This document shows, one piece after another, positions 1 to 57,656 of a DNA stretch of 57,656 nucleotides. Within the stretch, counting starts at the first letter, position 1. Each line of letters starts with the position of its first letter. Location of the stretch: NCBI GenBank assembly GCA_017476765.1, contig JAFUZE010000001.1, positions 1 through 57,656 on the forward strand, in the 5' to 3' direction. Made by a program: the position numbers and the translations under genes. Under the pieces are notes generated by a model. It did not search any database and was not told the origin of the DNA. It was given only the letters and a program-made list of their open reading frames with translations. The stretch comes from Lachnospiraceae bacterium (GTDB lineage: Bacteria > Bacillota > Clostridia > Lachnospirales > Lachnospiraceae).

Positions 1-141
1 AGGAACTTCGGTATAACCGTTGGGAGGTAACAAAGCCTTTGGTTATCGCCCCGAAGAAAGTAGCCGAGGCGACTTGGACGGCAGAAGCCAAATGCTGGGA
101 GCACCTAAAGATGATGAGGGTCGTTCAGGTGCTTGGCACAG
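1..141. repeat. Terminal overlap, left copy (closes the circle)
   Basis: Bases 1-141 are identical to the last 141 bases of the window (57516-57656). An exact repeat of this length inside a gene, with the reading frame continuing across the junction, is what an assembler leaves when it closes a circular molecule. The unique genome is therefore 57,515 bp. A physical direct terminal repeat is possible but less likely, because the repeat lies inside the helicase gene. Confidence 0.93.
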
Positions 142-1250
142 AGCAGCAAAGACTTCGAGCGCTCGCTACACCTGCGGATGTGTATGTGATAAATCGTGAA
201 AATGTGGTATGGCTCGTAGAGCACTTCAAGAATGCGTGGCCTTTTGATATGGTGATCCTCGATGAAAGCTCGTCATTTAAGAACTCCCGGAGCAAGAGGT
301 TTAAGGCGTTGAAGCTCGTGAGGTCCCGCATCAAGAGAATTGTGGAGCTTACGGGAACACCGACAAGTAATGGCTTAGAGGATCTGTGGGCGCAGATATT
401 CTTACTCGATGGCGGCGCAAGGCTCGGAAACACCCTCGGCGCATATCGTGACAGGTATTTCGTCCCCGGCAAGCGTAACCGCACGACGATATTCTCATAC
501 GATCCGAAAGATGGGAGCTTTGAAATGATAAAGCAAGCCATCAGCGACATCTGCGTGAGCATGAAGTCGGAGGATTACATAACCCTCCCGGATGTGATAT
601 TTGACAACATCCCCGTGGCACTCTCCCCTGCTGCCCGCAAGGCATATCAGCAGTTGGAGTACGACCTGCTTTTGCAGGTGGACGAGAGCACCATCACGGC
701 AGGGAGCGCAGGAGTCCTCACGGGCAAGCTGTTACAGCTCTGCAATGGGGCAATCTATGACGAGGATAAGGCTCCGGTCGAAGTCCACGACTGCAAGATC
801 GAGAGGTTTATGGAGCTTATCGAGCAGCTAAACGGTCAGCACGCTCTCGTGTTCTACAATTTTCAGCACGACAGGGAACGGCTGATTAAAGCTCTCACGA
901 AAACGAATTTGAGAGTCCGTGTCTATTCTCAGGCAAAGGACGAAGAAGATTGGAACAACGGCGAGATCGACATACTTCTCGCCCACCCTGCGAGCTGCGG
1001 ATATGGTCTTAATTTGCAGCGCGGAGGACATCATGCAATATGGTTCGGACTCACTTGGAGTTTAGAGCAGTATGAACAGGCAAACAAGCGGTTACATCGT
1101 CAAGGGCAGGAACACCCGGTCGTGATACACCACCTCGTCGTGCAGGACGGGATGGACGAGTCAGTCATCGAGGCGCTTAAAAGTAAGGGCGATATGCAGG
1201 ATGCCCTGATGACAGCACTCAAAGCCCGTATCAGTAAATTGCACCGTTAA
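1..1250 (+). CDS. SNF2-type DEAD/DEAH-box helicase (3' part; 5' end at 57395)
   Basis: This is the C-terminal bulk of a 456-residue SF2 helicase whose ATG lies at 57395; the reading frame runs through the circle junction. The Walker A motif DMGLGKT is at residues 27-33 in the other piece. Here motif II reads DESS (about residues 128-131), followed by an SGT-like LTGTPTSNGLEDLW segment. The second RecA lobe ends in a motif VI-like QANKRLHRQGQ. SNF2-like helicases directly behind a VRR-NUC nuclease are common in Firmicutes phages, where they are thought to act in replication or recombination of phage DNA. The gene sits at the end of the early operon, just before the sigma-like regulator. Family call is firm; exact role is inferred. 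Confidence 0.93.
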   Translation, partial: ELRYNRWEVTKPLVIAPKKVAEATWTAEAKCWEHLKMMRVVQVLGTEQQRLRALATPADVYVINRENVVWLVEHFKNAWPFDMVILDESSSFKNSRSKRFKALKLVRSRIKRIVELTGTPTSNGLEDLWAQIFLLDGGARLGNTLGAYRDRYFVPGKRNRTTIFSYDPKDGSFEMIKQAISDICVSMKSEDYITLPDVIFDNIPVALSPAARKAYQQLEYDLLLQVDESTITAGSAGVLTGKLLQLCNGAIYDEDKAPVEVHDCKIERFMELIEQLNGQHALVFYNFQHDRERLIKALTKTNLRVRVYSQAKDEEDWNNGEIDILLAHPASCGYGLNLQRGGHHAIWFGLTWSLEQYEQANKRLHRQGQEHPVVIHHLVVQDGMDESVIEALKSKGDMQDALMTALKARISKLHR

Positions 1251-1272
1251 AAAAGACGAGGAGGTCAGGCGT

Positions 1273-1749
1273 ATGCGCAAAGAGGAAGTAGAGGAAATAG
1301 CACGAATTGCAGCGGCTCAGGCGATTGCCAGCCGGGATGCAGTCATCGAAGAAGAAATCGAGGCGAGGTATCAGGATGTCCAGCTCCTGATGCAGAACTA
1401 CCGTAAGCTGAAAGCCTATTACGATCATGTCGGAAAGGACACGCTGGAAGTCGGCTCGATCTGCAAGATGCACACGAAGACAGGGCTGATGATGAGCCAT
1501 GTTGACAAGATGCTTTCGACCTATGAGGTGATGTGCCGTGAGTCCTCCAACCCCGATGAGCAGCGCCGGTGGGACGCTTTATCAATGCGGTATATCGGGG
1601 ACGAACGGATGAACGCCGAAGAGATTGCGGAACGGCTGCACATTGACAAGCGCACCGTTTACCGGGACATCGGAAAGGCGATGGAGGACATGGCAGTTCT
1701 GCTGTTTGGCATCGAAGCCATTGGCAGTTGGAAAAAGCGTAAGCAATAA
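1273..1749 (+). CDS. Sigma-factor-like / ArpU-type phage transcription regulator
   Basis: The 158-residue protein starts with a helical N-terminus. Near the C-terminus it has a helix-turn-helix, MNAEEIAERLHIDKRTVYRD, that resembles sigma-70 region 4. This architecture matches the RinA/ArpU/Xpf-like late-gene activators of Firmicutes phages. It is the last gene of the early operon (RBS gaggagg upstream of ATG 1273) and is followed by a strong terminator. That is a fitting place for a factor that switches on late genes, but its target promoters cannot be identified here. It might instead be an autolysin-type regulator. Confidence 0.7.
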   Translation: MRKEEVEEIARIAAAQAIASRDAVIEEEIEARYQDVQLLMQNYRKLKAYYDHVGKDTLEVGSICKMHTKTGLMMSHVDKMLSTYEVMCRESSNPDEQRRWDALSMRYIGDERMNAEEIAERLHIDKRTVYRDIGKAMEDMAVLLFGIEAIGSWKKRKQ

Positions 1750-1756
1750 TCACTTT

Positions 1757-1790
1757 GGGTGTCGCAGTCAGCGACGCCCTTTCTTTTTAT
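1757..1790 (+). terminator. Rho-independent terminator closing the early operon
   Basis: A 9-bp stem (1757-1765 with 1771-1779, one G-T pair, loop agtca) is followed by TTTCTTTTT. It lies 7 bases after the stop of the sigma-like gene and before promoter P1, so it separates the replication operon from the first accessory operon. Confidence 0.85.
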
Positions 1791-1856
1791 CCACATTCTT
1801 ATACACATTTCCACACTTTCAGAAAAAATTTTTCCGAAAAATTTTTCAAAAAATCA

Positions 1857-1885
1857 TTGACAAAAACGACTAAAAGTAGTAAAAT
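1857..1885 (+). promoter_or_regulatory. Promoter P1 of the first accessory operon
   Basis: The -35 box TTGACA (1857-1862) and -10 box TAAAAT (1880-1885) are 17 bases apart. The spacer contains CGACTAAAAGT, which recurs at P2 and, as CGACTTAAAGT, at P3. Upstream is an A/T-rich GAAAAATTTTTC block that resembles an UP element; downstream is GAATGAAAGTAAA. Conservation beyond the core boxes suggests a shared regulator, probably the phage repressor or Cro. Confidence 0.85.
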
Positions 1886-1934
1886 GAGAATGAAAGTAAA
1901 TAAAGAAGAACCCCGATAAGAAAGGAGATCATAG

Positions 1935-2207
1935 ATGACAACAGAATACAAGCCAAAGGAAACAGCAAGATTTCCGAAGTTGCCGAGCTTCCCGATTTGG
2001 TATTGCGTGAAGACGGTTTACGGAGCAGACGGAAAAGTCAATGCGGAGGTGATGATCGACGAAGAAACGAAAAACCCGATAGCGATGCAGCTCGAAACAA
2101 AACCGATGGACGATGCGTTCGAGGATCTCTTGGGAAACATCACATATTACACCTACCACGGGGGTTACGACAAAGCAGCCGAGCAGGTTCGGATGTCAAT
2201 GGCGTGA
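1935..2207 (+). CDS. Hypothetical protein, first gene after P1
   Basis: This 90-residue acidic protein has the RBS AAAGGAG eight bases upstream. I do not recognise a family. There is no signal peptide, membrane helix or Cys cluster. It contains an aromatic-rich SFPIWYCVKTVYG segment, and the C-terminus (YDKAAEQVRMSMA) is probably helical. As the first gene of the P1 transcript it would be made early after infection or induction. Confidence 0.75.
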   Translation: MTTEYKPKETARFPKLPSFPIWYCVKTVYGADGKVNAEVMIDEETKNPIAMQLETKPMDDAFEDLLGNITYYTYHGGYDKAAEQVRMSMA

Positions 2208-2284
2208 GGCAAATGCAGCAAACCACCTCAACGAAATACCGCATTAGAGCAAAACACCGGCAGTAAAGAAAGGAGAAAAAGAGT

Positions 2285-2428
2285 ATGGAGAAAATGTATT
2301 ACAGCCCGGATTACGACAGATTGGTTTCCGAGGAAACCGCAAGAAGAGCATACGAATGGGGAATGGAGAACGGAATTTGGCGCAGCGATTTCACATTCGC
2401 CGATTACATCAGAACCTACTTCGAGTGA
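2285..2428 (+). CDS. Small hypothetical protein (47 aa)
   Basis: The ATG at 2285 is preceded by a strong AAAGGAG. The 47 codons read as a coherent acidic, aromatic-rich peptide (starting MEKMYYSPDYDRLVSEE). The stop codon at 2426-2428 lies inside a 9-bp hairpin (2412-2436) that marks the left edge of the candidate structured RNA. No family recognised. Confidence 0.7.
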   Translation: MEKMYYSPDYDRLVSEETARRAYEWGMENGIWRSDFTFADYIRTYFE

Positions 2429-2436
2429 GTAGGTTC
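2412..2436 (+). other. Perfect 9-bp hairpin over the stop codon
   Basis: GAACCTACT (2412-2420) pairs perfectly with AGTAGGTTC (2428-2436) around a 7-base loop. Only CTTA follows, so it is a poor intrinsic terminator. It may define the 5' boundary of, or a processing site for, the structured non-coding stretch downstream. Confidence 0.6.
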
Positions 2437-2740
2437 CTTAATGCAGCCGGAGCGCACCACAAGAATAAGTCGCAGCCGACGGTCGCAAGCCCGTGAGAAT
2501 GCAGAGCGAGGAAACCAAATAACCGGAGCAAGCAGGAAGCTGGGATGTCAGGCAAGCGCATCCACCGAAAGGTGAGTAGTGTAAGCAGCTACCCTACCCC
2601 GAGCGAACAGTACGATAAAAGCCCCCGACGAGGCCACCATAAAAAGTGGAGTAAGCGCAAATAAACCCGTACAAAGCGAGATGACACAGCACTCCGGTTA
2701 GAAACAACCCAAGCCACCGAGCAAGGTGGAGAAAAGGAGG
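2437..2740 (+). ncRNA. Candidate structured non-coding RNA (~300 nt)
   Basis: No reading frame runs through this stretch; stops are frequent in all three forward frames. The strand is T-poor and rich in A and G, with several stems capped by GNRA-like loops. An 8-bp helix AACCGGAG (2521-2528) with CTCCGGTT (2692-2699) encloses the inner part. Inner stems include GGATG 2543-2547/CATCC 2559-2563, CACC-GAAA-GGTG 2563-2574, GTAG 2576-2579/CTAC 2589-2592, GTACG 2610-2614/CGTAC 2668-2672 and CCAC 2634-2637/GTGG 2646-2649. Outside it are ACGG-tcGCAAgc-CCGT (2479-2494) and CCACC 2714-2718/GGTGG 2725-2729. This is the signature of an ornate RNA, but I cannot assign it to GOLLD, ROOL, group I or another known class. 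It is co-transcribed from P1. Confidence 0.6.
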
Positions 2741-2745
2741 ACAAA

Positions 2746-3225
2746 ATGGCAGAACTTAAACAGAACAGGTGGGTGAAGATCCACGAGCAGGGTCAGGCGA
2801 ACTACGATGAGACCGAGAATGTCATGGACATTCGGCTCGGACAGAACCGGCTGATGGCAGAGGCGACCTACACGGTGCGCAGCTACAAGAAAGCGGCGTT
2901 TTGGCTGAACAAGTATTTGGAGTCGGCTGATGCGTTGCAGGTTGTAGCGAGCGAGATCATCGAGCAGATTACCGCTGCTGCCGAGAGCGCAAACCGTGAG
3001 GATGAGCAGGTTACGGCATCCGGCGAGGGCTGGCAGTTAGAGATCGACAAGATGGATAAGGGAATTTTCAAAGTTTCTCTGAACTGGTCTGTCGATGAGG
3101 AAGTTACCAAGAAAGCGAAGAAAAAGCCAAGCAAGAAGAGAAAAGCTGAGGAGCCTAAAGCAGAAGAAGCTCCTAAGAGAAAGCGCAGGAAGAAAGGAGA
3201 AAGCACAGATGCACCTAACGCTTGA
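2746..3225 (+). CDS. Hypothetical protein with Lys/Arg-rich tail
   Basis: This 159-residue protein has AAAGGAGG upstream of its ATG. Residues 1-120 form a mixed alpha/beta domain without recognised motifs. The last ~35 residues are a low-complexity KKAKKKPSKKRKAEEP-type tail, which suggests contact with nucleic acid. The RBS lies directly after the candidate RNA. The 3' end overlaps the next gene by 17 bases in another frame, so the two are translationally coupled. Confidence 0.75.
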   Translation: MAELKQNRWVKIHEQGQANYDETENVMDIRLGQNRLMAEATYTVRSYKKAAFWLNKYLESADALQVVASEIIEQITAAAESANREDEQVTASGEGWQLEIDKMDKGIFKVSLNWSVDEEVTKKAKKKPSKKRKAEEPKAEEAPKRKRRKKGESTDAPNA

Positions 3226-3670
3226 CACCAAGAAATACCACGAGTTCTTTTGGCTCCGCAGCATCAGGCATGTGAACATTCACGCCTGCTGCGCGGAGTG
3301 TTTCATCGGAAACAGAGACGGCAGGGTTTACTGGAACACTCTGCGGAAAGCCGACGCTCACATCGACATCGAGATCGACAACGATCCGAAAGCAGTCGCA
3401 TATTACCTCTGCGGACTGAGTGCCGGATATAACTGGCACGAGAATATTCACATCGCATTCGTACCTGCTGCCGGTGAAACGATAGAGATAGACAATGCAA
3501 GCATTCATGTGACGATAACGAATGCCCGCCGGATCGAGTTTCAGGATTACAAACCTAATCCACGCGGGTATTTCACCCCGAAGCAGAGAACCTGCCGGAA
3601 CTGGATATTTGCAAACTACATCAACGACGGAATGTTGTTAAAGGAGGATATGACAAATGGAGATAAATGA
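3209..3670 (+). CDS. Cys-rich paralogous family, copy 1 of 3
   Basis: This 153-residue protein belongs to a family with three members in this genome (3209, 12958 and 46465 minus strand). Shared motifs in order are FFWLRsIR, CCAeCFIG, YYLCGLS, HIAFVP, ITNARRIeF and QRTCRNWIFANYI. At least five cysteines (CCxxC, LCG, TCR) are conserved, which suggests metal binding or a structural disulfide. The start at 3209 has an AAAGGAG 11 bases upstream and aligns with the starts of the other copies. Function unknown; I do not recognise the family. Confidence 0.85.
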   Translation: MHLTLDTKKYHEFFWLRSIRHVNIHACCAECFIGNRDGRVYWNTLRKADAHIDIEIDNDPKAVAYYLCGLSAGYNWHENIHIAFVPAAGETIEIDNASIHVTITNARRIEFQDYKPNPRGYFTPKQRTCRNWIFANYINDGMLLKEDMTNGDK

Positions 3671-5249
3671 GCTGATAGAGCTTACGGAAAAGAACATCGA
3701 CGAGGCGCTCAGAGATTACGCCCGCCACACGGATCAGGACTCGGTTATGGATGATGCTTCCTCGGAGTTCATCGAGAATATGGCGAGGGATGCCGTTGAG
3801 GCTAAGACGAAGCTGCGCGAGCTGTTCAGAAAATCCCCCGTTTGGGATGAGAACTTGCAAGCCCTCGTAATCAACGGAACGAGAACGCACGACCCGGATG
3901 TTGCCCTTATATCTGAGCTTGGCAGAGATATTTTGAGACCGGCATTCAGAGACGGAAAGATTACGGATGTTCAGGAAGATGCGATCATCAATTTCTTCAC
4001 GATGCTGAACGAGGATAATCCCGCATATATCGAGAAGATAAACGAAGTCGCTCCGAAAGCATACGCAGCCGGTAAGAAGCGCAGCCGCGTGTTCAAATCA
4101 ATCTGCACGGCTCTTGGCATCGCGGACGAGACGGCAGGGAGCGAGTTCCAAAGGCTGTACGCACAGTTTGCGGACGAGCTTTCTGCAAAGAGGATCGGAT
4201 TTAAGCTGTTCGTCTCGATAAATCCGGCGCATTTCATCACAATGAGCAATCCGAAGAGCGACCACAGAGGAAACACTCTCACGAGTTGCCACAGCTTCAA
4301 CTCGACGGAGTACAACTACAACAACGGCTGTACCGGATATGCGAGGGATGAGGTTTCATTCATCGCATTCACCGCAGCCGATCCGAAAGATCCTGAAACG
4401 CTCAATAACCGCAAGACCACACGGCAGGTTTACGCATACGAGCCGGGCAACGGAGTCCTTTTGCAGAGCCGCCTTTACAACACGAGCGGCGGTACAAGAG
4501 GCGCGCAGGAAGAGTCCAAGCTGTACAGAGACCTGATACAGAGAGAGATTTCCGCATTGGAGGGAGCACCGAACCTTTGGAAGACATTCGGCTCCACCGG
4601 CGAATACAGCTATCTCTTGAAGGTCGGTGACGGCTTCGGCGGTTATCCCGACTGGCAGTATTCGGAGTTCGATGCAAAGGTTTCAATCAGGAACGATTGT
4701 TCAGAAACGAAGCACCCGCTCATTATCGGCAGGTACGGCAGATGTGTCTGCTGCGGATACGAGACCAGCGACGGTGTTTATTGCGACGACTGCAAGCGTG
4801 AAAGCAGCGACTGCGAGACTTGTGACGAGTGTGGCGAATGCTGCGATGAGACTTATCATGTTTACGATAGGCGCGGCAACGACCAGTATGTCTGCGAGAG
4901 CTGCCGAGACGAATATTATAGTTGCTGCGACAGATGCGACGAGTATTATCCGAGCGATAGCTTAACGCATTGCACCGACGGAAATTATGTCTGTGAAAAT
5001 TGCCGCGACAATTATTACTTTCAGTGCGATGACTGCGGCGAATGGGCTCCGGAGGATGAGAGGATTTCGGTAAATGACGATGAAGCGTATATTTGCAGCG
5101 ACTGTTACGGCAACGGCGATTACTGGACTTGCGAAGATTGCGGTCATGTTTACAGCAGCGACCATATGCACAGCACGGAGTTCGGAGAGCTTTGCGACGA
5201 CTGTTACGAGCGCAAGATGGGTGAAAAAGAGGAGGATGAAGCGGTATGA
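3657..5249 (+). CDS. Large zinc-ribbon repeat protein (530 aa)
   Basis: Residues 1 to about 350 form a domain I do not recognise. It contains FVSINPAHFITMSNPKSD and a TSCHSFNSTEYNYNNGC segment that looks like a conserved active or binding site. From about residue 355 to the end there are many CxxC pairs (CVCCGYE, CDDCK, CETCDEC, CCDRC, CDDCGEW, CEDCGH), consistent with a tandem array of zinc ribbons with intervening acidic, Tyr-rich loops. It overlaps copy 1 of the Cys-rich family by 14 bases and the peptidase by ATGA, so all three are probably made together. Nucleic-acid or protein binding through the ribbons is likely, but the role is unknown. Confidence 0.8.
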   Translation: MEINELIELTEKNIDEALRDYARHTDQDSVMDDASSEFIENMARDAVEAKTKLRELFRKSPVWDENLQALVINGTRTHDPDVALISELGRDILRPAFRDGKITDVQEDAIINFFTMLNEDNPAYIEKINEVAPKAYAAGKKRSRVFKSICTALGIADETAGSEFQRLYAQFADELSAKRIGFKLFVSINPAHFITMSNPKSDHRGNTLTSCHSFNSTEYNYNNGCTGYARDEVSFIAFTAADPKDPETLNNRKTTRQVYAYEPGNGVLLQSRLYNTSGGTRGAQEESKLYRDLIQREISALEGAPNLWKTFGSTGEYSYLLKVGDGFGGYPDWQYSEFDAKVSIRNDCSETKHPLIIGRYGRCVCCGYETSDGVYCDDCKRESSDCETCDECGECCDETYHVYDRRGNDQYVCESCRDEYYSCCDRCDEYYPSDSLTHCTDGNYVCENCRDNYYFQCDDCGEWAPEDERISVNDDEAYICSDCYGNGDYWTCEDCGHVYSSDHMHSTEFGELCDDCYERKMGEKEEDEAV

Positions 5250-6229
5250 AGACATTAGAGGATTTCATAATGCCCACCCAGCCGGAATTGTTCACGATGC
5301 TGAAAAAGATATATCGGGGCAGAGTGACGAGCCGCAAGGGCGAGTTTGTCCTTGTGAAAGGTGAAGTCCCGGTTATGCTGATCGCACACCTTGATACGGT
5401 TCACGAGCACAGGGTAAAACAGATTTGCACCAGCGGAAACGGCGACATCCTGATGAGTCCGCAGGGAATTGGCGGCGACGACAGATGCGGCGTTTACGCG
5501 ATAAATACAATTTATGCAAGGGTTGAAAAGAAGCCGTGGCTTTTGTTCACCTGCGATGAAGAGATCGGATGCGTTGGAGCTGAAAAGTTCGCCCGTGAAT
5601 ACGACCTCGGCAGACTGCCGAACGGACTGGACGATTTGAAATGCCTGATCGAGATTGACCGCAAGGGCAAAGACGATGCGGTTTATTATGACTGCGATAA
5701 TCCGGAGTTCGAGGATTACATCACGAGCAAGGGTTTCAAGACGCAATGGGGTTCCTGCTCCGACATATCGGTCATCGGGCCAACGCTGGGCGTTGCGAGT
5801 GTAAATCTCTCGTCAGGATATTACAATCAGCACACGCTCCACGAATATATCAGCAAGAAGCAGCTTGCGGCGACGATCAAGAAAGTCATCGGTATCGTGG
5901 ACGAGATCGCGGCAAACCCGGATTTCCCGAAGTATGAGCACATGGAGAAAATTTATGCCTCCCGATTTGGGAGCCGCTGGCTTTATGACGATGATTATGA
6001 CTGGGGATTTGGAGCGCACAAAGTCCCCGACGGAGTTCCCGAAGCATACAAGGGGATGTACGAAGAGCTTCTCGATTTCTACACCGTTTCTGAGATTGAA
6101 GATGGACGGGCAGAGTTTGGCGACGAATATATCGAGCTGCTCTACAACACCGAAATGATGGGCGACCCGGAGGCAGAGGTAAAGCTGTTCGGACTTTACG
6201 ACAAGTCCGACAAAAAAAAGGCACAATAA
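5246..6229 (+). CDS. M20/M28/M42-like zinc metallopeptidase
   Basis: This 327-residue protein keeps the usual metal-ligand order of co-catalytic zinc aminopeptidases: AHLD (H48), GIGGDDRCG (D78 or D79), CDEEIG (E105/E106), EIDRKG (D138) and HTLHEY (H196 or H199). This predicts hydrolysis of a peptide or amide bond in the cytoplasm; no signal peptide is seen. The C-terminal ~100 residues are acidic and outside the catalytic core. The ATGA overlap with the zinc-ribbon gene suggests linked function. Peptidases of this clan are unusual in phages. The substrate cannot be read from sequence. Confidence 0.8.
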   Translation: MKTLEDFIMPTQPELFTMLKKIYRGRVTSRKGEFVLVKGEVPVMLIAHLDTVHEHRVKQICTSGNGDILMSPQGIGGDDRCGVYAINTIYARVEKKPWLLFTCDEEIGCVGAEKFAREYDLGRLPNGLDDLKCLIEIDRKGKDDAVYYDCDNPEFEDYITSKGFKTQWGSCSDISVIGPTLGVASVNLSSGYYNQHTLHEYISKKQLAATIKKVIGIVDEIAANPDFPKYEHMEKIYASRFGSRWLYDDDYDWGFGAHKVPDGVPEAYKGMYEELLDFYTVSEIEDGRAEFGDEYIELLYNTEMMGDPEAEVKLFGLYDKSDKKKAQ

Positions 6230-6292
6230 CAACAATGCTGGGCGGGGTTTTCTCCGCTCGGCTATAAATCAAATTTTCAGGAGGAAAAGAAT

Positions 6293-7153
6293 ATGAATAC
6301 AACAGCAATTATCAACGCAGTAGCACAGAAACTTGGCGAGGGTTACGAAGTAACTCTGAACGATGTCGTGAAGAACAACGGCAATAAGAAGCAGGGTATT
6401 ACCATCCGCACAACGGACTGCAATATCGCTCCGACCATCTATCTCGAAGATTTTGCAGAGTACACAGACGGCGAGATCGCCGAGAAAATCATCGAGGTTT
6501 ATGAGAGGAACAGAACCCCGGAGATTGAGGATGTCTGCTCAATCTTTCAGGACAAGGAGCAGGTTTTGCAGAGGGCAATCTGCCGCATCGTGAACAAGGA
6601 TCAGAACGCAGAGACGCTTGCGAATATTCCACACACCGACTGCCTCGACCTTGCCGTGACTTACAGAGTTCAGTTCAACATGGGCGGCGGGGAAAATGCG
6701 ACAGCCCTCATCAACAATCAGCACATCGAACACCTCGGTATCAGCCTTGAAGAACTCGACCAAAGGGCAAAACAGAATACTCTCTCTCTCGGCTTCGAGA
6801 CCATCTCAATGGCAAAGCTGATGCAGGATATATACGGACTGCCATTTCCAATGTCCGAGGACGATGCGCCGATGTGGGTCATTTCCAACAAAGAGCGTTT
6901 CGGCGGTGCGACAGTCCTCTGCTATGCAAAGATGTTTTCCGAGCTGGCTGTGAAGACCGGCGGCGATCTGTACATCATTCCGTCAAGCATTCACGAGGTA
7001 ATCGCAATTCCGGTTGCCGCAGGTGGCGACACGGCGTTCCTCAGAGATATGGTAAGTTCGGTCAACGGATCGGAAGTGCAGCCCGAAGAGGTTCTGTCGA
7101 ACAGCGTTTACAAATACAGCATCGCAACAGGCGAATTGGAGGTAGCGGCGTGA
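6293..7153 (+). CDS. DUF5688-like protein
   Basis: This 286-residue protein resembles DUF5688 proteins, which are widespread on phages and conjugative elements of Clostridia. Features include the YLEDFAEYTDGEIAEKIIEVYE helix region early on, GFETISM.KLM in the middle and DLYIIPSSIHEVIAIP toward the end. It has AGGAGG nine bases upstream. The family has no assigned function. The stop overlaps the GTG of the next gene. Confidence 0.7.
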   Translation: MNTTAIINAVAQKLGEGYEVTLNDVVKNNGNKKQGITIRTTDCNIAPTIYLEDFAEYTDGEIAEKIIEVYERNRTPEIEDVCSIFQDKEQVLQRAICRIVNKDQNAETLANIPHTDCLDLAVTYRVQFNMGGGENATALINNQHIEHLGISLEELDQRAKQNTLSLGFETISMAKLMQDIYGLPFPMSEDDAPMWVISNKERFGGATVLCYAKMFSELAVKTGGDLYIIPSSIHEVIAIPVAAGGDTAFLRDMVSSVNGSEVQPEEVLSNSVYKYSIATGELEVAA

Positions 7154-7413
7154 GAACAATTCAGATCCGGCTCGGAGTCGGAGTCGAAATAACTGAGGAC
7201 GAGGAAAAGGCAATCTTTTCCTCTGACTCTTCCGAAGCAGGAGCGGCGCTGAAAAGCGCCCTCTCCCGCGGAGGGTGGAAAGCAGGCTGGGACAGCTACA
7301 TCCCCGGTCCGTGGATAGATGAGTTTAACAGAGAGAATGGTACGGATTATCCGGCTGAGGACATCGGGTTCGATGTCGGGAACATATTTCAGGAGGTGTT
7401 AAAAAATGCCTGA
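7150..7413 (+). CDS. Hypothetical protein, GTG start (87 aa)
   Basis: The chosen start is GTG 7150, with GGAGG about 9 bases upstream and a GTGA overlap with the previous stop. The 87-residue acidic product contains WDSYIPGPWIDEFNRENGTDY, which looks like a small globular domain. It overlaps the next gene by 8 bases. No family recognised. Confidence 0.75.
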   Translation: MRTIQIRLGVGVEITEDEEKAIFSSDSSEAGAALKSALSRGGWKAGWDSYIPGPWIDEFNRENGTDYPAEDIGFDVGNIFQEVLKNA

Positions 7414-7609
7414 TAAATCAAAATATCTGCCCTGCCCGTTTTGCGGGAGCGAAAAATTGTCGTTTGGCGTGACATTTTTCGGAGGGCTAAAGTGTATCTC
7501 TTGCAAAGACTGCAAAACGCAGGTCGTTTTCCCATTCGCGAATTGGGAAGACTGCGAGACCAGCTATAACAGAAGAACGGAGGTAAAGAGAAATGACAGT
7601 AACGATTGA
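7406..7609 (+). CDS. Lar-like zinc-ribbon protein
   Basis: This 67-residue protein has PCPFCGS near the N-terminus and CISCKDC further on, then an FANWEDCETSYNRR segment. That is the layout of the small Lar-family (restriction alleviation) zinc ribbons, where CPFCG..C..C precedes an A..WN motif. In the founding Rac-prophage system Lar lowers EcoKI restriction. Here the activity is only a family-based guess, since many members are uncharacterised. Confidence 0.65.
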   Translation: MPDKSKYLPCPFCGSEKLSFGVTFFGGLKCISCKDCKTQVVFPFANWEDCETSYNRRTEVKRNDSND

Positions 7610-8006
7610 GGACAAGAAGAAAGAAGCCATAGAGCGTATGAAGAAGTGGGGCATCTTCCCGGACACGATCAAGCAATTTGAGAACGATAATTTGGTGTCC
7701 GAGAGTGCGCCGCCTGTCGGAGCTTGCTTTTGGCTGAATGACGAGCAGAAAGCTCGTGTCAAGAGTTTCGAGGAGCAGAACAACGCCCTTGTTTATCATG
7801 TCATCCACAGTTACACTACCATCGGCGAAATGGAATGCTATCTGTATGTCAGTGATTATCCCGAAGAGTGGGAAATGGATCACGCCGGCATCGAGCACGG
7901 TGAGCAGCTCTGTTATGTTTACAACCACGATATGCCGGACTGTTCGGAGTTTGGATCAATCGGAATTGCCCTTACTCCTGCTGCCGGTTTGAGAAGAACT
8001 TGGTAA
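7593..8006 (+). CDS. Hypothetical protein (137 aa)
   Basis: The ATG at 7593 has GGAGG about 10 bases upstream and overlaps the Lar-like gene. The protein has a basic helical N-terminus (EDKKKEAIERMKKWGIFPDTIKQF) and then an acidic beta-rich half with YLYVSDYPEEWEMD. Similar proteins occur in accessory regions of Clostridia mobile elements. No function known. Confidence 0.75.
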   Translation: MTVTIEDKKKEAIERMKKWGIFPDTIKQFENDNLVSESAPPVGACFWLNDEQKARVKSFEEQNNALVYHVIHSYTTIGEMECYLYVSDYPEEWEMDHAGIEHGEQLCYVYNHDMPDCSEFGSIGIALTPAAGLRRTW

Positions 8007-8019
8007 GGAGGACACGGAT

Positions 8020-8331
8020 ATGAAGATGAAAACGAATTTCGGCACATACGATGTCGAGTTGCAGGTCAGCCGTTACAGAGCAGACGGGAGCATCGCCGTT
8101 TCGGCGTTCAGTCCTACCGAGGGTCCCATTGCGACCCTCACGGTTTGCCTTGCAGACAGGTCGCTGGACTCTGACGAGGCGTATATTGACACGAATAATT
8201 GTCCGTGGGCTCCCGATTTCCTCACGGAGAACGGCTTCGGCAGATTGACCGGTTCCCAGCGTCAGAGTGGTTTCTGCGTCTATCCGTCGATGAAGTTCAG
8301 CAACGAGATTATGCGGAGGTGCGAGGTATGA
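8020..8331 (+). CDS. DUF4313-like protein
   Basis: This 103-residue beta-rich protein starts KTNFGTYDVELQVSRY and contains an ATLTVCLADRSLDSDEAYID stretch. That layout is like DUF4313 proteins of Firmicutes mobile elements (a TVNLP..L..DE core). AAGGAGG lies 9 bases upstream. The stop overlaps the next ATG (ATGA). Family match is moderate; function unknown. Confidence 0.65.
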   Translation: MKMKTNFGTYDVELQVSRYRADGSIAVSAFSPTEGPIATLTVCLADRSLDSDEAYIDTNNCPWAPDFLTENGFGRLTGSQRQSGFCVYPSMKFSNEIMRRCEV

Positions 8332-8468
8332 ATGAGGTTGTGAGGATTTTAATGGATCGTGACGGGCTTTCCGAGGAGGAAGCCCGCGACCTCATCGCCG
8401 AGACACGGGAGGCGATATTCGAGGAAATGCTGGGCTTGGAGCCGGACTATATCATTCAGATTTTGTAG
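8328..8468 (+). CDS. Small acidic helical protein (46 aa)
   Basis: The ATG at 8328 overlaps the preceding stop (ATGA) and has GGAGG nearby. The 46 residues are a compact helical peptide (RDGLSEEEARDLIAETREAI). This SEEEARDLI pattern is common in tiny proteins of Clostridia phages and conjugative elements. Function unknown. Confidence 0.7.
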   Translation: MNEVVRILMDRDGLSEEEARDLIAETREAIFEEMLGLEPDYIIQIL

Positions 8469-8477
8469 GAGGCGCGT

Positions 8478-8852
8478 ATGAAGAACAAGGATTATTTTGA
8501 AATCTATAAGGACAAGGAATACCCGGAGAAACTCCGGGCTTTCGGCATGTCCTGTGAACAGATGGTTAAAGCTGAATATGAGTCAGCCCGAACCGGTGCG
8601 AGCAAAGAGACCCACGATTATTATAGCGCAGAGTATCACGCCCAGTTAGAACGGGTTGAGTGGCTGTTCGAGCAGCTCAAAGCTGATTATTTGAAGCCCG
8701 CAAAGAAAATTCTGCGAAAGCTGCACGAAGCCGGAGGCTGCGATGCTGTCGATGATCGTGCAAAAGGATGGGACGAAGCAATCAGCGAGGCAATCTCGAT
8801 AGTCGAAGAAGCCACCGGTGTTTCAATCGAGGAGGTGCTGAATGAAGACTAA
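8478..8852 (+). CDS. Hypothetical helical protein (124 aa)
   Basis: The protein is mostly helical and charged, with YHAQLERVEWLFEQLKADYLKP as a probable long helix and no Cys cluster or membrane segment. It has AGGAGG 8 bases upstream and overlaps the next gene by 11 bases. No family recognised. Confidence 0.72.
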   Translation: MKNKDYFEIYKDKEYPEKLRAFGMSCEQMVKAEYESARTGASKETHDYYSAEYHAQLERVEWLFEQLKADYLKPAKKILRKLHEAGGCDAVDDRAKGWDEAISEAISIVEEATGVSIEEVLNED

Positions 8853-9195
8853 TCCTGCAAATGCGATCAAAGATACGATGTGGACTTTCCTGATGGACAA
8901 AGGACAGGAAGCCAATCCTGCCGCCTTGAAAGAATATGTTTACGACCTCATCGGAATGACTACGCAGAAAACCGCCGGACAGCGTAAGGCGAAGCATGAC
9001 ATCCCGTGGGACGAGCTGGATATGACGATGATGTCCATTGTCATCGAGGCTACCGCTCTCGTGCTTTCCGGAAGATTGGATGAATTGCTGGAAATAGCAG
9101 ACGAAAAATATGCCCGCCTCGAAGCAGAGCATCTTGGCGATCCGGTCAAGAAGACCGGCATTTATGCAGAAAAGGAGGATAGCGATGCTGAATAA
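8842..9195 (+). CDS. Hypothetical helical protein (117 aa)
   Basis: The ATG at 8842 sits behind GGAGG inside the end of the previous gene. The 117-residue protein is helical (LKEYVYDLIGMTTQKTAGQRK, then WDELDMTMMSIVIEATALVL). The second helix is hydrophobic but too polar at its ends for a clear membrane span. It overlaps the next gene by 11 bases. Function unknown. Confidence 0.72.
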   Translation: MKTNPANAIKDTMWTFLMDKGQEANPAALKEYVYDLIGMTTQKTAGQRKAKHDIPWDELDMTMMSIVIEATALVLSGRLDELLEIADEKYARLEAEHLGDPVKKTGIYAEKEDSDAE

Positions 9196-9436
9196 TGTTT
9201 CGATAATGGAAAATCAGACACCGATCCATGTGTTTTCCACCACGAACGAATGGATCGACTGCGTTTTCATCGTGAAAAGTGAGAATGCCGAGAAAGCCCG
9301 TGAGATTTTGGAGAACGCTTTTGATGCGTGGTTTGAGACAGATACGAGCGAGCCTTACGGCGACTGGCTGTGCCGGGCAATGAATGTGGCAAACCTCGAC
9401 TACGATGTATTCTACAACGAGGAGGGATTGGAATGA
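9185..9436 (+). CDS. Hypothetical protein (83 aa)
   Basis: The start at 9185 is chosen because AAAGGAGG lies about 8 bases upstream. The protein reads as a small alpha/beta fold (HVFSTTNEWIDCVFIVKSEN, then a helix ENAEKAREILENAFDAWF). The stop overlaps the ATG of the next gene. No family recognised. Confidence 0.72.
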   Translation: MLNNVSIMENQTPIHVFSTTNEWIDCVFIVKSENAEKAREILENAFDAWFETDTSEPYGDWLCRAMNVANLDYDVFYNEEGLE

Positions 9437-9663
9437 CCTTAGAACTGCCGTTTGAAATGGGCGAAAAATTATATGTTGTCAGCTCCGGTCGCATCTACGA
9501 TGCGGAGCTGACCGGCTACAAGATAAGTGCTGATAAGTCAAACACCGCAGTCCACATCCGTATTTACGGACAGTTTGGCTGCCGGACATACAATGCCGCA
9601 AAAATCAGCAGAACGATATTCAAGAACCGCAGGGATGCAGAAAGGAGTTTGTATGGCAGATAG
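9433..9663 (+). CDS. Hypothetical beta-rich protein (76 aa)
   Basis: The ATG at 9433 overlaps the previous stop (ATGA) and has GAGGG upstream. The product is beta-rich (LPFEMGEKLYVVSSGRIYDA, then a TAVHIRIYGQFG strand) and ends in a basic helix (FKNRRDAERSLYGR). The pattern recalls small phage proteins with an SH3-like barrel. Function unknown. Confidence 0.7.
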   Translation: MTLELPFEMGEKLYVVSSGRIYDAELTGYKISADKSNTAVHIRIYGQFGCRTYNAAKISRTIFKNRRDAERSLYGR

Positions 9664-10075
9664 ATTGATAACCACGGAGCTGTCCGTGACAGTAACGGAT
9701 CAGGACATCGACGACATTATGGTCGCCGCATTGGAGGGCGGCATCAATTATTGGTGTGACGAGGCAGAAGTCATCGGCGATTATCTCGGAAAGTATGCCT
9801 CGGATCAGATAAGCCGAGGCGGTAAGCTAAGGCTTCATGTCATCGAGCCGTTTGACGAAAACGACTCAGAGTATTACGAGCTTGACCTTGATAAGTTTCT
9901 TGCCGGGCTAAAAGCGTACCTTGCATATCCTGATGCACCGTATGTAATCACGGCTGCGAAGCCTCACGGCTTTCGTGAGAAGCCAGCATATATCTTGGAC
10001 TGCTGCCTCGTGGATGCCGTTGTTGCAGATATGATTATCCAGTTCGGGCTGTTCGGAGAAATCATCTACGGATAG
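9653..10075 (+). CDS. Conserved Clostridia mobile-element protein (140 aa)
   Basis: The ATG at 9653 follows AAAGGAG, which decides the start over upstream in-frame codons. The segments TDQDIDDIMVAALEGGINYW, EAEVIGDYLGKYASDQISRG and YELDLDKFLAGLKAYL match a protein repeatedly seen on Firmicutes conjugative elements and phages, for which I know no function. It is the last gene of the P1 transcript before promoter P2. Confidence 0.75.
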   Translation: MADRLITTELSVTVTDQDIDDIMVAALEGGINYWCDEAEVIGDYLGKYASDQISRGGKLRLHVIEPFDENDSEYYELDLDKFLAGLKAYLAYPDAPYVITAAKPHGFREKPAYILDCCLVDAVVADMIIQFGLFGEIIYG

Positions 10076-10105
10076 AATTTTTCCGAAAAATTTTTCCGAA
10101 AAACC

Positions 10106-10134
10106 TTGAAAAATCCGACTAAAAGTGTTATAAT
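10106..10134 (+). promoter_or_regulatory. Promoter P2 of the second accessory operon
   Basis: The boxes TTGAAA (10106-10111) and TATAAT (10129-10134) have a 17-base spacer that contains CGACTAAAAGT, as in P1. The same GAAAAATTTTTC-like A/T block lies upstream and GAATGAAAGTAAA follows downstream. The near identity with P1 over about 60 bases implies a duplicated promoter cassette. Confidence 0.88.
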
Positions 10135-10200
10135 AAGAATGAAAGTAAAAATTGAAAGCCCGATTAGGGAGGACAAATCCGACGAAAGGAGGTACAGCCT

Positions 10201-10380
10201 ATGGCGACTTGCGGAAAATGTAAGAACTGCCACCCGATTGAGAATTGCGCCGGAGCTGATTGCGAATGCAAAGCGAAGTCAGACAGCAAAATCACATTCG
10301 AGGTTTCACAGGACGATGACATTAAGTTTTATGGCGACAGGTTCAACGAACCTTGCAGCCAGTACGCGGCGGCCATATAG
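10201..10380 (+). CDS. Small Cys-rich protein (59 aa)
   Basis: The ATG at 10201 follows AAAGGAGG. The N-terminal half carries six cysteines (ATCGKCKNCHPIENCAGADC, then EC), which suggests a small zinc or iron-sulfur site. The C-terminus is acidic and aromatic. It is the first gene of the P2 transcript and is followed by a terminator-like hairpin, so it may be expressed more strongly than the genes behind it. No family recognised. Confidence 0.75.
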   Translation: MATCGKCKNCHPIENCAGADCECKAKSDSKITFEVSQDDDIKFYGDRFNEPCSQYAAAI

Positions 10381-10430
10381 GCAAATACAGCAGACCACCA
10401 AAATGAATAGCTGAATTTGCCTATACGACG

Positions 10431-10460
10431 GAAAGCCGCAGAAATGCGGCTTTCTTTTTA
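10431..10460 (+). terminator. Intrinsic terminator or attenuator inside the P2 operon
   Basis: A perfect 10-bp stem GAAAGCCGCA (10431-10440) / TGCGGCTTTC (10445-10454) has a GAAA loop and is followed by TTTTTATTTT. The next gene starts 20 bases later, so this probably attenuates transcription rather than ending the operon. Confidence 0.85.
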
Positions 10461-10479
10461 TTTTCAGGAGGACAAAACA

Positions 10480-10653
10480 ATGGTGAAATGCCCCAAATGC
10501 GGCAGAGAGTTCGACCGGCTTCTCGCATTGTCTCGCAGAGATAGCACCACGATGATTTGTGACGACTGCGGTACGCAGGAAGCTCTCGAAGATTATGAAA
10601 TGTTCGAGCGGTTCAGAGGCTCGAAGAAAGGAGCTGATAATGACGAAACTTGA
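10480..10653 (+). CDS. Small zinc-ribbon protein (57 aa)
   Basis: The start ATG 10480 has AGGAGG 9 bases upstream. Two knuckles, CPKCGREF and CDDCGTQ, about 25 residues apart form a classic four-Cys zinc ribbon, followed by an acidic tail. Probably nucleic-acid or protein binding; the partner is unknown. Confidence 0.78.
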   Translation: MVKCPKCGREFDRLLALSRRDSTTMICDDCGTQEALEDYEMFERFRGSKKGADNDET

Positions 10654-10813
10654 ACAGCTCCAAAAAGAGATTGACAAATGCAACCGGAAGAAAGGCTGCG
10701 ATAATGTTCGCTGTGAGTATTCCGGTCAGCACGACAAATGCCCTCGTCTGATAGCGCATATGGCGAGGATGGACTATTGCCGGGAGAATAACATTCCGGT
10801 GGAAAGGTGGTGA
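10640..10813 (+). CDS. Small Cys-containing protein (57 aa)
   Basis: The ATG at 10640 is preceded by AAAGGAG and lies inside the end of the zinc-ribbon gene. An N-terminal helix (TKLEQLQKEIDKCNRK) is followed by GCDNVRCEYSGQHDKCPRL with three more cysteines. No family recognised; the spacing could bind one metal ion. Confidence 0.72.
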   Translation: MTKLEQLQKEIDKCNRKKGCDNVRCEYSGQHDKCPRLIAHMARMDYCRENNIPVERW

Positions 10814-10815
10814 AC

Positions 10816-11352
10816 GTGATGATTAAAAATGGAATGACAGTAGACGAAGCAGCGCATAGATGGGTTAGTGAGTTCAGCAGATACCCTTACGACATGATTA
10901 AAACTCTGATGAGAAACCATCCCGATGACTGGCACGAGGTTACACTTCCGACAGTAGGTGACAGGGTTTATGTTTACGATGAGTCGGAGTCAGGCGAGAT
11001 CGTCAAGTGCCACAAGGACAGGAAGTACACCGTGGAACTGGACAACGGCAGGAAGCGCAAGGTTTTATCGCCTGATGATTTTGAGGTCGAGAACGACACG
11101 ATCCTCCCGATGTGGGGAACACTTTGGGCGTTTGGCGATAGCTGTGATGACTGGTGGATCACCGAGGAAGACGGTCTCCGAAAAATGTCCGAATGCGGGT
11201 TCCGCATCTATGAGCACGATGAGTGGGGATTGTTCTTTGGCATTGACGGCTGCGGATATGACTTTTATGAGGCACATTGGATACCGCTCTACAAAGTAAG
11301 AGGTCTGCAATGGCACGACCCGGAAACTGAGGAGGCAAGCCATGAAAAGTAG
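10816..11352 (+). CDS. Hypothetical protein with SH3-like segment (178 aa)
   Basis: Candidate starts are GTG 10807, GTG 10816 and ATG 10819. GGAAAGG at 10801-10807 is spaced best for 10816 or 10819. Residues ~40-90 (TVGDRVYVYDESESGEIVKC, then KYTVELDNGRKRKV) look like a small SH3/KOW-type barrel. The rest is Trp- and Asp-rich (WAFGDSCDDWWITEEDGL). The 3' end overlaps the next gene. Function unknown. Confidence 0.7.
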   Translation: MMIKNGMTVDEAAHRWVSEFSRYPYDMIKTLMRNHPDDWHEVTLPTVGDRVYVYDESESGEIVKCHKDRKYTVELDNGRKRKVLSPDDFEVENDTILPMWGTLWAFGDSCDDWWITEEDGLRKMSECGFRIYEHDEWGLFFGIDGCGYDFYEAHWIPLYKVRGLQWHDPETEEASHEK

Positions 11353-11542
11353 GAAATACAAGGCATTTGATTTCAAAACCGGAAACACATATCTCATCGG
11401 TGAGCACGAAAGCAAGGCAAAGGCAAAAGCCTACTGCGAAACACAGGGAATGGCGGTCATTGCGCAGACAGTCGTGCCGCTTACCGATGAGGAATATAAG
11501 CGGGCTTTGGCGAACAGAAAGGAGGTTCCGGCATGGCAATAG
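11342..11542 (+). CDS. Hypothetical protein (66 aa)
   Basis: The ATG at 11342 follows GAGG and overlaps the previous gene by 11 bases. The product is a small basic alpha/beta protein (KYKAFDFKTGNTYLIGEHES, then KAKAKAYCETQGM). No family recognised. Confidence 0.68.
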   Translation: MKSRKYKAFDFKTGNTYLIGEHESKAKAKAYCETQGMAVIAQTVVPLTDEEYKRALANRKEVPAWQ

Positions 11543-11685
11543 GAACTCTCGTGAAGATCCCGGACATCGGACCGCTCGCAACGGTCGTCCAGTCCGGACG
11601 CAATATGGTAAAGCTCGAACTTGATGGCGAGCAGTTTTGGATCGAGCGCAGATTATGTCAGGAGGTGAAGCCGTATGCTGAGTGA
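11533..11685 (+). CDS. Small beta-rich protein (50 aa)
   Basis: The ATG at 11533 has GGAGG about 8 bases upstream and overlaps the previous gene by 10 bases. The 50 codons read AIGTLVKIPDIGPLATVVQS and continue NMVKLELDGEQFWIE, a typical mini-barrel pattern. It overlaps the next gene by 11 bases, matching the tight packing of the operon. Confidence 0.68.
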   Translation: MAIGTLVKIPDIGPLATVVQSGRNMVKLELDGEQFWIERRLCQEVKPYAE

Positions 11686-11851
11686 TTATGTGAACAAATA
11701 TGCGAAAGCGTGGCAGAACGGCGACAAGGAAACGATGCGAGCCATCGAAAAGGATCTCGCACAGGCAGGAATGGACAAATATACTCTGCGGATTGCAGCA
11801 AAGGAGGTGATTAAATCGTGGAAAGATCGACAGCAGACCGGATCGTCGTAA
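11675..11851 (+). CDS. Small helical protein (58 aa)
   Basis: The ATG at 11675 lies behind GGAGG in the end of the previous gene. The protein is helical (YVNKYAKAWQNGDKETMRAI, then EKDLAQAGMDKYTLRIAAKE) and basic at its end. It overlaps the next gene by 34 bases in a different frame. No family recognised. Confidence 0.65.
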   Translation: MLSDYVNKYAKAWQNGDKETMRAIEKDLAQAGMDKYTLRIAAKEVIKSWKDRQQTGSS

Positions 11852-12534
11852 AAAGCAACGAGCGTATGAGCGAAGTCCTCGACTGGTATTTTGCCAACAA
11901 AGAATGGCTCGATCAGGAAGACTTCCATGCCCCAATGCCGCAGGGAGTGATAGAGCTTCGGGAAGAAGCAATCGAGCTGACCTTTGAGCAGAAAGGCTCA
12001 CTTGTGGAGATTGCGGTCTATCCAATGCTCAAACCTAATCTTCCGGCGGTCGTGACATTCGATTACGACCCGAAGACAACCGTTGCGAACCACTACCGCT
12101 TTCCTGCATATCTCTCAAAAGAGCGGAAAGAGATGCTCCGGCTTACGATGATGGTGGATGAGACCGACAGGAAATCGGCTCTCAAATACCACATCCTGAT
12201 GCTGTTTATGACGCATTATCGGGAGATCGTGGAGGTCAAAGAGACGCATCAGCGGACAAGACGGGAGGCAAAACGGATAAAGCGAAGTTCCAATGCACCG
12301 CTGCCGCTTGTGCGAAAAGTATATGAGGTCAAAAATTTTGACCTCAAAAGGCTGCCCTCTCCCGATGGAAAGCGGCACTATACAAAGCCGGATCACGAGG
12401 TTGCCGTTCGTGGTTATCTCCGGCGTTACAAGAACGGCAAGACCAAATGGATCGAGCCGTTCACGAGATACAAGGATAAAGGCAATAAGCAAGCAAAGAT
12501 TTATGAATTGCAGGAGGTAAAGAAAGATGATTAA
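11818..12534 (+). CDS. Phage protein with C-terminal RRYKNGKxxWIEP motif (238 aa)
   Basis: The start is GTG 11818 with AAAGGAGG about 10 bases upstream. The first ~150 residues are alpha/beta with WYFANKEWLDQEDFHAPMPQ. The C-terminus carries VRGYLRRYKNGKTKWIEPFT, a motif shared by many Clostridia phage and conjugative-element proteins of unknown role, in which this segment is the most conserved part. Its basic, aromatic character suggests nucleic-acid contact. It overlaps the next gene by 8 bases. Confidence 0.72.
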   Translation: MERSTADRIVVKSNERMSEVLDWYFANKEWLDQEDFHAPMPQGVIELREEAIELTFEQKGSLVEIAVYPMLKPNLPAVVTFDYDPKTTVANHYRFPAYLSKERKEMLRLTMMVDETDRKSALKYHILMLFMTHYREIVEVKETHQRTRREAKRIKRSSNAPLPLVRKVYEVKNFDLKRLPSPDGKRHYTKPDHEVAVRGYLRRYKNGKTKWIEPFTRYKDKGNKQAKIYELQEVKKDD

Positions 12535-12934
12535 GAGTTTTACGCCAAAGGAGTACGACGGGCTGAATACCCTGCCGACATACGCCTCGAACCTTAAATC
12601 GTTCGTGCTGGTGGCAAAAGTTCCGGGCGATTATGAGATTACGCTGGCAAGGCTTGTGGTCGGTGAGTCCGTGAGTGCGGGCAATGAGCTGTCACACGCT
12701 CTGTTCGAGAGCTTCACGGATCACGGAGTAAGAGGTAAGGCAGCAAGAACGAGAGTCAGCGGTTACGACAGGGAATTTATTGCGGTCAAGAATGCGATGA
12801 TCGAGACCGGCGTGGAGTTCCACCCTACCCTCGCCGCTCCGTGCGAAGAGGTGCTGATGTCACTCGGAGAATGGTTCAAAGCCCAAAATTCCGAGATTTT
12901 GGACTACTCGCTCGTGTCACAGAGCTGTCATTGA
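12527..12934 (+). CDS. Hypothetical protein (135 aa)
   Basis: The ATG at 12527 has GGAGG upstream. Features are an N-terminal KSFTPKEYDGLNTLPTYASN and a central DYEITLARLVVGESVS strand pair. No Cys cluster or membrane helix. It directly precedes copy 2 of the Cys-rich family. No family recognised. Confidence 0.7.
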   Translation: MIKSFTPKEYDGLNTLPTYASNLKSFVLVAKVPGDYEITLARLVVGESVSAGNELSHALFESFTDHGVRGKAARTRVSGYDREFIAVKNAMIETGVEFHPTLAAPCEEVLMSLGEWFKAQNSEILDYSLVSQSCH

Positions 12935-12957
12935 CCTGACAATAAAGGAGATGTAAA

Positions 12958-13431
12958 ATGGTAATGTCGAAAATAGTATATGGAGGCGCACCACAAATGC
13001 ACCTCCGACTTGAAATCTTGAAGAAGTGTAACTTCTTTTGGCTGCGTGACATCCGTAGCGTGGACATCTCTCAGTGCTGTGCGAAGTGCTTCATCGGTAG
13101 TAAAGATAACCGGGTGTATTACGGAACGCTGCACAAATCCCGAGCCGTAGTTGATATAATCGTAAATCAACATCCCGCCGCAAAGGCTTATTACCTTTGC
13201 GGTCTTAGTGATGGTTTCGTTTATGAGCTGAACACGCATGTCGCATTTGTACCGGACGCAAATTCGGAAATCCACATCGAGAACGACAGGATAAAACTTG
13301 ACATCTCGAATGCGAGGCGAATTTTATTTTGGGATTATCACCCGGATCCGCCGGGGCGGTACACGAAGCAGCAGAGAACCTGCCGGAACTGGATATTTGC
13401 AAATTACATAAAGGACGGTATGCCATTATGA
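12958..13431 (+). CDS. Cys-rich paralogous family, copy 2 of 3
   Basis: This copy has 157 residues and the same motif order as copy 1 (FFWLRDIR, CCAKCFIG, YYLCGLS, HVAFVP, ISNARRI, QRTCRNWIFANYIKDGMPL). It shares 34 identical consecutive bases with copy 1 (3582-3615 and 13370-13403), which points to recent duplication or gene conversion. Two starts are plausible: ATG 12958 behind AAAGGAG, and ATG 12997 behind GGAGG, which aligns with the other copies. The stop overlaps the DUF1848 ATG. Function unknown. Confidence 0.85.
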   Translation: MVMSKIVYGGAPQMHLRLEILKKCNFFWLRDIRSVDISQCCAKCFIGSKDNRVYYGTLHKSRAVVDIIVNQHPAAKAYYLCGLSDGFVYELNTHVAFVPDANSEIHIENDRIKLDISNARRILFWDYHPDPPGRYTKQQRTCRNWIFANYIKDGMPL

Positions 13432-14264
13432 TAGTTAGCGCGAGCAGACGGACGGACATTCCCGCTCTGTTTTCCGACTGGTTCTATAACAGAGTTGGGA
13501 AAGGATTTGTCCTCCTTAAAAACCCATACAACCCACAACAAGTCGGGCGTGTAACGCTCACGCCCGACAAAGTTGATGGATTTGTGTTTTGGACAAAAAA
13601 TGCTGCGCCGATGCTTCGGCGCATTCACGAACTGGATCAGTTCAAATACTATTTCCAGTTTACGATAACACCATACGGGCGGGATGTTGAAGCAAACATC
13701 CCGGACAAGAATGAGGTCGTGATACCGGCTTTTCAGCAGATTGGAGCTGATAAGGTTATTTGGCGGTACGACCCCATTTTTATAAACGAGAGGTACACAT
13801 GGGATTACCATGTTAGGGCGTTCACGGAGCTTTGCGAAAAGCTCGAAGGGTACACCCACAAAGCCGTGACGAGCTTCGTGGATGCCTACCGTACCGTGGA
13901 TTTGCGACCTTTGAACATTCAGCCTTTGACTGATGAACAAAAGGCACAGTTGGCGAAACAGCTTGCGGAGATCGCAGCATCGCACGGAATAGTCTTATCA
14001 TCTTGCGCAGAAGAACTTGGGCTTCCTCACTCCTCATGTATTGATGGCAAGATGTTCGGCGTGGTAAAGCCGAAAGACAGAAACCAGCGCGGGCTATGCG
14101 GGTGCGTTGAAAGTGTTGACATAGGCGCTTACAGCACCTGCTCCAACGGATGCGCTTACTGCTACGCAAACCATTACGGATATGTCCAGCCGAAACCTGA
14201 CCCCGGCTGCGACCTATTAGGACCACCACTAAATGGCACAGAAACAATTAAACAGAGGAATTGA
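13428..14264 (+). CDS. DUF1848 protein with radical-SAM-like CxxxCxxC
   Basis: The 278-residue protein starts with the DUF1848 hallmark IVSASRRTDIPALFSDWF and continues with VDGFVFWTKNAAPM, YYFQFTITPYGRD and VIWRYDPI. Near the C-terminus C238-SNG-C242-AY-C245 forms a CxxxCxxC motif, preceded by C224 and C226. In radical SAM enzymes such a motif holds a [4Fe-4S] cluster, although it is normally N-terminal; this placement is known for DUF1848 and recalls spore-photoproduct-lyase-like folds. It is translationally coupled to copy 2 of the Cys-rich family (ATGA). The substrate, possibly DNA or a nucleotide, is unknown. Confidence 0.85.
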   Translation: MIVSASRRTDIPALFSDWFYNRVGKGFVLLKNPYNPQQVGRVTLTPDKVDGFVFWTKNAAPMLRRIHELDQFKYYFQFTITPYGRDVEANIPDKNEVVIPAFQQIGADKVIWRYDPIFINERYTWDYHVRAFTELCEKLEGYTHKAVTSFVDAYRTVDLRPLNIQPLTDEQKAQLAKQLAEIAASHGIVLSSCAEELGLPHSSCIDGKMFGVVKPKDRNQRGLCGCVESVDIGAYSTCSNGCAYCYANHYGYVQPKPDPGCDLLGPPLNGTETIKQRN

Positions 14265-14266
14265 TT

Positions 14267-14300
14267 AAAAGCCTCCGCTCTGACGAACGGGGGCTTTTCT
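14267..14300 (+). terminator. Terminator between accessory and late regions
   Basis: AAAAGCCTCCG (14267-14277) pairs with CGGGGGCTTTT (14288-14298), with one G-T pair and a short pyrimidine tail. It lies 3 bases after the DUF1848 stop and marks the end of the P2 operon. The next 30 bases show no obvious promoter, so late genes may depend on read-through or on the phage sigma-like factor. Confidence 0.8.
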
Positions 14301-14330
14301 ATGTCTAAATTCCAAAGGAGGTACAGTTGT

Positions 14331-14864
14331 ATGGAAATGAACATCGTCTATAAGAAAGTGGACGAGCTCACGGCATACGAGGACAATGCCCGCCGCAATG
14401 ATGCAGGTGTGGCAAAGGTAGCCGAGAGCATTAAGGAGTTCGGGTTCAAAAATCCCATCTCAATCAACAAGAATGGCGTGATTATATCCGGTCACACAAG
14501 GCTTAAAGCCGCCATCGAACTCGGAATGGAGGAAGTACCCTGCATCATTCAGGAAGACCTCTCCGAAGAGGATGAGCGCCTTATGCGCATCATCGACAAC
14601 AAGAGTCACGAATATTCGACATGGGATGTCGGCAAGCTGCATCGTGAGCTGGACGGCATCAATCTCGATGTGAAGACCACATTCTTCACTCCGAACCGTG
14701 ACCGCAAGTTTTTCAAGGACAATAAGTTTCTCATCTTCGGCAACAATGAGCTGCCGATCACGGATGACGAGTACAACCGGTTAAAGGCTCTGTATGACGA
14801 GTACATTGCCAAGAACAAGACCTATCTCGGCTTCGTGATGTTTCTGACAGGAGGTGAGGAATAA
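14331..14864 (+). CDS. ParB/Srx-fold nuclease-domain protein 1 (177 aa)
   Basis: The start is ATG 14331, behind AAAGGAGG, rather than ATG 14301, which has none. The N-terminal ~100 residues are a ParB-like domain: ELTAYEDNARRND, ISIN.NGVIISGHTRLKAA and VPCIIQEDLSEEDER. The C-terminal ~45 residues (FGNNELPITDDEYNRLKALY, then DEYIAKNKTYLGF) match the C-terminus of the next protein, so the two are paralogs. It opens the gene block ahead of the terminase. Phage ParB-domain proteins of this type are linked to DNA modification or packaging; the actual role is unknown. Confidence 0.82.
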   Translation: MEMNIVYKKVDELTAYEDNARRNDAGVAKVAESIKEFGFKNPISINKNGVIISGHTRLKAAIELGMEEVPCIIQEDLSEEDERLMRIIDNKSHEYSTWDVGKLHRELDGINLDVKTTFFTPNRDRKFFKDNKFLIFGNNELPITDDEYNRLKALYDEYIAKNKTYLGFVMFLTGGEE

Positions 14865-15721
14865 TGGAGATTAAACAGGTATCAACATCAAGACTGAAAG
14901 AATACGAGAATAATCCGCGAAACAACGACCTCGCTGTGGAAAAGGTGCGTTACAGCATCGAACGTTTCGGCTTCCGCTTCCCGGTCGTTATCGACATGAA
15001 CTATACAATCGTCTGCGGACACACAAGAGTCCGTGCTGCTCGTGAGTTAGGTTTGGCATCCGTGCCTTGCATCATCGCTGACGACCTGACTGAGGAGCAG
15101 ATCAACTTCTTCCGTCTTGTGGACAACAAGACGAGTGAGTACAGCGATTGGGACTTCGAGAAGTTGAAGAACGAACTGGCAGCAGTCGATCTTACCCTCG
15201 ATGCCAACCAGCTCCTGCTCGAACGCTTCGAGCTGTCTGCTGAGGTATTCGACATCGACGCTGAACAGGCAGAGATCAAGATACCGGCATTCAACTTTAT
15301 GGGTGTAAATGATGACAAGAAGCCCGCAAAGGAGAAGAAGCCACCCGTCAAGACCATCATCAGCGAGGGAAATGATGAAATTGAACCCGATGATGAGGAA
15401 ATTGAGGCAGAAGACAATTTCACGGCAGAGCCGACTGAAAGCGGGATGCCATTCACGGAAACTGATGACGAGACTCCTGTTGCCGCTCCGGCATCTCACG
15501 ACAGAGGGGAAAGCACCCCTGCTGCCGCACCGGAGGAAAAGAAACAGTCGAAAGGTTCTATGCCGTTCTGTCAGTTTAGATTTGGCGATGTGTCATTCTT
15601 CATCTCTCAGTTGGAGCTTGACCGTCTGAACGACAAGTATGCAGAGTATATCGACTCAGGAGAAATCCTGAAAGGCAGCTTTGCAAGCTATTTACTGAAA
15701 GGAGTGGAGTCCCGTGATTGA
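14864..15721 (+). CDS. ParB/Srx-fold nuclease-domain protein 2 (285 aa)
   Basis: The first ~110 residues are ParB-like (RLKEYENNPRNND, TIVCGHTRVRAARELG, VPCIIADDLTEEQ, NKTSEYSDWDFEKL). Then comes a ~90-residue acidic, Pro/Ala-rich low-complexity linker (about residues 150-230). The C-terminal domain FRFGDVSFFISQLELDRLND, then KYAEYIDSG, is shared with ParB protein 1. It overlaps protein 1 by one base and protein 3 by 8 bases, so all three are coupled. Confidence 0.82.
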   Translation: MEIKQVSTSRLKEYENNPRNNDLAVEKVRYSIERFGFRFPVVIDMNYTIVCGHTRVRAARELGLASVPCIIADDLTEEQINFFRLVDNKTSEYSDWDFEKLKNELAAVDLTLDANQLLLERFELSAEVFDIDAEQAEIKIPAFNFMGVNDDKKPAKEKKPPVKTIISEGNDEIEPDDEEIEAEDNFTAEPTESGMPFTETDDETPVAAPASHDRGESTPAAAPEEKKQSKGSMPFCQFRFGDVSFFISQLELDRLNDKYAEYIDSGEILKGSFASYLLKGVESRD

Positions 15722-17117
15722 TTTTGTAGAAAGAGTTCCCATTGATGATGTTACGGGATCTGAATACAACCCTCGCGTCATTACCGATGACGCGCTTGAA
15801 AAGCTGAAACACAGCATCAAGCGTTTCGGAATGGTAAAGCCGTTAATCGTCAATGATACGAACAATGTCATCGTTGCCGGGCATCAGAGAAAGAAAGCGG
15901 CAACAGCAATCGGACTGACACACCTTCCTTGTGTGAGGATCACGAGTCCGAGTTTGCAGGATGAAATCCTGTTCAACCTTATGCACAACTCCATCGAGAC
16001 GAGCGGAACGACCGTTCGCGTCGAGGAGTTTGAGGTGGGCGCGTATCATTATTGCCCCGTCGATAAGGTAAAAATCGAAAGTGAACCGCAGAATGTGCTG
16101 ATCTGCTCCGAAATCACGAAGTTGATGTCCCGCTACGGTGAATGGGGCAGCGTTGTGACTGACGGCGACGGCAATATCATTCTTAATGCGGAATACGCAT
16201 ACTGCGCCCGAAAGATGGGCTACGGCGTTCTCGTTTATGCAATACCGAACGAGGAAGTCAAGGAGTTCTTGGAGGCGATGGGCGTTGAGTACGGCAAGTA
16301 CAACTTCGACAATCTCGGAGTAAAGACATACCATCAGTTCCTCGCGCAGCCTAAGCGTCTTTCTACCGACGGACGACAGGCAAACTCGTCCATTCTGTAC
16401 GAGAAGTATCTGATACCTCGTATTCAGAAAGGCGATAGCTGCATCGACATCGGTGCGGGGCGCATGGCGTATGTGAAGCTCCTGAAATCAAAGGGCTACA
16501 ATATGCACGCCTATGAGCCGTCGCTGATGGTAAAGGGTGCAAACAAACTGGATATGAAAGGCATCATCGCAAATATCCTAAATGCGGAAAAAGAAGTCCG
16601 CGCACACGGATTGTTCGATTGGTGCGTTTTGGAGGCGGTAATCAATTCGGTTGTGGACGATGACTTTGAGAAAGCCGTGCTCACCACCTGCAATGCCGTG
16701 TTGAAGTCAACCGGCACGCTGATTACCTGCACAAGAAATATCGCTTATGTCGAGAAAGCATACGACAAGACGAAACTTTCAGCCGGAGCCGGTGACTGCT
16801 TGTGGTATCTCGACGATAAGAATTACACGCTCGGCGTGACAAACGGGATCGTGTTCAAGCAGAAGTTCCACACCCGCGAGAGCTATGTGGAGCTGCTCGA
16901 AAACTACTTCGAGGATGTGCTTGTTCTCTCCTGCACTGCCGGTTATGTGTACTGCGCTTGCTCCAAGCCGAAGCAGCTTCCGCAGGAGGTTTATGAGACC
17001 TATTTGGAAAAGGAACTGAATATCGAATACCCGAACGGATTTAAGCACAACAAGCATAAGGGCTTGATGGATGTCCTCATCGAAAAAGTCGCAGAACGAT
17101 ACAGCAGCGAACAGTAA
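15714..17117 (+). CDS. ParB-domain / SAM-methyltransferase fusion (467 aa)
   Basis: The start is GTG 15714 behind GGAGTGGAG. Residues 1-100 are a third ParB-like domain with NVIVAGHQRKKAATAIG (GHQRKKAA at 56-63). After a middle region, residues ~225-400 form a class I methyltransferase-like fold: motif I CIDIGAGR at 243-250, then MHAYEPS as the acidic end of beta 2, and a VLKSTGTLITCTRN strand. No DPPY or NPPY is seen, so it is not a standard adenine or cytosine-N4 methylase. DNA is the likely substrate given the ParB domain and terminase context, but this is inference. Confidence 0.75.
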   Translation: MIDFVERVPIDDVTGSEYNPRVITDDALEKLKHSIKRFGMVKPLIVNDTNNVIVAGHQRKKAATAIGLTHLPCVRITSPSLQDEILFNLMHNSIETSGTTVRVEEFEVGAYHYCPVDKVKIESEPQNVLICSEITKLMSRYGEWGSVVTDGDGNIILNAEYAYCARKMGYGVLVYAIPNEEVKEFLEAMGVEYGKYNFDNLGVKTYHQFLAQPKRLSTDGRQANSSILYEKYLIPRIQKGDSCIDIGAGRMAYVKLLKSKGYNMHAYEPSLMVKGANKLDMKGIIANILNAEKEVRAHGLFDWCVLEAVINSVVDDDFEKAVLTTCNAVLKSTGTLITCTRNIAYVEKAYDKTKLSAGAGDCLWYLDDKNYTLGVTNGIVFKQKFHTRESYVELLENYFEDVLVLSCTAGYVYCACSKPKQLPQEVYETYLEKELNIEYPNGFKHNKHKGLMDVLIEKVAERYSSEQ

Positions 17118-17541
17118 GAGAAAACGCAAGGATCTGTTCGAGCAATGGATTGAAGATGGCACGGTTGAAAATAACCTTGCCATCGTCCAGTCCCTGTCGA
17201 TGCAAGGCAAGTCCACAACGGAGATCGCCGAGGCATTCGACATTTCCAAAAGGACTTTAATGAACCTGCAAAAGGAACACTCGGCATTGGCAAATGCTAT
17301 TCAGACGGGCCGGCTCTCCGTTGTAGCAATGTGCCAAAACAAATTGATGGAAAGGGTATCGAGCGGTGATACGACGGCCATTATATATGCACTAAAAGTT
17401 TACGGCGGCGACTTCTTTAACGACCGCAAAACCGTTAAGGCCGAGATTACGGGCGATCCTGTTTCCGTTCAGCCGCAGGTACAGATCTATCTGCCGGCGA
17501 CGGATACGGAAGCAGGTGATACAGATGGCAAGGAAGTATAA
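17071..17541 (+). CDS. terS: Terminase small subunit
   Basis: This 156-residue protein has a basic N-terminus (SKKSQNDTAANSKRKRKD). A helix-turn-helix follows at about residues 40-70 (MQGKSTTEIAEAFDISKRTL), then a helical oligomerisation region. It directly precedes the large terminase with a 17-base overlap, as expected for the DNA-recognition subunit that selects the packaging site. It overlaps the ParB-methyltransferase gene by 47 bases. Confidence 0.82.
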   Translation: MSSSKKSQNDTAANSKRKRKDLFEQWIEDGTVENNLAIVQSLSMQGKSTTEIAEAFDISKRTLMNLQKEHSALANAIQTGRLSVVAMCQNKLMERVSSGDTTAIIYALKVYGGDFFNDRKTVKAEITGDPVSVQPQVQIYLPATDTEAGDTDGKEV

Positions 17542-18985
17542 GAGTGAAACAAAAGCCCCTATTATCATACGACCACAGCAAGGAAAGCAGGAAATGTTCC
17601 TGCGCTCTCCGGCTGACATCTGCATCTACGGAGGGGCAGCGGGCGGCGGTAAGACATACGCACTCCTGCTCGAATGCCTACGGCATATAGAACGGAAAAA
17701 CTTCGAGGCGGTTATATTCCGTCAGTCGAGACCGCAGATACTGAGTGCCGGTGGTTTGTATGCCACCAGCCAAGAAATATATCCGTATTTGGACGCGACA
17801 AGCGTTCTGACACCAAATGTGCAATGGCGCTTCCCCTCGGGGGCAAAAGTAACATTTGCACATATGTTCTATGAAAAAGAAAAGTATAACTGGATGGGTT
17901 CGCAGATACCGCTTTTGATGTTCGACGAACTTACGCATTTCACGGAGAGTCAGTTCTTCTATCTGTTCTCCCGTAACCGTTCGACCTGCGGCGTGAAACC
18001 TTATATCCGGGCGACCTGCAACCCCGACGGCGAAAGCTGGGTAGCAAAGTTCATCGAATGGTGGCTCGATCCGGAAACAGGCTATGCCGACGAGAGCAGA
18101 TGCGGAAAGATACGATACTTCGTTCGCCGGAACAACATCATCCATTGGGCTGACTCGCCGGAGCAGCTTTACGAAGAATTTGGTCTTTATACGACCGAGG
18201 AAATGAGTGAAGTGAAATCCGTAGCGTTCATCAGCGCGAAGCTGACCGACAACAATGCCCTGTTGAAACACGACCCCGGATATATCGGAGCCTTAAAGGC
18301 AATGTCGGAGTTCGATCAGGAGCAGCTCTTAAACGGTAACTGGAAGATCAGGCGTTCCGCAGGACACTACTTCAAGCGGGCAAAGGCGCAGATGCTTACC
18401 GCCGTACCCACGGATGTTACGAAGTGGGTTCGGGCTTGGGATTTGGCTGCTACTGCTCCGGGCGAAGATGATGATAACGAGGGATTGCCGCAGGCTATGA
18501 AGCGAAATACCCGAAACGACGACAGCGCATACACCGCAGGAGTGCTTCTCGGAAAGCGCAGAAACGGCAGAGTATTCGTAGCGGATGTGATAAATGTCCG
18601 TGAGAATGGCGCAGATGTCAGACAGTTAATACTTAACACCGCAGCAAGCGACAACGCACTTTACGGAAATGTGACCGTGCGATTGCCGCAGGACCCGGGG
18701 CAAGCCGGAAAGGATCAGGCACAGAGCTTCGTAAGAATGCTCGGAGGCTATACCGTAACGACTGCTTTGGAAAGCGGTGACAAGGTGACGAGAGCAGAGC
18801 CGTTCTCATCACAATGGCTCGCAGGAAATGTAGATGTAAAGGTAGCTGAATGGAATGATGACTACTTCCGACAGTTGGAAAACTTCCCCGTCGGAAAGCT
18901 CAAAGATATGGTTGATGCTTCGGCAAACGCATATTTAGAGCTGGAAAATGGAAAGCCGGAGTTTGGATATTCATTCTCATATTAG
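17525..18985 (+). CDS. terL: Terminase large subunit (ATPase/nuclease)
   Basis: This 486-residue packaging motor has a Walker A-like GGAAGGGKT near residue 40, Walker B LLMFDELTHF, and coupling segment ATCNPDG. The C-terminal RNase H-like nuclease has WDLAAT, DDSAYTAGVLLGKR and KDMVDASANAY as likely acidic sites. It translocates DNA into the prohead and cuts it. ATG 17525 is preferred over GTG 17516. Neighbours are the small subunit and portal. No truncation is seen. Confidence 0.95.
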   Translation: MARKYKSETKAPIIIRPQQGKQEMFLRSPADICIYGGAAGGGKTYALLLECLRHIERKNFEAVIFRQSRPQILSAGGLYATSQEIYPYLDATSVLTPNVQWRFPSGAKVTFAHMFYEKEKYNWMGSQIPLLMFDELTHFTESQFFYLFSRNRSTCGVKPYIRATCNPDGESWVAKFIEWWLDPETGYADESRCGKIRYFVRRNNIIHWADSPEQLYEEFGLYTTEEMSEVKSVAFISAKLTDNNALLKHDPGYIGALKAMSEFDQEQLLNGNWKIRRSAGHYFKRAKAQMLTAVPTDVTKWVRAWDLAATAPGEDDDNEGLPQAMKRNTRNDDSAYTAGVLLGKRRNGRVFVADVINVRENGADVRQLILNTAASDNALYGNVTVRLPQDPGQAGKDQAQSFVRMLGGYTVTTALESGDKVTRAEPFSSQWLAGNVDVKVAEWNDDYFRQLENFPVGKLKDMVDASANAYLELENGKPEFGYSFSY

Positions 18986-18997
18986 AGGTGACAGTTA

Positions 18998-21097
18998 ATG
19001 AAACTATTCAATATCGAAATCGGAAAGCGCAAAGTGCGTGACGAATATATGTCCGATGCGCGAAGCAGCTTTGTGACCCGATGGGCGAGACCGCCCAGCA
19101 TGAATACGGCAGAGTGGCTTGAGATGTTCTCAAAGAGTCCGCGCCTTGCGGTTGTGGATCGAATTGCAAGCGACCTTGCCAACATAGACGGTCGGCTCCT
19201 CCGGGTAAATGAAGATGGCTCGGAAACAGAGATAACGCACCATCCGTTCCTTGACTTTATGGAACAGCCTAATCCGCTGTACGAGATGACAAGCTCGGCA
19301 ATGTGGAGGCTGCACGAAATATATCTACTGCTTGTAGGTGAGGGGTTTTTCCTCATTGAGCGTGACGACTACGGACATCCAATCGAACTTTGGAATGTTC
19401 CGCCGCATTGGGTAAAGATGACTCCGTATCTCGGAAATCCGAGCTATCAGATAATCTCCCCCGGCGGTCTGAGTATGGACATTCCGGTCGATGATATGTT
19501 CGTTATGAAGCAGCTCAACCCACTCGACCCGTTTATGCGGGGCTTGGGTATCGCTGAAAGCATTGCTGACGAGGTGGAAATCGACGAGTATGCGGCAAAG
19601 TTCCAAAAGAGGTTCTTTTACAACGATGCCACACCGCCTGTCGTATTTGAAATGCCCGACGCTTCGAGGGAACAAAGAGACGAATTTCTCGCTCGATGGA
19701 ACCAAAAGCACAAGGGCGTGGAGAACAGCCACCGGGCAGCAGCCCTGTCAGGCAATGTCACGGTACACGAGCTGAACTCATCAGGAGGAAGAAGCCTCGA
19801 CTTCGTAGAAAGCCGTGTGGCATTAAGGGATGCGGTGCTCGAACACTTTGGTGTACCTCGCGAGATTATGGGTATCACGGAGAACTCAAACCGTTCTACC
19901 GCTGATGCAGCGCAGTACATCTACGCAAAGAATGTGCTGACACCGAAGATTAAGCAGCGCGAAGAAGCTATCAATAAACAGCTCCTGCCGCTGTTCGGAG
20001 ATAACCTGATTTGGCGGTTCGATGCGGTCATTCCGTATGATAAGGAGTTCGACAAGGGAAAAGCTCTTGACGCATACAATGCGGGGCTGATTACCAAGAA
20101 CGAGGCAAGATATCTACTCGATCTCGACGATGCCGAGGGAGGCGATGTTTACAAGGTTTCAATCAACGACCTGTTCCTCGATGATACCGATGACCCTGCG
20201 GAACTTACGCAGTCGCTACTTGAAGACCCGAGCGCACCTGAACAGAAGAAAGCCCGCCGCATAAATATTACAGCAATGCTCCGCAAAGAGGATCAGATGC
20301 TGAGAGAAAACGAGAGGTTATTCGAGCTTGCTACGATGCGGCACTTCAACAGCCAACGATCTGAAATCGCAAGGGTGCTCGGTCTTACCGGAAAAGCTGA
20401 CATTCCTGATGCTTTGGAGGACTTAGCCCCATACCTGCTGCCGGACGGTACTTTCAATCCGGTTGCGTGGGATAAGCTGACGGACGCTGAAAAGGAAATC
20501 CTTTGCGAAGCTGTTGCAGACGGGCTGATTAACTGGGACTCGGAAGCTGAAAAGCTGGAAGACCTCTACCGTCCGCTATGGAAGAAAGCCTACGAAGACG
20601 GTGAGGCGATAAGCGAAGAAGCCTATGGCTTGCAGAGCATAGAAAAGCCTGAGTTCGTGACGGCAGCTAAAGTGAACGGCGGTCAGCGCGTAACGCACAT
20701 TGAGGAAACGACCAAACATAAAATTGCGGATGTTATCGCATCCGGCATTGAAGACGGCAAGAGCCAAGCCACCCTCCGACAGGAAATCCTGACCGAGATG
20801 GGAACTACAAAGGCGAGGGCGAAGCTGATAGCAAGGCAGGAAACGATGACGACGCTCGCTACCGGACAGTTTGACATGATGACTGCTGCCGGTGCGAAGA
20901 CGAAGACTTGGCATCACAGACCGCAGGTAAATCCGAGAGACGGAAAGCACGGACCCGACCATGTATCAATGGAGGGCGAAACCGTGGCGGTTGATGCGAA
21001 ATTCTCAAACGGTCTTCGGTATCCGAGAGACCCCGAGGATGGGCGGCCGGAAGAAGTTATAAACTGCCGGTGCTACCTGACCTACGGTGGCTTCTAA
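18998..21097 (+). CDS. Portal protein fused to MuF head-morphogenesis domain
   Basis: The 699 residues exceed the usual ~400-500 of an HK97/SPP1-type portal because a MuF (SPP1 gp7-like) domain is fused to the C-terminus. The portal part includes VVDRIASDLANI, ERDDYGHPIELW and EHFGVPREIMGITENSNRST. The last ~130 residues carry the MuF hallmarks IARQETMTTLATGQ and VINCRCYLTYGGF. The portal forms the dodecameric DNA gate; MuF domains are minor head proteins ejected or needed for assembly. Such fusions are known in Firmicutes phages. Confidence 0.92.
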   Translation: MKLFNIEIGKRKVRDEYMSDARSSFVTRWARPPSMNTAEWLEMFSKSPRLAVVDRIASDLANIDGRLLRVNEDGSETEITHHPFLDFMEQPNPLYEMTSSAMWRLHEIYLLLVGEGFFLIERDDYGHPIELWNVPPHWVKMTPYLGNPSYQIISPGGLSMDIPVDDMFVMKQLNPLDPFMRGLGIAESIADEVEIDEYAAKFQKRFFYNDATPPVVFEMPDASREQRDEFLARWNQKHKGVENSHRAAALSGNVTVHELNSSGGRSLDFVESRVALRDAVLEHFGVPREIMGITENSNRSTADAAQYIYAKNVLTPKIKQREEAINKQLLPLFGDNLIWRFDAVIPYDKEFDKGKALDAYNAGLITKNEARYLLDLDDAEGGDVYKVSINDLFLDDTDDPAELTQSLLEDPSAPEQKKARRINITAMLRKEDQMLRENERLFELATMRHFNSQRSEIARVLGLTGKADIPDALEDLAPYLLPDGTFNPVAWDKLTDAEKEILCEAVADGLINWDSEAEKLEDLYRPLWKKAYEDGEAISEEAYGLQSIEKPEFVTAAKVNGGQRVTHIEETTKHKIADVIASGIEDGKSQATLRQEILTEMGTTKARAKLIARQETMTTLATGQFDMMTAAGAKTKTWHHRPQVNPRDGKHGPDHVSMEGETVAVDAKFSNGLRYPRDPEDGRPEEVINCRCYLTYGGF

Positions 21098-21126
21098 GAT
21101 ATAAAACGCAAGAAAGGAGGTAGCCC

Positions 21127-21861
21127 ATGAGGGAATACAAAGCAGACGCGGCAACCCACGAAACGAAAGCCTTGCGGTTCGAGCTGGAAAGCGCGGACGA
21201 CAATGGCGAGTTTTCCGGTCATGCCGCCGTATTCGGAAACCGTGACAGTGGCGATGACATTATCGAAAAAGGCGCATTTGCCAAGACGATCAAAGATGAC
21301 TTTGACCGGATTAAGATTTTGGCTCTGCATAACGACTGTTGGCTTCCTATCGGCAAACCGCTTGAACTCCGTGAGGATGAAAAAGGTCTTTTCATCCGGG
21401 GCAAGATCAGCGACACGCAGATGGGGCGTGACATCAGGACGCTTATGCGGGATGGGGTGCTGAACGAGCTATCCATCGGCTACGATGCGGTCGAGTTCGA
21501 CTTCGACAGCAAGCAGGGTGTCCGGCGACTTAAAGAGATCAAACTGTGGGAAGTATCAATCGTCACTTGGGCGATGAACGATCAGGCTAAGGTGGACGAA
21601 GTGAAGTCTTTACAGACTCTCGCTGAAGACATCAAAGCCGAAGCCAAAACAGGAAAAATCTCAAAAGCAAGGCTGGATGCGCTCAAACCATTCATCGCGG
21701 TTATAAGTGAACTGGCTGAAATACTCGGCCCGTTCCTTGAACCACCTGTGCAGGAAGAACAGCCAACCACACAGGCGAATATAAAACAGGCTGAACCCGC
21801 AACGGAAACAAAGAAAACCGGAATGGTCTTCGAGATCATCCCCAACAAATCAAGGAGGTAA
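21127..21861 (+). CDS. HK97-type prohead protease
   Basis: The 244-residue protein has the U9/S78 protease core: GEFSGHAAVFGNRDSGDDII, ALHND with catalytic-type H68, and LNELSIGY with S116. The C-terminal ~80 residues are an Ala/Glu/Gln-rich scaffold-like tail. It should process the scaffolding (delta) domain of the capsid protein encoded immediately downstream. AAAGGAGG precedes the ATG. Confidence 0.93.
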   Translation: MREYKADAATHETKALRFELESADDNGEFSGHAAVFGNRDSGDDIIEKGAFAKTIKDDFDRIKILALHNDCWLPIGKPLELREDEKGLFIRGKISDTQMGRDIRTLMRDGVLNELSIGYDAVEFDFDSKQGVRRLKEIKLWEVSIVTWAMNDQAKVDEVKSLQTLAEDIKAEAKTGKISKARLDALKPFIAVISELAEILGPFLEPPVQEEQPTTQANIKQAEPATETKKTGMVFEIIPNKSRR

Positions 21862-21867
21862 ACTACC

Positions 21868-23385
21868 ATGAAACTGACACAGGAACAGCTCGCCGAGCTT
21901 ATCGCAAAAGTGTTTGCGGGCATCGACGAGAAGCACAAAGCCCGTAAGGAGGCTGGCGAGGATGTTGGCGAGATCACCAACGAGGAAATCCTTGCTGAGG
22001 TTACTGACATCCTCAGCGGTATCGAATATACCGAGGATGGCGAGGGCGAAGATCCCGCTGCCGCTCCCGAGGAAAAGGCAGAGGCAGAGGGTTCTGCAAT
22101 CACACCTGAGCTGATCGCAAAGGTCGTAGAGGCATTGGAGGGCATCAAGTCCGCATCCGCAGAGCCTGAGACCAAGACCGAGCAGCAGACTCAGGAGCCG
22201 GAGAAGAAATCCGCTCCCGCGCCTACTCAGCGCAAGTACGCAAGTATCTTTATGTCACAGGGCGCAAGCCGTGACGGCGGCTCTCAGGCAAGCGGCTTCA
22301 AGACCCGCATCGCCAATATGTCTGCACCGGAGCGCAGAAAGACCGCATACGGAATGTTCGGTCGTTCCGTGAAGTGCATCAACGCATCCGGCGGCGACGC
22401 TGAAAAGGCCGCATATATCGCAGAGCACAAGTTCGACGACAGAGAAATGGCGCGTGAGTTCAAAGCTCTTTCCGCTACTTCTCCTGCTGACGGCGGCTAT
22501 CTCGTACCCGAAGTTTACGCCAACGAGATCATCGAGCTGCTCTATCCTACCACCGTTATCTATGCTCTCGGCGCGCGCCGTCTCGGCATGGCAAACGGCA
22601 ACCTGAACATTCCGAAGATCAAAGCCGGTTCCCGCGCTCTGTTCAACGGCGAGGAGAGAAAGATCCCCAAGTCTGCTCCTAAGTTCGGCAACTTGAAGCT
22701 CTCTGCAAAGAAGCTGACCGCTCTCATTCCTATGAGCAACGATCTTCTTCGTTCTACCAACTTTGACAATGATGTCATCGTGGGTCAGGACATCACTCAG
22801 CAGATGGCTCTCGGTGTTGACTACGGCGCGCTTCTCGGTGCGGGCGGCGAGTTCCAGCCTACCGGTATCACTCAGAACAAGAATGTTCTAAATATTGATG
22901 TTACCAGCATCGGAACCGACTACGCGAGCGCACAGGGCGAGCTTACACCTGCTTTCCCGAACTACCTCGTGGCAGCAGTCTTGAAGAACAATGTGTACGC
23001 GACCGGTCTCGGCTTCGTGTTCAATACATCTGTTGAGCAGTATTTCAAGTCTCTGCGCGACAATTCCGGCGGCTTTATCTTCGCTGACGAGATGAACTCT
23101 CAGGGAACACTCGCTGGCTATCCTTACAAGGCTACAAACCTTTTGGAAACTGTCGGTGGCAAGACACAGATCATCTTCGGTAACTGGAACGATCTCATCA
23201 TCGGCGAGCAGGGCGCTCTCGAAATCGAAACCAGCCGCGAGGGTGCTTGGACGGACGATGCAGGACATCTTGTATCTGCGTTCGAGAACGATCAGACCCT
23301 GATCCGCGCAATCGACAATGTTGACATCGGACTGCGCCATGACGAGAGCTTCGCTGTGGCAAGCAAGGTTTCAGTTCCGGTCTAA
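21868..23385 (+). CDS. Major capsid protein (HK97 fold) with N-terminal delta domain
   Basis: The 505-residue protein has an acidic helical N-terminal ~125 residues (scaffolding delta domain, with a Glu/Ala/Gln-rich linker) that the protease is expected to remove. The mature part starts around KYASIFMSQGASRDG. It has the HK97 segments ATSPADGGYLVPEVYANEII, KKLTALIPMSNDLLRST and the C-terminal FGNWNDLIIGEQGALEIETS. It forms the icosahedral shell. Codon use differs slightly from the flanks (more GCT/TCT), typical of high expression. Confidence 0.94.
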   Translation: MKLTQEQLAELIAKVFAGIDEKHKARKEAGEDVGEITNEEILAEVTDILSGIEYTEDGEGEDPAAAPEEKAEAEGSAITPELIAKVVEALEGIKSASAEPETKTEQQTQEPEKKSAPAPTQRKYASIFMSQGASRDGGSQASGFKTRIANMSAPERRKTAYGMFGRSVKCINASGGDAEKAAYIAEHKFDDREMAREFKALSATSPADGGYLVPEVYANEIIELLYPTTVIYALGARRLGMANGNLNIPKIKAGSRALFNGEERKIPKSAPKFGNLKLSAKKLTALIPMSNDLLRSTNFDNDVIVGQDITQQMALGVDYGALLGAGGEFQPTGITQNKNVLNIDVTSIGTDYASAQGELTPAFPNYLVAAVLKNNVYATGLGFVFNTSVEQYFKSLRDNSGGFIFADEMNSQGTLAGYPYKATNLLETVGGKTQIIFGNWNDLIIGEQGALEIETSREGAWTDDAGHLVSAFENDQTLIRAIDNVDIGLRHDESFAVASKVSVPV

Positions 23386-23406
23386 TCTAATAGGAGGTAA
23401 AGCGAA

Positions 23407-23760
23407 ATGAAAAGAGAACTCTTTCAGAATACTAAGGTTCAGCCCTACACTTCCGGCGATGCAATCGACCGCAAGGGCTTCCTCTCTGCTGTTCTTGGCT
23501 GCGTGGCAAGCGCAGCCGGAGAGCTGAAAGTAACCATCACCCACAGCGACGACAATTCGACATACGAAGCTGTTTCTGACGAAAAGGTCTTCGTTGGCGA
23601 GGACACCACCGGCGGTGTGTACACCACAACCGTTGCAAAGGATGACCTCGTGAATGTTGACATCGACCTCATCGGCTGCAAGCAGTATGTCAAGATCGCT
23701 GTCACAGGCGCGGGCAGCGCAGCTATCGTCCTCGGCGATACCGCAGAGCAGCCCGTTTAA
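23407..23760 (+). CDS. Probable head decoration/fibre protein
   Basis: This 117-residue beta-rich protein directly follows the capsid gene, with AGGAGG upstream. It contains NTKVQPYTSGDAIDRKGFLS, then GELKVTITHSDDNSTYE, and ends LIGCKQYVKIAVTGAGSA. Small beta-rich proteins of this type in this position act as capsid decoration or head-fibre bases in Firmicutes phages. Assigned from position and composition. Confidence 0.7.
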   Translation: MKRELFQNTKVQPYTSGDAIDRKGFLSAVLGCVASAAGELKVTITHSDDNSTYEAVSDEKVFVGEDTTGGVYTTTVAKDDLVNVDIDLIGCKQYVKIAVTGAGSAAIVLGDTAEQPV

Positions 23761-23771
23761 GGAGGCTCACT

Positions 23772-23894
23772 ATGGCAAGAATTTATAGACCTGTCGGACC
23801 TGCTGCCAATAAGGCGCAGGTCATCGACAAAGAGGTAAAGAAGCCGGCAGAGAAGCCGGCAGAGGCTCCTGAAAAGGAGACCAAAGGAAAGTAA
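23772..23894 (+). CDS. Small Lys/Glu-rich protein (40 aa)
   Basis: The ATG at 23772 has AGGAGG 6 bases upstream. The 40 residues start MARIYRPVGPAANKAQVI and end in a Lys/Pro/Glu-rich tail with the repeat PAEKPAEAPEKE. It lies between decoration and connector genes and may be a minor head component. No family recognised. Confidence 0.65.
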   Translation: MARIYRPVGPAANKAQVIDKEVKKPAEKPAEAPEKETKGK

Positions 23895-23907
23895 AGGAGC
23901 GATAAGT

Positions 23908-24531
23908 ATGCTGGCTGAAAATGCTTTGACAACCGCAGAAAGAATGAAGCTGATGCTCGGCTTGCCGGAAGAGTCTGACGAGCGGACAGATGCGATCATC
24001 GACCTGATGATAAACAAAGCGTCTGCGTGGGTGGAAAGGCAGATCGGCAGAAAGCTCGGACGGAACACATATACGGAATGGTACGACGCTGACGGTCAGC
24101 AGGAACTCGTCACGCTGGAATATCCGATCATAAGCGTTGAGTATGTCAAGGAGGAGGGACGGCTTGTAGATCCTGCCGTTTACGACTACGGACAGACCGG
24201 CAATATCGGAGTTATCTATCGTGACGATGGCTGGCTGAAAGCGGGCTACCGTCGGGGACTGGCTTACGACATTGTAGCACCCAAGCGTGCAATCGAGGTC
24301 AAATACACAGCCGGGTATGTGCTTCCAAAGGACGCAACAGAGGATGACCCTCAGACGCTCCCTGCCGATTTGGAGGGGCTGATTTGGGATATGGTGTCAC
24401 AGGCTTACACAAACCTGCTGAACGGCTCTCAGGGGCTTAATTCGTTTTCTATCTCGGATGTACGGTGGGATTTTGATAAGTCCACCCACTCCGAATGGTT
24501 GCAGCTTGTCGGCTTGTATAAGAGGTATTGA
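23908..24531 (+). CDS. Head-tail connector (gp6-like adaptor)
   Basis: This 207-residue protein has the typical adaptor helix pair LTTAERMKLMLGLPEESDER, then DAIIDLMINKASAWVERQIG. Beta strands YTEWYDADGQQELVTLEYPI and AIEVKYTAGYVLP follow. These match HK97 gp6/SPP1 gp15-like connectors that form the ring under the portal. Gene order (capsid, connector, stopper, tail completion) supports this. Confidence 0.85.
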   Translation: MLAENALTTAERMKLMLGLPEESDERTDAIIDLMINKASAWVERQIGRKLGRNTYTEWYDADGQQELVTLEYPIISVEYVKEEGRLVDPAVYDYGQTGNIGVIYRDDGWLKAGYRRGLAYDIVAPKRAIEVKYTAGYVLPKDATEDDPQTLPADLEGLIWDMVSQAYTNLLNGSQGLNSFSISDVRWDFDKSTHSEWLQLVGLYKRY

Positions 24532-24532
24532 T

Positions 24533-24967
24533 ATGGACGATTTGAACTCTATTCTCGATGATATGCAGAAGCTCTCCGAAGCCTGTCACAATATGGAAAG
24601 CAAGAACATCTATGTCGGGATTATCGGAAGTGCCGGATCAGAGGTAGTGAAAATCGCCCACGCCCACGAATATGGCGATGGCAAGTTACCGGAGCGTTCC
24701 TTTATCCGGGCGAGCTTCGATGCAGACCAAGCCAAACTGGACGACATTGTTACCGGCGAGGTAATGAAAGTGCTTGACGGAAAGACCTCCGCAGATGCGG
24801 CGGCAAACTCCATAGGTGCGCAGTCCGCTCAGTTGGTACAGAACTTTATCGACAGTAACAGGGTAAAGCCGCAGTCCGACTTTACCAAGAAAACGCAGCA
24901 CACAACGCTGTACGAGACCGGTACGCACATCCGCGACCGAATTGCTTACGAGGTGGTGAATACCTGA
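24533..24967 (+). CDS. Head-tail/tail-completion protein (HK97 gp10-like)
   Basis: The start is ATG 24533, 2 bases after the connector's stop. The 144-residue protein contains IYVGIIGSAGSEVVKIAHAH and EYGDGKLPERSFIRASFDAD, the characteristic HEYG..PERSF signature of phage virion-morphogenesis/gp10-like proteins that complete the tail end. It overlaps the next gene by one base. Confidence 0.82.
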   Translation: MDDLNSILDDMQKLSEACHNMESKNIYVGIIGSAGSEVVKIAHAHEYGDGKLPERSFIRASFDADQAKLDDIVTGEVMKVLDGKTSADAAANSIGAQSAQLVQNFIDSNRVKPQSDFTKKTQHTTLYETGTHIRDRIAYEVVNT

Positions 24968-25323
24968 TGCTATGGGCTACGCCGAAATTGCCAAGAACTT
25001 TATTACATCAGCTCTCCGTTATCAAACGGGACTTTGTACGCGACCCGAACAAAGGCGGTCAGTCAAGACCTGTCGATGTTGTGGTAGCAACTTTTTGGGG
25101 CGTGGTTCTGCCGTTGTCAAATAAGGACTGGCGGCAGCTCCCGGAGGGTTCTTTCACGGCTGACTCGCAGAAGCTCTACACCGATGATCCGGTGGAGATT
25201 GAGCCGGGGCAGATCATCAAAGATACCTATGACGGTCAGACCTATACCGTAAAGACGGAGCTATCGCACAATTCCATCCATCCGATGCACCGCTATATTG
25301 TAGAGGGGGTGGTTAAAAGATGA
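24967..25323 (+). CDS. Head-tail joining / stopper-like protein
   Basis: This 118-residue beta-rich protein with VVVATFWGVVLPLSNKDWRQ and GQIIKDTYDGQTYTVK sits where the stopper or closure protein of the neck is expected. The pattern (a beta barrel ending YTVK..) resembles head-closure proteins. Assignment rests mainly on position. Confidence 0.65.
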   Translation: MLWATPKLPRTLLHQLSVIKRDFVRDPNKGGQSRPVDVVVATFWGVVLPLSNKDWRQLPEGSFTADSQKLYTDDPVEIEPGQIIKDTYDGQTYTVKTELSHNSIHPMHRYIVEGVVKR

Positions 25324-25847
25324 CATTCGTGGAAGCGCGTAATGCAATCGTGGCTGGGCTTGAAGAGCATATCGGATGCCCTGTCGTGTTATCGGAGCAG
25401 ATTGCCGATGTACCGGATTTCCCATACTGCTATTACAGCGTCCTGTCAACGAGGTCAACAGACCATTCGTTCGGGCTTGAAGAAGCAAAGGACGGCGCAA
25501 AGATACGCTCGGAGGAAGTAAAAGCCACAATGTCTTTCACATTCTGCGGACAGAACCGCGAGCTGGAAGATGGCGGTTATATCTTCGGCGAAGATGAGGC
25601 ACTCGATTTGTCGGAGAAAGCTCACGGATTTTTTCTGCTTGATGCTCATAACATCAGTACGGACTCCGGGGACATCGTTATAAGCAGCGTTGGAACGGTA
25701 TCGAACAGATCCGGCTTCGTTGTAGAGGACACCATAAGGCGGTACGGCTTCGATATAGCATTTTCCTATGTGAGAGTTGACGAGAGAAGACGCCCGATAG
25801 TGCCAATAGCAAAAACAGGAAACCCCATTGGGGAACTAACCAAGTAA
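25320..25847 (+). CDS. Phage neck/tail terminator protein (LIC_12616-like)
   Basis: This 175-residue protein has VEARNAIVAGLEEHIGCPVV, then DFPYCYYSVLSTRSTDHSF, and the later helix DEALDLSEKAHGFFL and strand RYGFDIAFSYVRVDER. That pattern fits the neck-terminator family found just before tail sheath genes in myoviruses. It should cap the tail tube and sheath at the head-proximal end. ATGA overlap with the previous gene. Confidence 0.78.
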   Translation: MTFVEARNAIVAGLEEHIGCPVVLSEQIADVPDFPYCYYSVLSTRSTDHSFGLEEAKDGAKIRSEEVKATMSFTFCGQNRELEDGGYIFGEDEALDLSEKAHGFFLLDAHNISTDSGDIVISSVGTVSNRSGFVVEDTIRRYGFDIAFSYVRVDERRRPIVPIAKTGNPIGELTK

Positions 25848-25863
25848 AAAGGAGGAAAGCCAA

Positions 25864-27333
25864 ATGGCAAAAGATGTAATCGTCGTTGTGCAGCGTGACG
25901 CGCTGCCCTCGAACAAAGAAAGCCTCGACATTCTTCTTGTGTCTACTACGGGGGCTTATCCCGTCGGCACATATCGGGATGTCGAAAGTGTGGAAGCGGT
26001 ATTCGGCGATGACGGTCCCACACCTAATGCGAAGATCGTTCGTAAGGTAAAGACGCTCTTAAATCAGGGCAAGACTACCCTTGCGGACACTCTCATCAAC
26101 AAATTCAAGATCGTCGGATTTGCTACGCCGAGTTCAGCAGCCGCAGTTGCAGCCAAGTTCATCTGCACTTTCCCGGACGGGGATATGGAATATCCTCTCG
26201 AAAAGGACACAGGCATTTGGATCACAGTCGGCGGCAACAAGGAAGTGGTGCTTTCTGCTACCACTACCGCAAAGACGACAAAGTGGAGACAGGTCGCTGC
26301 ATTATTCGGCGGCAAGACATTCGAGTGGAACGGTCTTACCTACAACACCGCTACGGATGGCGTGGTAATCACGGCTACCGCTGCGGAGGCAGGAAAGGCT
26401 GACAGCATTCCTGCTGTTGTCGATGTGTACGCTGACGCAGAGTTTACACAGGAATGGCCGTCAGAGCACACCTGCGAGTTCATCAACGGATCTGATGCCG
26501 TTACCACCGGTGAGGCTCTTGTCAATGCGATCAAGACATTTCAGGCTGATGTGGACAATGACTGGTATCTGCTGATGACCGACAGAGATGATGACGACTG
26601 CGTTATCAATCTTGCGAAATTCGCAGAGGAAAGCGAGCCTACCGAGGCAGAGCTTGGCGCAGGTGTCGAGGATCACCGCAAGTTCTATATGGGGCAGACA
26701 GCCAACAAGGAATTTGCGACCCTGACAGCAAGGGCAGCGGTCATCTACACCGATCAGCTCAAAGAGGAAGCAGATGCGTCCTATGTGGGAAATGTCGGTC
26801 CATTCTATCCTTTAAGCGTCACATGGAAGTTCAAGAGACCTCAGAACGGAAATGCAACCACGACAGCACTTATTACCCTGCCCGACTTAAAGGAGCGTGA
26901 GCGTGATGTTCTTATCGAAAATCATGTCAATTTCCTCACAGAGGAATACAAACGCCAGTATGTCAAAGAGGGCGTGTGCTTGAACGGCGAGTTCATAGAT
27001 GTGGTTCTCGGAGGCGACTGGATCGCAAAGCGTATGCGTGACCTGCTCTATGATATCCTGCTCGAAAATCCCAATATCGACTATGACGATGCGGGCTTCG
27101 GGCTTGTCGGAACAGCAGTTGTTCAGGCACTTGCAGAAGCGACCGACCTCGGCATTATCGCAAGGGATAATGAGAGCAAATCCGGCATCTTCGAGGTTTC
27201 AATCCCGAAGTATTCGGAGAGCACCGAGGAACAGAGAGCAAACCGCGTGATGCCTGACATCCCGTGGGAAGCACGCCTCGCCGGTTCAATCCATCAGGTT
27301 AAATCTAAGGGTGTCCTTAGAGTATCGCTGTAA
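25864..27333 (+). CDS. Tail sheath protein (DUF3383)
   Basis: The 489-residue protein has the DUF3383 layout: an N-terminal VVVQRDALPSNKESLDILLV, a central inserted domain with DNDWYLLMTDRDDDD, a VTWKFKRPQNG strand and a C-terminal handshake part (RVMPDIPWEARLAGSIHQVK, then SKGVLRVSL). DUF3383 proteins are contractile sheaths. This makes the virion a myovirus with a contractile tail. The tail tube gene follows 14 bases later. Confidence 0.9.
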   Translation: MAKDVIVVVQRDALPSNKESLDILLVSTTGAYPVGTYRDVESVEAVFGDDGPTPNAKIVRKVKTLLNQGKTTLADTLINKFKIVGFATPSSAAAVAAKFICTFPDGDMEYPLEKDTGIWITVGGNKEVVLSATTTAKTTKWRQVAALFGGKTFEWNGLTYNTATDGVVITATAAEAGKADSIPAVVDVYADAEFTQEWPSEHTCEFINGSDAVTTGEALVNAIKTFQADVDNDWYLLMTDRDDDDCVINLAKFAEESEPTEAELGAGVEDHRKFYMGQTANKEFATLTARAAVIYTDQLKEEADASYVGNVGPFYPLSVTWKFKRPQNGNATTTALITLPDLKERERDVLIENHVNFLTEEYKRQYVKEGVCLNGEFIDVVLGGDWIAKRMRDLLYDILLENPNIDYDDAGFGLVGTAVVQALAEATDLGIIARDNESKSGIFEVSIPKYSESTEEQRANRVMPDIPWEARLAGSIHQVKSKGVLRVSL

Positions 27334-27347
27334 AGGAGGGATAAACA

Positions 27348-27740
27348 ATGTTACAGACTTACGATCCGAATAAGGTCAATGTCGCATTTAACAACCGCCA
27401 GCTCCGCATGTTCGGAGATAGCCTTTTCACTCTCGCCCGTGACGAGGCGAATGTGTCCCTGAAAAAGGGAGTAAAGGGTGACAGCACTTATGTTGTGAAT
27501 GCGAACAAGGCGGGCAAGCTCACCATCACTTTGCAGCAGGAGTCCCCTGATGTGGCGTGGTTGGAGCAGCAGGCTGAGAAGCTCACAAAGGGCAATCTCG
27601 CCATCACTGATGCCAACGACAGCGGAACGCTTTTCTTCGCACAGAATGTGATGATCGAGAAGCTGCCCGACCGTGCGAGGGCTAAGGATGCGGCTGATGT
27701 TTCCATCGTGTTCATCATTCCTGACATCCATATTTCCTGA
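27348..27740 (+). CDS. Tail tube protein (DUF3277-like)
   Basis: This 130-residue beta-rich protein directly follows the sheath. ITLQQESPDVAWLEQQAEKL and LFFAQNVMIEKLPDRARAKD match the DUF3277 tail-tube family, which forms the inner DNA conduit. Its stop codon TGA (27738-27740) is also the first three bases of the 279-bp duplicated element, an unusual junction. Confidence 0.88.
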   Translation: MLQTYDPNKVNVAFNNRQLRMFGDSLFTLARDEANVSLKKGVKGDSTYVVNANKAGKLTITLQQESPDVAWLEQQAEKLTKGNLAITDANDSGTLFFAQNVMIEKLPDRARAKDAADVSIVFIIPDIHIS

Positions 27741-28016
27741 AACATTCGGCGAAACAAGTCAAGTATTAGGCGCGAAAGTCGAACATTAGGCACGAAATTC
27801 AAGTCAATGTTTCAGCCGATTTGTTTCGTTGTTTCAGATAATGTTTCATAGATGTTTCAGGCATAGACCCCGATAAAATAAGGATTTATGCCCTATATGA
27901 AACATTGAAACATTTATTCCTATTAAATATAGAAATAGAGGAAATAGAGAACACCGTATAAATATATACTCTCTAAATCCTCGGATTTGCGCAATTATAC
28001 ACGCGCGCGTGCGCGA
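27738..28016. repeat. Duplicated 279-bp non-coding element, copy E1
   Basis: This matches 56830-57108 nearly end to end. It starts TGAAACATTCG on the stop of the tail tube gene. It carries two TTAGGC(A/G)CGAAA units, seven exact TGAAACA/TGTTTCA heptamers in both orientations, a paired TGAAACATTGAAACATTT, a conserved TATACTCTCTAAATCCTC and the palindrome ACGCGCGCGT. There is no ORF. It separates tail tube and tail chaperone genes, which are normally adjacent. It fills the 299-base gene-free gap here. Function unknown. Confidence 0.88.
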
Positions 28017-28039
28017 GAGAAAAATGGAGGGACAAATCA

Positions 28040-28315
28040 ATGGCAAGACAGACAAAGGTTATAGTAAACGGCACAGAGTTCTCATTGCAGAGCGTGACAT
28101 TCTCTTGGTACACCAACCTCACCGACCTCTATGTCAATCCGAACAATGGCAGGAAGAACACGGCGAAGTACGCCGACGCTCTTATCAAGGGGTGCGTAAC
28201 GGCTCCCGCCGAGGTCGCAAAAGCCGGTTTGAAATACTTTGATGAACAGGATGACCTTACTACTCCCGCAGAGTTGGTGAGAGCCATCGAAACCTTTCTT
28301 ACAAGCCGAGATTGA
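28040..28315 (+). CDS. Tail assembly chaperone (G-type product)
   Basis: This 91-residue protein has GGAGG upstream. It lies between tail tube and tape measure, the position of the tail assembly chaperone. It contains SVTFSWYTNLTDLYVNPNNG and ends ELVRAIETFLTSRD. A second reading frame continues as a coherent protein from within its last 35 bases to 28490 without a good start, as in the G/GT pair of many long-tailed phages. It should coat the tape measure during tail assembly. Confidence 0.8.
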   Translation: MARQTKVIVNGTEFSLQSVTFSWYTNLTDLYVNPNNGRKNTAKYADALIKGCVTAPAEVAKAGLKYFDEQDDLTTPAELVRAIETFLTSRD

Positions 28316-28490
28316 CCCGGCTGCCGCAAAGCGGAGAGCACAAAGAAATGAACGCTTTTGGCGTATGGTGTTCTGTAACGGAGGGATAAACTACACGGAA
28401 TTATGTGAAATGGATCTCTATGCCTTTGCAGAAGCCGAACAGGCGTGTCTGCTTTGGCAAAACGAATGGACTAAACAGAAAGGAGGATGA
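28281..28490 (+). CDS. Tail chaperone frameshift extension (T part)
   Basis: The +1 frame relative to the chaperone is open from 28281 to the TGA at 28488-28490. Past the chaperone stop it encodes a plausible domain: EIDPAAAKRRAQRNERFWRM, then GINYTELCEMDLYAFAEAEQ and ACLLWQNEW. The two frames overlap only in 28281-28315. TTT at 28295-28297 can re-pair as TTC at 28296-28298, a possible +1 slip. It lacks its own ATG with an RBS. Programmed frameshifting here is inferred from the conserved G/GT arrangement. Confidence 0.65.
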   Translation, partial: EPSKPFLQAEIDPAAAKRRAQRNERFWRMVFCNGGINYTELCEMDLYAFAEAEQACLLWQNEWTKQKGG

Positions 28491-28495
28491 CGGTT

Positions 28496-31375
28496 ATGCC
28501 GGATACAGCTCGCAGTCTGCAATACAACATAAATGTCAAGGCAGACACCGCGAATGCGGAGTCGAAACTGCAAAACCTTGTCAGCAATTATGGCAAGCTC
28601 GGCAGTCAGGCAGACAGCGTAGGCTCGGCGTTCCGCAAATCATTCCTTACCGGAATTGACAGCGGGAACACTTTCTCCTCCTCTCTAAAGTCCGGTGTCG
28701 GTGGAGCTTTTGAATACACCACCGGCAAGGCGGGCGACTTTAAGAATAATGTCGTCAGCAACATTCAAAATATCGGAAATGCCTTTGCGCATCCGATTGA
28801 CACGATTAAAAGCGGTCTCGGAAATGCAATCAAAAGCGCACAGGACAAATTTACCGATATGGCACGATCAGCCGAGAACGCGGCTGACGGGACAGAGGAT
28901 TTAGGCGATGCCTCGTCCGACGCACAAAAAGATGTGAAGAATGTCGGCGATGAGGCAGAGCATTCCGGTCACAAGTTTGAAACACTTGGGAACATAGCAA
29001 AGACAGCCGGAGCTGCAATCGGAATTGCGCTCGGAGCTGCTGTCGGAGCGGTAGGTGCTTTCGGGTATTCTGCCGTTCAGACCGGAATGGAGTTTGACTC
29101 GGCGATGTCGCAGGTTTCCGCAACGATGGGAATGACGACGGACGACATTGCCAACAATGTAGGAGGCGCGGGCGATACATTCGATGCCCTCCGTGACAAA
29201 GCGAAAGAAATGGGCGCGTCAACTAACTTCTCCGCGACCCAAGCTGCCGAGGGCTTAAATATCCTCGCAATGTCCGGCTACGATGCTACGCAGTCTATGG
29301 ATATGATCGAGGATGTCCTGCATCTCGCAGCGGCTGGCGGTATGGAGATGGCTGAAAGTGCGGACTACATCGCAGGTTCGATGAAAGGTTTCAACGATGA
29401 GACCAAAGACTCCGCATATTACGCCGATCTTATGGCAAAAGGCGCGACCCTTGCAAATACATCTGTTGCCGAATTAGGACAGGCAATGTCCGGCGGGGCT
29501 GCTACTGCTGCCGCATACGGACAGTCCGCAGACGGCATGACACTCTCCCTCCTACGACTTGCCGAGCAGGGAATGGCGGGAAGTGCCGCATCGACCGCTC
29601 TTAATGCGGCGATGAAAGACCTATATACCCCGTCCGAACAGGCGGCTGGCGCATTAAAAGAATTAGGCGTAGCCATCTATGACGAACAGGGAAATGCGAG
29701 GGAGTTCAATACGGTCGTGAACGAACTCGATGCCGCTCTATCAGGAATGAGCGACGAACAGGCGAACGCCTACAAGTCCACGATATTCCAAATTCAGGGC
29801 TTGCAGGCATTCAACAAAATGACCGTAACCTCAACCGAGAAACAGGAAGAATGGGCTGAGGCACTTGCAAACGCATCGGGCGAAGCTGCGAACCAGTACG
29901 ACACGATGACGGATAACCTGCAAGGCGACATTGACATTTGGAACAGCGCACTCGATGGCTTTAAGATAGCCCTCTCGGATGAGCTGACTCCAACCATAAG
30001 AGAGTTCGTGCAGTTTGGCTCTGATAGTCTCGGAAAGTTGACAGAGGCTTTCGAGGTGGGAGGCATCGAGGGAGCTATGGGCGCTCTCGGAGAGATCCTC
30101 TCTGACGGTCTCGATATGGTCGTACAGACTTTGCCGGGAATGGTTGATGCAGGAATGCAGCTCATCGGAGCACTCGGACAGGGAATTATTGATAACCTGC
30201 CGACAATCTTGAATGCCGCGATGGATATTATCAGCAGCCTCGGACAGGGCATCCTCGACAACCTGCCGATGATCCTGACCGCTGCGATTACGATAATCAC
30301 CACGCTGGCTACCGGTCTTGGAGAGGCTTTGCCGGAATTGATACCGGCTGTTATTGATACCATCCTTACGATGGTGGAAACGCTCATTGAAAACTTACCG
30401 CTCATTATAGATGCGGGAATGTCGCTGCTCGGTGGTCTCATTGAGGGCATCACTACGGCGATCCCTATGCTTGTGGAACGGCTGCCTGAAATCATAATGT
30501 CCATCCTGAATTATTTCACGGAAAACGGACCGCTGATTTTACAGCAGGGAATGGAAATGCTAATGCAGCTCGGAATGGGCATCATAAACGCCATTCCTCA
30601 GCTCGTGTCACAGCTTCCGGCGATTATTACGGGAATTATCGACTTCATCACAACAAACCTCCCGGCAATCGTGGAGATGGGTGTAAATCTCATTGTCCAG
30701 CTCGCAGTCGGGCTTGTTCAAGCAATCCCGCAGCTCGTGGCATCGCTGCCACAGATTATAACCGCAATTGTTCAAGGCTTCGCACAAGTGCCGGAAATGA
30801 TGCTCGACATCGGAAAGAACATCGTGGAGGGCGTTTGGAACGGTATCTCACAGATGGGGCAATGGATCATGGATAAAGTCAGCGGTTTCTTCGGCGGCAT
30901 CGTGGATGGCGTGAAAGGACTACTCGGCATCCACTCTCCATCGACTGTATTTGCTGGTATTGGTGACAATATGGCAGCAGGTGTCGGAGTCGGATTTGAA
31001 CAGACGATGGGATCTGTCGCTAAAGACATCGAGGGCGCAATTCCAACTGACATTGATGTACCTGCCCCGAATGTCGAAGACGCATCATATTCCGTTAATC
31101 CGGTCGTCGGAGAGTTCAATCCTCCTGATGTGAGTATGCCAGTTGGAATGCAGAGTGCTCCGGCAGTCGGTGAAGCTCCGGCGGCAGAGACCGTCGAGCA
31201 GACCTCCTCTTCATCCTTTGCACCGGTCATCAATATTATGGTATCGGGAAATGTAGATGAGGAAACGACCGAGAACCTTAGCGAGTCACTCCGTAACACG
31301 GTAAGAGAGCTGTTTGATGAGTTCAGGCAGCAGGAGCTTGAACAGCAGTCGCTGAAAAATGCGTATGCGTTCTGA
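28496..31375 (+). CDS. Tail tape measure protein (959 aa)
   Basis: ATG 28496 has AAAGGAGG 8 bases upstream and is preferred over ATG 28487. A coiled N-terminus precedes a TP901-type tape measure domain (MEFDSAMSQVSATMGMTTDD, STNFSATQAAEGLNILAMSG). Residues ~540-780 are repeated hydrophobic helices (GQGIIDNLPTILNAAMDIIS and variants) that can span membranes during DNA ejection. Near the C-terminus HSPSTVFAGIGDNMAAGVGV is the usual processing-like motif. Length sets tail length; ~960 residues suggests a tail of roughly 140 nm by the usual 0.15 nm per residue rule. Confidence 0.93.
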   Translation: MPDTARSLQYNINVKADTANAESKLQNLVSNYGKLGSQADSVGSAFRKSFLTGIDSGNTFSSSLKSGVGGAFEYTTGKAGDFKNNVVSNIQNIGNAFAHPIDTIKSGLGNAIKSAQDKFTDMARSAENAADGTEDLGDASSDAQKDVKNVGDEAEHSGHKFETLGNIAKTAGAAIGIALGAAVGAVGAFGYSAVQTGMEFDSAMSQVSATMGMTTDDIANNVGGAGDTFDALRDKAKEMGASTNFSATQAAEGLNILAMSGYDATQSMDMIEDVLHLAAAGGMEMAESADYIAGSMKGFNDETKDSAYYADLMAKGATLANTSVAELGQAMSGGAATAAAYGQSADGMTLSLLRLAEQGMAGSAASTALNAAMKDLYTPSEQAAGALKELGVAIYDEQGNAREFNTVVNELDAALSGMSDEQANAYKSTIFQIQGLQAFNKMTVTSTEKQEEWAEALANASGEAANQYDTMTDNLQGDIDIWNSALDGFKIALSDELTPTIREFVQFGSDSLGKLTEAFEVGGIEGAMGALGEILSDGLDMVVQTLPGMVDAGMQLIGALGQGIIDNLPTILNAAMDIISSLGQGILDNLPMILTAAITIITTLATGLGEALPELIPAVIDTILTMVETLIENLPLIIDAGMSLLGGLIEGITTAIPMLVERLPEIIMSILNYFTENGPLILQQGMEMLMQLGMGIINAIPQLVSQLPAIITGIIDFITTNLPAIVEMGVNLIVQLAVGLVQAIPQLVASLPQIITAIVQGFAQVPEMMLDIGKNIVEGVWNGISQMGQWIMDKVSGFFGGIVDGVKGLLGIHSPSTVFAGIGDNMAAGVGVGFEQTMGSVAKDIEGAIPTDIDVPAPNVEDASYSVNPVVGEFNPPDVSMPVGMQSAPAVGEAPAAETVEQTSSSSFAPVINIMVSGNVDEETTENLSESLRNTVRELFDEFRQQELEQQSLKNAYAF

Positions 31376-31387
31376 TAGGAGGCAGCT

Positions 31388-31975
31388 ATGGCTTATACAT
31401 TAAAAGGCAGAAAAGGCGGTACGGTGCGGTTCACGCCGATGCAGGACGGCATCGTGGATAAGGAAACAGAGAGTTACAGCAGCTCCGTAACCTCGAATGC
31501 TATCGAAAACGGGTCGGACTTAAACGACCATGTGAAGAACGAGGCAGGAACCTTTGCCATCTCCGGTGTGATCGTGGGAGGCGAAGCGGCAATAAACGCT
31601 CTCAAAAAGATGCGCGACAGCCGTGACATCATAACCTACACGGGCAAGACCCGGATAAACAACCTCGTATTTACCGGACTGAAATTTGATTATTCATCGA
31701 AGAACAGAGACGGTGCGACATTCACAGCAAACTTCAAGCGTGTACAGCTTGTGAGTGCCGGAGAAAAGGCAACGGGACAGTCAATGACAGGAATGGACTC
31801 CGGCAAGAGCTCGAACAAACAGCTCGCTGTGACAATGAACGCAGGGCTTGTAGTTCTCGCTTCTCAGTCCGTGAGTGCGGCGAGCCTTGCTAAATTGATG
31901 GCAGCATATGGCTTTTCGAGCAGTTCTGCTCCGCTTGTGAGACTGACCGGCGGCTATGCAGGACTCTCAGATTAG
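31388..31975 (+). CDS. Dit-like distal tail/baseplate protein
   Basis: This 195-residue protein begins with KGRKGGTVRFTPMQDGIVDK. It contains NEAGTFAISGVIVGGEAAIN, RDIITYTGKTRINNLVFTGL and SSKNRDGATFTANFKRVQLV, the layout of the Dit-like N-terminal domain found in contractile-tail baseplates. The C-terminal ~60 residues are Ser/Ala-rich. It follows the tape measure, as expected for the hub ring. Confidence 0.8.
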   Translation: MAYTLKGRKGGTVRFTPMQDGIVDKETESYSSSVTSNAIENGSDLNDHVKNEAGTFAISGVIVGGEAAINALKKMRDSRDIITYTGKTRINNLVFTGLKFDYSSKNRDGATFTANFKRVQLVSAGEKATGQSMTGMDSGKSSNKQLAVTMNAGLVVLASQSVSAASLAKLMAAYGFSSSSAPLVRLTGGYAGLSD

Positions 31976-31986
31976 GAGGTGCGCCT

Positions 31987-32343
31987 ATGGCACTTACACT
32001 AATAGATTTGGATGCCGAGGCGAATTACATCGACATCGACGCATCAAAAGTACCTTACCAATTCAGCGTGAAGCTGGTGGATAAAACCTACACATTCGCT
32101 GTCAAATACAACGACGAGGGGAAATTCTTCACGATTGACCTTTACGACTCCGAGGGCGAGCCTCTTGCTTTCGGAGAGCCGGTCAGATATGGCAGAGCCC
32201 TATTCAATGTTGTGGAGGATGAAAGGTTTCCGATCCCGGTCATAATACCCACCTGCATCACGGACGACGGCATTTCGGAAGTCACGGCTGAGAACTTCGG
32301 TAAAGAAGTAAAACTGTATGTGTATGACAGGCAGGTGAGTTAA
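31987..32343 (+). CDS. Baseplate protein (DUF6983-like)
   Basis: This 118-residue beta-rich protein has FSVKLVDKTYTFAVKYNDEG and PLAFGEPVRYGRALFNVVED. It sits between the Dit-like and hub proteins. Homologous small plug-like baseplate proteins (DUF6983 type) occupy the same slot in other Firmicutes myophages. Family named from pattern memory, so moderate certainty. Confidence 0.65.
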   Translation: MALTLIDLDAEANYIDIDASKVPYQFSVKLVDKTYTFAVKYNDEGKFFTIDLYDSEGEPLAFGEPVRYGRALFNVVEDERFPIPVIIPTCITDDGISEVTAENFGKEVKLYVYDRQVS

Positions 32344-33444
32344 ATGGCGTTTTGGATCAGAGATGCAAACCTGACGATAGGCAAAAAGAAATACTACCTC
32401 GGAGGGCTTGATTTCACATTCGAGATACCATTCGAGGACACCGACGAGCCTCCGGTTGCTACTCTCACGGTAAAGAACCTGTCAGAGAACAGCCGGGCAG
32501 AGATCAAGAAGAATGAGACGATCATCTTGAATGCCGGATATGAGGGCGATGTAGGCTGCATTCTTCTCGGCAAGGTAGTCGGATTAAAGCATAAACAGTC
32601 CGGTGTTGACTGGACGACGACAATAACGGTTCAGCCCTGTGCAGATCAGATACTGAACCAAAAGATAAACAAGACCTACAAAGCCAAGACTACGGCAAAG
32701 ACAATTGTAAAAGACCTGCTGAATATCTTCGGTGTGGAAGTAGGCAAATGTGAGCTGACCGTAAACAAGACATATTCCCGCGGCAGAGTCTGCAAAGGTA
32801 AGCTCCTGCAAGTCCTGACAGAGATTGTGGTAAGCGAGTGCAACAGCAAACTTATCATCCGGGACACCGGGCAGATATATGTAATCAAAGACGGCGACGG
32901 CATTGACAACAGCGTCATCCTGAATACGAGATCGGGACTTCTGCGAGCCGATGAAGAACAGGAAGTCATTCCGGTGGAGTCGAAGTCCAACTCGACAAAG
33001 ACCGGGGAAGACAGAGATGACGAAGATCTGAAATCGAGGGCTTGCCTGTTGAACTATCGTATCGCCGCGGCAGAGATAGTGAAGATTAAGTCCGATGACC
33101 TGAATGGGACTTTCATCGTGAAGAAAGGCTCGCACAAAGGCGGTAACACGGGCGACTGGAAAACGACAATGGAATTAAAGCCATATACCCAGCCCGCAAA
33201 GAAGAACGCCAAGAAAACGGCGGTGTCTGCTGCCATAACAGGAGCTGTGAGCCGGGAAACGCTCCGTTTCGGGTCAAGAGGAAATGCGGTAAAGACCTTG
33301 CAAGAAACACTCGGAGGACTTACGGTGGACGGTATTTTCGGACAGGAAACAAGAGCCGCCGTCAAAGAGTTCCAAGAAGCTAATGGGCTTACGGTGGACG
33401 GCATTGTCGGGCCGCAGACATGGAACGCATTATTAGGAGGATGA
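32344..33444 (+). CDS. Baseplate hub protein with C-terminal peptidoglycan-binding domain
   Basis: The 366-residue protein has a gpD/XkdQ-type hub N-terminus (FTFEIPFEDTDEPPVATLTV, KAKTTAKTIVKDLLNIFGVE). The last ~70 residues are a PG_binding_1 domain (LRFGSRGNAVKTLQETLGGL, TVDGIFGQETRAAVKEFQEA). The hub fits onto the tube end; the added domain probably docks the tail tip onto cell wall during penetration. The fusion is somewhat unusual, because wall-binding is often on a separate protein. Confidence 0.85.
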   Translation: MAFWIRDANLTIGKKKYYLGGLDFTFEIPFEDTDEPPVATLTVKNLSENSRAEIKKNETIILNAGYEGDVGCILLGKVVGLKHKQSGVDWTTTITVQPCADQILNQKINKTYKAKTTAKTIVKDLLNIFGVEVGKCELTVNKTYSRGRVCKGKLLQVLTEIVVSECNSKLIIRDTGQIYVIKDGDGIDNSVILNTRSGLLRADEEQEVIPVESKSNSTKTGEDRDDEDLKSRACLLNYRIAAAEIVKIKSDDLNGTFIVKKGSHKGGNTGDWKTTMELKPYTQPAKKNAKKTAVSAAITGAVSRETLRFGSRGNAVKTLQETLGGLTVDGIFGQETRAAVKEFQEANGLTVDGIVGPQTWNALLGG

Positions 33445-33448
33445 TGAT

Positions 33449-34024
33449 ATGCCAAACCCTTACGAATATCAACAGATACACGACCAAAAGCTGGCAGAGT
33501 CTATCTGTGTAGCTGCTATCGTAAGCGTTACGGCGTTTGATCCGGCAGGTATGACAGTAAATGTTCAGCCGCTCTCAAAAAGCCTCTCAAATGGCAAATA
33601 TGAGAGTCAGCCGCCTATCCTCGGTGTGCCGGTGGCAGTCACGAGATGCGGAGGGTTTATCTTCCGTCCGTGGTATAAACCCGGCGATGTGGGCGTGGTA
33701 GTTTATCTCGACCACGACATCGACGGAGCACTTGCAGGAGGCACAGAGTCTGTTCCGGCTACGAGGCGAAACCATTCTGCGAGCGATGCGGTATTCATCG
33801 GTGGGATTGTATCGGGAAAGTTTACTGCAAAAGGTCTTCCCGATGATGCAATAGCCCTTGCCAAAGAAGACGGCAGCGTTTATGTGGCGGTAACGGAAAG
33901 TGATGTAAAGATTAAAGGCGATCTCGAAGTGGATGGCAAGATTACGGCGACAGGCGATGTATTCGCCGAGAAGACGATAAGCGGTGCTCACCATACCCAC
34001 GGTGGCGGTCCGCAGCCGAGTTAG
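33449..34024 (+). CDS. Baseplate spike protein (Gp138/GpV-like)
   Basis: This 191-residue protein has the Gp138 N-terminal OB-fold pattern AIVSVTAFDPAGMTVNVQPL, ILGVPVAVTRCGGFIFRPWY and GDVGVVVYLDHDIDGAL. It continues with a short beta-helix-like stretch (VKIKGDLEVDGKITATGDVF) and ends HHTHGG. The C-terminal His cluster can bind an iron ion at a spike tip, as in P2 gpV. It punctures the envelope on sheath contraction. Confidence 0.83.
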   Translation: MPNPYEYQQIHDQKLAESICVAAIVSVTAFDPAGMTVNVQPLSKSLSNGKYESQPPILGVPVAVTRCGGFIFRPWYKPGDVGVVVYLDHDIDGALAGGTESVPATRRNHSASDAVFIGGIVSGKFTAKGLPDDAIALAKEDGSVYVAVTESDVKIKGDLEVDGKITATGDVFAEKTISGAHHTHGGGPQPS

Positions 34025-34038
34025 GAGTTGAATGATTT

Positions 34039-34407
34039 ATGGAGAATATGACCCTCAAAATCGACCCTGAAACAAGGGATATGGTCTTTGATGAGAACGG
34101 GATGCCGGAACTTATCTACGACAGCGAAACAACCGTTCAGAATGTCCGTCACGCCCTCTTGACTTGGAAAGGGGAGTTCTTTGCGGACGAGACCCACGGA
34201 ACGGATTATGAGGCAGTCATGGGCGTAAATCAGAACGATATAGAGACGGGCGAGATCGAGGAAGTTATTCGGGATGCCGTCTTTCAGGACCCGGAGATCG
34301 CAAGTGTGGACTCTATGGATATAACATATGACAGCCGTACTATTACAGCGGTCATTCAGATGACTCTCGATGACGGCGAAGAAGTGAATTTGGAGGTGAC
34401 AGCTTAA
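34039..34407 (+). CDS. Baseplate wedge protein (gpW/gp25-like, DUF2634)
   Basis: The 122-residue protein fits the gp25/DUF2634 lysozyme-like wedge family: YDSETTVQNVRHALLTWKGE, FFADETHGTDYEAVMG, then FQDPEIASVDSMDI and a final MTLDDGEEVNLEV strand. It precedes the J-like wedge with a one-base overlap, the standard order. It links the inner baseplate to the sheath. Confidence 0.85.
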   Translation: MENMTLKIDPETRDMVFDENGMPELIYDSETTVQNVRHALLTWKGEFFADETHGTDYEAVMGVNQNDIETGEIEEVIRDAVFQDPEIASVDSMDITYDSRTITAVIQMTLDDGEEVNLEVTA

Positions 34408-35585
34408 TGGCAAAGACAACAGATTGGGGTCTTACAGATGCCGGTTTCCGGCGACCAACCTATGCAGAGCTGTTAGATGCTCTCGAATATAAGGCGCGTG
34501 AGCTTTTCGGCTCTAAGGCAAACCTTACTGTGCGCTCTCCGCTTGGAATATTCCTGCGGATATTCGCGTGGATGCTGAACCTCTTGTTTTCAACTTTAGA
34601 GGATGTATATAACAGCAGATTTATTGATACCGCAGTCGGATCAAGCTTATACAATCTCGGTCGTGCAATAGGGCTGAGGCTCTTAGGAGCACAAAAAGCC
34701 GTCGGCTATCTGACCTTTACCGGCGACAATGGCGTGGAAGTCCCGGAGGGATTTCTTGCCGAGACGATAGCGGGTGTGCAGTATATCACGCTTCAATCTG
34801 CAACGATAAAGGATGGCTCCGTTATTGTTCCTGCTACGGCAGTCATTCCCGGACCTGACGGCAATACCGAGGCGGGAACGATCACGATGATTACGAACCC
34901 GAAGACCGGAATTGCCACCGTTGTCAACATCGGTGCTTTCGAGGGTGGGCGCGATACTGAGACCGATGCAGAGTTCAGAGAACGCTACTATGCTTCCACG
35001 GACTTTGCGGGCGGTGTGAACATAGACGCAGTTGTTGCGGAGATTTATGAGAGCGTCGAGGCAGTCATCGCAGTAACCGGCGATGAAAACGATACGGACG
35101 AGACTGATGAGAATGGTCTGCCGCCCCACTCCATCGAAGTCGTCGCATACGGTGGATTGGATGAGGAAATTGCCGAGGCGATATTCAAGCGTAAAGCTGC
35201 TGGAATACAGACCTACGGCAACACAACTATCCCTGTCGTGAGCGCATCCGGCAAAACCTTTAATATCAGTTTCAGCCGTCCGGCACCGGTCAATGTTTGG
35301 GTAAAGGTGTTTAACCTTGTGACTGACAGGCATTTCCCGCTTGACGGTGTGGAGCAGATAAAGGCAGCAATCGTTTCGTATATTGGCAGCGATACAAGAG
35401 GCGGTCTCGACATCGGCGAGGATGTTATTTGTGTAAAGCTCCCGACAGAAGTGCTGAAAGTATCAGGAGTCGTTGACTTTGATTTGCAGATCAGCGCAGA
35501 TGGCGAGACCTACGGCTGGAACAATGTGGAAATAGCGGCACGGCAGAAAGCCGTGACTGATGAGGGGATGGTGAGCGTGGAATGA
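34407..35585 (+). CDS. Baseplate J-like protein
   Basis: This 392-residue wedge protein has the Baseplate_J pattern: FRRPTYAELLDALEYKAREL at the start, DTAVGSSLYNLGRAIGLRLL, AVIPGPDGNTEAGTITMITN and the strongly conserved NIGAFEGGRDTETDAEFRER. It assembles the outer baseplate wedges that trigger sheath contraction. Its stop overlaps the next gene (ATGA). Confidence 0.93.
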   Translation: MAKTTDWGLTDAGFRRPTYAELLDALEYKARELFGSKANLTVRSPLGIFLRIFAWMLNLLFSTLEDVYNSRFIDTAVGSSLYNLGRAIGLRLLGAQKAVGYLTFTGDNGVEVPEGFLAETIAGVQYITLQSATIKDGSVIVPATAVIPGPDGNTEAGTITMITNPKTGIATVVNIGAFEGGRDTETDAEFRERYYASTDFAGGVNIDAVVAEIYESVEAVIAVTGDENDTDETDENGLPPHSIEVVAYGGLDEEIAEAIFKRKAAGIQTYGNTTIPVVSASGKTFNISFSRPAPVNVWVKVFNLVTDRHFPLDGVEQIKAAIVSYIGSDTRGGLDIGEDVICVKLPTEVLKVSGVVDFDLQISADGETYGWNNVEIAARQKAVTDEGMVSVE

Positions 35586-36343
35586 GAAATTATCTCTTGG
35601 AAATGCTCGATGCCCTGACGAGCGCATATAGCCGGAAAGACTACGACAATGTGAAGCGCGGCTCTCCCGTCGAGACGAACATCGGCAAACTGTTTTCGGT
35701 TCTTGTATGGGGACTGGATCAGGTAAAAGAGCAAGCCGATCTCGTAAAGCTGTGGGATGATCTCGATTACGCAGAGGGAAAAGTCCTTGACCGATACGGA
35801 GCAAACTTCGGCGTAAAACGACTCGGAGCCACGGATAGGTTCTACCGGTTGGCAATCAGAGTGAAGCTGATCTCCCAGCTCTCGGGCGGTGACATAGATA
35901 CGGTGCTTAATGCGGCAGCTTCGCTCTTTGAACTGGATGTCACGCAGGTTGACTTATCGGAAAACTTCCCGGCGAAGATCGGGATAGATGTGAATGAGGC
36001 TGACCTGTCCGAAGAAGTCCTCGATGCCGTGGTCGATATAGCGACCATGCTTAAAAGGATAAAAGCCGGAGGCGTAGGACTGACAACCACGCTGAGGGCG
36101 TATCGGGAATATGACGGATCAACCTCGATTGAGGGGGCATTGTTTGACTCCACCGGGCTGAAATTCGACCTCCCGGATGTCCGCAGGACTGAAAAAAGCG
36201 TTGTGGGTATCAAAACGGCGGTATTTGACAGAAGCTCTCTCGTCTTCGACCTGCCCGAGGCAAAACGGCAGATTGCAAGCGAAGCGATATATAAATCAGT
36301 CCTGTTTGAGCACACACGCATCGAAATAGGCTCGGTATGCTGA
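35582..36343 (+). CDS. Baseplate/tail protein (gpI/YmfQ-like)
   Basis: The 253-residue protein starts LLEMLDALTSAYSRKDYDNV. It has a YAEGKVLDRYGANFGVKRLG helix-turn typical of gpI/DUF2313-DUF2612 proteins that connect baseplate wedges with tail fibres. The C-terminus has a twice-used pattern (GALFDSTGLKFDLPDVRRTE and AVFDRSSLVFDLPEAKRQI), an internal repeat. Position between J-like and fibre genes fits. Confidence 0.8.
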   Translation: MRNYLLEMLDALTSAYSRKDYDNVKRGSPVETNIGKLFSVLVWGLDQVKEQADLVKLWDDLDYAEGKVLDRYGANFGVKRLGATDRFYRLAIRVKLISQLSGGDIDTVLNAAASLFELDVTQVDLSENFPAKIGIDVNEADLSEEVLDAVVDIATMLKRIKAGGVGLTTTLRAYREYDGSTSIEGALFDSTGLKFDLPDVRRTEKSVVGIKTAVFDRSSLVFDLPEAKRQIASEAIYKSVLFEHTRIEIGSVC

Positions 36344-36360
36344 GAAAGGAGGAACGGTAA

Positions 36361-37383
36361 ATGTCCGCATACAACGATGGTAACTATTTAACAGAAAAAG
36401 GACGCGCATTGATTGCGAAATTGATGGCATCCGAAACAGAGATTAAATTCACCCGTGCGACAGTCGGCTCCGGCAGCGTGCCGGTCGGCAGCAGCCCGAA
36501 AGAAATGGAGGCTCTTGCAGAGCACAGGGTTGACGGAGTGCTTTCGGAAATATCCGTAAACAATCCGGGGGAAGTGCAGATTGTATTTCAGGTGTTCAGC
36601 CGTGATGTGCAAGTGGGCTTCCTTGCATCTGAAGCGGCAATATGGGCTGAGGACCCCGACGAGGGAGAAATCCTCTACACATATGTCGTTATGGATAATA
36701 ACCCGGAGTTCATCCGGGCAAGTAGCGACCCGGTGCAGAAATTCGCTGAATTTACCTGCATCAACATCGTAGGTTCTGTTGAAGCAGACCTTACTGTCAT
36801 CAATCCCGATGCCATTGCGACACGGAGAATGGTGGATGCCTTACAGACAGAGGTTGATACTCTCTCCGCTATCGTGAGAAGCTCAATCCTCGGTGCGAGA
36901 AAAGACATCGTCATTCCGACGACAGGCTGGCAGACGGGCGCAGAGGAAGCTCCTGAGTACGCATATTACATCGACATTGAGATCGAGGGCGTACACAGCA
37001 GACTCACGCCGATGGTTACGGTGAACGCAGAGGATATGGAAAAGGCATATAACATCTGCCTTAATTCCGTGGCAAAGACAGGGGATGGATTTGTCCGGCT
37101 CTATGCGAATGAAATCCCCAATGAAGAGATCAATGCTTCCGTTATGCTGCTTATGCCCGCAGCCGATGGCGGCGATGTTCCCGGAGGCGGTGGGGGCGGC
37201 GGGGAATATGTTCTCCCGACTGCTACTGCATCGAGGCTCGGAGGCGTAAAAATAGGCGACGGAGTGGCTGTCGAGAATGACGGCACGATCTCCATAGACG
37301 GCGAGACCGTTTTGAGCGATGACGAGATCATCGCAACAGATGAAGATACCGAGGATGTCATCAAGGAGGTCTTCGGAGAATAA
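36361..37383 (+). CDS. Tail-collar fibre protein
   Basis: The 340-residue protein has the phage tail-collar N-terminus (LTEKGRALIAKLMASETEIK, FTRATVGSGSVP) with VGFLASEAAIWAEDPDEGEI and a CINIVGSVEADLTVINP strand. From ~residue 185 it carries a domain starting IPTTGWQ, also present in the gene at 38296. After a Gly-rich hinge (GGGGGGG) it ends with a short foot, EDTEDVIKEVFGE, similar to the end of the next fibre. It forms the proximal fibre attached to the baseplate. Confidence 0.85.
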   Translation: MSAYNDGNYLTEKGRALIAKLMASETEIKFTRATVGSGSVPVGSSPKEMEALAEHRVDGVLSEISVNNPGEVQIVFQVFSRDVQVGFLASEAAIWAEDPDEGEILYTYVVMDNNPEFIRASSDPVQKFAEFTCINIVGSVEADLTVINPDAIATRRMVDALQTEVDTLSAIVRSSILGARKDIVIPTTGWQTGAEEAPEYAYYIDIEIEGVHSRLTPMVTVNAEDMEKAYNICLNSVAKTGDGFVRLYANEIPNEEINASVMLLMPAADGGDVPGGGGGGGEYVLPTATASRLGGVKIGDGVAVENDGTISIDGETVLSDDEIIATDEDTEDVIKEVFGE

Positions 37384-37457
37384 CGGTTTTATCGGGCGGC
37401 TGCTCGTCCGTGAAACATACCTAACAATTCTTTCATACCAAAAGGAGGTAAAAGACA

Positions 37458-38210
37458 ATGGCAGCTATTGACAAACTTACCAAACTGAAAGCCCTGAAAG
37501 CTCTTGCTGAGAAAATTCAGAGCGACTACGCAACAAAGGCCGAGTTACCTACTAAGGTGTCCGACCTTACCAACGACAGCAATTATCAGACCGACACTCA
37601 GGTCGCTGATGCCATCAGCGCGGCAGTTGCCGGTGCTCTGATCCCGGGAGGAAGCATTCTCTTTGCTAATCTTCCTGCGCTGGCTAAGGCAAACAACAAC
37701 CACATCTACAACATCGAGGACGCATTCACCACGACTGCGGACTTCTTGGAGGGTGCGGGCGTTGATTACCCTGCCGGAACGAATGTGGCGATCATCAATA
37801 CCGGGACATCTTCGAGTCCGGTTTATAAGTATGACACTTATACCGGAACATTCGATTTCTCCAGCTTCGCTACAAAGGTTTCCGGCGGCGCCACCGGTAA
37901 CTTCGCGGCTCTTGATGCGAACGGCAACCTGACCGACTCCGGCCACAGCCACAGCGACTATCTCACCCAGCATCAGGACATCAGCGGAAAGGCTGACAAG
38001 GACACCGATGCGGTAGAGAACAATTTCGCGAAGTTCGATGCGAACGGCAATCCTGTTGACAGCGGCAAGAATGCTTCCAGCTTCTCCAAAGTCGAGGTTG
38101 CAACTGAGGGTTCCGGAGCTATCGAGGTGGATGGGACTTCTAAGACCATCGTGGAGATCGCGACAGATGCGGAGGTTACAGCTATGCTTACCGAGGTGTT
38201 CGGCGAGTAG
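37458..38210 (+). CDS. Tail fibre protein with repeated NGN-DSG modules
   Basis: This 250-residue protein has an N-terminal coiled stretch (LTKLKALKALAEKIQSDYAT). Two modules follow, GNFAALDANGNLTDSGH and NNFAKFDANGNPVDSGK, typical of trimeric fibre shafts. The end AEVTAMLTEVFGE repeats the foot of the collar fibre, perhaps a trimerisation or docking peptide. AAAGGAGG precedes the ATG. Confidence 0.78.
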   Translation: MAAIDKLTKLKALKALAEKIQSDYATKAELPTKVSDLTNDSNYQTDTQVADAISAAVAGALIPGGSILFANLPALAKANNNHIYNIEDAFTTTADFLEGAGVDYPAGTNVAIINTGTSSSPVYKYDTYTGTFDFSSFATKVSGGATGNFAALDANGNLTDSGHSHSDYLTQHQDISGKADKDTDAVENNFAKFDANGNPVDSGKNASSFSKVEVATEGSGAIEVDGTSKTIVEIATDAEVTAMLTEVFGE

Positions 38211-38236
38211 TTCAGAAGCAGCAAAGCTATTTTGGG

Positions 38237-38263
38237 TGTCCGCTCCCTGATGCGGAGCGGACA
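38237..38263 (+). other. Perfect 10-bp hairpin between fibre genes
   Basis: TGTCCGCTCC (38237-38246) pairs with GGAGCGGACA (38254-38263) around a 7-base loop. No T-run follows, so it may stabilise or process the late mRNA rather than terminate it. Confidence 0.6.
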
Positions 38264-38295
38264 TCTGATTATGCGGTGCGGAAAGGTGTGATTGA

Positions 38296-38694
38296 ATGAG
38301 TAAGGTAAATACATTCGGACAATTAGAAATGCTCGCCCGCAAAGCCAACGGAGTCATTGGAGATGTGGCAGAAGCCGCTTCGGAAGCCATAATGGAGCTG
38401 AACGGCGCAAAGAGGGACAGGGAAAACGCTGTCTCGGCTACGATCCCAAGCACCGGCTGGCAAAGTGACAGCAATTCTTATTATCCGTACTACTATGACA
38501 TTACAGTCGCCGGGATCACCGCAAATGACGGAGCAAATGTTGTTATTGCAGTAAACAGCTTAAACATCGCTTCGGACTGCGGGTTATGCCCGACGAATGA
38601 AACGCTGGCGAATAAAGTGAGAGTTCGCGCATCAAGTGTTCCGTCGGCAGCGATGACGGCGAATATTTGGATCATGCGCGGAGAGGAGGCGTAA
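38296..38694 (+). CDS. Fibre-associated protein with the IPxTGWQ domain (132 aa)
   Basis: Residues ~48-130 are homologous to the C-terminal domain of the collar fibre: IPSTGWQSDSNSYYPYYYDI, then VNSLNIASDCGLCPTNETL and a final TANIWIMRGEE. The N-terminal ~45 residues are helical. The reuse of one beta-rich module in two fibre genes suggests domain shuffling. It probably sits at or near the tail tip. Confidence 0.72.
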   Translation: MSKVNTFGQLEMLARKANGVIGDVAEAASEAIMELNGAKRDRENAVSATIPSTGWQSDSNSYYPYYYDITVAGITANDGANVVIAVNSLNIASDCGLCPTNETLANKVRVRASSVPSAAMTANIWIMRGEEA

Positions 38695-38696
38695 CT

Positions 38697-38870
38697 ATGG
38701 CATACGGACCTGTTAATGTGCCGGGTGCTGCGGCTGCGGAGCTTGCCGAGCTAAAGGCTATGCTCGCCACCGGTATCATCACGGCAAAAGCCGTTGACAA
38801 TGACGGCGCAAACTTTGTGACTAAGGACGGAGATAACTTCGTTCTGATAAGGCATATAAACATCGAATAG
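38697..38870 (+). CDS. Small protein before the DGR target (57 aa)
   Basis: The start ATG 38697 has GAGGAGG 8 bases upstream. A helical segment (GAAAAELAELKAMLATGI) is followed by strands (NFVTKDGDNFVLIRHINIE). It lies 11 bases before the target gene and may be a chaperone or adaptor for it. No family recognised. Confidence 0.65.
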   Translation: MAYGPVNVPGAAAAELAELKAMLATGIITAKAVDNDGANFVTKDGDNFVLIRHINIE

Positions 38871-38881
38871 GAGGAACAGAT

Positions 38882-39763
38882 ATGAACCAGAAATTTATTG
38901 ATCTTACCTCGGTTGATGAGGTAGTGAAGAGCTCTGATTATCTCCACATCTTCTCGTCCGCTGGCGACAAGAAAATCCCCGTTGGAGATTTTGCGAGCAA
39001 GCTGACAAGCCTCGTCAGCCCCTCTGCGATTGCGTTCAATCAGCGCATCGACAGAAACTGGGACGGTCTCGGGGCGTTAGCCGCAAAGGCAACGGATGTA
39101 ACAGCAGACTTCGACAGCGGTGTGCTCTCTCAGAAGATTGCTGCAAACGACCTGAGCGATTATGACTGCGGTATGCAGATCAAAAAGACCATCACGATTG
39201 ACGGCACGAATTACACGGCGCACATCATCTTTGCTCACGCCAATGCTTTCTTCGGCTATGCGAGCTACGCTATGGTAAACACCCCGAATATCGCGTGCGT
39301 CGTTTATGTGGAGGGCTATACCTCGACATGGAACGCATCCAACACGGACGGCGGCTACACGACATCGAACCTCAGAACGTCCATTCAGAAAGTCGTGAAT
39401 GCAGTCAAGGCTGTCCTCGGCGCGAGTCATATGGTCTCTCATCAGGTTCTGCTCTCGAATGCGGTATCAGGTGGCAAGTCCTCAAACTGGGCTTGGGTTG
39501 CTGACTCTTTCGGCGAGGCAATGAGCTGTGCGCAGATGATGGGTGTCAATCCGAGCGGTTCTTACTTCGATATGGGCGAGGCTTATGAGAAGCTGGCTCT
39601 GTTCGATCTTGTGAGACCCAATCAGGTATTCGGCAATGTTAATGTGTGGAACCGCGACGTGCTGTCGGCTGCGTATGCTGCGAATTTGAACCTCGACGGC
39701 TATCTCCGCAACAGCAGCGTTGCCAATGCGAATTGCGTTGTCCCGCTTATCATGGTGAAGTAG
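38882..39763 (+). CDS. DGR target: variable tail-tip/receptor-binding protein
   Basis: The 293-residue protein starts with a fibre-adaptor-like segment (FIDLTSVDEVVKSSDYLHIF). The C-terminus (from ~residue 245, NQVFGNVNVWNRDVLS, then NANCVVPLIMVK) has the layout of C-type-lectin-like DGR variable domains. Codons 260-289 lie in the variable repeat; altered residues are S262, A264, Y265, L271, D272, Y274, R276, S278, A281 and L289 relative to template-encoded T, N or I. It lies in the fibre cluster, so it most likely contacts the host surface. The CLec fold is inferred. Confidence 0.88.
   Translation: MNQKFIDLTSVDEVVKSSDYLHIFSSAGDKKIPVGDFASKLTSLVSPSAIAFNQRIDRNWDGLGALAAKATDVTADFDSGVLSQKIAANDLSDYDCGMQIKKTITIDGTNYTAHIIFAHANAFFGYASYAMVNTPNIACVVYVEGYTSTWNASNTDGGYTTSNLRTSIQKVVNAVKAVLGASHMVSHQVLLSNAVSGGKSSNWAWVADSFGEAMSCAQMMGVNPSGSYFDMGEAYEKLALFDLVRPNQVFGNVNVWNRDVLSAAYAANLNLDGYLRNSSVANANCVVPLIMVK
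39658..39749 (+). repeat. DGR variable repeat (VR)
   Basis: These 92 bases align without gaps to the template repeat at 40334-40425. All 12 mismatches (39665, 39671, 39674, 39692, 39693, 39695, 39701, 39707, 39708, 39714, 39722, 39746) fall on template adenines; all 64 non-A positions are identical. The last mismatch-free block (39723-39745) and the 39746 difference fit an IMH-like 3' anchor. Confidence 0.97.
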
Positions 39764-39777
39764 GCGAAGCCTACTTC
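39757..39777 (+). other. DGR hairpin/cruciform downstream of VR
   Basis: GAAGTAGGC (39757-39765) and GCCTACTTC (39769-39777) form a perfect 9-bp stem with a GAA loop, 8 bases after the VR and across the stop codon. DGRs carry such a hairpin here, where it promotes retrohoming. A second stem, CGGCCCC-GGCA-GGGGCCG, follows at 39797-39814. Confidence 0.85.
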
Positions 39778-39829
39778 TACCAGTACCCTACGACCCCGGC
39801 CCCGGCAGGGGCCGCAATGAGGCAAGAAT

Positions 39830-40312
39830 ATGAGTTGGAAGAAAAGCGAGCGTCCTCAATCGCCTATGGAGTTCACGGCAGCAGCCGAACAGATAATCCG
39901 AAAGGTTTACGAGGACACAAAATACAATTTCGGTATCAAAGACGAGCCGGACACTCTCGATAGTGAGGGAAAGCCAATACCCGGACGAAAGGATTATACC
40001 GATAACAAGGATTTCATCGACGCAACAAAGACACAGATGCTAACCTACGCAGAGATGATTGACTACTATGTGCAGTCCGCTGACAGCCACTATCCCCATA
40101 CGCTCGGTATCTTGGAGCAGCGGAGGATTATGCAGGATAACGCCATTGCCGCTTGCAGAAGCCTTAAAAGGCGGTATCAGATCAACCTCGACCTGCTCCA
40201 TGTACCAAAGGCGAAATATCACGACACCGTGAGCCTAATTGAGCACGAGATTGTTGTGATACAAGGATGGCGAAAGTCGGACAACAAGTGGGAAAAGAAA
40301 CTGAAAAATTAA
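39830..40312 (+). CDS. avd: DGR accessory variability determinant (Avd-like)
   Basis: This 160-residue all-helical protein is encoded between target and template repeat, the usual avd slot. It has basic, amphipathic helices (EFTAAAEQIIRKVYEDTKYN, RRIMQDNAIAACRSLKRRYQ, then IEHEIVVIQGWRKSDNKW). In Bordetella phage DGR, Avd is a four-helix-bundle pentamer that binds reverse transcriptase and RNA. It is a bit longer than the usual ~125 residues. Ribosome-binding site is weak, so translation may be coupled. Confidence 0.85.
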   Translation: MSWKKSERPQSPMEFTAAAEQIIRKVYEDTKYNFGIKDEPDTLDSEGKPIPGRKDYTDNKDFIDATKTQMLTYAEMIDYYVQSADSHYPHTLGILEQRRIMQDNAIAACRSLKRRYQINLDLLHVPKAKYHDTVSLIEHEIVVIQGWRKSDNKWEKKLKN

Positions 40313-40333
40313 ATAACCGGGTTGTGCTTTGAT

Positions 40334-40425
40334 CGTGCTGACGGCTACGAATGCTGCGAATTTGAACAACAACGGCAATCTCAACAACAACAGCGTTACC
40401 AATGCGAATTGCGTTGTCCCGATTA
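40334..40425 (+). repeat. DGR template repeat (TR)
   Basis: This 92-base master copy of the variable repeat lies between avd and the reverse transcriptase gene. It holds 28 adenines; 12 of them are changed in the VR. Read in the target frame it is rich in AAC/AAT Asn codons at the diversified sites, which allows first- and second-base changes to many residues but no stop codons at AAC/AAT. Confidence 0.97.
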
Positions 40426-40428
40426 CCC

Positions 40429-40468
40429 CTGCCGAGTCCCAAGCCCACAAGGGCCGTATATTCGGCAG
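40429..40468 (+). other. Structured spacer after TR
   Basis: CTGCCGA (40429-40435) pairs with TCGGCAG (40462-40468), enclosing a small GCCC-ACAA-GGGC hairpin (40443-40454). In the Bordetella phage DGR the RNA downstream of TR (Sp region) folds and primes cDNA synthesis with Avd and reverse transcriptase; this stem is the natural counterpart. The function here is inferred from position. Confidence 0.6.
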
Positions 40469-40565
40469 ATGATAAGGAAAGCACGACCCTCGCAGGAAAT
40501 GCGTAAATTGCATCTTTATGATGCCGTCTGATAAGTCAGATACGGCTACAACATGGAGATATTTT

Positions 40566-41720
40566 ATGACAGAACTTGAAAAGATTACGGAACTCGACCG
40601 GCTCTGTGAAGCGTTCAAGGAAGTCCGTAGTGTTTCATCGTGGAAAGCGTCAACGCACAGATATGAGGCAGATGTGATTATGAACAGTCTCAAATTGCAA
40701 GAAGAGGTGAGAAATGGAACATACAAGCAGAGCGCCATGTTGAACTTCACACTTAATGAGCGGGGCAAGCTCCGAGACATCCACGCCCCAGCCGTCCGTG
40801 ACCGGGTGGTGCAGAAGACCGTAAACCAAGACATTCTTCTGCCGTGCTTGCGGAAGTACCTGATCTACGACAATGCAGCGTCATTGGAGATGAGAGGTAC
40901 AGCGTTTATGAGAAAGCGGCACTTAATACACCTCAGAAACTTCATCCGGGAGAACGGAACCGACGGCTATATTTTGCAGGTTGACATCAGACACTACTTT
41001 GACAGCGTCGACCACGAGATATGCTGGAAGATGATCGAGCCTCGCATCCCCGAAAGCACGAGACCGCTGGTGCATTACATCATCGACAATGCTTCGGAGA
41101 GCGATAAGGGATTAAATCTCGGCTCGGAAGTGCCGCAGACGCTGGCGATCTACTACCTGCATCCCGTTGACGATTACTGCAAGATAGTCGAGGGCATAAA
41201 AGGCTACGGACGATATATGGATGACATTTACATCTTCGGCAAGAGCAAGGAAGAACTGTGGCGCATCCTCGATGGTATCAAGAAGCAGCTCGTTCCGCTG
41301 AAACTAGAAGTGAATGAGAAGAAAACTCAAATCGTGAAGCTCTCCCACGGCTACACATTCATGCAGCTCAAATATCGCATCTTGGAGAACGGCAAAGTGC
41401 TCGTCACTCCTGCCCCGGCTAAGATCACAAGAGAGCGCAGGAAACTGAAAGCCTATAAGAGACTTTACGACGAGGGACGGCTTGATGAGGTGGACATACT
41501 GAACGCTTACAAATCGTGGCGGCAGAGCATTCTTAGGGACTGCACCTGCACAAGGAGCGTCGAGAACCTTGACCGTCTGTATGAGGAGCTGTTCGGCACG
41601 AGTCCGCACAGAAAGCCGAAGAACGAAGAAACAAGGTATTCTATCCCGGATGCACCGGGAGAAAAGCATTTCATCATTTCCGACACGCCCTTTACGAGGC
41701 GCATCGGAGCAAACATCTAA
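40566..41720 (+). CDS. DGR reverse transcriptase
   Basis: This 384-residue reverse transcriptase (counted from ATG 40566, which has GGAGA 8 bases upstream; ATG 40518 would add 16 residues) shows the RT motifs: RDIHAPAVRDRVVQ (motif 2), QVDIRHYFDSVDH with D140 (motif 3/A), GSEVPQTLAIYYL (motif 4/B) and GRYMDDIYIF with D219 and D220 (motif 5/C). No endonuclease or intron maturase domain is present. Motif 4 has PQ where most DGR enzymes have SQ. It copies TR RNA with errors at adenines. Confidence 0.95.
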   Translation: MTELEKITELDRLCEAFKEVRSVSSWKASTHRYEADVIMNSLKLQEEVRNGTYKQSAMLNFTLNERGKLRDIHAPAVRDRVVQKTVNQDILLPCLRKYLIYDNAASLEMRGTAFMRKRHLIHLRNFIRENGTDGYILQVDIRHYFDSVDHEICWKMIEPRIPESTRPLVHYIIDNASESDKGLNLGSEVPQTLAIYYLHPVDDYCKIVEGIKGYGRYMDDIYIFGKSKEELWRILDGIKKQLVPLKLEVNEKKTQIVKLSHGYTFMQLKYRILENGKVLVTPAPAKITRERRKLKAYKRLYDEGRLDEVDILNAYKSWRQSILRDCTCTRSVENLDRLYEELFGTSPHRKPKNEETRYSIPDAPGEKHFIISDTPFTRRIGANI

Positions 41721-41734
41721 AGGAGGTAATGAAG

Positions 41735-41968
41735 ATGAAATTTTACGACATTGATGGCAATGAGCTTGCCGACAAGGACTCCGTTGACTATTCGACGGGA
41801 AGATACTTGCAGGACGAGAACGATCCCGACAAGTACATTTTCTCCCCTTGGGGTTCGGTTCCTGCAAGGGACGAGGAAAACCAGCCGGACAACAGCATCC
41901 CGACCAATGCGGAGATCGCTGCGGCAATCGAGGAACTGGCAGAAATCGTAGCAGGAATGGAGGGCTAA
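41735..41968 (+). CDS. Small acidic tail-associated protein (77 aa)
   Basis: ATG 41735 is preferred over ATG 41729 because AAAGGAGG lies 8 bases upstream of it. The protein is acidic (FYDIDGNELADKDSVDYSTG, then a C-terminal helix NAEIAAAIEELAEIVAGMEG). It follows the DGR and precedes the XkdX-like gene, as small fibre-distal proteins do. No family recognised. Confidence 0.7.
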   Translation: MKFYDIDGNELADKDSVDYSTGRYLQDENDPDKYIFSPWGSVPARDEENQPDNSIPTNAEIAAAIEELAEIVAGMEG

Positions 41969-41972
41969 GACT

Positions 41973-42128
41973 ATGGCAAAGATTTATTATCGTTCAATCA
42001 TTGGCGGCACAAAGACCATCGCGGATGTACCCGACAGATGGGTGGATCAGGTCAAGGAGCTTTTCAAGGCTGACTATGACTCCGGCAAGATCACCGAGGA
42101 GCAGTACAGACAGTATATCGGCGAGTAG
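41973..42128 (+). CDS. XkdX-like small tail protein (51 aa)
   Basis: The 51 residues include DRWVDQVKELFKADYDSGKI and end TEEQYRQYIGE, close to the small XkdX-type proteins encoded just after tail fibres in Firmicutes phages and PBSX. Role unknown. A 9-bp inverted repeat (42136-42144 with 42157-42165) lies downstream without a T-run. Confidence 0.65.
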   Translation: MAKIYYRSIIGGTKTIADVPDRWVDQVKELFKADYDSGKITEEQYRQYIGE

Positions 42129-42192
42129 AAAGACCGCAGCCGGTTTCCGGCAAGAGACCGGCTGCAAATATTAACAAGGAGGGATGACGGAA

Positions 42193-42579
42193 ATGAATGA
42201 GGTTTTGTTATGTGTTTTGTCAGGAGGCGTTGCTGCGGGTATCGTGAAGCTCATCGAGAGCATCGTTACTTGGAAGCTAAACCGCAAAGCCCAAAAGGAA
42301 GACCGCGCCGAAGAGAAGAAAGATGAAGCGGATGCAAAGCAGACCGCTGACATCAAAGAGCTGCGCGATACCGTTGACAACCTGAGAATTGCTAACAAGA
42401 TTTTATTCCATGACCGCATCAAGCATATCGGACGCACATTCCTGAAAAACGGTAGCGTATCATTCAATGACCGCAAAGACCTGATCGAAATGCACAGCGT
42501 CTATCACAATCAGCTTGGCGGCAATGGAAACCTCGACAGCCTGATGAAACAGGTTATGGATCTGCCGCTTTCAGATTAG
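42193..42579 (+). CDS. Membrane-anchored coiled-coil protein (holin/XhlA-like)
   Basis: ATG 42193 is better spaced from AAGGAGGG than ATG 42184. The 128-residue product has an N-terminal hydrophobic helix (NEVLLCVLSGGVAAGIVKLI). A charged coiled coil follows (KAQKEDRAEEKKDEADAKQT), ending around RDTVDNLR. This topology is seen in lysis-module accessory proteins such as XhlA, but the hydrophobic helix is N- instead of C-terminal. It probably sits in the inner membrane and works with the holins. Confidence 0.62.
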   Translation: MNEVLLCVLSGGVAAGIVKLIESIVTWKLNRKAQKEDRAEEKKDEADAKQTADIKELRDTVDNLRIANKILFHDRIKHIGRTFLKNGSVSFNDRKDLIEMHSVYHNQLGGNGNLDSLMKQVMDLPLSD

Positions 42580-42588
42580 GAGGTGCGT

Positions 42589-42864
42589 ATGAAAAAGCAC
42601 ATCAAAACTATGGATGTCGTGCTCGTATTCGTAGGAATTGCCCTTGTGGCGTTCACAGTCTGTATGATTTGGCTGTTCTACAATATTGGCTCCGTCCCTG
42701 ACATTCTGGTTACCTGCGTGTTCGCTGCGCTCGGCACGGAATGCGGGATTATGGGCTGGATAAAGAATACCAAAGAACGCAATAAGCAGCGTGAGTGGGA
42801 CATCGAAGACAGGGAGCGTGAAGAACATGAACGAGAAAACGATTTGGGATCATCTGAGGAATAA
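42589..42864 (+). CDS. Two-helix membrane protein, holin candidate (91 aa)
   Basis: ATG 42589 has AGGAGG about 8 bases upstream. Two hydrophobic segments (VVLVFVGIALVAFTVCMIWL and DILVTCVFAALGTECGIMGW) are followed by a strongly charged tail (KNTKERNKQREWDIEDRERE). This is the class II holin layout. It overlaps the endolysin gene by 38 bases. The LL-H-like holin at 44201 is another candidate, so one of them may be an antiholin. Confidence 0.65.
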   Translation: MKKHIKTMDVVLVFVGIALVAFTVCMIWLFYNIGSVPDILVTCVFAALGTECGIMGWIKNTKERNKQREWDIEDREREEHERENDLGSSEE

Positions 42865-44188
42865 AGGTCTGTCCCCGGCAGGTACAGCCGGGCTTATGGG
42901 AAATCTTTATGCTGAAAGCGGATTAAATCCGAAGAACCTGCAAAACAGTTTCGAGAGGAAACTGGACTATTCCGATGAGGAATACACGCAGCAGGTGGAC
43001 GGGGGATTTTACAAGAACTTCGTTCACGACAGCGCAGGATATGGTCTTGCGCAATGGACTTATTACAGCAGGAAACAGGCTTTGCTCGACTTTGCGGAGG
43101 CAGCGAGGAAATCCATCGGCGATCTTTCTATGCAGCTCGACTTCCTGATGTATGAGCTTGAACGGAATTACAATGTGCTGTTCCGGTCGCTTAAAAGTGC
43201 CACATCTGTAAAGGCAGCTTCGGATGCGGTTCTTCTGCAATATGAGCGTCCGGCAGACCAAAGCGATGCGGTAAAGACCCGCCGTGCCGCCTACGGTCAG
43301 AAATATTATGACGAATTTGTCGGAAAGGAGGAAACATCATGGACGACGAAATCAGAAACATCGACGACATCGGGGAAGAAGCCCTCGACGAACTCACAGG
43401 AAACGGAGGTGAAGACGATGAGCAATAGTTCTCTCGTAGTTTACAAGAAAATCTCCCCGAATAAGACCAGTCCGAGAAACCACGCTATCGACACGATCAC
43501 AATTCATTGTATGGCGGGCAATCTCACGATTGAGACCTGCGGAAATGTGTTTGCGCCGACAAGCAGACAGGCAAGCTCCAATTACGGAATTGGCTCTGAC
43601 GGACGGATCGGGATGTATGTTGAGGAGAAAGACCGCTCTTGGTGCAGTTCCAACGGAGTCAACGACCATCGTGCGGTTACAATCGAAGTGGCAAACGATG
43701 GCGGTGCAAACACCGGCTGGCACGTTTCGGACAAGGCTATGGCTGCCCTCATTAACCTTGTAACCGACATCTGTAAGCGAAACGGCATCAAGAAGCTCGT
43801 TTGGTCGGACAAAAAGGATGACCGCGTAAATCACAGGAACGGCTGCAATATGACCGTGCATCGTGATTATGCGAATAAGTCCTGCCCCGGAGATTACCTC
43901 TATGGTAAGCACGCCTACATTGCAGCAGAAGTCAATAAGCGCCTCGGTGCAACTACAACTGAGACTCCTGCGGTAACGCCCACAACGGGATCTTTCCTCG
44001 TAAAGGTTATGATTACCGATCTGAATATCAGAGCGGGCGCAGGAACGAACACGGCAAAGAAAGGTGTCATCAAGCCCGGTACATACACCATCGTAGAGGT
44101 CAAGAGCGGAAAAGGCTCTACTGCCGGATGGGGCAAGCTCAAAAGCGGTGCGGGCTGGATCAGTTTGGATTACGCAAAAAGAGTATAG
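42827..44188 (+). CDS. Endolysin: lysozyme-like + amidase + SH3b (453 aa)
   Basis: Three domains are visible. Residues ~4-165 match the phage tail-lysozyme/Phage_lysozyme2 type (LRNKGLSPAGTAGLMGNLYA, SAGYGLAQWT). After a Ser/Thr-rich linker (about 168-196), residues ~205-375 are an Amidase_2 fold (IDTITIHCMAGNLTIETCGN, VTIEVANDGG, CNMTVHRDYANKSCPGDYLY) with zinc ligands H and C. Residues ~386-453 are SH3b (DLNIRAGAGTNTAKKGVIKP). Two catalytic activities in one endolysin would cut both sugar chain and stem peptide. No signal peptide, so it needs a holin. Start ATG 42827 lies inside the previous gene. Confidence 0.92.
   Translation: MNEKTIWDHLRNKGLSPAGTAGLMGNLYAESGLNPKNLQNSFERKLDYSDEEYTQQVDGGFYKNFVHDSAGYGLAQWTYYSRKQALLDFAEAARKSIGDLSMQLDFLMYELERNYNVLFRSLKSATSVKAASDAVLLQYERPADQSDAVKTRRAAYGQKYYDEFVGKEETSWTTKSETSTTSGKKPSTNSQETEVKTMSNSSLVVYKKISPNKTSPRNHAIDTITIHCMAGNLTIETCGNVFAPTSRQASSNYGIGSDGRIGMYVEEKDRSWCSSNGVNDHRAVTIEVANDGGANTGWHVSDKAMAALINLVTDICKRNGIKKLVWSDKKDDRVNHRNGCNMTVHRDYANKSCPGDYLYGKHAYIAAEVNKRLGATTTETPAVTPTTGSFLVKVMITDLNIRAGAGTNTAKKGVIKPGTYTIVEVKSGKGSTAGWGKLKSGAGWISLDYAKRV
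43418..44188 (+). CDS. Possible internally started amidase-SH3b product
   Basis: In-frame ATG 43418 (codon 198 of the endolysin) sits 7 bases after GGAGGTG and just before the amidase domain. It would give a 256-residue protein with amidase and SH3b only. Several endolysins of Firmicutes phages make such shorter products that assemble with the full-length enzyme. An alternative-frame 29-codon ORF (43339-43428) with its own AAAGGAGG ends across this start. Confidence 0.5.
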   Translation: MSNSSLVVYKKISPNKTSPRNHAIDTITIHCMAGNLTIETCGNVFAPTSRQASSNYGIGSDGRIGMYVEEKDRSWCSSNGVNDHRAVTIEVANDGGANTGWHVSDKAMAALINLVTDICKRNGIKKLVWSDKKDDRVNHRNGCNMTVHRDYANKSCPGDYLYGKHAYIAAEVNKRLGATTTETPAVTPTTGSFLVKVMITDLNIRAGAGTNTAKKGVIKPGTYTIVEVKSGKGSTAGWGKLKSGAGWISLDYAKRV

Positions 44189-44200
44189 GAGGATTGCGGT

Positions 44201-44590
44201 ATGAGTGAATTTTTATCACAGCTTTTGTTGGCAGTCATCACGGCAGCAGTTCCGGTGCTCACGGCATACGGCGTAAAGCTGATTAGGCAGGTTGCCGACA
44301 ATGCAGCAGCCAAGACGGAGGACTCCCGCCAGCGGCTTTATATCGGCGAGATTGCTGATGCCGTTGCCGATGCCGTATCAGCAACGAGTCAGACCTATGT
44401 TGACCGGTTGAAGAAGTCAGGATCATTCGATAAGGAGGCGCAGATTGAGGCAGCACAGAGAGCCTACGAGGCTTGCCTTGCATCCATTAGTCCTGCCGCC
44501 ACGGCGTTTATAGAAAATGCTTACGGCGATCTGAAAGAATACCTGACGACCCGGATCGAAGCCGAAGTCAGGAAGCAGAAAATTGAGTAA
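44201..44590 (+). CDS. LL-H-type holin
   Basis: This 129-residue protein has one N-terminal membrane helix (FLSQLLLAVITAAVPVLTAY). A long amphipathic helical region follows (AVADAVSATSQTYVDRLKKS, AAQRAYEACLASI) with a basic end. This is the Phage_holin_6/LL-H pattern. It follows the endolysin by 12 bases, completing the lysis cassette, and is the last late gene before the terminator. Confidence 0.82.
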   Translation: MSEFLSQLLLAVITAAVPVLTAYGVKLIRQVADNAAAKTEDSRQRLYIGEIADAVADAVSATSQTYVDRLKKSGSFDKEAQIEAAQRAYEACLASISPAATAFIENAYGDLKEYLTTRIEAEVRKQKIE

Positions 44591-44595
44591 AGGAT

Positions 44596-44632
44596 AACGC
44601 CTCTCGGATCACGCGACCGAGGGGCGTTTGTT
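44596..44632. terminator. Terminator between late operon and lysogeny module
   Basis: A 12-bp stem (44596-44607 with 44617-44628, one G-T pair, 9-base loop) is followed by TTGTTGTT. It lies between the convergent holin and recombinase genes and may serve both strands. The phage attachment site is expected near this recombinase, but no att core can be named without a host sequence. Confidence 0.8.
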
Positions 44633-44633
44633 G

Positions 44634-46034
44634 TTAGAAAGCCCATTCTATTCTTACTTTGTCATCTGTCAGCACGATGCGGGCGATAAGGCTCTGCATT
44701 ATCCGTCGCTTCTGTGCTTCATCCGCAAAATCCCACACCTGCGAAGCATCTGCCAAAAGCTCCTGCACGAGGTCGAACGGCATATCCGGGTCCTCTTCTG
44801 TGGGCGAGAGCGTAGCAGATAGCGCCGCCTTTTCGTTATACAGCTTGCTTATGTTCTCGCTGAGTAAATCGGCGGGCATTTCATCATTCTGATATAATCC
44901 CATCAGCTTCCCAATCTGCCGGTCTATTTCGGCAATCCGCTTCTCAATTCGGGCATCGTCCTTTGACGGCAGATGTTTCGGGCGCTGTTCTGCAATCTCG
45001 GCAGCCATCTCTGGGCTTTTTAGGAGCTGGCGTATTTGCCGGTCTATTTCCTGTTCAAGCTCCAGGGCTTTCCAAGTCTTATTCTTACAATCGGGGTCTT
45101 TTATCATGCTTTTCATCTGCTTCGTGCGGGAGTAACAAGCATAATAGGAATACCGCCCGCTGTTGCGCAAATAATACCTCGCTCCGCAATTCCCGCAATA
45201 GATCATTCCGGTCAGCAGATGCTTTGATTGGAATGCCGTCGTGCCGTACTGTTTCCTGCGCTGTCTGCGAAGATCCTGAACAGCTTTGAATTGCTCCTCC
45301 GTCACAAGAGCCTCGTGTGCGTTATCGTAGATCACATCGCCATAATGGATGCGTCCGAGGTATGTTTCATTCTCCAATATGTTCCTTACACTCGTCCAAG
45401 AGTTATATGAGCCGTAGCGATTAGTATACCCCTCGTCATTCAGTCTGTCCGTAACGGATTTGAGAGATCCCCCGGCAAGATACCATTCGTATATCTTTTT
45501 GACCTGCTCTGCCTCGTATGGGTTGACGATGAGGTGTCCATCTTTGTAATCATATCCGATAGGGATATTGCCGCCTCCGTGGTACAGCCCGGACTTTGCC
45601 CTTGCTATGCGCCCCATTTTGGTACGCTCTTTTATCTGCTCCCTTTCGAGTTGGGCGAATACGGCGAGCAGTCCGATCATAGCCTTGCCAAACGGCGATG
45701 AGGTGTCGAAGCTCTCCTGCATCGAGACAAAGTCTACATTGTTCGGGAGGAATATTTCCTCGATGAGATAGAGCGTGTCCCGCTGTGAGCGGGATAGGCG
45801 GTCGAGCTTATAAACAAGCACCACATCGAACTTGTCTGTCTCAGCCATCAGCTTCTGCATTCCCGGTCGGTTTAAGTTACTTCCGGTATAGCCGCCGTCC
45901 ACATATAGATCCGCAATGAGCCAGTTCTGCGCTTTACAGTACGCAATGAGGCGTTCTTTCTGCTCACCGACAGAATAACCCTCCTGCGCCTGTTCCTGCG
46001 TACTGACGCGGATATAAACTGCTGCACGCTTCAA
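44634..46034 (-). CDS. int: Large serine recombinase (integrase)
   Basis: The 466-residue protein has a resolvase domain with VYIRVSTQEQ (catalytic S11), YKLDRLSRSQRDT and FGKAMIGLLAVFAQLEREQI. A recombinase domain follows (GHLIVNPYEAEQVKKIYEWY). Next is a zinc ribbon (GMIYCGNCGARYY, later CYS and DCKNK) and a coiled coil ending around LEQEIDRQIRQLL. It integrates the phage chromosome. The start is TTG 46034, overlapping the stop of the Cys-rich copy 3, so translation is coupled; a weak RBS fits low-level synthesis. No separate excision factor is recognised. Confidence 0.95.
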   Translation of the reverse strand: MKRAAVYIRVSTQEQAQEGYSVGEQKERLIAYCKAQNWLIADLYVDGGYTGSNLNRPGMQKLMAETDKFDVVLVYKLDRLSRSQRDTLYLIEEIFLPNNVDFVSMQESFDTSSPFGKAMIGLLAVFAQLEREQIKERTKMGRIARAKSGLYHGGGNIPIGYDYKDGHLIVNPYEAEQVKKIYEWYLAGGSLKSVTDRLNDEGYTNRYGSYNSWTSVRNILENETYLGRIHYGDVIYDNAHEALVTEEQFKAVQDLRRQRRKQYGTTAFQSKHLLTGMIYCGNCGARYYLRNSGRYSYYACYSRTKQMKSMIKDPDCKNKTWKALELEQEIDRQIRQLLKSPEMAAEIAEQRPKHLPSKDDARIEKRIAEIDRQIGKLMGLYQNDEMPADLLSENISKLYNEKAALSATLSPTEEDPDMPFDLVQELLADASQVWDFADEAQKRRIMQSLIARIVLTDDKVRIEWAF

Positions 46035-46465
46035 AGCGGCATACCGTCTTTGATGTAGTTGGCGAATATCCAGTTACGGCAAGCCCTCTGCTCGTCCGTA
46101 AATTCGCCGTCAGGCGACGGTATGTACCCCTCGAAGTCAATCCGGCGGGCATCGGTGATCTCCACCCGGATCAGGTCATTGTCAACTGTTATCGTCTCGC
46201 CCTTGTCCGGTACAAAAGCGATATGCGTGTTGTTCTCGTATTTCATCCCCCGTGAGAGTCCGCAGAGATAATATGCCTTTGCCCCGATAAGGGGCGGTAT
46301 CTCGAACTCTACAAGGGCTTTTTCCTTGTACCGTGTCTGCTCATAAATCTCATTGAAAGCCTTGCCTATGAAGCATTGAGCACAGCACTTGTCTATGCGC
46401 ACATTCTGAATAGCCCGAAGCCAAAAGAACGAGCACTTCTGTTTGATTTCTAAAGTCAGCTTCAT
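46031..46465 (-). CDS. Cys-rich paralogous family, copy 3 of 3
   Basis: This 144-residue copy has the same motifs as copies 1 and 2 (FFWLRAIQNV, CCAQCFIG, YYLCGLSRG, HIAFVPDKGE, ITDARRIDFEGY, QRACRNWIFANYIKDGMPL). It is translated from the repressor transcript, overlapping the repressor by 4 bases and the recombinase by 4 bases, so it is probably expressed in the lysogen. This differs from copies 1 and 2, which lie in the P1 and P2 operons. Function unknown; placement hints at a role in lysogeny control, immunity or defence. Confidence 0.85.
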   Translation of the reverse strand: MKLTLEIKQKCSFFWLRAIQNVRIDKCCAQCFIGKAFNEIYEQTRYKEKALVEFEIPPLIGAKAYYLCGLSRGMKYENNTHIAFVPDKGETITVDNDLIRVEITDARRIDFEGYIPSPDGEFTDEQRACRNWIFANYIKDGMPL

Positions 46466-46866
46466 TCCTTGCTCCTTTCCAAACTAACTGCATAATTGAG
46501 TAGCTTCAATCTTTCCCTGCCGCCAAGCCCCTCATATATCCGAAGCAACTCTGCGGACTCCGGGGATATGCGATCGCTGTTGATGACAAAGCCGCCGTAG
46601 CTCGCCTGAATAAATGAGCTGTTGGACATCTGACCGTTCACGCCGTTCTCGATGATGGCGGGTTCTTTTCCGGTCAGAAGATAGTCCGTGCTCACATTGA
46701 AGTATTCCGCTATTTTAAGCAGAGCCTCCACGCTTGGCATTGAGTCGGGCATCCGTTCATATTTGCCGATAGCCGACGGCACGACCCCGATCTGTTCAGC
46801 AAGCACCGCTTGTGTGATGTCTTTCTCCTTGCGGAGCTTCCGTAGTCTGTCGCCAAATCCGTCCAT
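46462..46866 (-). CDS. XRE-family phage repressor (CI-like)
   Basis: ATG 46866 is chosen because AAAGGTGG lies 8 bases upstream; GTG codons further upstream are too close to it. The 134-residue protein has an N-terminal HTH (KDITQAVLAEQIGVVPSAIG, then KYERMPDSMPSVEALLKIAE), and YLLTGKEPA ends the DNA-binding part. The C-terminus (about 70 residues) is short and has no LexA-type Ser-Lys protease, so induction would not be by RecA self-cleavage. It is divergent from the Cro-like gene across a two-promoter region. Confidence 0.88.
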   Translation of the reverse strand: MDGFGDRLRKLRKEKDITQAVLAEQIGVVPSAIGKYERMPDSMPSVEALLKIAEYFNVSTDYLLTGKEPAIIENGVNGQMSNSSFIQASYGGFVINSDRISPESAELLRIYEGLGGRERLKLLNYAVSLERSKE

Positions 46867-46893
46867 GAGTATCACCACCTTTCCTTAAAGTCA

Positions 46894-46922
46894 AGTATAT
46901 GTCTTTTAATTCAAGTTGTCAA
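46894..46922 (-). promoter_or_regulatory. Promoter of the lysogeny operon (minus strand)
   Basis: On the minus strand TTGACA (46922-46917) and TATACT (46899-46894) are exactly 17 bases apart. CTTAAAGT (46884-46891 on the plus strand) lies just downstream of the start and recurs in the P3 spacer at 46971-46978. This shared octamer is a good operator candidate for the repressor or Cro. Confidence 0.85.
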
Positions 46923-46957
46923 TGGAAAAATTTTTTAGAAAAAATCTTGATTTCGAG

Positions 46958-46986
46958 TTGACATTCACGACTTAAAGTGTTATTAT
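46958..46986 (+). promoter_or_regulatory. Promoter P3 of the early operon
   Basis: TTGACA (46958-46963) and TATTAT (46981-46986) have a 17-base spacer with CGACTTAAAGT, the counterpart of CGACTAAAAGT in P1 and P2. An A/T-rich GAAAAATTTTTTAGAAAAAA block lies upstream and GAATG with AAGCCCGATT downstream, as in the other two. It drives the Cro-like and replication genes. Confidence 0.88.
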
Positions 46987-47041
46987 AGGAATGTGAGGAA
47001 AGAAAAAGCCCGATTTTATAAGGAAAAGGAGGTGAAAAAGG

Positions 47042-47254
47042 ATGAACGTGATGAGGGAACGACGGCTTCGCGGGGCAATCCCAACGCAGCGTGAGGTTGC
47101 CAAAATCCTCGGCGTGAAAGAGTCCGCTGTCAGCAAGTGGGAGCGCGGCGTTTCCAAGCCGAGGGCTGACAAACTGCCGGCCATCGCAAAGCTCTACGGA
47201 TGCACAATCGAAGAGCTTCTTGCAGATGACAGCGACGGCATTCAGGATCAGTGA
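47042..47254 (+). CDS. Cro-like XRE transcription regulator
   Basis: This 70-residue protein is essentially one HTH domain (IPTQREVAKILGVKESAVSK, then WERGVSKPRADKL) ending IEELLAD. AGGAGG lies about 9 bases upstream. As the first gene of the early operon, divergent from the repressor, it should act as Cro, shutting off the repressor promoter. Its stop overlaps the next GTG. Confidence 0.88.
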   Translation: MNVMRERRLRGAIPTQREVAKILGVKESAVSKWERGVSKPRADKLPAIAKLYGCTIEELLADDSDGIQDQ

Positions 47255-47478
47255 CTACTGCATCCGCTGTCTTGCTTGCAGTTGCAGGAGAACTTGCAAA
47301 GCAAGCTAAGGACGAACTGCCGGAGATCAGACCCGGCGAGAGAATACTTCGGGAGTGGCTGGACAATGGAGTTTACCACCGGAGGACAGCCCTCGGAGAG
47401 GAACAGTTTGAAAGCCGATATGATTTCAGGCAGAAGAAAAGCAGCCGTGTGGCAGTAGGAGGTAATGACATTGTTTGA
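47251..47478 (+). CDS. Hypothetical early protein (75 aa)
   Basis: The start is GTG 47251, overlapping the Cro-like stop. The 75 residues have an Ala-rich N-terminal helix (ASAVLLAVAGELAKQAKDEL), then LREWLDNGVYHRRTALG. No family recognised. It overlaps the next gene by 14 bases. Confidence 0.68.
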   Translation: MTTASAVLLAVAGELAKQAKDELPEIRPGERILREWLDNGVYHRRTALGEEQFESRYDFRQKKSSRVAVGGNDIV

Positions 47479-48004
47479 AATGAAGTACATTGCGAGAGGA
47501 ATGGTTGGTATCATCTGCGTTGGTGCGATTTGCCTAAGCACAGAAGTAATCACGCACGAAGCGATGAGAAAACAACAGCCGGTCAATGTCGAAGTCAGCG
47601 TGACAATACAGCCCATTGAAAAAGAGGAAGTGATCGTAGTTGAAGAACCGGAGCCGTCCCCGTGGACGGATGACGATATTTACTACCTCACACACACCCT
47701 TGCGGGCGAGTGCTACGAGGACAAGACAGAAGACAAAAGACTTGTGTGCGAAGTAATCCTGAACAGAGTCAGCGTGGGAGGCTTCGGAGGCGATACTATA
47801 AAAGCAGTCGTCACCTGCAAAACACCGGCAACCCAGTTCTGCGGTTACTGGAACCAGTCAAGAGAAGTTTCAGAGAATGATATTGAGATTGCTACACAAG
47901 CCCTCTCGGATTGGTACGGAAACGGCTGCAAGCCCTTATCCGAATATCTTTATTTCACGGCAGGTGGCAACAGAGAAAACAACTTCACAATCAAAGAACA
48001 ATAA
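47465..48004 (+). CDS. Membrane-anchored SleB-like cell-wall hydrolase
   Basis: The 179-residue protein has an N-terminal membrane helix (about residues 11-27, RGMVGIICVGAICLS) and a Pro/Glu-rich linker. From ~residue 75 it has a Hydrolase_2/SleB domain: YYLTHTLAGECYEDKTEDKR with the Glu of AGE as likely catalytic residue, VILNRV, PATQFCGYW and LYFTAGGN. It would face the wall while anchored in the membrane. Such an enzyme in the early, Cro-proximal operon is odd; superinfection exclusion, wall remodelling or help in DNA entry are all possible. Confidence 0.8.
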   Translation: MTLFEMKYIARGMVGIICVGAICLSTEVITHEAMRKQQPVNVEVSVTIQPIEKEEVIVVEEPEPSPWTDDDIYYLTHTLAGECYEDKTEDKRLVCEVILNRVSVGGFGGDTIKAVVTCKTPATQFCGYWNQSREVSENDIEIATQALSDWYGNGCKPLSEYLYFTAGGNRENNFTIKEQ

Positions 48005-48025
48005 AAAAAAAGGAGGACAAATCCA

Positions 48026-48460
48026 ATGTTAGAAATCAAAGTTACCGTTGAAGCTGCGGAGCTTTCGGCAGCGATCAACAATCTTGCAAGTGCGCTCGGC
48101 GGTGCTAAGACAGCAATGACACCTAAGCCGGTTGTCGGAACTCCCGCACCTCAGCAGCCTATGCAGGTACAGCCTCAGCAGCCTATGGCTACGCCGGCAA
48201 TGCCTGTCACTCAGCAGCCCGCGACTGCTCCCGTAGCAGCGGCTCCTGCTCCTGCACCGACACCTATGCCGACAGCCGGAGCACCGCAGTACACCGTGGA
48301 TCAGATCATGCAGGCCGGAGCAACGCTTATGGATGCCGGTAAGGTCAACGAGCTGACCGCTCTCCTCGCGCAGTTTGGCGTTCAGGCTGTTATGGACCTG
48401 AAACCTGAGCAGATGGGAGCGTTCGCTACCGAGATGCGCAAGCTGGGGGCAAAGATATGA
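48026..48460 (+). CDS. Hypothetical protein with Pro/Ala/Gln-rich linker (144 aa)
   Basis: An N-terminal strand-helix (LEIKVTVEAAELSAAINNLA) is joined by a ~60-residue Pro/Ala/Gln-rich flexible linker to a C-terminal helical domain (YTVDQIMQAGATLMDAGKVN, then LTALLAQFGVQAVMDLK). Proteins with this two-domain layout accompany DUF2800/DUF2815 in Firmicutes phages. This suggests a part in replication or recombination, but no activity is known. AGGAGG precedes the ATG. Confidence 0.75.
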   Translation: MLEIKVTVEAAELSAAINNLASALGGAKTAMTPKPVVGTPAPQQPMQVQPQQPMATPAMPVTQQPATAPVAAAPAPAPTPMPTAGAPQYTVDQIMQAGATLMDAGKVNELTALLAQFGVQAVMDLKPEQMGAFATEMRKLGAKI

Positions 48461-49638
48461 GCGCCCATGCACTCCTTTCACCGTCAAGCGCCCATAGGTG
48501 GATGAACTGTACACCTGCTCCGAGACTTGAAGCAAAGCTTCCGGAGAAAACGAGCGACTTCGCGCGTGAGGGAACGGTGGCACACAGCGTTTGTGAGATA
48601 ACCGCAAAGCTGCATTTTGGCAAGGTGCGTAAAACCGAGTACACCAAGAAGATCAAGCAGTTAAAGACAAGCGAGTTGTGGGATGACGAGATGCTGCAAA
48701 CGGCTGAAACCTATGTCGAGCACCTGTCCGAAAAGGCTATGCAGTTCGATCACGAGCCGTATTTAGCGTTCGAGACAAAGGTTGACATCACGGACTTCGT
48801 ACCGGAAGCATTCGGACGATGCGACTGCATCATGTTCGGAGGCGACACGCTCATCATTACGGACTATAAGCACGGCAAAGGCGTTCCGGTTTCTGCCGAG
48901 GAAAATCCGCAGATGATGTTATACGCTCTCGGAGCGTTGAAGATTTACCGCCCTCTTTTTGGAGGAGCAATCAAGAATGTGGAAATCATCATAGACCAGC
49001 CGAGGATCAATTCTTATGAGCAATGGCGATGCACGGCCGACGAGCTGACCGCTTGGGGCGAAAGCATCAAGCCGATAGCGCAGAAAGCGTATATGGGAGT
49101 CGGCGAGTACAAAGCTGGTTCTTGGTGTCAGTTCTGCCGCGCAAATGGCATCTGCAAGGCTCAGGCTGAACAGCAGACAAGCGCATTTGATGATTTCAAG
49201 GATGCAAATACCGGCGAGCCGAGAGAGCTTCTTTCTCCCGAGGAAATGGGTGAAGCACTCGAAAGAGGCAAGAGCCTTGTGGAGTGGTTCAATTCCATCC
49301 AGCAGAAAGCCCTCGAAGCATTGCTCGCAGGAACAAAGATCCCCGGCTACAAGCTGGTCGAGGGACGAAGCCAAAGGGCTTGGTCGGATCAGGACAAAGC
49401 ATTAGAGAAGCTCATGGCATCCGGTGTAGAAAGAGCTGTCATTTATGACAGCGTACCAAAGTCTTTAGCACAGCTCGAAAAGCTCCTCGGAGCTGCAAAG
49501 TTTGGCGAGATCGTCGGCGAGTTCGTCACAAAGCCGCAGGGAAAGCCCACTCTTGCACCTGAGAGCGACAAGAGAGCTGAGTTTAAGAGCGCAGTAGCTG
49601 ACTTCGCTGCTGTGGCAGAGAGTAAAGAGTCAAAGTAG
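48457..49638 (+). CDS. DUF2800 protein (PD-(D/E)XK / RecB-like nuclease)
   Basis: The 393-residue protein starts LLSPSSAHRWMNCTPAPRLE, the DUF2800 hallmark. EGTVAHSVCE and CDCIMFGGDTLIITDYKHGK carry the nuclease D...DYK site (D then D and K). WCQFCRANGICKAQ resembles the cysteine cluster of Cas4/AddB-type iron-sulfur nucleases, but only three Cys are obvious. Encoded next to the DUF2815 ssDNA-binding protein, it probably processes DNA ends in recombination. Confidence 0.88.
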   Translation: MSAHALLSPSSAHRWMNCTPAPRLEAKLPEKTSDFAREGTVAHSVCEITAKLHFGKVRKTEYTKKIKQLKTSELWDDEMLQTAETYVEHLSEKAMQFDHEPYLAFETKVDITDFVPEAFGRCDCIMFGGDTLIITDYKHGKGVPVSAEENPQMMLYALGALKIYRPLFGGAIKNVEIIIDQPRINSYEQWRCTADELTAWGESIKPIAQKAYMGVGEYKAGSWCQFCRANGICKAQAEQQTSAFDDFKDANTGEPRELLSPEEMGEALERGKSLVEWFNSIQQKALEALLAGTKIPGYKLVEGRSQRAWSDQDKALEKLMASGVERAVIYDSVPKSLAQLEKLLGAAKFGEIVGEFVTKPQGKPTLAPESDKRAEFKSAVADFAAVAESKESK

Positions 49639-49655
49639 AAAGGAGAAACAAAGTT

Positions 49656-50330
49656 ATGTACAACAACATCGCAACAAAAGTTCTTACCGGAGAGGTTCGC
49701 TTATCCTATGTCAACCTCGTAGCACCAAGGGTTCAGGGCAATGATCCGACCGCAGCACCGAAGTATTCGGTGACGCTTCTCATTCCCAAGTCTGATGTCG
49801 CTACAAAGCATAACATCGACCAGTCTATCGAGGCGGCAGCGGCTGACGCACAGAGCAAGACATGGGGCGGCGTGAGACCCCCTGTTCTTCCCATTCCTAT
49901 TCACGACGGCGACGGAGTTCGCGACAACGGAACACCTTTCGGACCTGAATGCAAGGGCTGCTGGGTTATGACTGCGAGCACCAAGAACAAGCCGCAGGTT
50001 GTTCATCAGAGCGACATCAATACGGAGCTTCTTCCGCAGGATATTTACAGCGGTATGTATGCCCGTGTCACAATCAATTTCTTCGGATATAACCGCGCAG
50101 GAAAGCGTGGAGTCGGATGCGGTCTCGGAAATGTAATGAAGACCCGCGACGGCGAGGCTCTTGCCGGAGGCGCAAGCGCAGCATCAGATTTCGCTGGCAT
50201 CGGTCAGGAAATCGGCGGCGATGCTCTGCCTTTTGGAAGTGCTCCTCAGCCGAATACAGGCAACCCGATGGGAGTTGGCGCACCTGCCATCAATCCCCTT
50301 ACCGGTCAGCCGTATTATCCCGGCGCTTAA
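49656..50330 (+). CDS. DUF2815 single-stranded-DNA-binding-like protein
   Basis: This 224-residue protein contains NIATKVLTGEVRLSYVNLV, YSVTLLIPKSDVATKHNID and YSGMYARVTINFFGYNRAGK, the DUF2815 pattern of an OB-like ssDNA-binding fold. The C-terminal ~60 residues are Gly/Pro-rich and flexible, like the tails of SSB proteins. It is likely the phage's SSB for the polymerase and primase encoded downstream. Confidence 0.87.
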   Translation: MYNNIATKVLTGEVRLSYVNLVAPRVQGNDPTAAPKYSVTLLIPKSDVATKHNIDQSIEAAAADAQSKTWGGVRPPVLPIPIHDGDGVRDNGTPFGPECKGCWVMTASTKNKPQVVHQSDINTELLPQDIYSGMYARVTINFFGYNRAGKRGVGCGLGNVMKTRDGEALAGGASAASDFAGIGQEIGGDALPFGSAPQPNTGNPMGVGAPAINPLTGQPYYPGA

Positions 50331-50345
50331 TACCTTGTAACATAC

Positions 50346-50388
50346 GCGCGGCTGCGGTCGGCTTGTTTCGTCGTAGCCGCGCATTTTT
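50346..50388 (+). terminator. Terminator inside the early operon
   Basis: GCGCGGCT (50346-50353) pairs with AGCCGCGC (50375-50382) with partial pairing inside the loop, followed by ATTTTTAG. It lies between the SSB-like and polymerase genes and probably tunes their relative expression. Confidence 0.78.
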
Positions 50389-50414
50389 AGACTATTTTTA
50401 AGGAGGTGCGGCAG

Positions 50415-52397
50415 TTGAGGCATCTTTCGATAGACCTTGAAACATACAGCAGCGTCCCGATCAACAAAGCCGGGGCATTCAAATATGTCCGCAGTAAGGA
50501 CTTTGAAGTTCTGCTTTTTGCATACAGTTTGGACGGCTCTCCTGTGGAGATCGTCGATTTAGCGCAGGGAGAATTATTACCGGACTGGCTCTATAAAGCC
50601 ATCGCATCGCCGGAGTATATCAAACACGCATATAATGCCGCTTTCGAGTGGTATTGCTTATCCAAGTTCACAGGACAAATGCTTCCGGTGGATCAGTGGA
50701 GAGACACGATGCTCCACGGATTGTATTGCGGATTTACCGCAGGATTGGATGCGACCGGTAAAGCTCTCGGACTTCCCGAAGATAAGCGGAAGCTGACGAC
50801 GGGCAAGGCTCTCATCAGATATTTCTGTGTTCCGTGTAGCCCGACAAAATCGAACGGGCAGCGGACGAGGAATTATCCAAAGCACGATCCTGAGAAGTGG
50901 CAGCTTTTCAAGGAATATTGCATCGGCGATGTCGTTACGGAGTCCGAGATTGAGAGGCGGCTATCAAACTTTCCCGTGCCGGATGAGGTACAGAAACAAT
51001 GGGAAACAGATCTCCTCATCAATGCCCGTGGTGTTGCCGTTGATATGGACCTTGTAGGGGGCGCGCTTGAAATAGATGCGAACTCCCGATACGAGCTTAT
51101 GACAGAAGCAAAGGACATATCCGGGCTTGAAAACCCCAACAGCAACAAGCAGTTGTCAGAGTGGCTGGAAAAGGAAACCGGCAGTTCTGTCGATGACCTA
51201 CGGAAAGACACCGTAGCGGCGATGATAGACGACGACTCAATAACCGGCAATGCGAACAGGATGTTGGAGATCAAGCAAGGATTATCCAAGACCAGCACAA
51301 AGAAATATAACGCCATTGAGACGGCTGTGTGCGAAGACAGCAGAGTCCGGGGGATGCTTCAATTCTACGGAGCTAACCGGACAGGACGATGGGCGGGTCG
51401 CTTCGTGCAGGTACAGAACCTGCCGAGAACCTACATCGGGCAGCTTCCAATGGCAAGGCGTTTCGTAAAGGAACGAAATGCGAATATGCTCCGCTTCTGC
51501 TATGGCTCTGTGCCTGATACGCTTTCGCAGCTCATTCGTACATCATTTGTTCCGTCGGAGGGCAACAAACTTGTGGATGCTGACTTTTCGAGCATTGAGG
51601 CGAGGATTATATCGTGGCTTGCCGGAGAACAATGGCGGCTCGAAGTGTTCAGGACGCACGGAAAGATATATGAGGCTTCGGCATCGCAGATGTTCGGAGT
51701 CCCGATTGACAAAATCAAAAAGGGAAATCCCGAATACGCCCTCCGGGCTAAAGGAAAGATTGCTGAACTCGCGCTTGGCTATCAAGGCAGCGTTGGCGCT
51801 CTCATTCAGATGGGCGCACTCGATATGGGAATACCCGAAGATGATCTGCCGGACATTGTAACACGCTGGCGTGAGTCCAATCGGATGATCGTTGACCTTT
51901 GGTACAAGATCGAGGGCGCGGCGGTCAATACGATACAGACCGGCATTCAGAGCGGAGTGAACGGACTTATCTTTTCGAGGGAATTTGATCCGAATAATGA
52001 CCTCGACTTCCTGACGATAACGCTCCCAAGCGGACGGAAATTGTTCTATGCGCATCCTACGCTCGGAGTCAATTCGTGGGGAAAGCCGTCCATCGAATAC
52101 CGTGGCGTTCATCAGACAACAAAGCAATGGGCGGTGCTCGAAACATACGGCGGCAAGCTCGTGGAGAATATCGTTCAGGCGATTGCAAGGGACTGTCTTG
52201 CGATTGCGATTGAACACCTCGAAGCAGCCGGGTTTCATATCGTTTTCCACATTCACGACGAGGTTGTCATCGACAGCCCACCGGAGAATGCAGATTTAGA
52301 CGCAGTAACTAAGATTATGACGCAGCCCGTACCGTGGGCTCCCGACCTCCCTCTCAATGCTGACGGTTGGGTCGGTGACTTCTTTACAAAGGATTAG
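50415..52397 (+). CDS. Family A DNA polymerase with 3'-5' exonuclease
   Basis: AAGGAGG at 50400-50406 is spaced correctly for TTG 50415 and overlaps the alternative GTG 50406, so TTG is the likely start (660 residues). The exonuclease starts at once with SIDLETYSS (D7, E9 of motif Exo I). Polymerase motifs are VDADFSSIEAR (motif A, ~residues 387-397), the O-helix RAKGKIAELALGYQG (B) and FHIHDEVVID (C) near residue 620. It copies the phage genome. No 5' nuclease domain. Confidence 0.94.
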   Translation: MRHLSIDLETYSSVPINKAGAFKYVRSKDFEVLLFAYSLDGSPVEIVDLAQGELLPDWLYKAIASPEYIKHAYNAAFEWYCLSKFTGQMLPVDQWRDTMLHGLYCGFTAGLDATGKALGLPEDKRKLTTGKALIRYFCVPCSPTKSNGQRTRNYPKHDPEKWQLFKEYCIGDVVTESEIERRLSNFPVPDEVQKQWETDLLINARGVAVDMDLVGGALEIDANSRYELMTEAKDISGLENPNSNKQLSEWLEKETGSSVDDLRKDTVAAMIDDDSITGNANRMLEIKQGLSKTSTKKYNAIETAVCEDSRVRGMLQFYGANRTGRWAGRFVQVQNLPRTYIGQLPMARRFVKERNANMLRFCYGSVPDTLSQLIRTSFVPSEGNKLVDADFSSIEARIISWLAGEQWRLEVFRTHGKIYEASASQMFGVPIDKIKKGNPEYALRAKGKIAELALGYQGSVGALIQMGALDMGIPEDDLPDIVTRWRESNRMIVDLWYKIEGAAVNTIQTGIQSGVNGLIFSREFDPNNDLDFLTITLPSGRKLFYAHPTLGVNSWGKPSIEYRGVHQTTKQWAVLETYGGKLVENIVQAIARDCLAIAIEHLEAAGFHIVFHIHDEVVIDSPPENADLDAVTKIMTQPVPWAPDLPLNADGWVGDFFTKD

Positions 52398-52409
52398 GAG
52401 GACAGACCT

Positions 52410-52619
52410 ATGAGCAGACAAAAACAAATGGAAATCTTCGCCGGTAACAGCATAAGAGAGATCGTTCACGCAAAGGATCAGACCGAGCGTGACAGGCTCG
52501 TCGGTATGTATGCCGGTTTCCTCGCAGGTGTCCGCATGACGAATGCCATCTCACAGCAGGAATACAACAAGTATTATGCCGAGTTGCAGGAGATCGCACA
52601 CAAACTTGAAGCGGCGTGA
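52410..52619 (+). CDS. Small hypothetical protein (69 aa)
   Basis: AGGAGG precedes the ATG. The 69 residues are helical (EIFAGNSIREIVHAKDQTER, MTNAISQQEYNKYYAELQEI). It lies between polymerase and primase-helicase, so a small replication accessory role is possible. No family recognised. Confidence 0.72.
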   Translation: MSRQKQMEIFAGNSIREIVHAKDQTERDRLVGMYAGFLAGVRMTNAISQQEYNKYYAELQEIAHKLEAA

Positions 52620-52631
52620 CGGAGGTAGCAT

Positions 52632-52685
52632 ATGAAAGACTTTTATCAAAGTTCCCGCATAGGTAGCGGGAGGCGATGGATATGA
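52632..52685 (+). CDS. 17-aa leader peptide with RBS-sequestering hairpin
   Basis: The ATG 52632 follows GGAGG by 7 bases and the ORF ends TGA 52683-52685, overlapping the primase-helicase ATG 52682. TCCCGC (52653-52658) pairs with GCGGGA (52666-52671), which contains most of the primase RBS (GGGAGG 52668-52673). Ribosomes reading the leader would open the hairpin, so primase translation is probably coupled to it. Small and unproven. Confidence 0.5.
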   Translation: MKDFYQSSRIGSGRRWI

Positions 52686-55093
52686 ATTATGACAGACTGA
52701 TAACAATTACAACAGGAAATAACAGACGGAGCATAAACTGGCAGCCATTGTCCCTGATGCTCTCAGAGTTCTATGAGAAGCTGCGTATTCCCGCCCGCTC
52801 GACAGAGACGATGCAGGAATACTTGGCACTCAAAAAGTCAGATCAGGATGACCGCAAGGACATCGGTGGGTTTGTAGCCGGGTCGCTTTCAGGTCCTCGC
52901 CGTAAGGCAGGAGCTGTGACCGGCAGGGATGTCATCACGCTGGACTATGACAATATTCCGGTTGGTGGCACGGAGGACATCCTACGGCGTGTGGAGGGGC
53001 TTGGATGTGGATATTGCATATATTCCACACGAAAGCACTCTCCCGCAACTCCGAGGCTTAGAATACTCCTGCCGTTTGACAGAACGGCGACACCGGATGA
53101 ATACGAGCCGTGCGCGAGGTTCTTGGCAGATAACATCGGAATGGAGTTCGCAGACCCGACCACATTCGAGGCGACGAGGCTTATGTACTGGCCGAGCTGC
53201 TGTTCTGACAGCGAGTATGTGTTCGTGTTTGGTGATAAGCCGATGCTCTCGGTGGACGGATTGCTGGCGGCAATCAATGCGAAATATGGCGACTGGCGCG
53301 ATGTCACAAAATGGCCGCAGGTTCCGGGGGCGGAGAACCAGTATAAAAAGCTGGCGACAAGACAGAGCGACCCGCTTGGAAAGTCAGGCATTATCGGAGC
53401 ATTCTGCCGGACATACGACATATATCAGGCAATAGATACATTCCTCGACAAGGTTTATGAGCCGGTGGAAACAATGCCCGGAAGATATACCTATCTGAAC
53501 GGCTCCACGACAGGCGGTGCTGTGGTCTATGATAACGGATCATTCCTTTATTCTCACCACTCGACCGACCCTTGCTCAGGCAAGCTCGTAAACTCGTTCG
53601 ATATGGTAAGGCTGCACAAATTCGGGGAAATGGATGATGCAGCGAATGAGAAAACCCCGCCGAACAGGCTCCCATCCTATCTTGCGATGTGCGAGTTTGC
53701 CGTGAATGACACAAAGGTCTCACGGCTTATGGCTAAGGAGCGTGCAGAGTCTGCCGTGAGCGACTTTGGAAAGCTCGTAGAGGCTGATGAGCAGGACTTA
53801 AATTGGGCGCAGGAATTGGAGCTGAACAATCAGACCGGCACAATAAAAGCGACCATAGACAACATTTGGCTGATACTCGAAAACGACCCGAACCTTAAAG
53901 GCAAGTTTGCATTGAATGAATTTGCCGGGCGTGGAGAGATCCTCGGCGACCTGCCGTGGAGCGGTTTTGATAAACGCCGTGCATGGGCTGACAACGATAA
54001 CAGCGGACTGTACTGGTATTTTGAAAAGGTTTACAAGCTGACCGGAAACGGCAAGATCGACAGCGCACTCTCGCTCCACAGCGAAAAGCACAAGTTCAAT
54101 GATGTGAAGAATTACCTCATAGGACTGACTTGGGACGGTATTCCGAGGCTCGACACATTGTTCATAGACTACCTCGGAGCTGAGGACAAGCCGTACACGA
54201 GGGCAGTCACAAGAAAGGCATTCACGGCGGCAGTCGCAAGAGCTATGGAACCGGGCTGCAAATATGACACGATGCTCATTCTTTCAGGTCCGCAGGGCAT
54301 AGGAAAGTCCACCCTGCTCGCCAAAATGAGCAGAGGCTGGTTCAACGACGGCATCAGGACATTCGAGGGTAAGGAGGCATCGGAGTTGTTGCAGGGCGTA
54401 TGGCTTGTCGAGATCGGCGAGCTGGATGCGTTCAGGCGCACGGATGTCGCCCGCATAAAGCAGTTCCTCTCACTCCGTTCTGACCGCTTTCGTGCCGCAT
54501 ACGGTCGCCATGTAAAGGACATTCCGAGATGTTGTGTATTCTTCGGCACGACAAACTCTACCGAGTTCCTGCGTGACCGTACCGGCAACAGACGATTTTG
54601 GCCTGTGGATGTCGGGATCATTCCGAGAGCAAAGAGCATTTGGAAAGACCTCGACGGTGAGCTTAATCAGATTTGGGCTGAGGCGGTTATGCGCTGGCGT
54701 ATGGGCGAAAGCCTCTATCTCATCGGAGAATTGGAGGAAGAAGCCAAGACCGTTCAGGAGTCGCACAGGGAAATGAGCAGCAAGGAGGGTGTCATCATCG
54801 ACTTCCTCGAAAAGCAGATCCCCGCAGACTGGCAGAGCTGGTCGCTTGATAAGCGCAGGATGTTCTTAGGCGGTACGGTGCAGGGCGATCTCGCTCTCGC
54901 TCCACGCGACAGGGTATGCGCCCTCGAAGTATGGTGCGAAGTGTTCGGCGGTCAGCCGAGGGACTTCCATTATCAGGAGGCGCAGGAAATAAATGATATT
55001 TTAAGGTCTCTCCCCGGCTGGGAGAAAACCCCCAACGGACTGCGGTTCGGTTACTGCGGCTACCAGCGGGGATTTCAAAGGAGGAAAGATTGA
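52682..55093 (+). CDS. Primase-helicase (VapE/DUF5906-like)
   Basis: ATG 52682 is better spaced from GGGAGG than ATG 52676. The 803-residue protein has an N-terminal primase-polymerase-like domain (GRDVITLDYDN, then YSTRKHSPATPRLRILLPFD). The C-terminal VapE-type SF3-like helicase has Walker A LSGPQGIGKSTLL, VWLVEIGELDAF (Walker B) and CCVFFGTTNSTEFLRDRTGN, then RRFWPVD. It should open and prime the replication fork for the family A polymerase. The overlap with the next gene is one base. Confidence 0.92.
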   Translation: MNYDRLITITTGNNRRSINWQPLSLMLSEFYEKLRIPARSTETMQEYLALKKSDQDDRKDIGGFVAGSLSGPRRKAGAVTGRDVITLDYDNIPVGGTEDILRRVEGLGCGYCIYSTRKHSPATPRLRILLPFDRTATPDEYEPCARFLADNIGMEFADPTTFEATRLMYWPSCCSDSEYVFVFGDKPMLSVDGLLAAINAKYGDWRDVTKWPQVPGAENQYKKLATRQSDPLGKSGIIGAFCRTYDIYQAIDTFLDKVYEPVETMPGRYTYLNGSTTGGAVVYDNGSFLYSHHSTDPCSGKLVNSFDMVRLHKFGEMDDAANEKTPPNRLPSYLAMCEFAVNDTKVSRLMAKERAESAVSDFGKLVEADEQDLNWAQELELNNQTGTIKATIDNIWLILENDPNLKGKFALNEFAGRGEILGDLPWSGFDKRRAWADNDNSGLYWYFEKVYKLTGNGKIDSALSLHSEKHKFNDVKNYLIGLTWDGIPRLDTLFIDYLGAEDKPYTRAVTRKAFTAAVARAMEPGCKYDTMLILSGPQGIGKSTLLAKMSRGWFNDGIRTFEGKEASELLQGVWLVEIGELDAFRRTDVARIKQFLSLRSDRFRAAYGRHVKDIPRCCVFFGTTNSTEFLRDRTGNRRFWPVDVGIIPRAKSIWKDLDGELNQIWAEAVMRWRMGESLYLIGELEEEAKTVQESHREMSSKEGVIIDFLEKQIPADWQSWSLDKRRMFLGGTVQGDLALAPRDRVCALEVWCEVFGGQPRDFHYQEAQEINDILRSLPGWEKTPNGLRFGYCGYQRGFQRRKD

Positions 55094-55377
55094 TGAAAAC
55101 GACACGGAAACAGTACAAGGATGTCAAGAAGTTCGACCACGCACAGTTTGACCGCTTCTGCGAGAGCCTTATTCAAAAGGGCTACAACGAGGGCATAAAA
55201 GCCGCTCCGAAGCAGGAGGTCACGCCGGAGGAGATCAGAAAAGCGTTTGCGGAGTCCATTTCAGAAATATGCGAGGTCATTAGCACGGTAAAAGGCATCG
55301 GACCCGCAAAGCTCAAAGACATCCGTAAGGCTCTCGAAAAGGAATTAAGCGATGACACACGAGATATTTCTGCATGA
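55093..55377 (+). CDS. Small helix-hairpin-helix protein (94 aa)
   Basis: ATG 55093 shares one base with the primase-helicase stop (TGATG). The C-terminal ISTVKGIGPAKLKDIRKALE is a helix-hairpin-helix motif that binds DNA backbone without sequence preference. The N-terminus is helical and basic. Probably a replication accessory. It overlaps the next gene by 26 bases. Confidence 0.72.
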   Translation: MKTTRKQYKDVKKFDHAQFDRFCESLIQKGYNEGIKAAPKQEVTPEEIRKAFAESISEICEVISTVKGIGPAKLKDIRKALEKELSDDTRDISA

Positions 55378-55585
55378 AGACAACCGGGCAATATGCCCAA
55401 AATGCAGCGGGCTGATGCTGCCGCAGGGAATAGACTCTATGCGGTGTATTGACTGCGAGACGAGATTATTCCTGCACGGCGCATCGGAATACGCTGATCG
55501 AGTATGGGTTTTTAAGGAGGACAAAACAGATGGTTTATATCAGCGGACCGGTAACGGGAACAACGGATTACAAGGAGCGCTTTGA
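55352..55585 (+). CDS. Zinc-ribbon protein (77 aa)
   Basis: The ATG 55352 lies in the end of the previous gene. CPKCSGLMLP and CIDCETRLFL form a four-Cys zinc ribbon at residues ~15-40; the rest is polar. It overlaps the next gene by 56 bases in a different frame. It may bind nucleic acid; no family recognised. Confidence 0.7.
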   Translation: MTHEIFLHEDNRAICPKCSGLMLPQGIDSMRCIDCETRLFLHGASEYADRVWVFKEDKTDGLYQRTGNGNNGLQGAL

Positions 55586-55820
55586 AAAGGCGGCTTTGGA
55601 TGCAAAAGCCCTGATCGGCAAAGAGGTTATCAACCCGATCACCGTGACATCAGCGATACCTGACGGCTCACCGTGGCTCGACTATATGAAGCTGGCGATA
55701 CCCGCCCTGCTCCTATGCGATGCCATTTATATGATGAAAGGCTGGGAGCACTCAAAGGGCGCACGGATCGAGCATGGATTAGCTGAGGGAGGTGGATTTG
55801 ATGTTTACTACGAGGAATGA
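55530..55820 (+). CDS. DUF4406 (nucleoside 2-deoxyribosyltransferase-like)
   Basis: ATG 55530 follows AAGGAGG by 9 bases. The 96-residue protein has YISGPVTGTTDYKERFEKAA, INPITV and a DAIYMMKGWEHSKGARIEHG signature. These are the conserved parts of DUF4406, a family related to nucleoside deoxyribosyltransferases and common in phages. It may act on nucleotides during replication. Overlap with the next gene is 20 bases. Confidence 0.87.
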   Translation: MVYISGPVTGTTDYKERFEKAALDAKALIGKEVINPITVTSAIPDGSPWLDYMKLAIPALLLCDAIYMMKGWEHSKGARIEHGLAEGGGFDVYYEE

Positions 55821-55974
55821 CGGCGAGTGCTGCGGAACCTGCAAGCACCATACGCCGCCGGACTATTGCAACGGAGAAAACGGCGACTGGGTATGCTCCT
55901 GCGACAGAGCTGACGAGTTCGCCTGTGAAACGGAGTACGACCATAAATGCGAAGAATGGGAGGCGCGGAAATGA
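55801..55974 (+). CDS. Small Cys-rich protein (57 aa)
   Basis: ATG 55801 is spaced 8 bases from GGAGG, unlike GTG 55792. The protein has eight cysteines in pairs (GECCGTCKHH, PPDYCNGENGDWVCSCDR, CETEYDHKCEEW), which fits a small treble-clef or rubredoxin-like metal site. The same C..CKH pattern opens the protein at 56461. The stop overlaps the next ATG. Confidence 0.75.
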   Translation: MFTTRNDGECCGTCKHHTPPDYCNGENGDWVCSCDRADEFACETEYDHKCEEWEARK

Positions 55975-56336
55975 AAAAGACTTGGAGCAAGCACGAAGAT
56001 GATGAAATATGGATGAACGCCCTGTTTGACACCGAGGAAGAGTGCATCGCGGATGCGAGGGCTTGCGAGGAAACCGGCTCTATCTTTATTGCCGACTGCG
56101 AGCCATACCATCCGACACCGGATGTGGACACTCTGCTCGAAAGGCTTGAAGAGGATGCCTACGAGGAAATGAGCGAAGTAGCTGAGGGATGGGACATCTC
56201 ATGCAACAAGACCCGCGAAGAGGCATACGCGAGGCTGGAGGGCGCGATCAATGATGCGGTGAACCACTATCTCGACGAGATTGACTGCCAGCCGGGGTTC
56301 TTCAAATGCCGGAACATCCACGAGGTTGTGTTATGA
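55971..56336 (+). CDS. Hypothetical acidic protein (121 aa)
   Basis: ATG 55971 overlaps the previous stop (ATGA) with GGAGG upstream. The product is acidic and helical (SKHEDDEIWMNALFDTEEEC, then ERLEEDAYEEMSEVAEGWDI). No metal site or membrane helix. The stop overlaps the next ATG. Function unknown. Confidence 0.72.
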   Translation: MKKTWSKHEDDEIWMNALFDTEEECIADARACEETGSIFIADCEPYHPTPDVDTLLERLEEDAYEEMSEVAEGWDISCNKTREEAYARLEGAINDAVNHYLDEIDCQPGFFKCRNIHEVVL

Positions 56337-56455
56337 GACGGGTGACGGGCATTGAGTCGGCGATCCTCAGAAAGGAAATGCCGATGCCCGAAGAAAAGGC
56401 AGTAGCCGAACGACGATTTCAAGAAGCTGTTCGACGCGGAGCTAAGGAGGATTGA
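56333..56455 (+). CDS. Small basic protein (40 aa)
   Basis: ATG 56333 overlaps the previous stop (ATGA). The 40 residues are helical and basic (RRVTGIESAILRKEMPMPEE, then ERRFQEAVRRGAKED). Length and overlap fit a real coupled small gene, but no family is recognised. Confidence 0.6.
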   Translation: MRRVTGIESAILRKEMPMPEEKAVAERRFQEAVRRGAKED

Positions 56456-56460
56456 TAAAA

Positions 56461-56832
56461 ATGGATTGGCTTAGTACCTGCCGATACTGCAAGCATTGGG
56501 ACAACGGCACTTGCACAAACAGCCGCTTCACCGGCGATGACGGAGCATACGAGGCGGTTTATGACATAGCAGAAAGCGGGAAGCTCGAAGAAACCGCAAA
56601 GGAGTCCGCAGGGAGCATTAAAGCGGACGAGCTGATCGGGATGCTCGCAGAGTGGAATGTAAGCAAAAAGCGGCGGGACGAGTTTGCCGGAGCACTCAGG
56701 GAATTTATGGAGAACGCAGCCGCAGAGATCGGCGAGGACATCCACAAGATTTATATGGATGCGGTCGAGAGTTCTACATTTTCCGTCGAAATCAGTGACC
56801 CGTATGACTTCAAATGCTCTGATTTCGAGTGA
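56461..56832 (+). CDS. Cys-containing hypothetical protein (123 aa)
   Basis: ATG 56461 lies 11 bases behind AAGGAGG. The N-terminus WLSTCRYCKHWDNGTCTNSR has a CxxC...C cluster like the protein at 55801. The rest is helical (KADELIGMLAEWNVSKKRRD, then EFAGALREFMENAAAEIGED). Its TGA (56830-56832) forms the first bases of the duplicated element E2, exactly as the tail tube stop does for E1. Confidence 0.72.
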   Translation: MDWLSTCRYCKHWDNGTCTNSRFTGDDGAYEAVYDIAESGKLEETAKESAGSIKADELIGMLAEWNVSKKRRDEFAGALREFMENAAAEIGEDIHKIYMDAVESSTFSVEISDPYDFKCSDFE

Positions 56833-57108
56833 AACATTCGATGAAACAAGTCAAGTATTAGGCACGAAAAGCCAATGTTAGGCACGAAATTCAAGTGAAT
56901 GTTTCAGGGCAGTTTGTATCAATGTTTCGGGAATGTTTCAGAGATGTTTCAGCCGCAAAACCGCTCCGTTATTGGGTTTATTACTTATATGAAACATTGA
57001 AACATTTATTCTTATAAATAATGAAAATAGAGAGATTAGAGAAAATAGAGAAATATTATACTCTCTAAATCCTCAGTTTTCGCAAATGTATACGCGCGCG
57101 TGCGCGCG
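56830..57108. repeat. Duplicated 279-bp non-coding element, copy E2
   Basis: This copy has the same order of blocks as E1 (27738-28016): TGAAACATTCG at the start, two TTAGGCACGAAA units, seven TGAAACA/TGTTTCA heptamers, TATGAAACATTGAAACATTT, TATACTCTCTAAATCCTC and ACGCGCGCGTGCGCG at the end. No ORF. It fills the 288-base gene-free gap before the VRR-NUC gene and lies 29,092 bp from E1 (28,423 bp the other way round). Confidence 0.88.
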
Positions 57109-57120
57109 AGGAGGATTTCG

Positions 57121-57405
57121 ATGATTGAAAGTCAGATTGAACGCCGCCTTGTAGATGGGGTAAAAAAACTCGGCGGCTTATGTATGAAATTTGTCAGCCC
57201 CGGAAACCCCGGCGTACCCGACCGCATAATCCTGACGAAAACAGGCAAAGTGATCTTTGTGGAGCTGAAAGCCGATTGGGGCAGATTAGAGAAAATTCAG
57301 AAATACCGCATCGATGAAATGCAGAAAAGGAACGCGGATGTCCGCGTGGTTAAAGGACTCGATGAGGTGAAAGAACTATTGGAGGAATTGGCGAATGATA
57401 TTTGA
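57121..57405 (+). CDS. VRR-NUC domain nuclease (94 aa)
   Basis: ATG 57121 follows GAGGAGG. The small protein is one VRR-NUC fold: CMKFVSPGNPGVPDRIILTK with D34, then KVIFVELKAD with E48 and K50 as the PD-(D/E)XK site, and a DVRVVKGLDEV end. Stand-alone phage VRR-NUC enzymes cut branched DNA such as Holliday junctions. It overlaps the SNF2 helicase by 11 bases; this nuclease-helicase pair is frequent in Firmicutes phages. Confidence 0.9.
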   Translation: MIESQIERRLVDGVKKLGGLCMKFVSPGNPGVPDRIILTKTGKVIFVELKADWGRLEKIQKYRIDEMQKRNADVRVVKGLDEVKELLEELANDI

Positions 57406-57656
57406 ACCTTATCCGTATCAGCAATACTGCATCGACTTCGCTGTCAATAACAGGAAAGTCGGGCTGTTCCTCGATATGGGACTTGGGAAGACAGTCATCA
57501 CACTCACAGCGATAAAGGAACTTCGGTATAACCGTTGGGAGGTAACAAAGCCTTTGGTTATCGCCCCGAAGAAAGTAGCCGAGGCGACTTGGACGGCAGA
57601 AGCCAAATGCTGGGAGCACCTAAAGATGATGAGGGTCGTTCAGGTGCTTGGCACAG
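57395..57656 (+). CDS. SNF2-type helicase (5' part; continues at position 1)
   Basis: The ATG at 57395 has GGAGG about 9 bases upstream. This piece holds the Q-motif-like FEPYPYQQYCIDF and Walker A LFLDMGLGKTVI (DMGLGKT at residues 27-33). The last 141 bases repeat the window start; the joined gene is 1,371 bp (57395-57515 plus 1-1250). Confidence 0.93.
   Translation, partial: MIFEPYPYQQYCIDFAVNNRKVGLFLDMGLGKTVITLTAIKELRYNRWEVTKPLVIAPKKVAEATWTAEAKCWEHLKMMRVVQVLGT
57516..57656. repeat. Terminal overlap, right copy (closes the circle)
   Basis: Identical to bases 1-141. It lies inside the helicase gene, and the reading frame is preserved when the two copies are merged. Confidence 0.93.

Follow-up and report, generated by a model that had tools for sequence, protein, structure and literature searches.

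The window, a stretch of 57,656 nt, is the whole of C186, one of the 306 contigs in the genome assembly of a bacterium. It contains a segment in which the 3' end of a late tail gene is repeated, with substitutions, between two downstream genes, the second of which encodes a reverse transcriptase. This locus raises the question of whether the segment is a complete diversity-generating retroelement (DGR), which protein domain it would diversify, and whether it is still active.

Gene organization of the locus

The first and last 141 bases of the contig match exactly, and therefore the contig is a closed circle of ~57,515 bp. Among its gene products are the terminase, the portal and capsid proteins, the sheath, tape measure protein, baseplate J and tail fibres, together with an endolysin, a holin, a DNA polymerase and a helicase. 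An integrase (PHROG_95, although DNA invertases match as well) and a repressor are encoded on the minus strand. Judged from these sequence features, the window is the circular genome, about 57.5 kb, of a temperate contractile-tailed phage. The segment in question has the tail-fibre genes on one side and the lysis genes on the other. Its features are summarized in Table 1. As claimed in the initial annotation, a complete set of DGR parts is arranged in the canonical order, which is the target gene with VR, hairpins, avd, TR and the reverse transcriptase gene, and the target gene, said to lie at the end of the fibre cluster, indeed closes the baseplate and tail-fibre cluster.

Table 1. Features of the DGR and of the region downstream of it (window coordinates; L003, viral contig IMGVR_UViG_3300037400_003770)
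Feature	Position	Strand	Remarks
DGR target gene, 293 aa	38882..39763	+	ORF; family of DGR targets; C-terminal aa 76-293 modelled as C-type-lectin-like
Variable repeat (VR)	39658..39745	+	repeats TR as far as the IMH edge; differs from it at 11 TR adenines and nowhere else
IMH edge motif GCTT	39745..39748	+	C where TR has A (GATT); marks VR versus TR
Hairpin 1	39757..39777	+	9-bp stem GAAGTAGGC/GCCTACTTC, GAA loop, perfect; spans target stop codon 39761-39763
Hairpin 2	39797..39814	+	7-bp stem CGGCCCC/GGGGCCG, loop GGCA, perfect
avd, accessory variability determinant, 160 aa	39830..40312	+	PHROG_3206; position shared with DGR relatives
Template repeat (TR)	40334..40421	+	26 As
IMH* edge motif GATT, TR 3' end	40421..40424	+	from comparison with related DGRs
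Spacer (Sp), TR to reverse transcriptase	40425..40565	+	expected cDNA priming site
DGR reverse transcriptase	40566..41720	+	catalytic YMDD, motif LGSEVPQ; frame open from 40518
Small ORF, 79 aa	41729..41968	+	67% identical to L003:6940-7173; accompanies target in L003
Small ORF, 51 aa	41973..42128	+	46% identical to L003:7182-7319; also aligned at DNA level; accompanies target in L003

Two repeat families are found elsewhere in the phage genome. Intergenic repeats of ~282 bp (27738-28019 and 56830-57110), which are roughly 80% alike, are located almost opposite to each other on the circle. The sequence TGAAACATT occurs 10 times in the genome, as compared with 0.5 expected, and all of these copies are within the two repeats, five in each, with shared orientations and spacing. 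The ~282-bp repeats are perhaps partition, origin or regulatory sites. With regard to partition, the phage has two ParB-like genes, which overlap (14864-15718 and 15714-17114) and both start with a ParB-like domain, the second being mostly of unknown function. In an 86-bp repeat (1822-1907 and 10071-10156, 81% alike), TTGACA ... TAAAAT is arranged as in a promoter and accompanied by an AT-rich inverted stretch; this repeat is perhaps a duplicated early promoter.

Distribution of substitutions between TR and VR

VR (39658-39749) and TR (40334-40425) align over 92 nt without gaps and with 12 mismatches, which reproduces the coordinates and counts of the initial annotation. All 12 mismatches are at TR adenines (n = 28) and none at the 64 other positions (hypergeometric P = 8e-8). 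The twelfth mismatch, which is C at 39746 in VR and A at 40422 in TR, is located at the extreme edge and is followed by non-A mismatches. Eleven of the 12 proposed adenine mutations stand, but the one at 39746/40422 probably does not, because it is part of a GATT/GCTT marker that is fixed in relatives. The 92-nt alignment overruns the natural edge of the repeat. When the span is corrected to 88 nt, 11 of the 26 adenines and none of the 62 other bases are substituted (P = 2.4e-7).

Two copies of a tail-gene end that diverged by ordinary duplication and drift would also be similar to each other, and nothing beyond this similarity speaks for such an origin. The confinement of all 11 substitutions to TR adenines argues against it, as does the location of the second copy between avd and the gene for a DGR reverse transcriptase, where TR is located in relatives. 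Ordinary duplication and drift is refuted by the mismatch distribution and has practically no chance of being correct. A third copy of the repeat is found neither in the window nor in the remaining host assembly.

The adenines of TR are confined to the first two codon positions. Whichever base replaces an adenine of TR, a stop codon does not arise. The copied part of TR is computed to permit about 2.2e15 protein variants.

The edge of the repeats in related DGRs

The 3' edge was compared among 78 distinct TRs from the genomes of the family, Roseburia phage Shimadzu and 80 viral contigs that were found with an alignment of reverse transcriptases. Scanning of these TRs identified 53 pairs in which the edge reads GATT in TR and GNTT in VR, and N is C in all 53, although these pairs are related by descent and not independent, so that a formal P value should not be read at face value. 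The other 25 TRs have different edges, such as GCTC or GATC in TR as compared with GCTT in VR, or an extra base in VR. In contrast to this uniformity, internal adenines of the related DGRs are changed to C in only 235 of 1,114 cases (21%), the rarest outcome. The edge C is at codon positions 1, 2 and 3 in 11, 23 and 19 cases, respectively. Because it is found at all three codon positions, protein selection is unlikely to be its main cause. These results suggest that the twelfth mismatch is probably a fixed IMH/IMH* difference rather than a product of mutagenesis.

In BPP-1, the IMH/IMH* difference sets the direction of transfer (PMC3240598; PMC4891356). GATT in TR and GCTT in VR may likewise form a lineage-wide polarity switch, in which a single conserved base, located at the 3' edge and not itself copied, would distinguish template from recipient and replace the five-base IMH/IMH* difference of BPP-1. 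This proposal is tentative, and we rate its chance at somewhat below even. The comparison thus singles out one base as a candidate signal for the direction of homing. It also provides a rule for reading DGR activity from TR/VR pairs: the conserved edge marker is to be left out of the mutagenesis count.

Hairpins and spacer

The DNA of the hairpin region (39746-39826) folds with a z score of -5.2, and hairpins 1 and 2 are located at +7 and +47 after VR. Published hairpins of phage DGRs have a stem of 7-10 bp and a 4-nt GRNA loop, and are located 4-34 nt after VR (PMC3240598). The GGCA loop of hairpin 2 fits GRNA, yet this hairpin is 47 nt beyond VR, whereas hairpin 1 spans the stop codon of the target gene, as the published hairpin of mtd does. 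Among the related DGRs, a hairpin is found within 90 nt after VR in 62 of 78 cases, as compared with 5 of 78 after TR and 2-4 of 78 in shuffled sequences. The loop usual in these DGRs is of the CTTGT type, unlike the GAA and GGCA loops of this phage.

The RNA of Sp is strongly structured in this phage (z = -4.2 for 40422-40566). Such a structure was rejected as a general feature of DGRs, since the median z score of relatives is -0.84, similar to that of a control stretch. A search of Rfam gave no match.

Reverse transcriptase and Avd

The reverse transcriptase probably starts at 40566, not at 40518, because homology to relatives begins around residues 17-21 of the longer frame. It matches PHROG_1423 (E = 1e-68) and RVT_1 (E = 4e-17). 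When the profile of its alignment is compared with solved structures, the best match is 8ub7 (E = 6e-38), which we take to be the BPP-1 enzyme, the database entry reading just 'reverse transcriptase'. Motif 4 is GSEVPQ instead of the commoner GSQxSQ. Gln207, the last residue of LGSEVPQ, is invariant in 16 aligned DGR reverse transcriptases, most of which have SQ. By these matches the enzyme is a reverse transcriptase of the DGR type. Avd alone matches PHROG_3206 only weakly (E = 0.03), but nine of the ten members of its alignment match this family, with E values of up to 1.5e-19. Thus, the assignment of Avd to the Avd family is weak for the single sequence and clear through its relatives. Its sequence profile gave no credible match in PDB.

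With these components, the avd-TR-RT transcript would provide the template RNA, and the reverse transcriptase and Avd would convert TR to cDNA with random bases opposite adenines. The C-type-lectin-like domain of a late tail protein would thereby be produced in as many as about 2e15 protein variants. Priming of the cDNA in Sp, homing, formation of an Avd-RT complex and receptor binding are presumed from established DGR biology.

Predicted fold and role of the target protein

The target protein alone matches nothing in Pfam and PHROGs by sequence search, and its sequence profile gave no credible match in PDB. However, of the 13 proteins in its alignment, six have a match to DUF6273 in Pfam. A first model built from 13 sequences, in which VR is poorly modelled (pLDDT 60) and the best structure match is TvpA (Z = 3.1), was superseded by a model of residues 76-293 built from 44 sequences (pLDDT 92.7, pTM 0.91). 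The variable residues are 262-284.

A plain Foldseek search of PDB with the 44-sequence model gave nothing below E = 0.001. Nevertheless, most of the best 50 solved matches to this model are C-type lectins (Z = 5.9-6.9), which are superposed over ~95-100 residues at ~3 Å. Higher scores among these 50 are those of Lcl (Z = 7.8), BACOVA_04982 (Z = 8.3) and a chain of an IgA peptidase (Z = 11.0). Because Z scores of this range can by themselves reflect a common arrangement, the C-type-lectin reading is persuasive owing to the uniformity of the match list, not to Z alone. Similar viral models are those of DUF6273 and receptor-binding proteins. The C-type lectin fold that the initial annotation proposed for the C-terminus is thus predicted with high confidence, as a C-type-lectin-like domain of the DUF6273 kind.

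The diversified domain is most likely the receptor-contacting tip of the tail protein. Receptor switching, given as the likely purpose in the initial annotation, is an inference from the gene position, the fold and the precedent of BPP-1. C-type-lectin-like domains have many ligands, and the evidence for the role of this one consists of fold and gene position, so that the domain might instead serve a role other than attachment to the host, for instance by binding mucus glycans or another cell's surface. This role is unlikely, considering that the gene comes last in the baseplate and tail-fibre cluster, that the fold matches viral receptor-binding proteins, and that BPP-1 provides a precedent.

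Active and lost DGRs in relatives

Other copies or variants of the VR and TR of this phage are found neither in the viral contigs, nor in the genome contigs, nor in 392 genomes of the order. Two viral contigs, L111 and L112, are identical over the 9,210 bp compared except for 17 sites, all of which are in VR at TR adenines. The DGR is live in this related element, of which the reverse transcriptase is 37% identical to that of the window, and the variation is natural evidence of live retrohoming. The initial annotation took the mismatches as a direct sign that adenines are mutated in this lineage. They do constitute a record of past mutagenesis in one VR, but ongoing activity is seen only in the relative. 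In two other DGRs, L102 and L105, a second VR is located ~4-5 kb from the first, and a single TR feeds both.

A DGR has been lost in a close relative of this module. The segment L003:5881-7319 encodes a target 71% identical to that of the window, followed by the last ~45 codons of a reverse transcriptase and two small ORFs as in the window, while avd, TR and the core of the reverse transcriptase gene are deleted. No other reverse transcriptase is encoded by this 17.6-kb contig. Its DNA is similar to that of the window in the DGR target module only, and the other DNA compared is dissimilar. By this arrangement the segment is a remnant of the cassette. L003 represents a phage that has retained a closely related target after loss of the machinery. 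Targets without a DGR core have already been described in Treponema denticola (PMC4891356).

This loss nearby, together with the single VR sequence known for this phage, would fit a DGR that was active in the past and has since become idle, with its parts intact and VR frozen. Such an idle state is quite unlikely, because the reverse transcriptase frame is open and retains the catalytic YMDD, the frame of Avd is open, TR, IMH and the hairpins are intact, and every VR mismatch is at an adenine, while the 62 other sites show no drift. With a probability of about 0.95, the locus is a complete BPP-1-type phage DGR that diversifies the C-type-lectin-like domain of a late tail protein. As far as sequence can tell, its parts, the adenine-only differences and the fixed edge marker are all in place. 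The system is already known and of standard type; this locus adds a clean and complete phage example found in a bacterial assembly.

Comparison with known systems

IMGVR_UViG_3300037400_003770 (L003) is a DGR-less relative that shares the target and has kept both small downstream ORFs. IMGVR_UViG_3300001598_000022 (L004/L079) has the part order of the window and 18 mismatches, all at adenines. Its reverse transcriptase, target and Avd are 50%, 34% and 27% identical to those of the window, respectively, but it has little other DNA similarity to the window. In Roseburia phage Shimadzu (LR596903), a tail fibre gene, avd, TR and the reverse transcriptase gene follow baseplate J, as in the window. 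The reverse transcriptase is 37% identical to that of the window and the GATT/GCTT edge is common to both, but the target is only distantly related (profile E = 3e-9) and the hairpin has a CTCGT loop, unlike the hairpins of the window.

BPP-1 (mtd-avd-TR-brt) differs from the phage in the window in that the latter is contractile-tailed. TR is 88-92 nt in the window and 134 nt in BPP-1, and the IMH edge first differs by C in TR and A in VR in BPP-1, as compared with GATT in TR and GCTT in VR in the window. The order of parts, the adenine-only substitutions from TR to VR and the presence of IMH and IMH* are common to both systems. Both have a hairpin that spans the TAG stop codon of the target gene, and 8ub7 is the best solved match of the reverse transcriptase profile of the window. 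The target of BPP-1 has a C-type lectin fold, as does, by prediction, the target of the DGR in the window.
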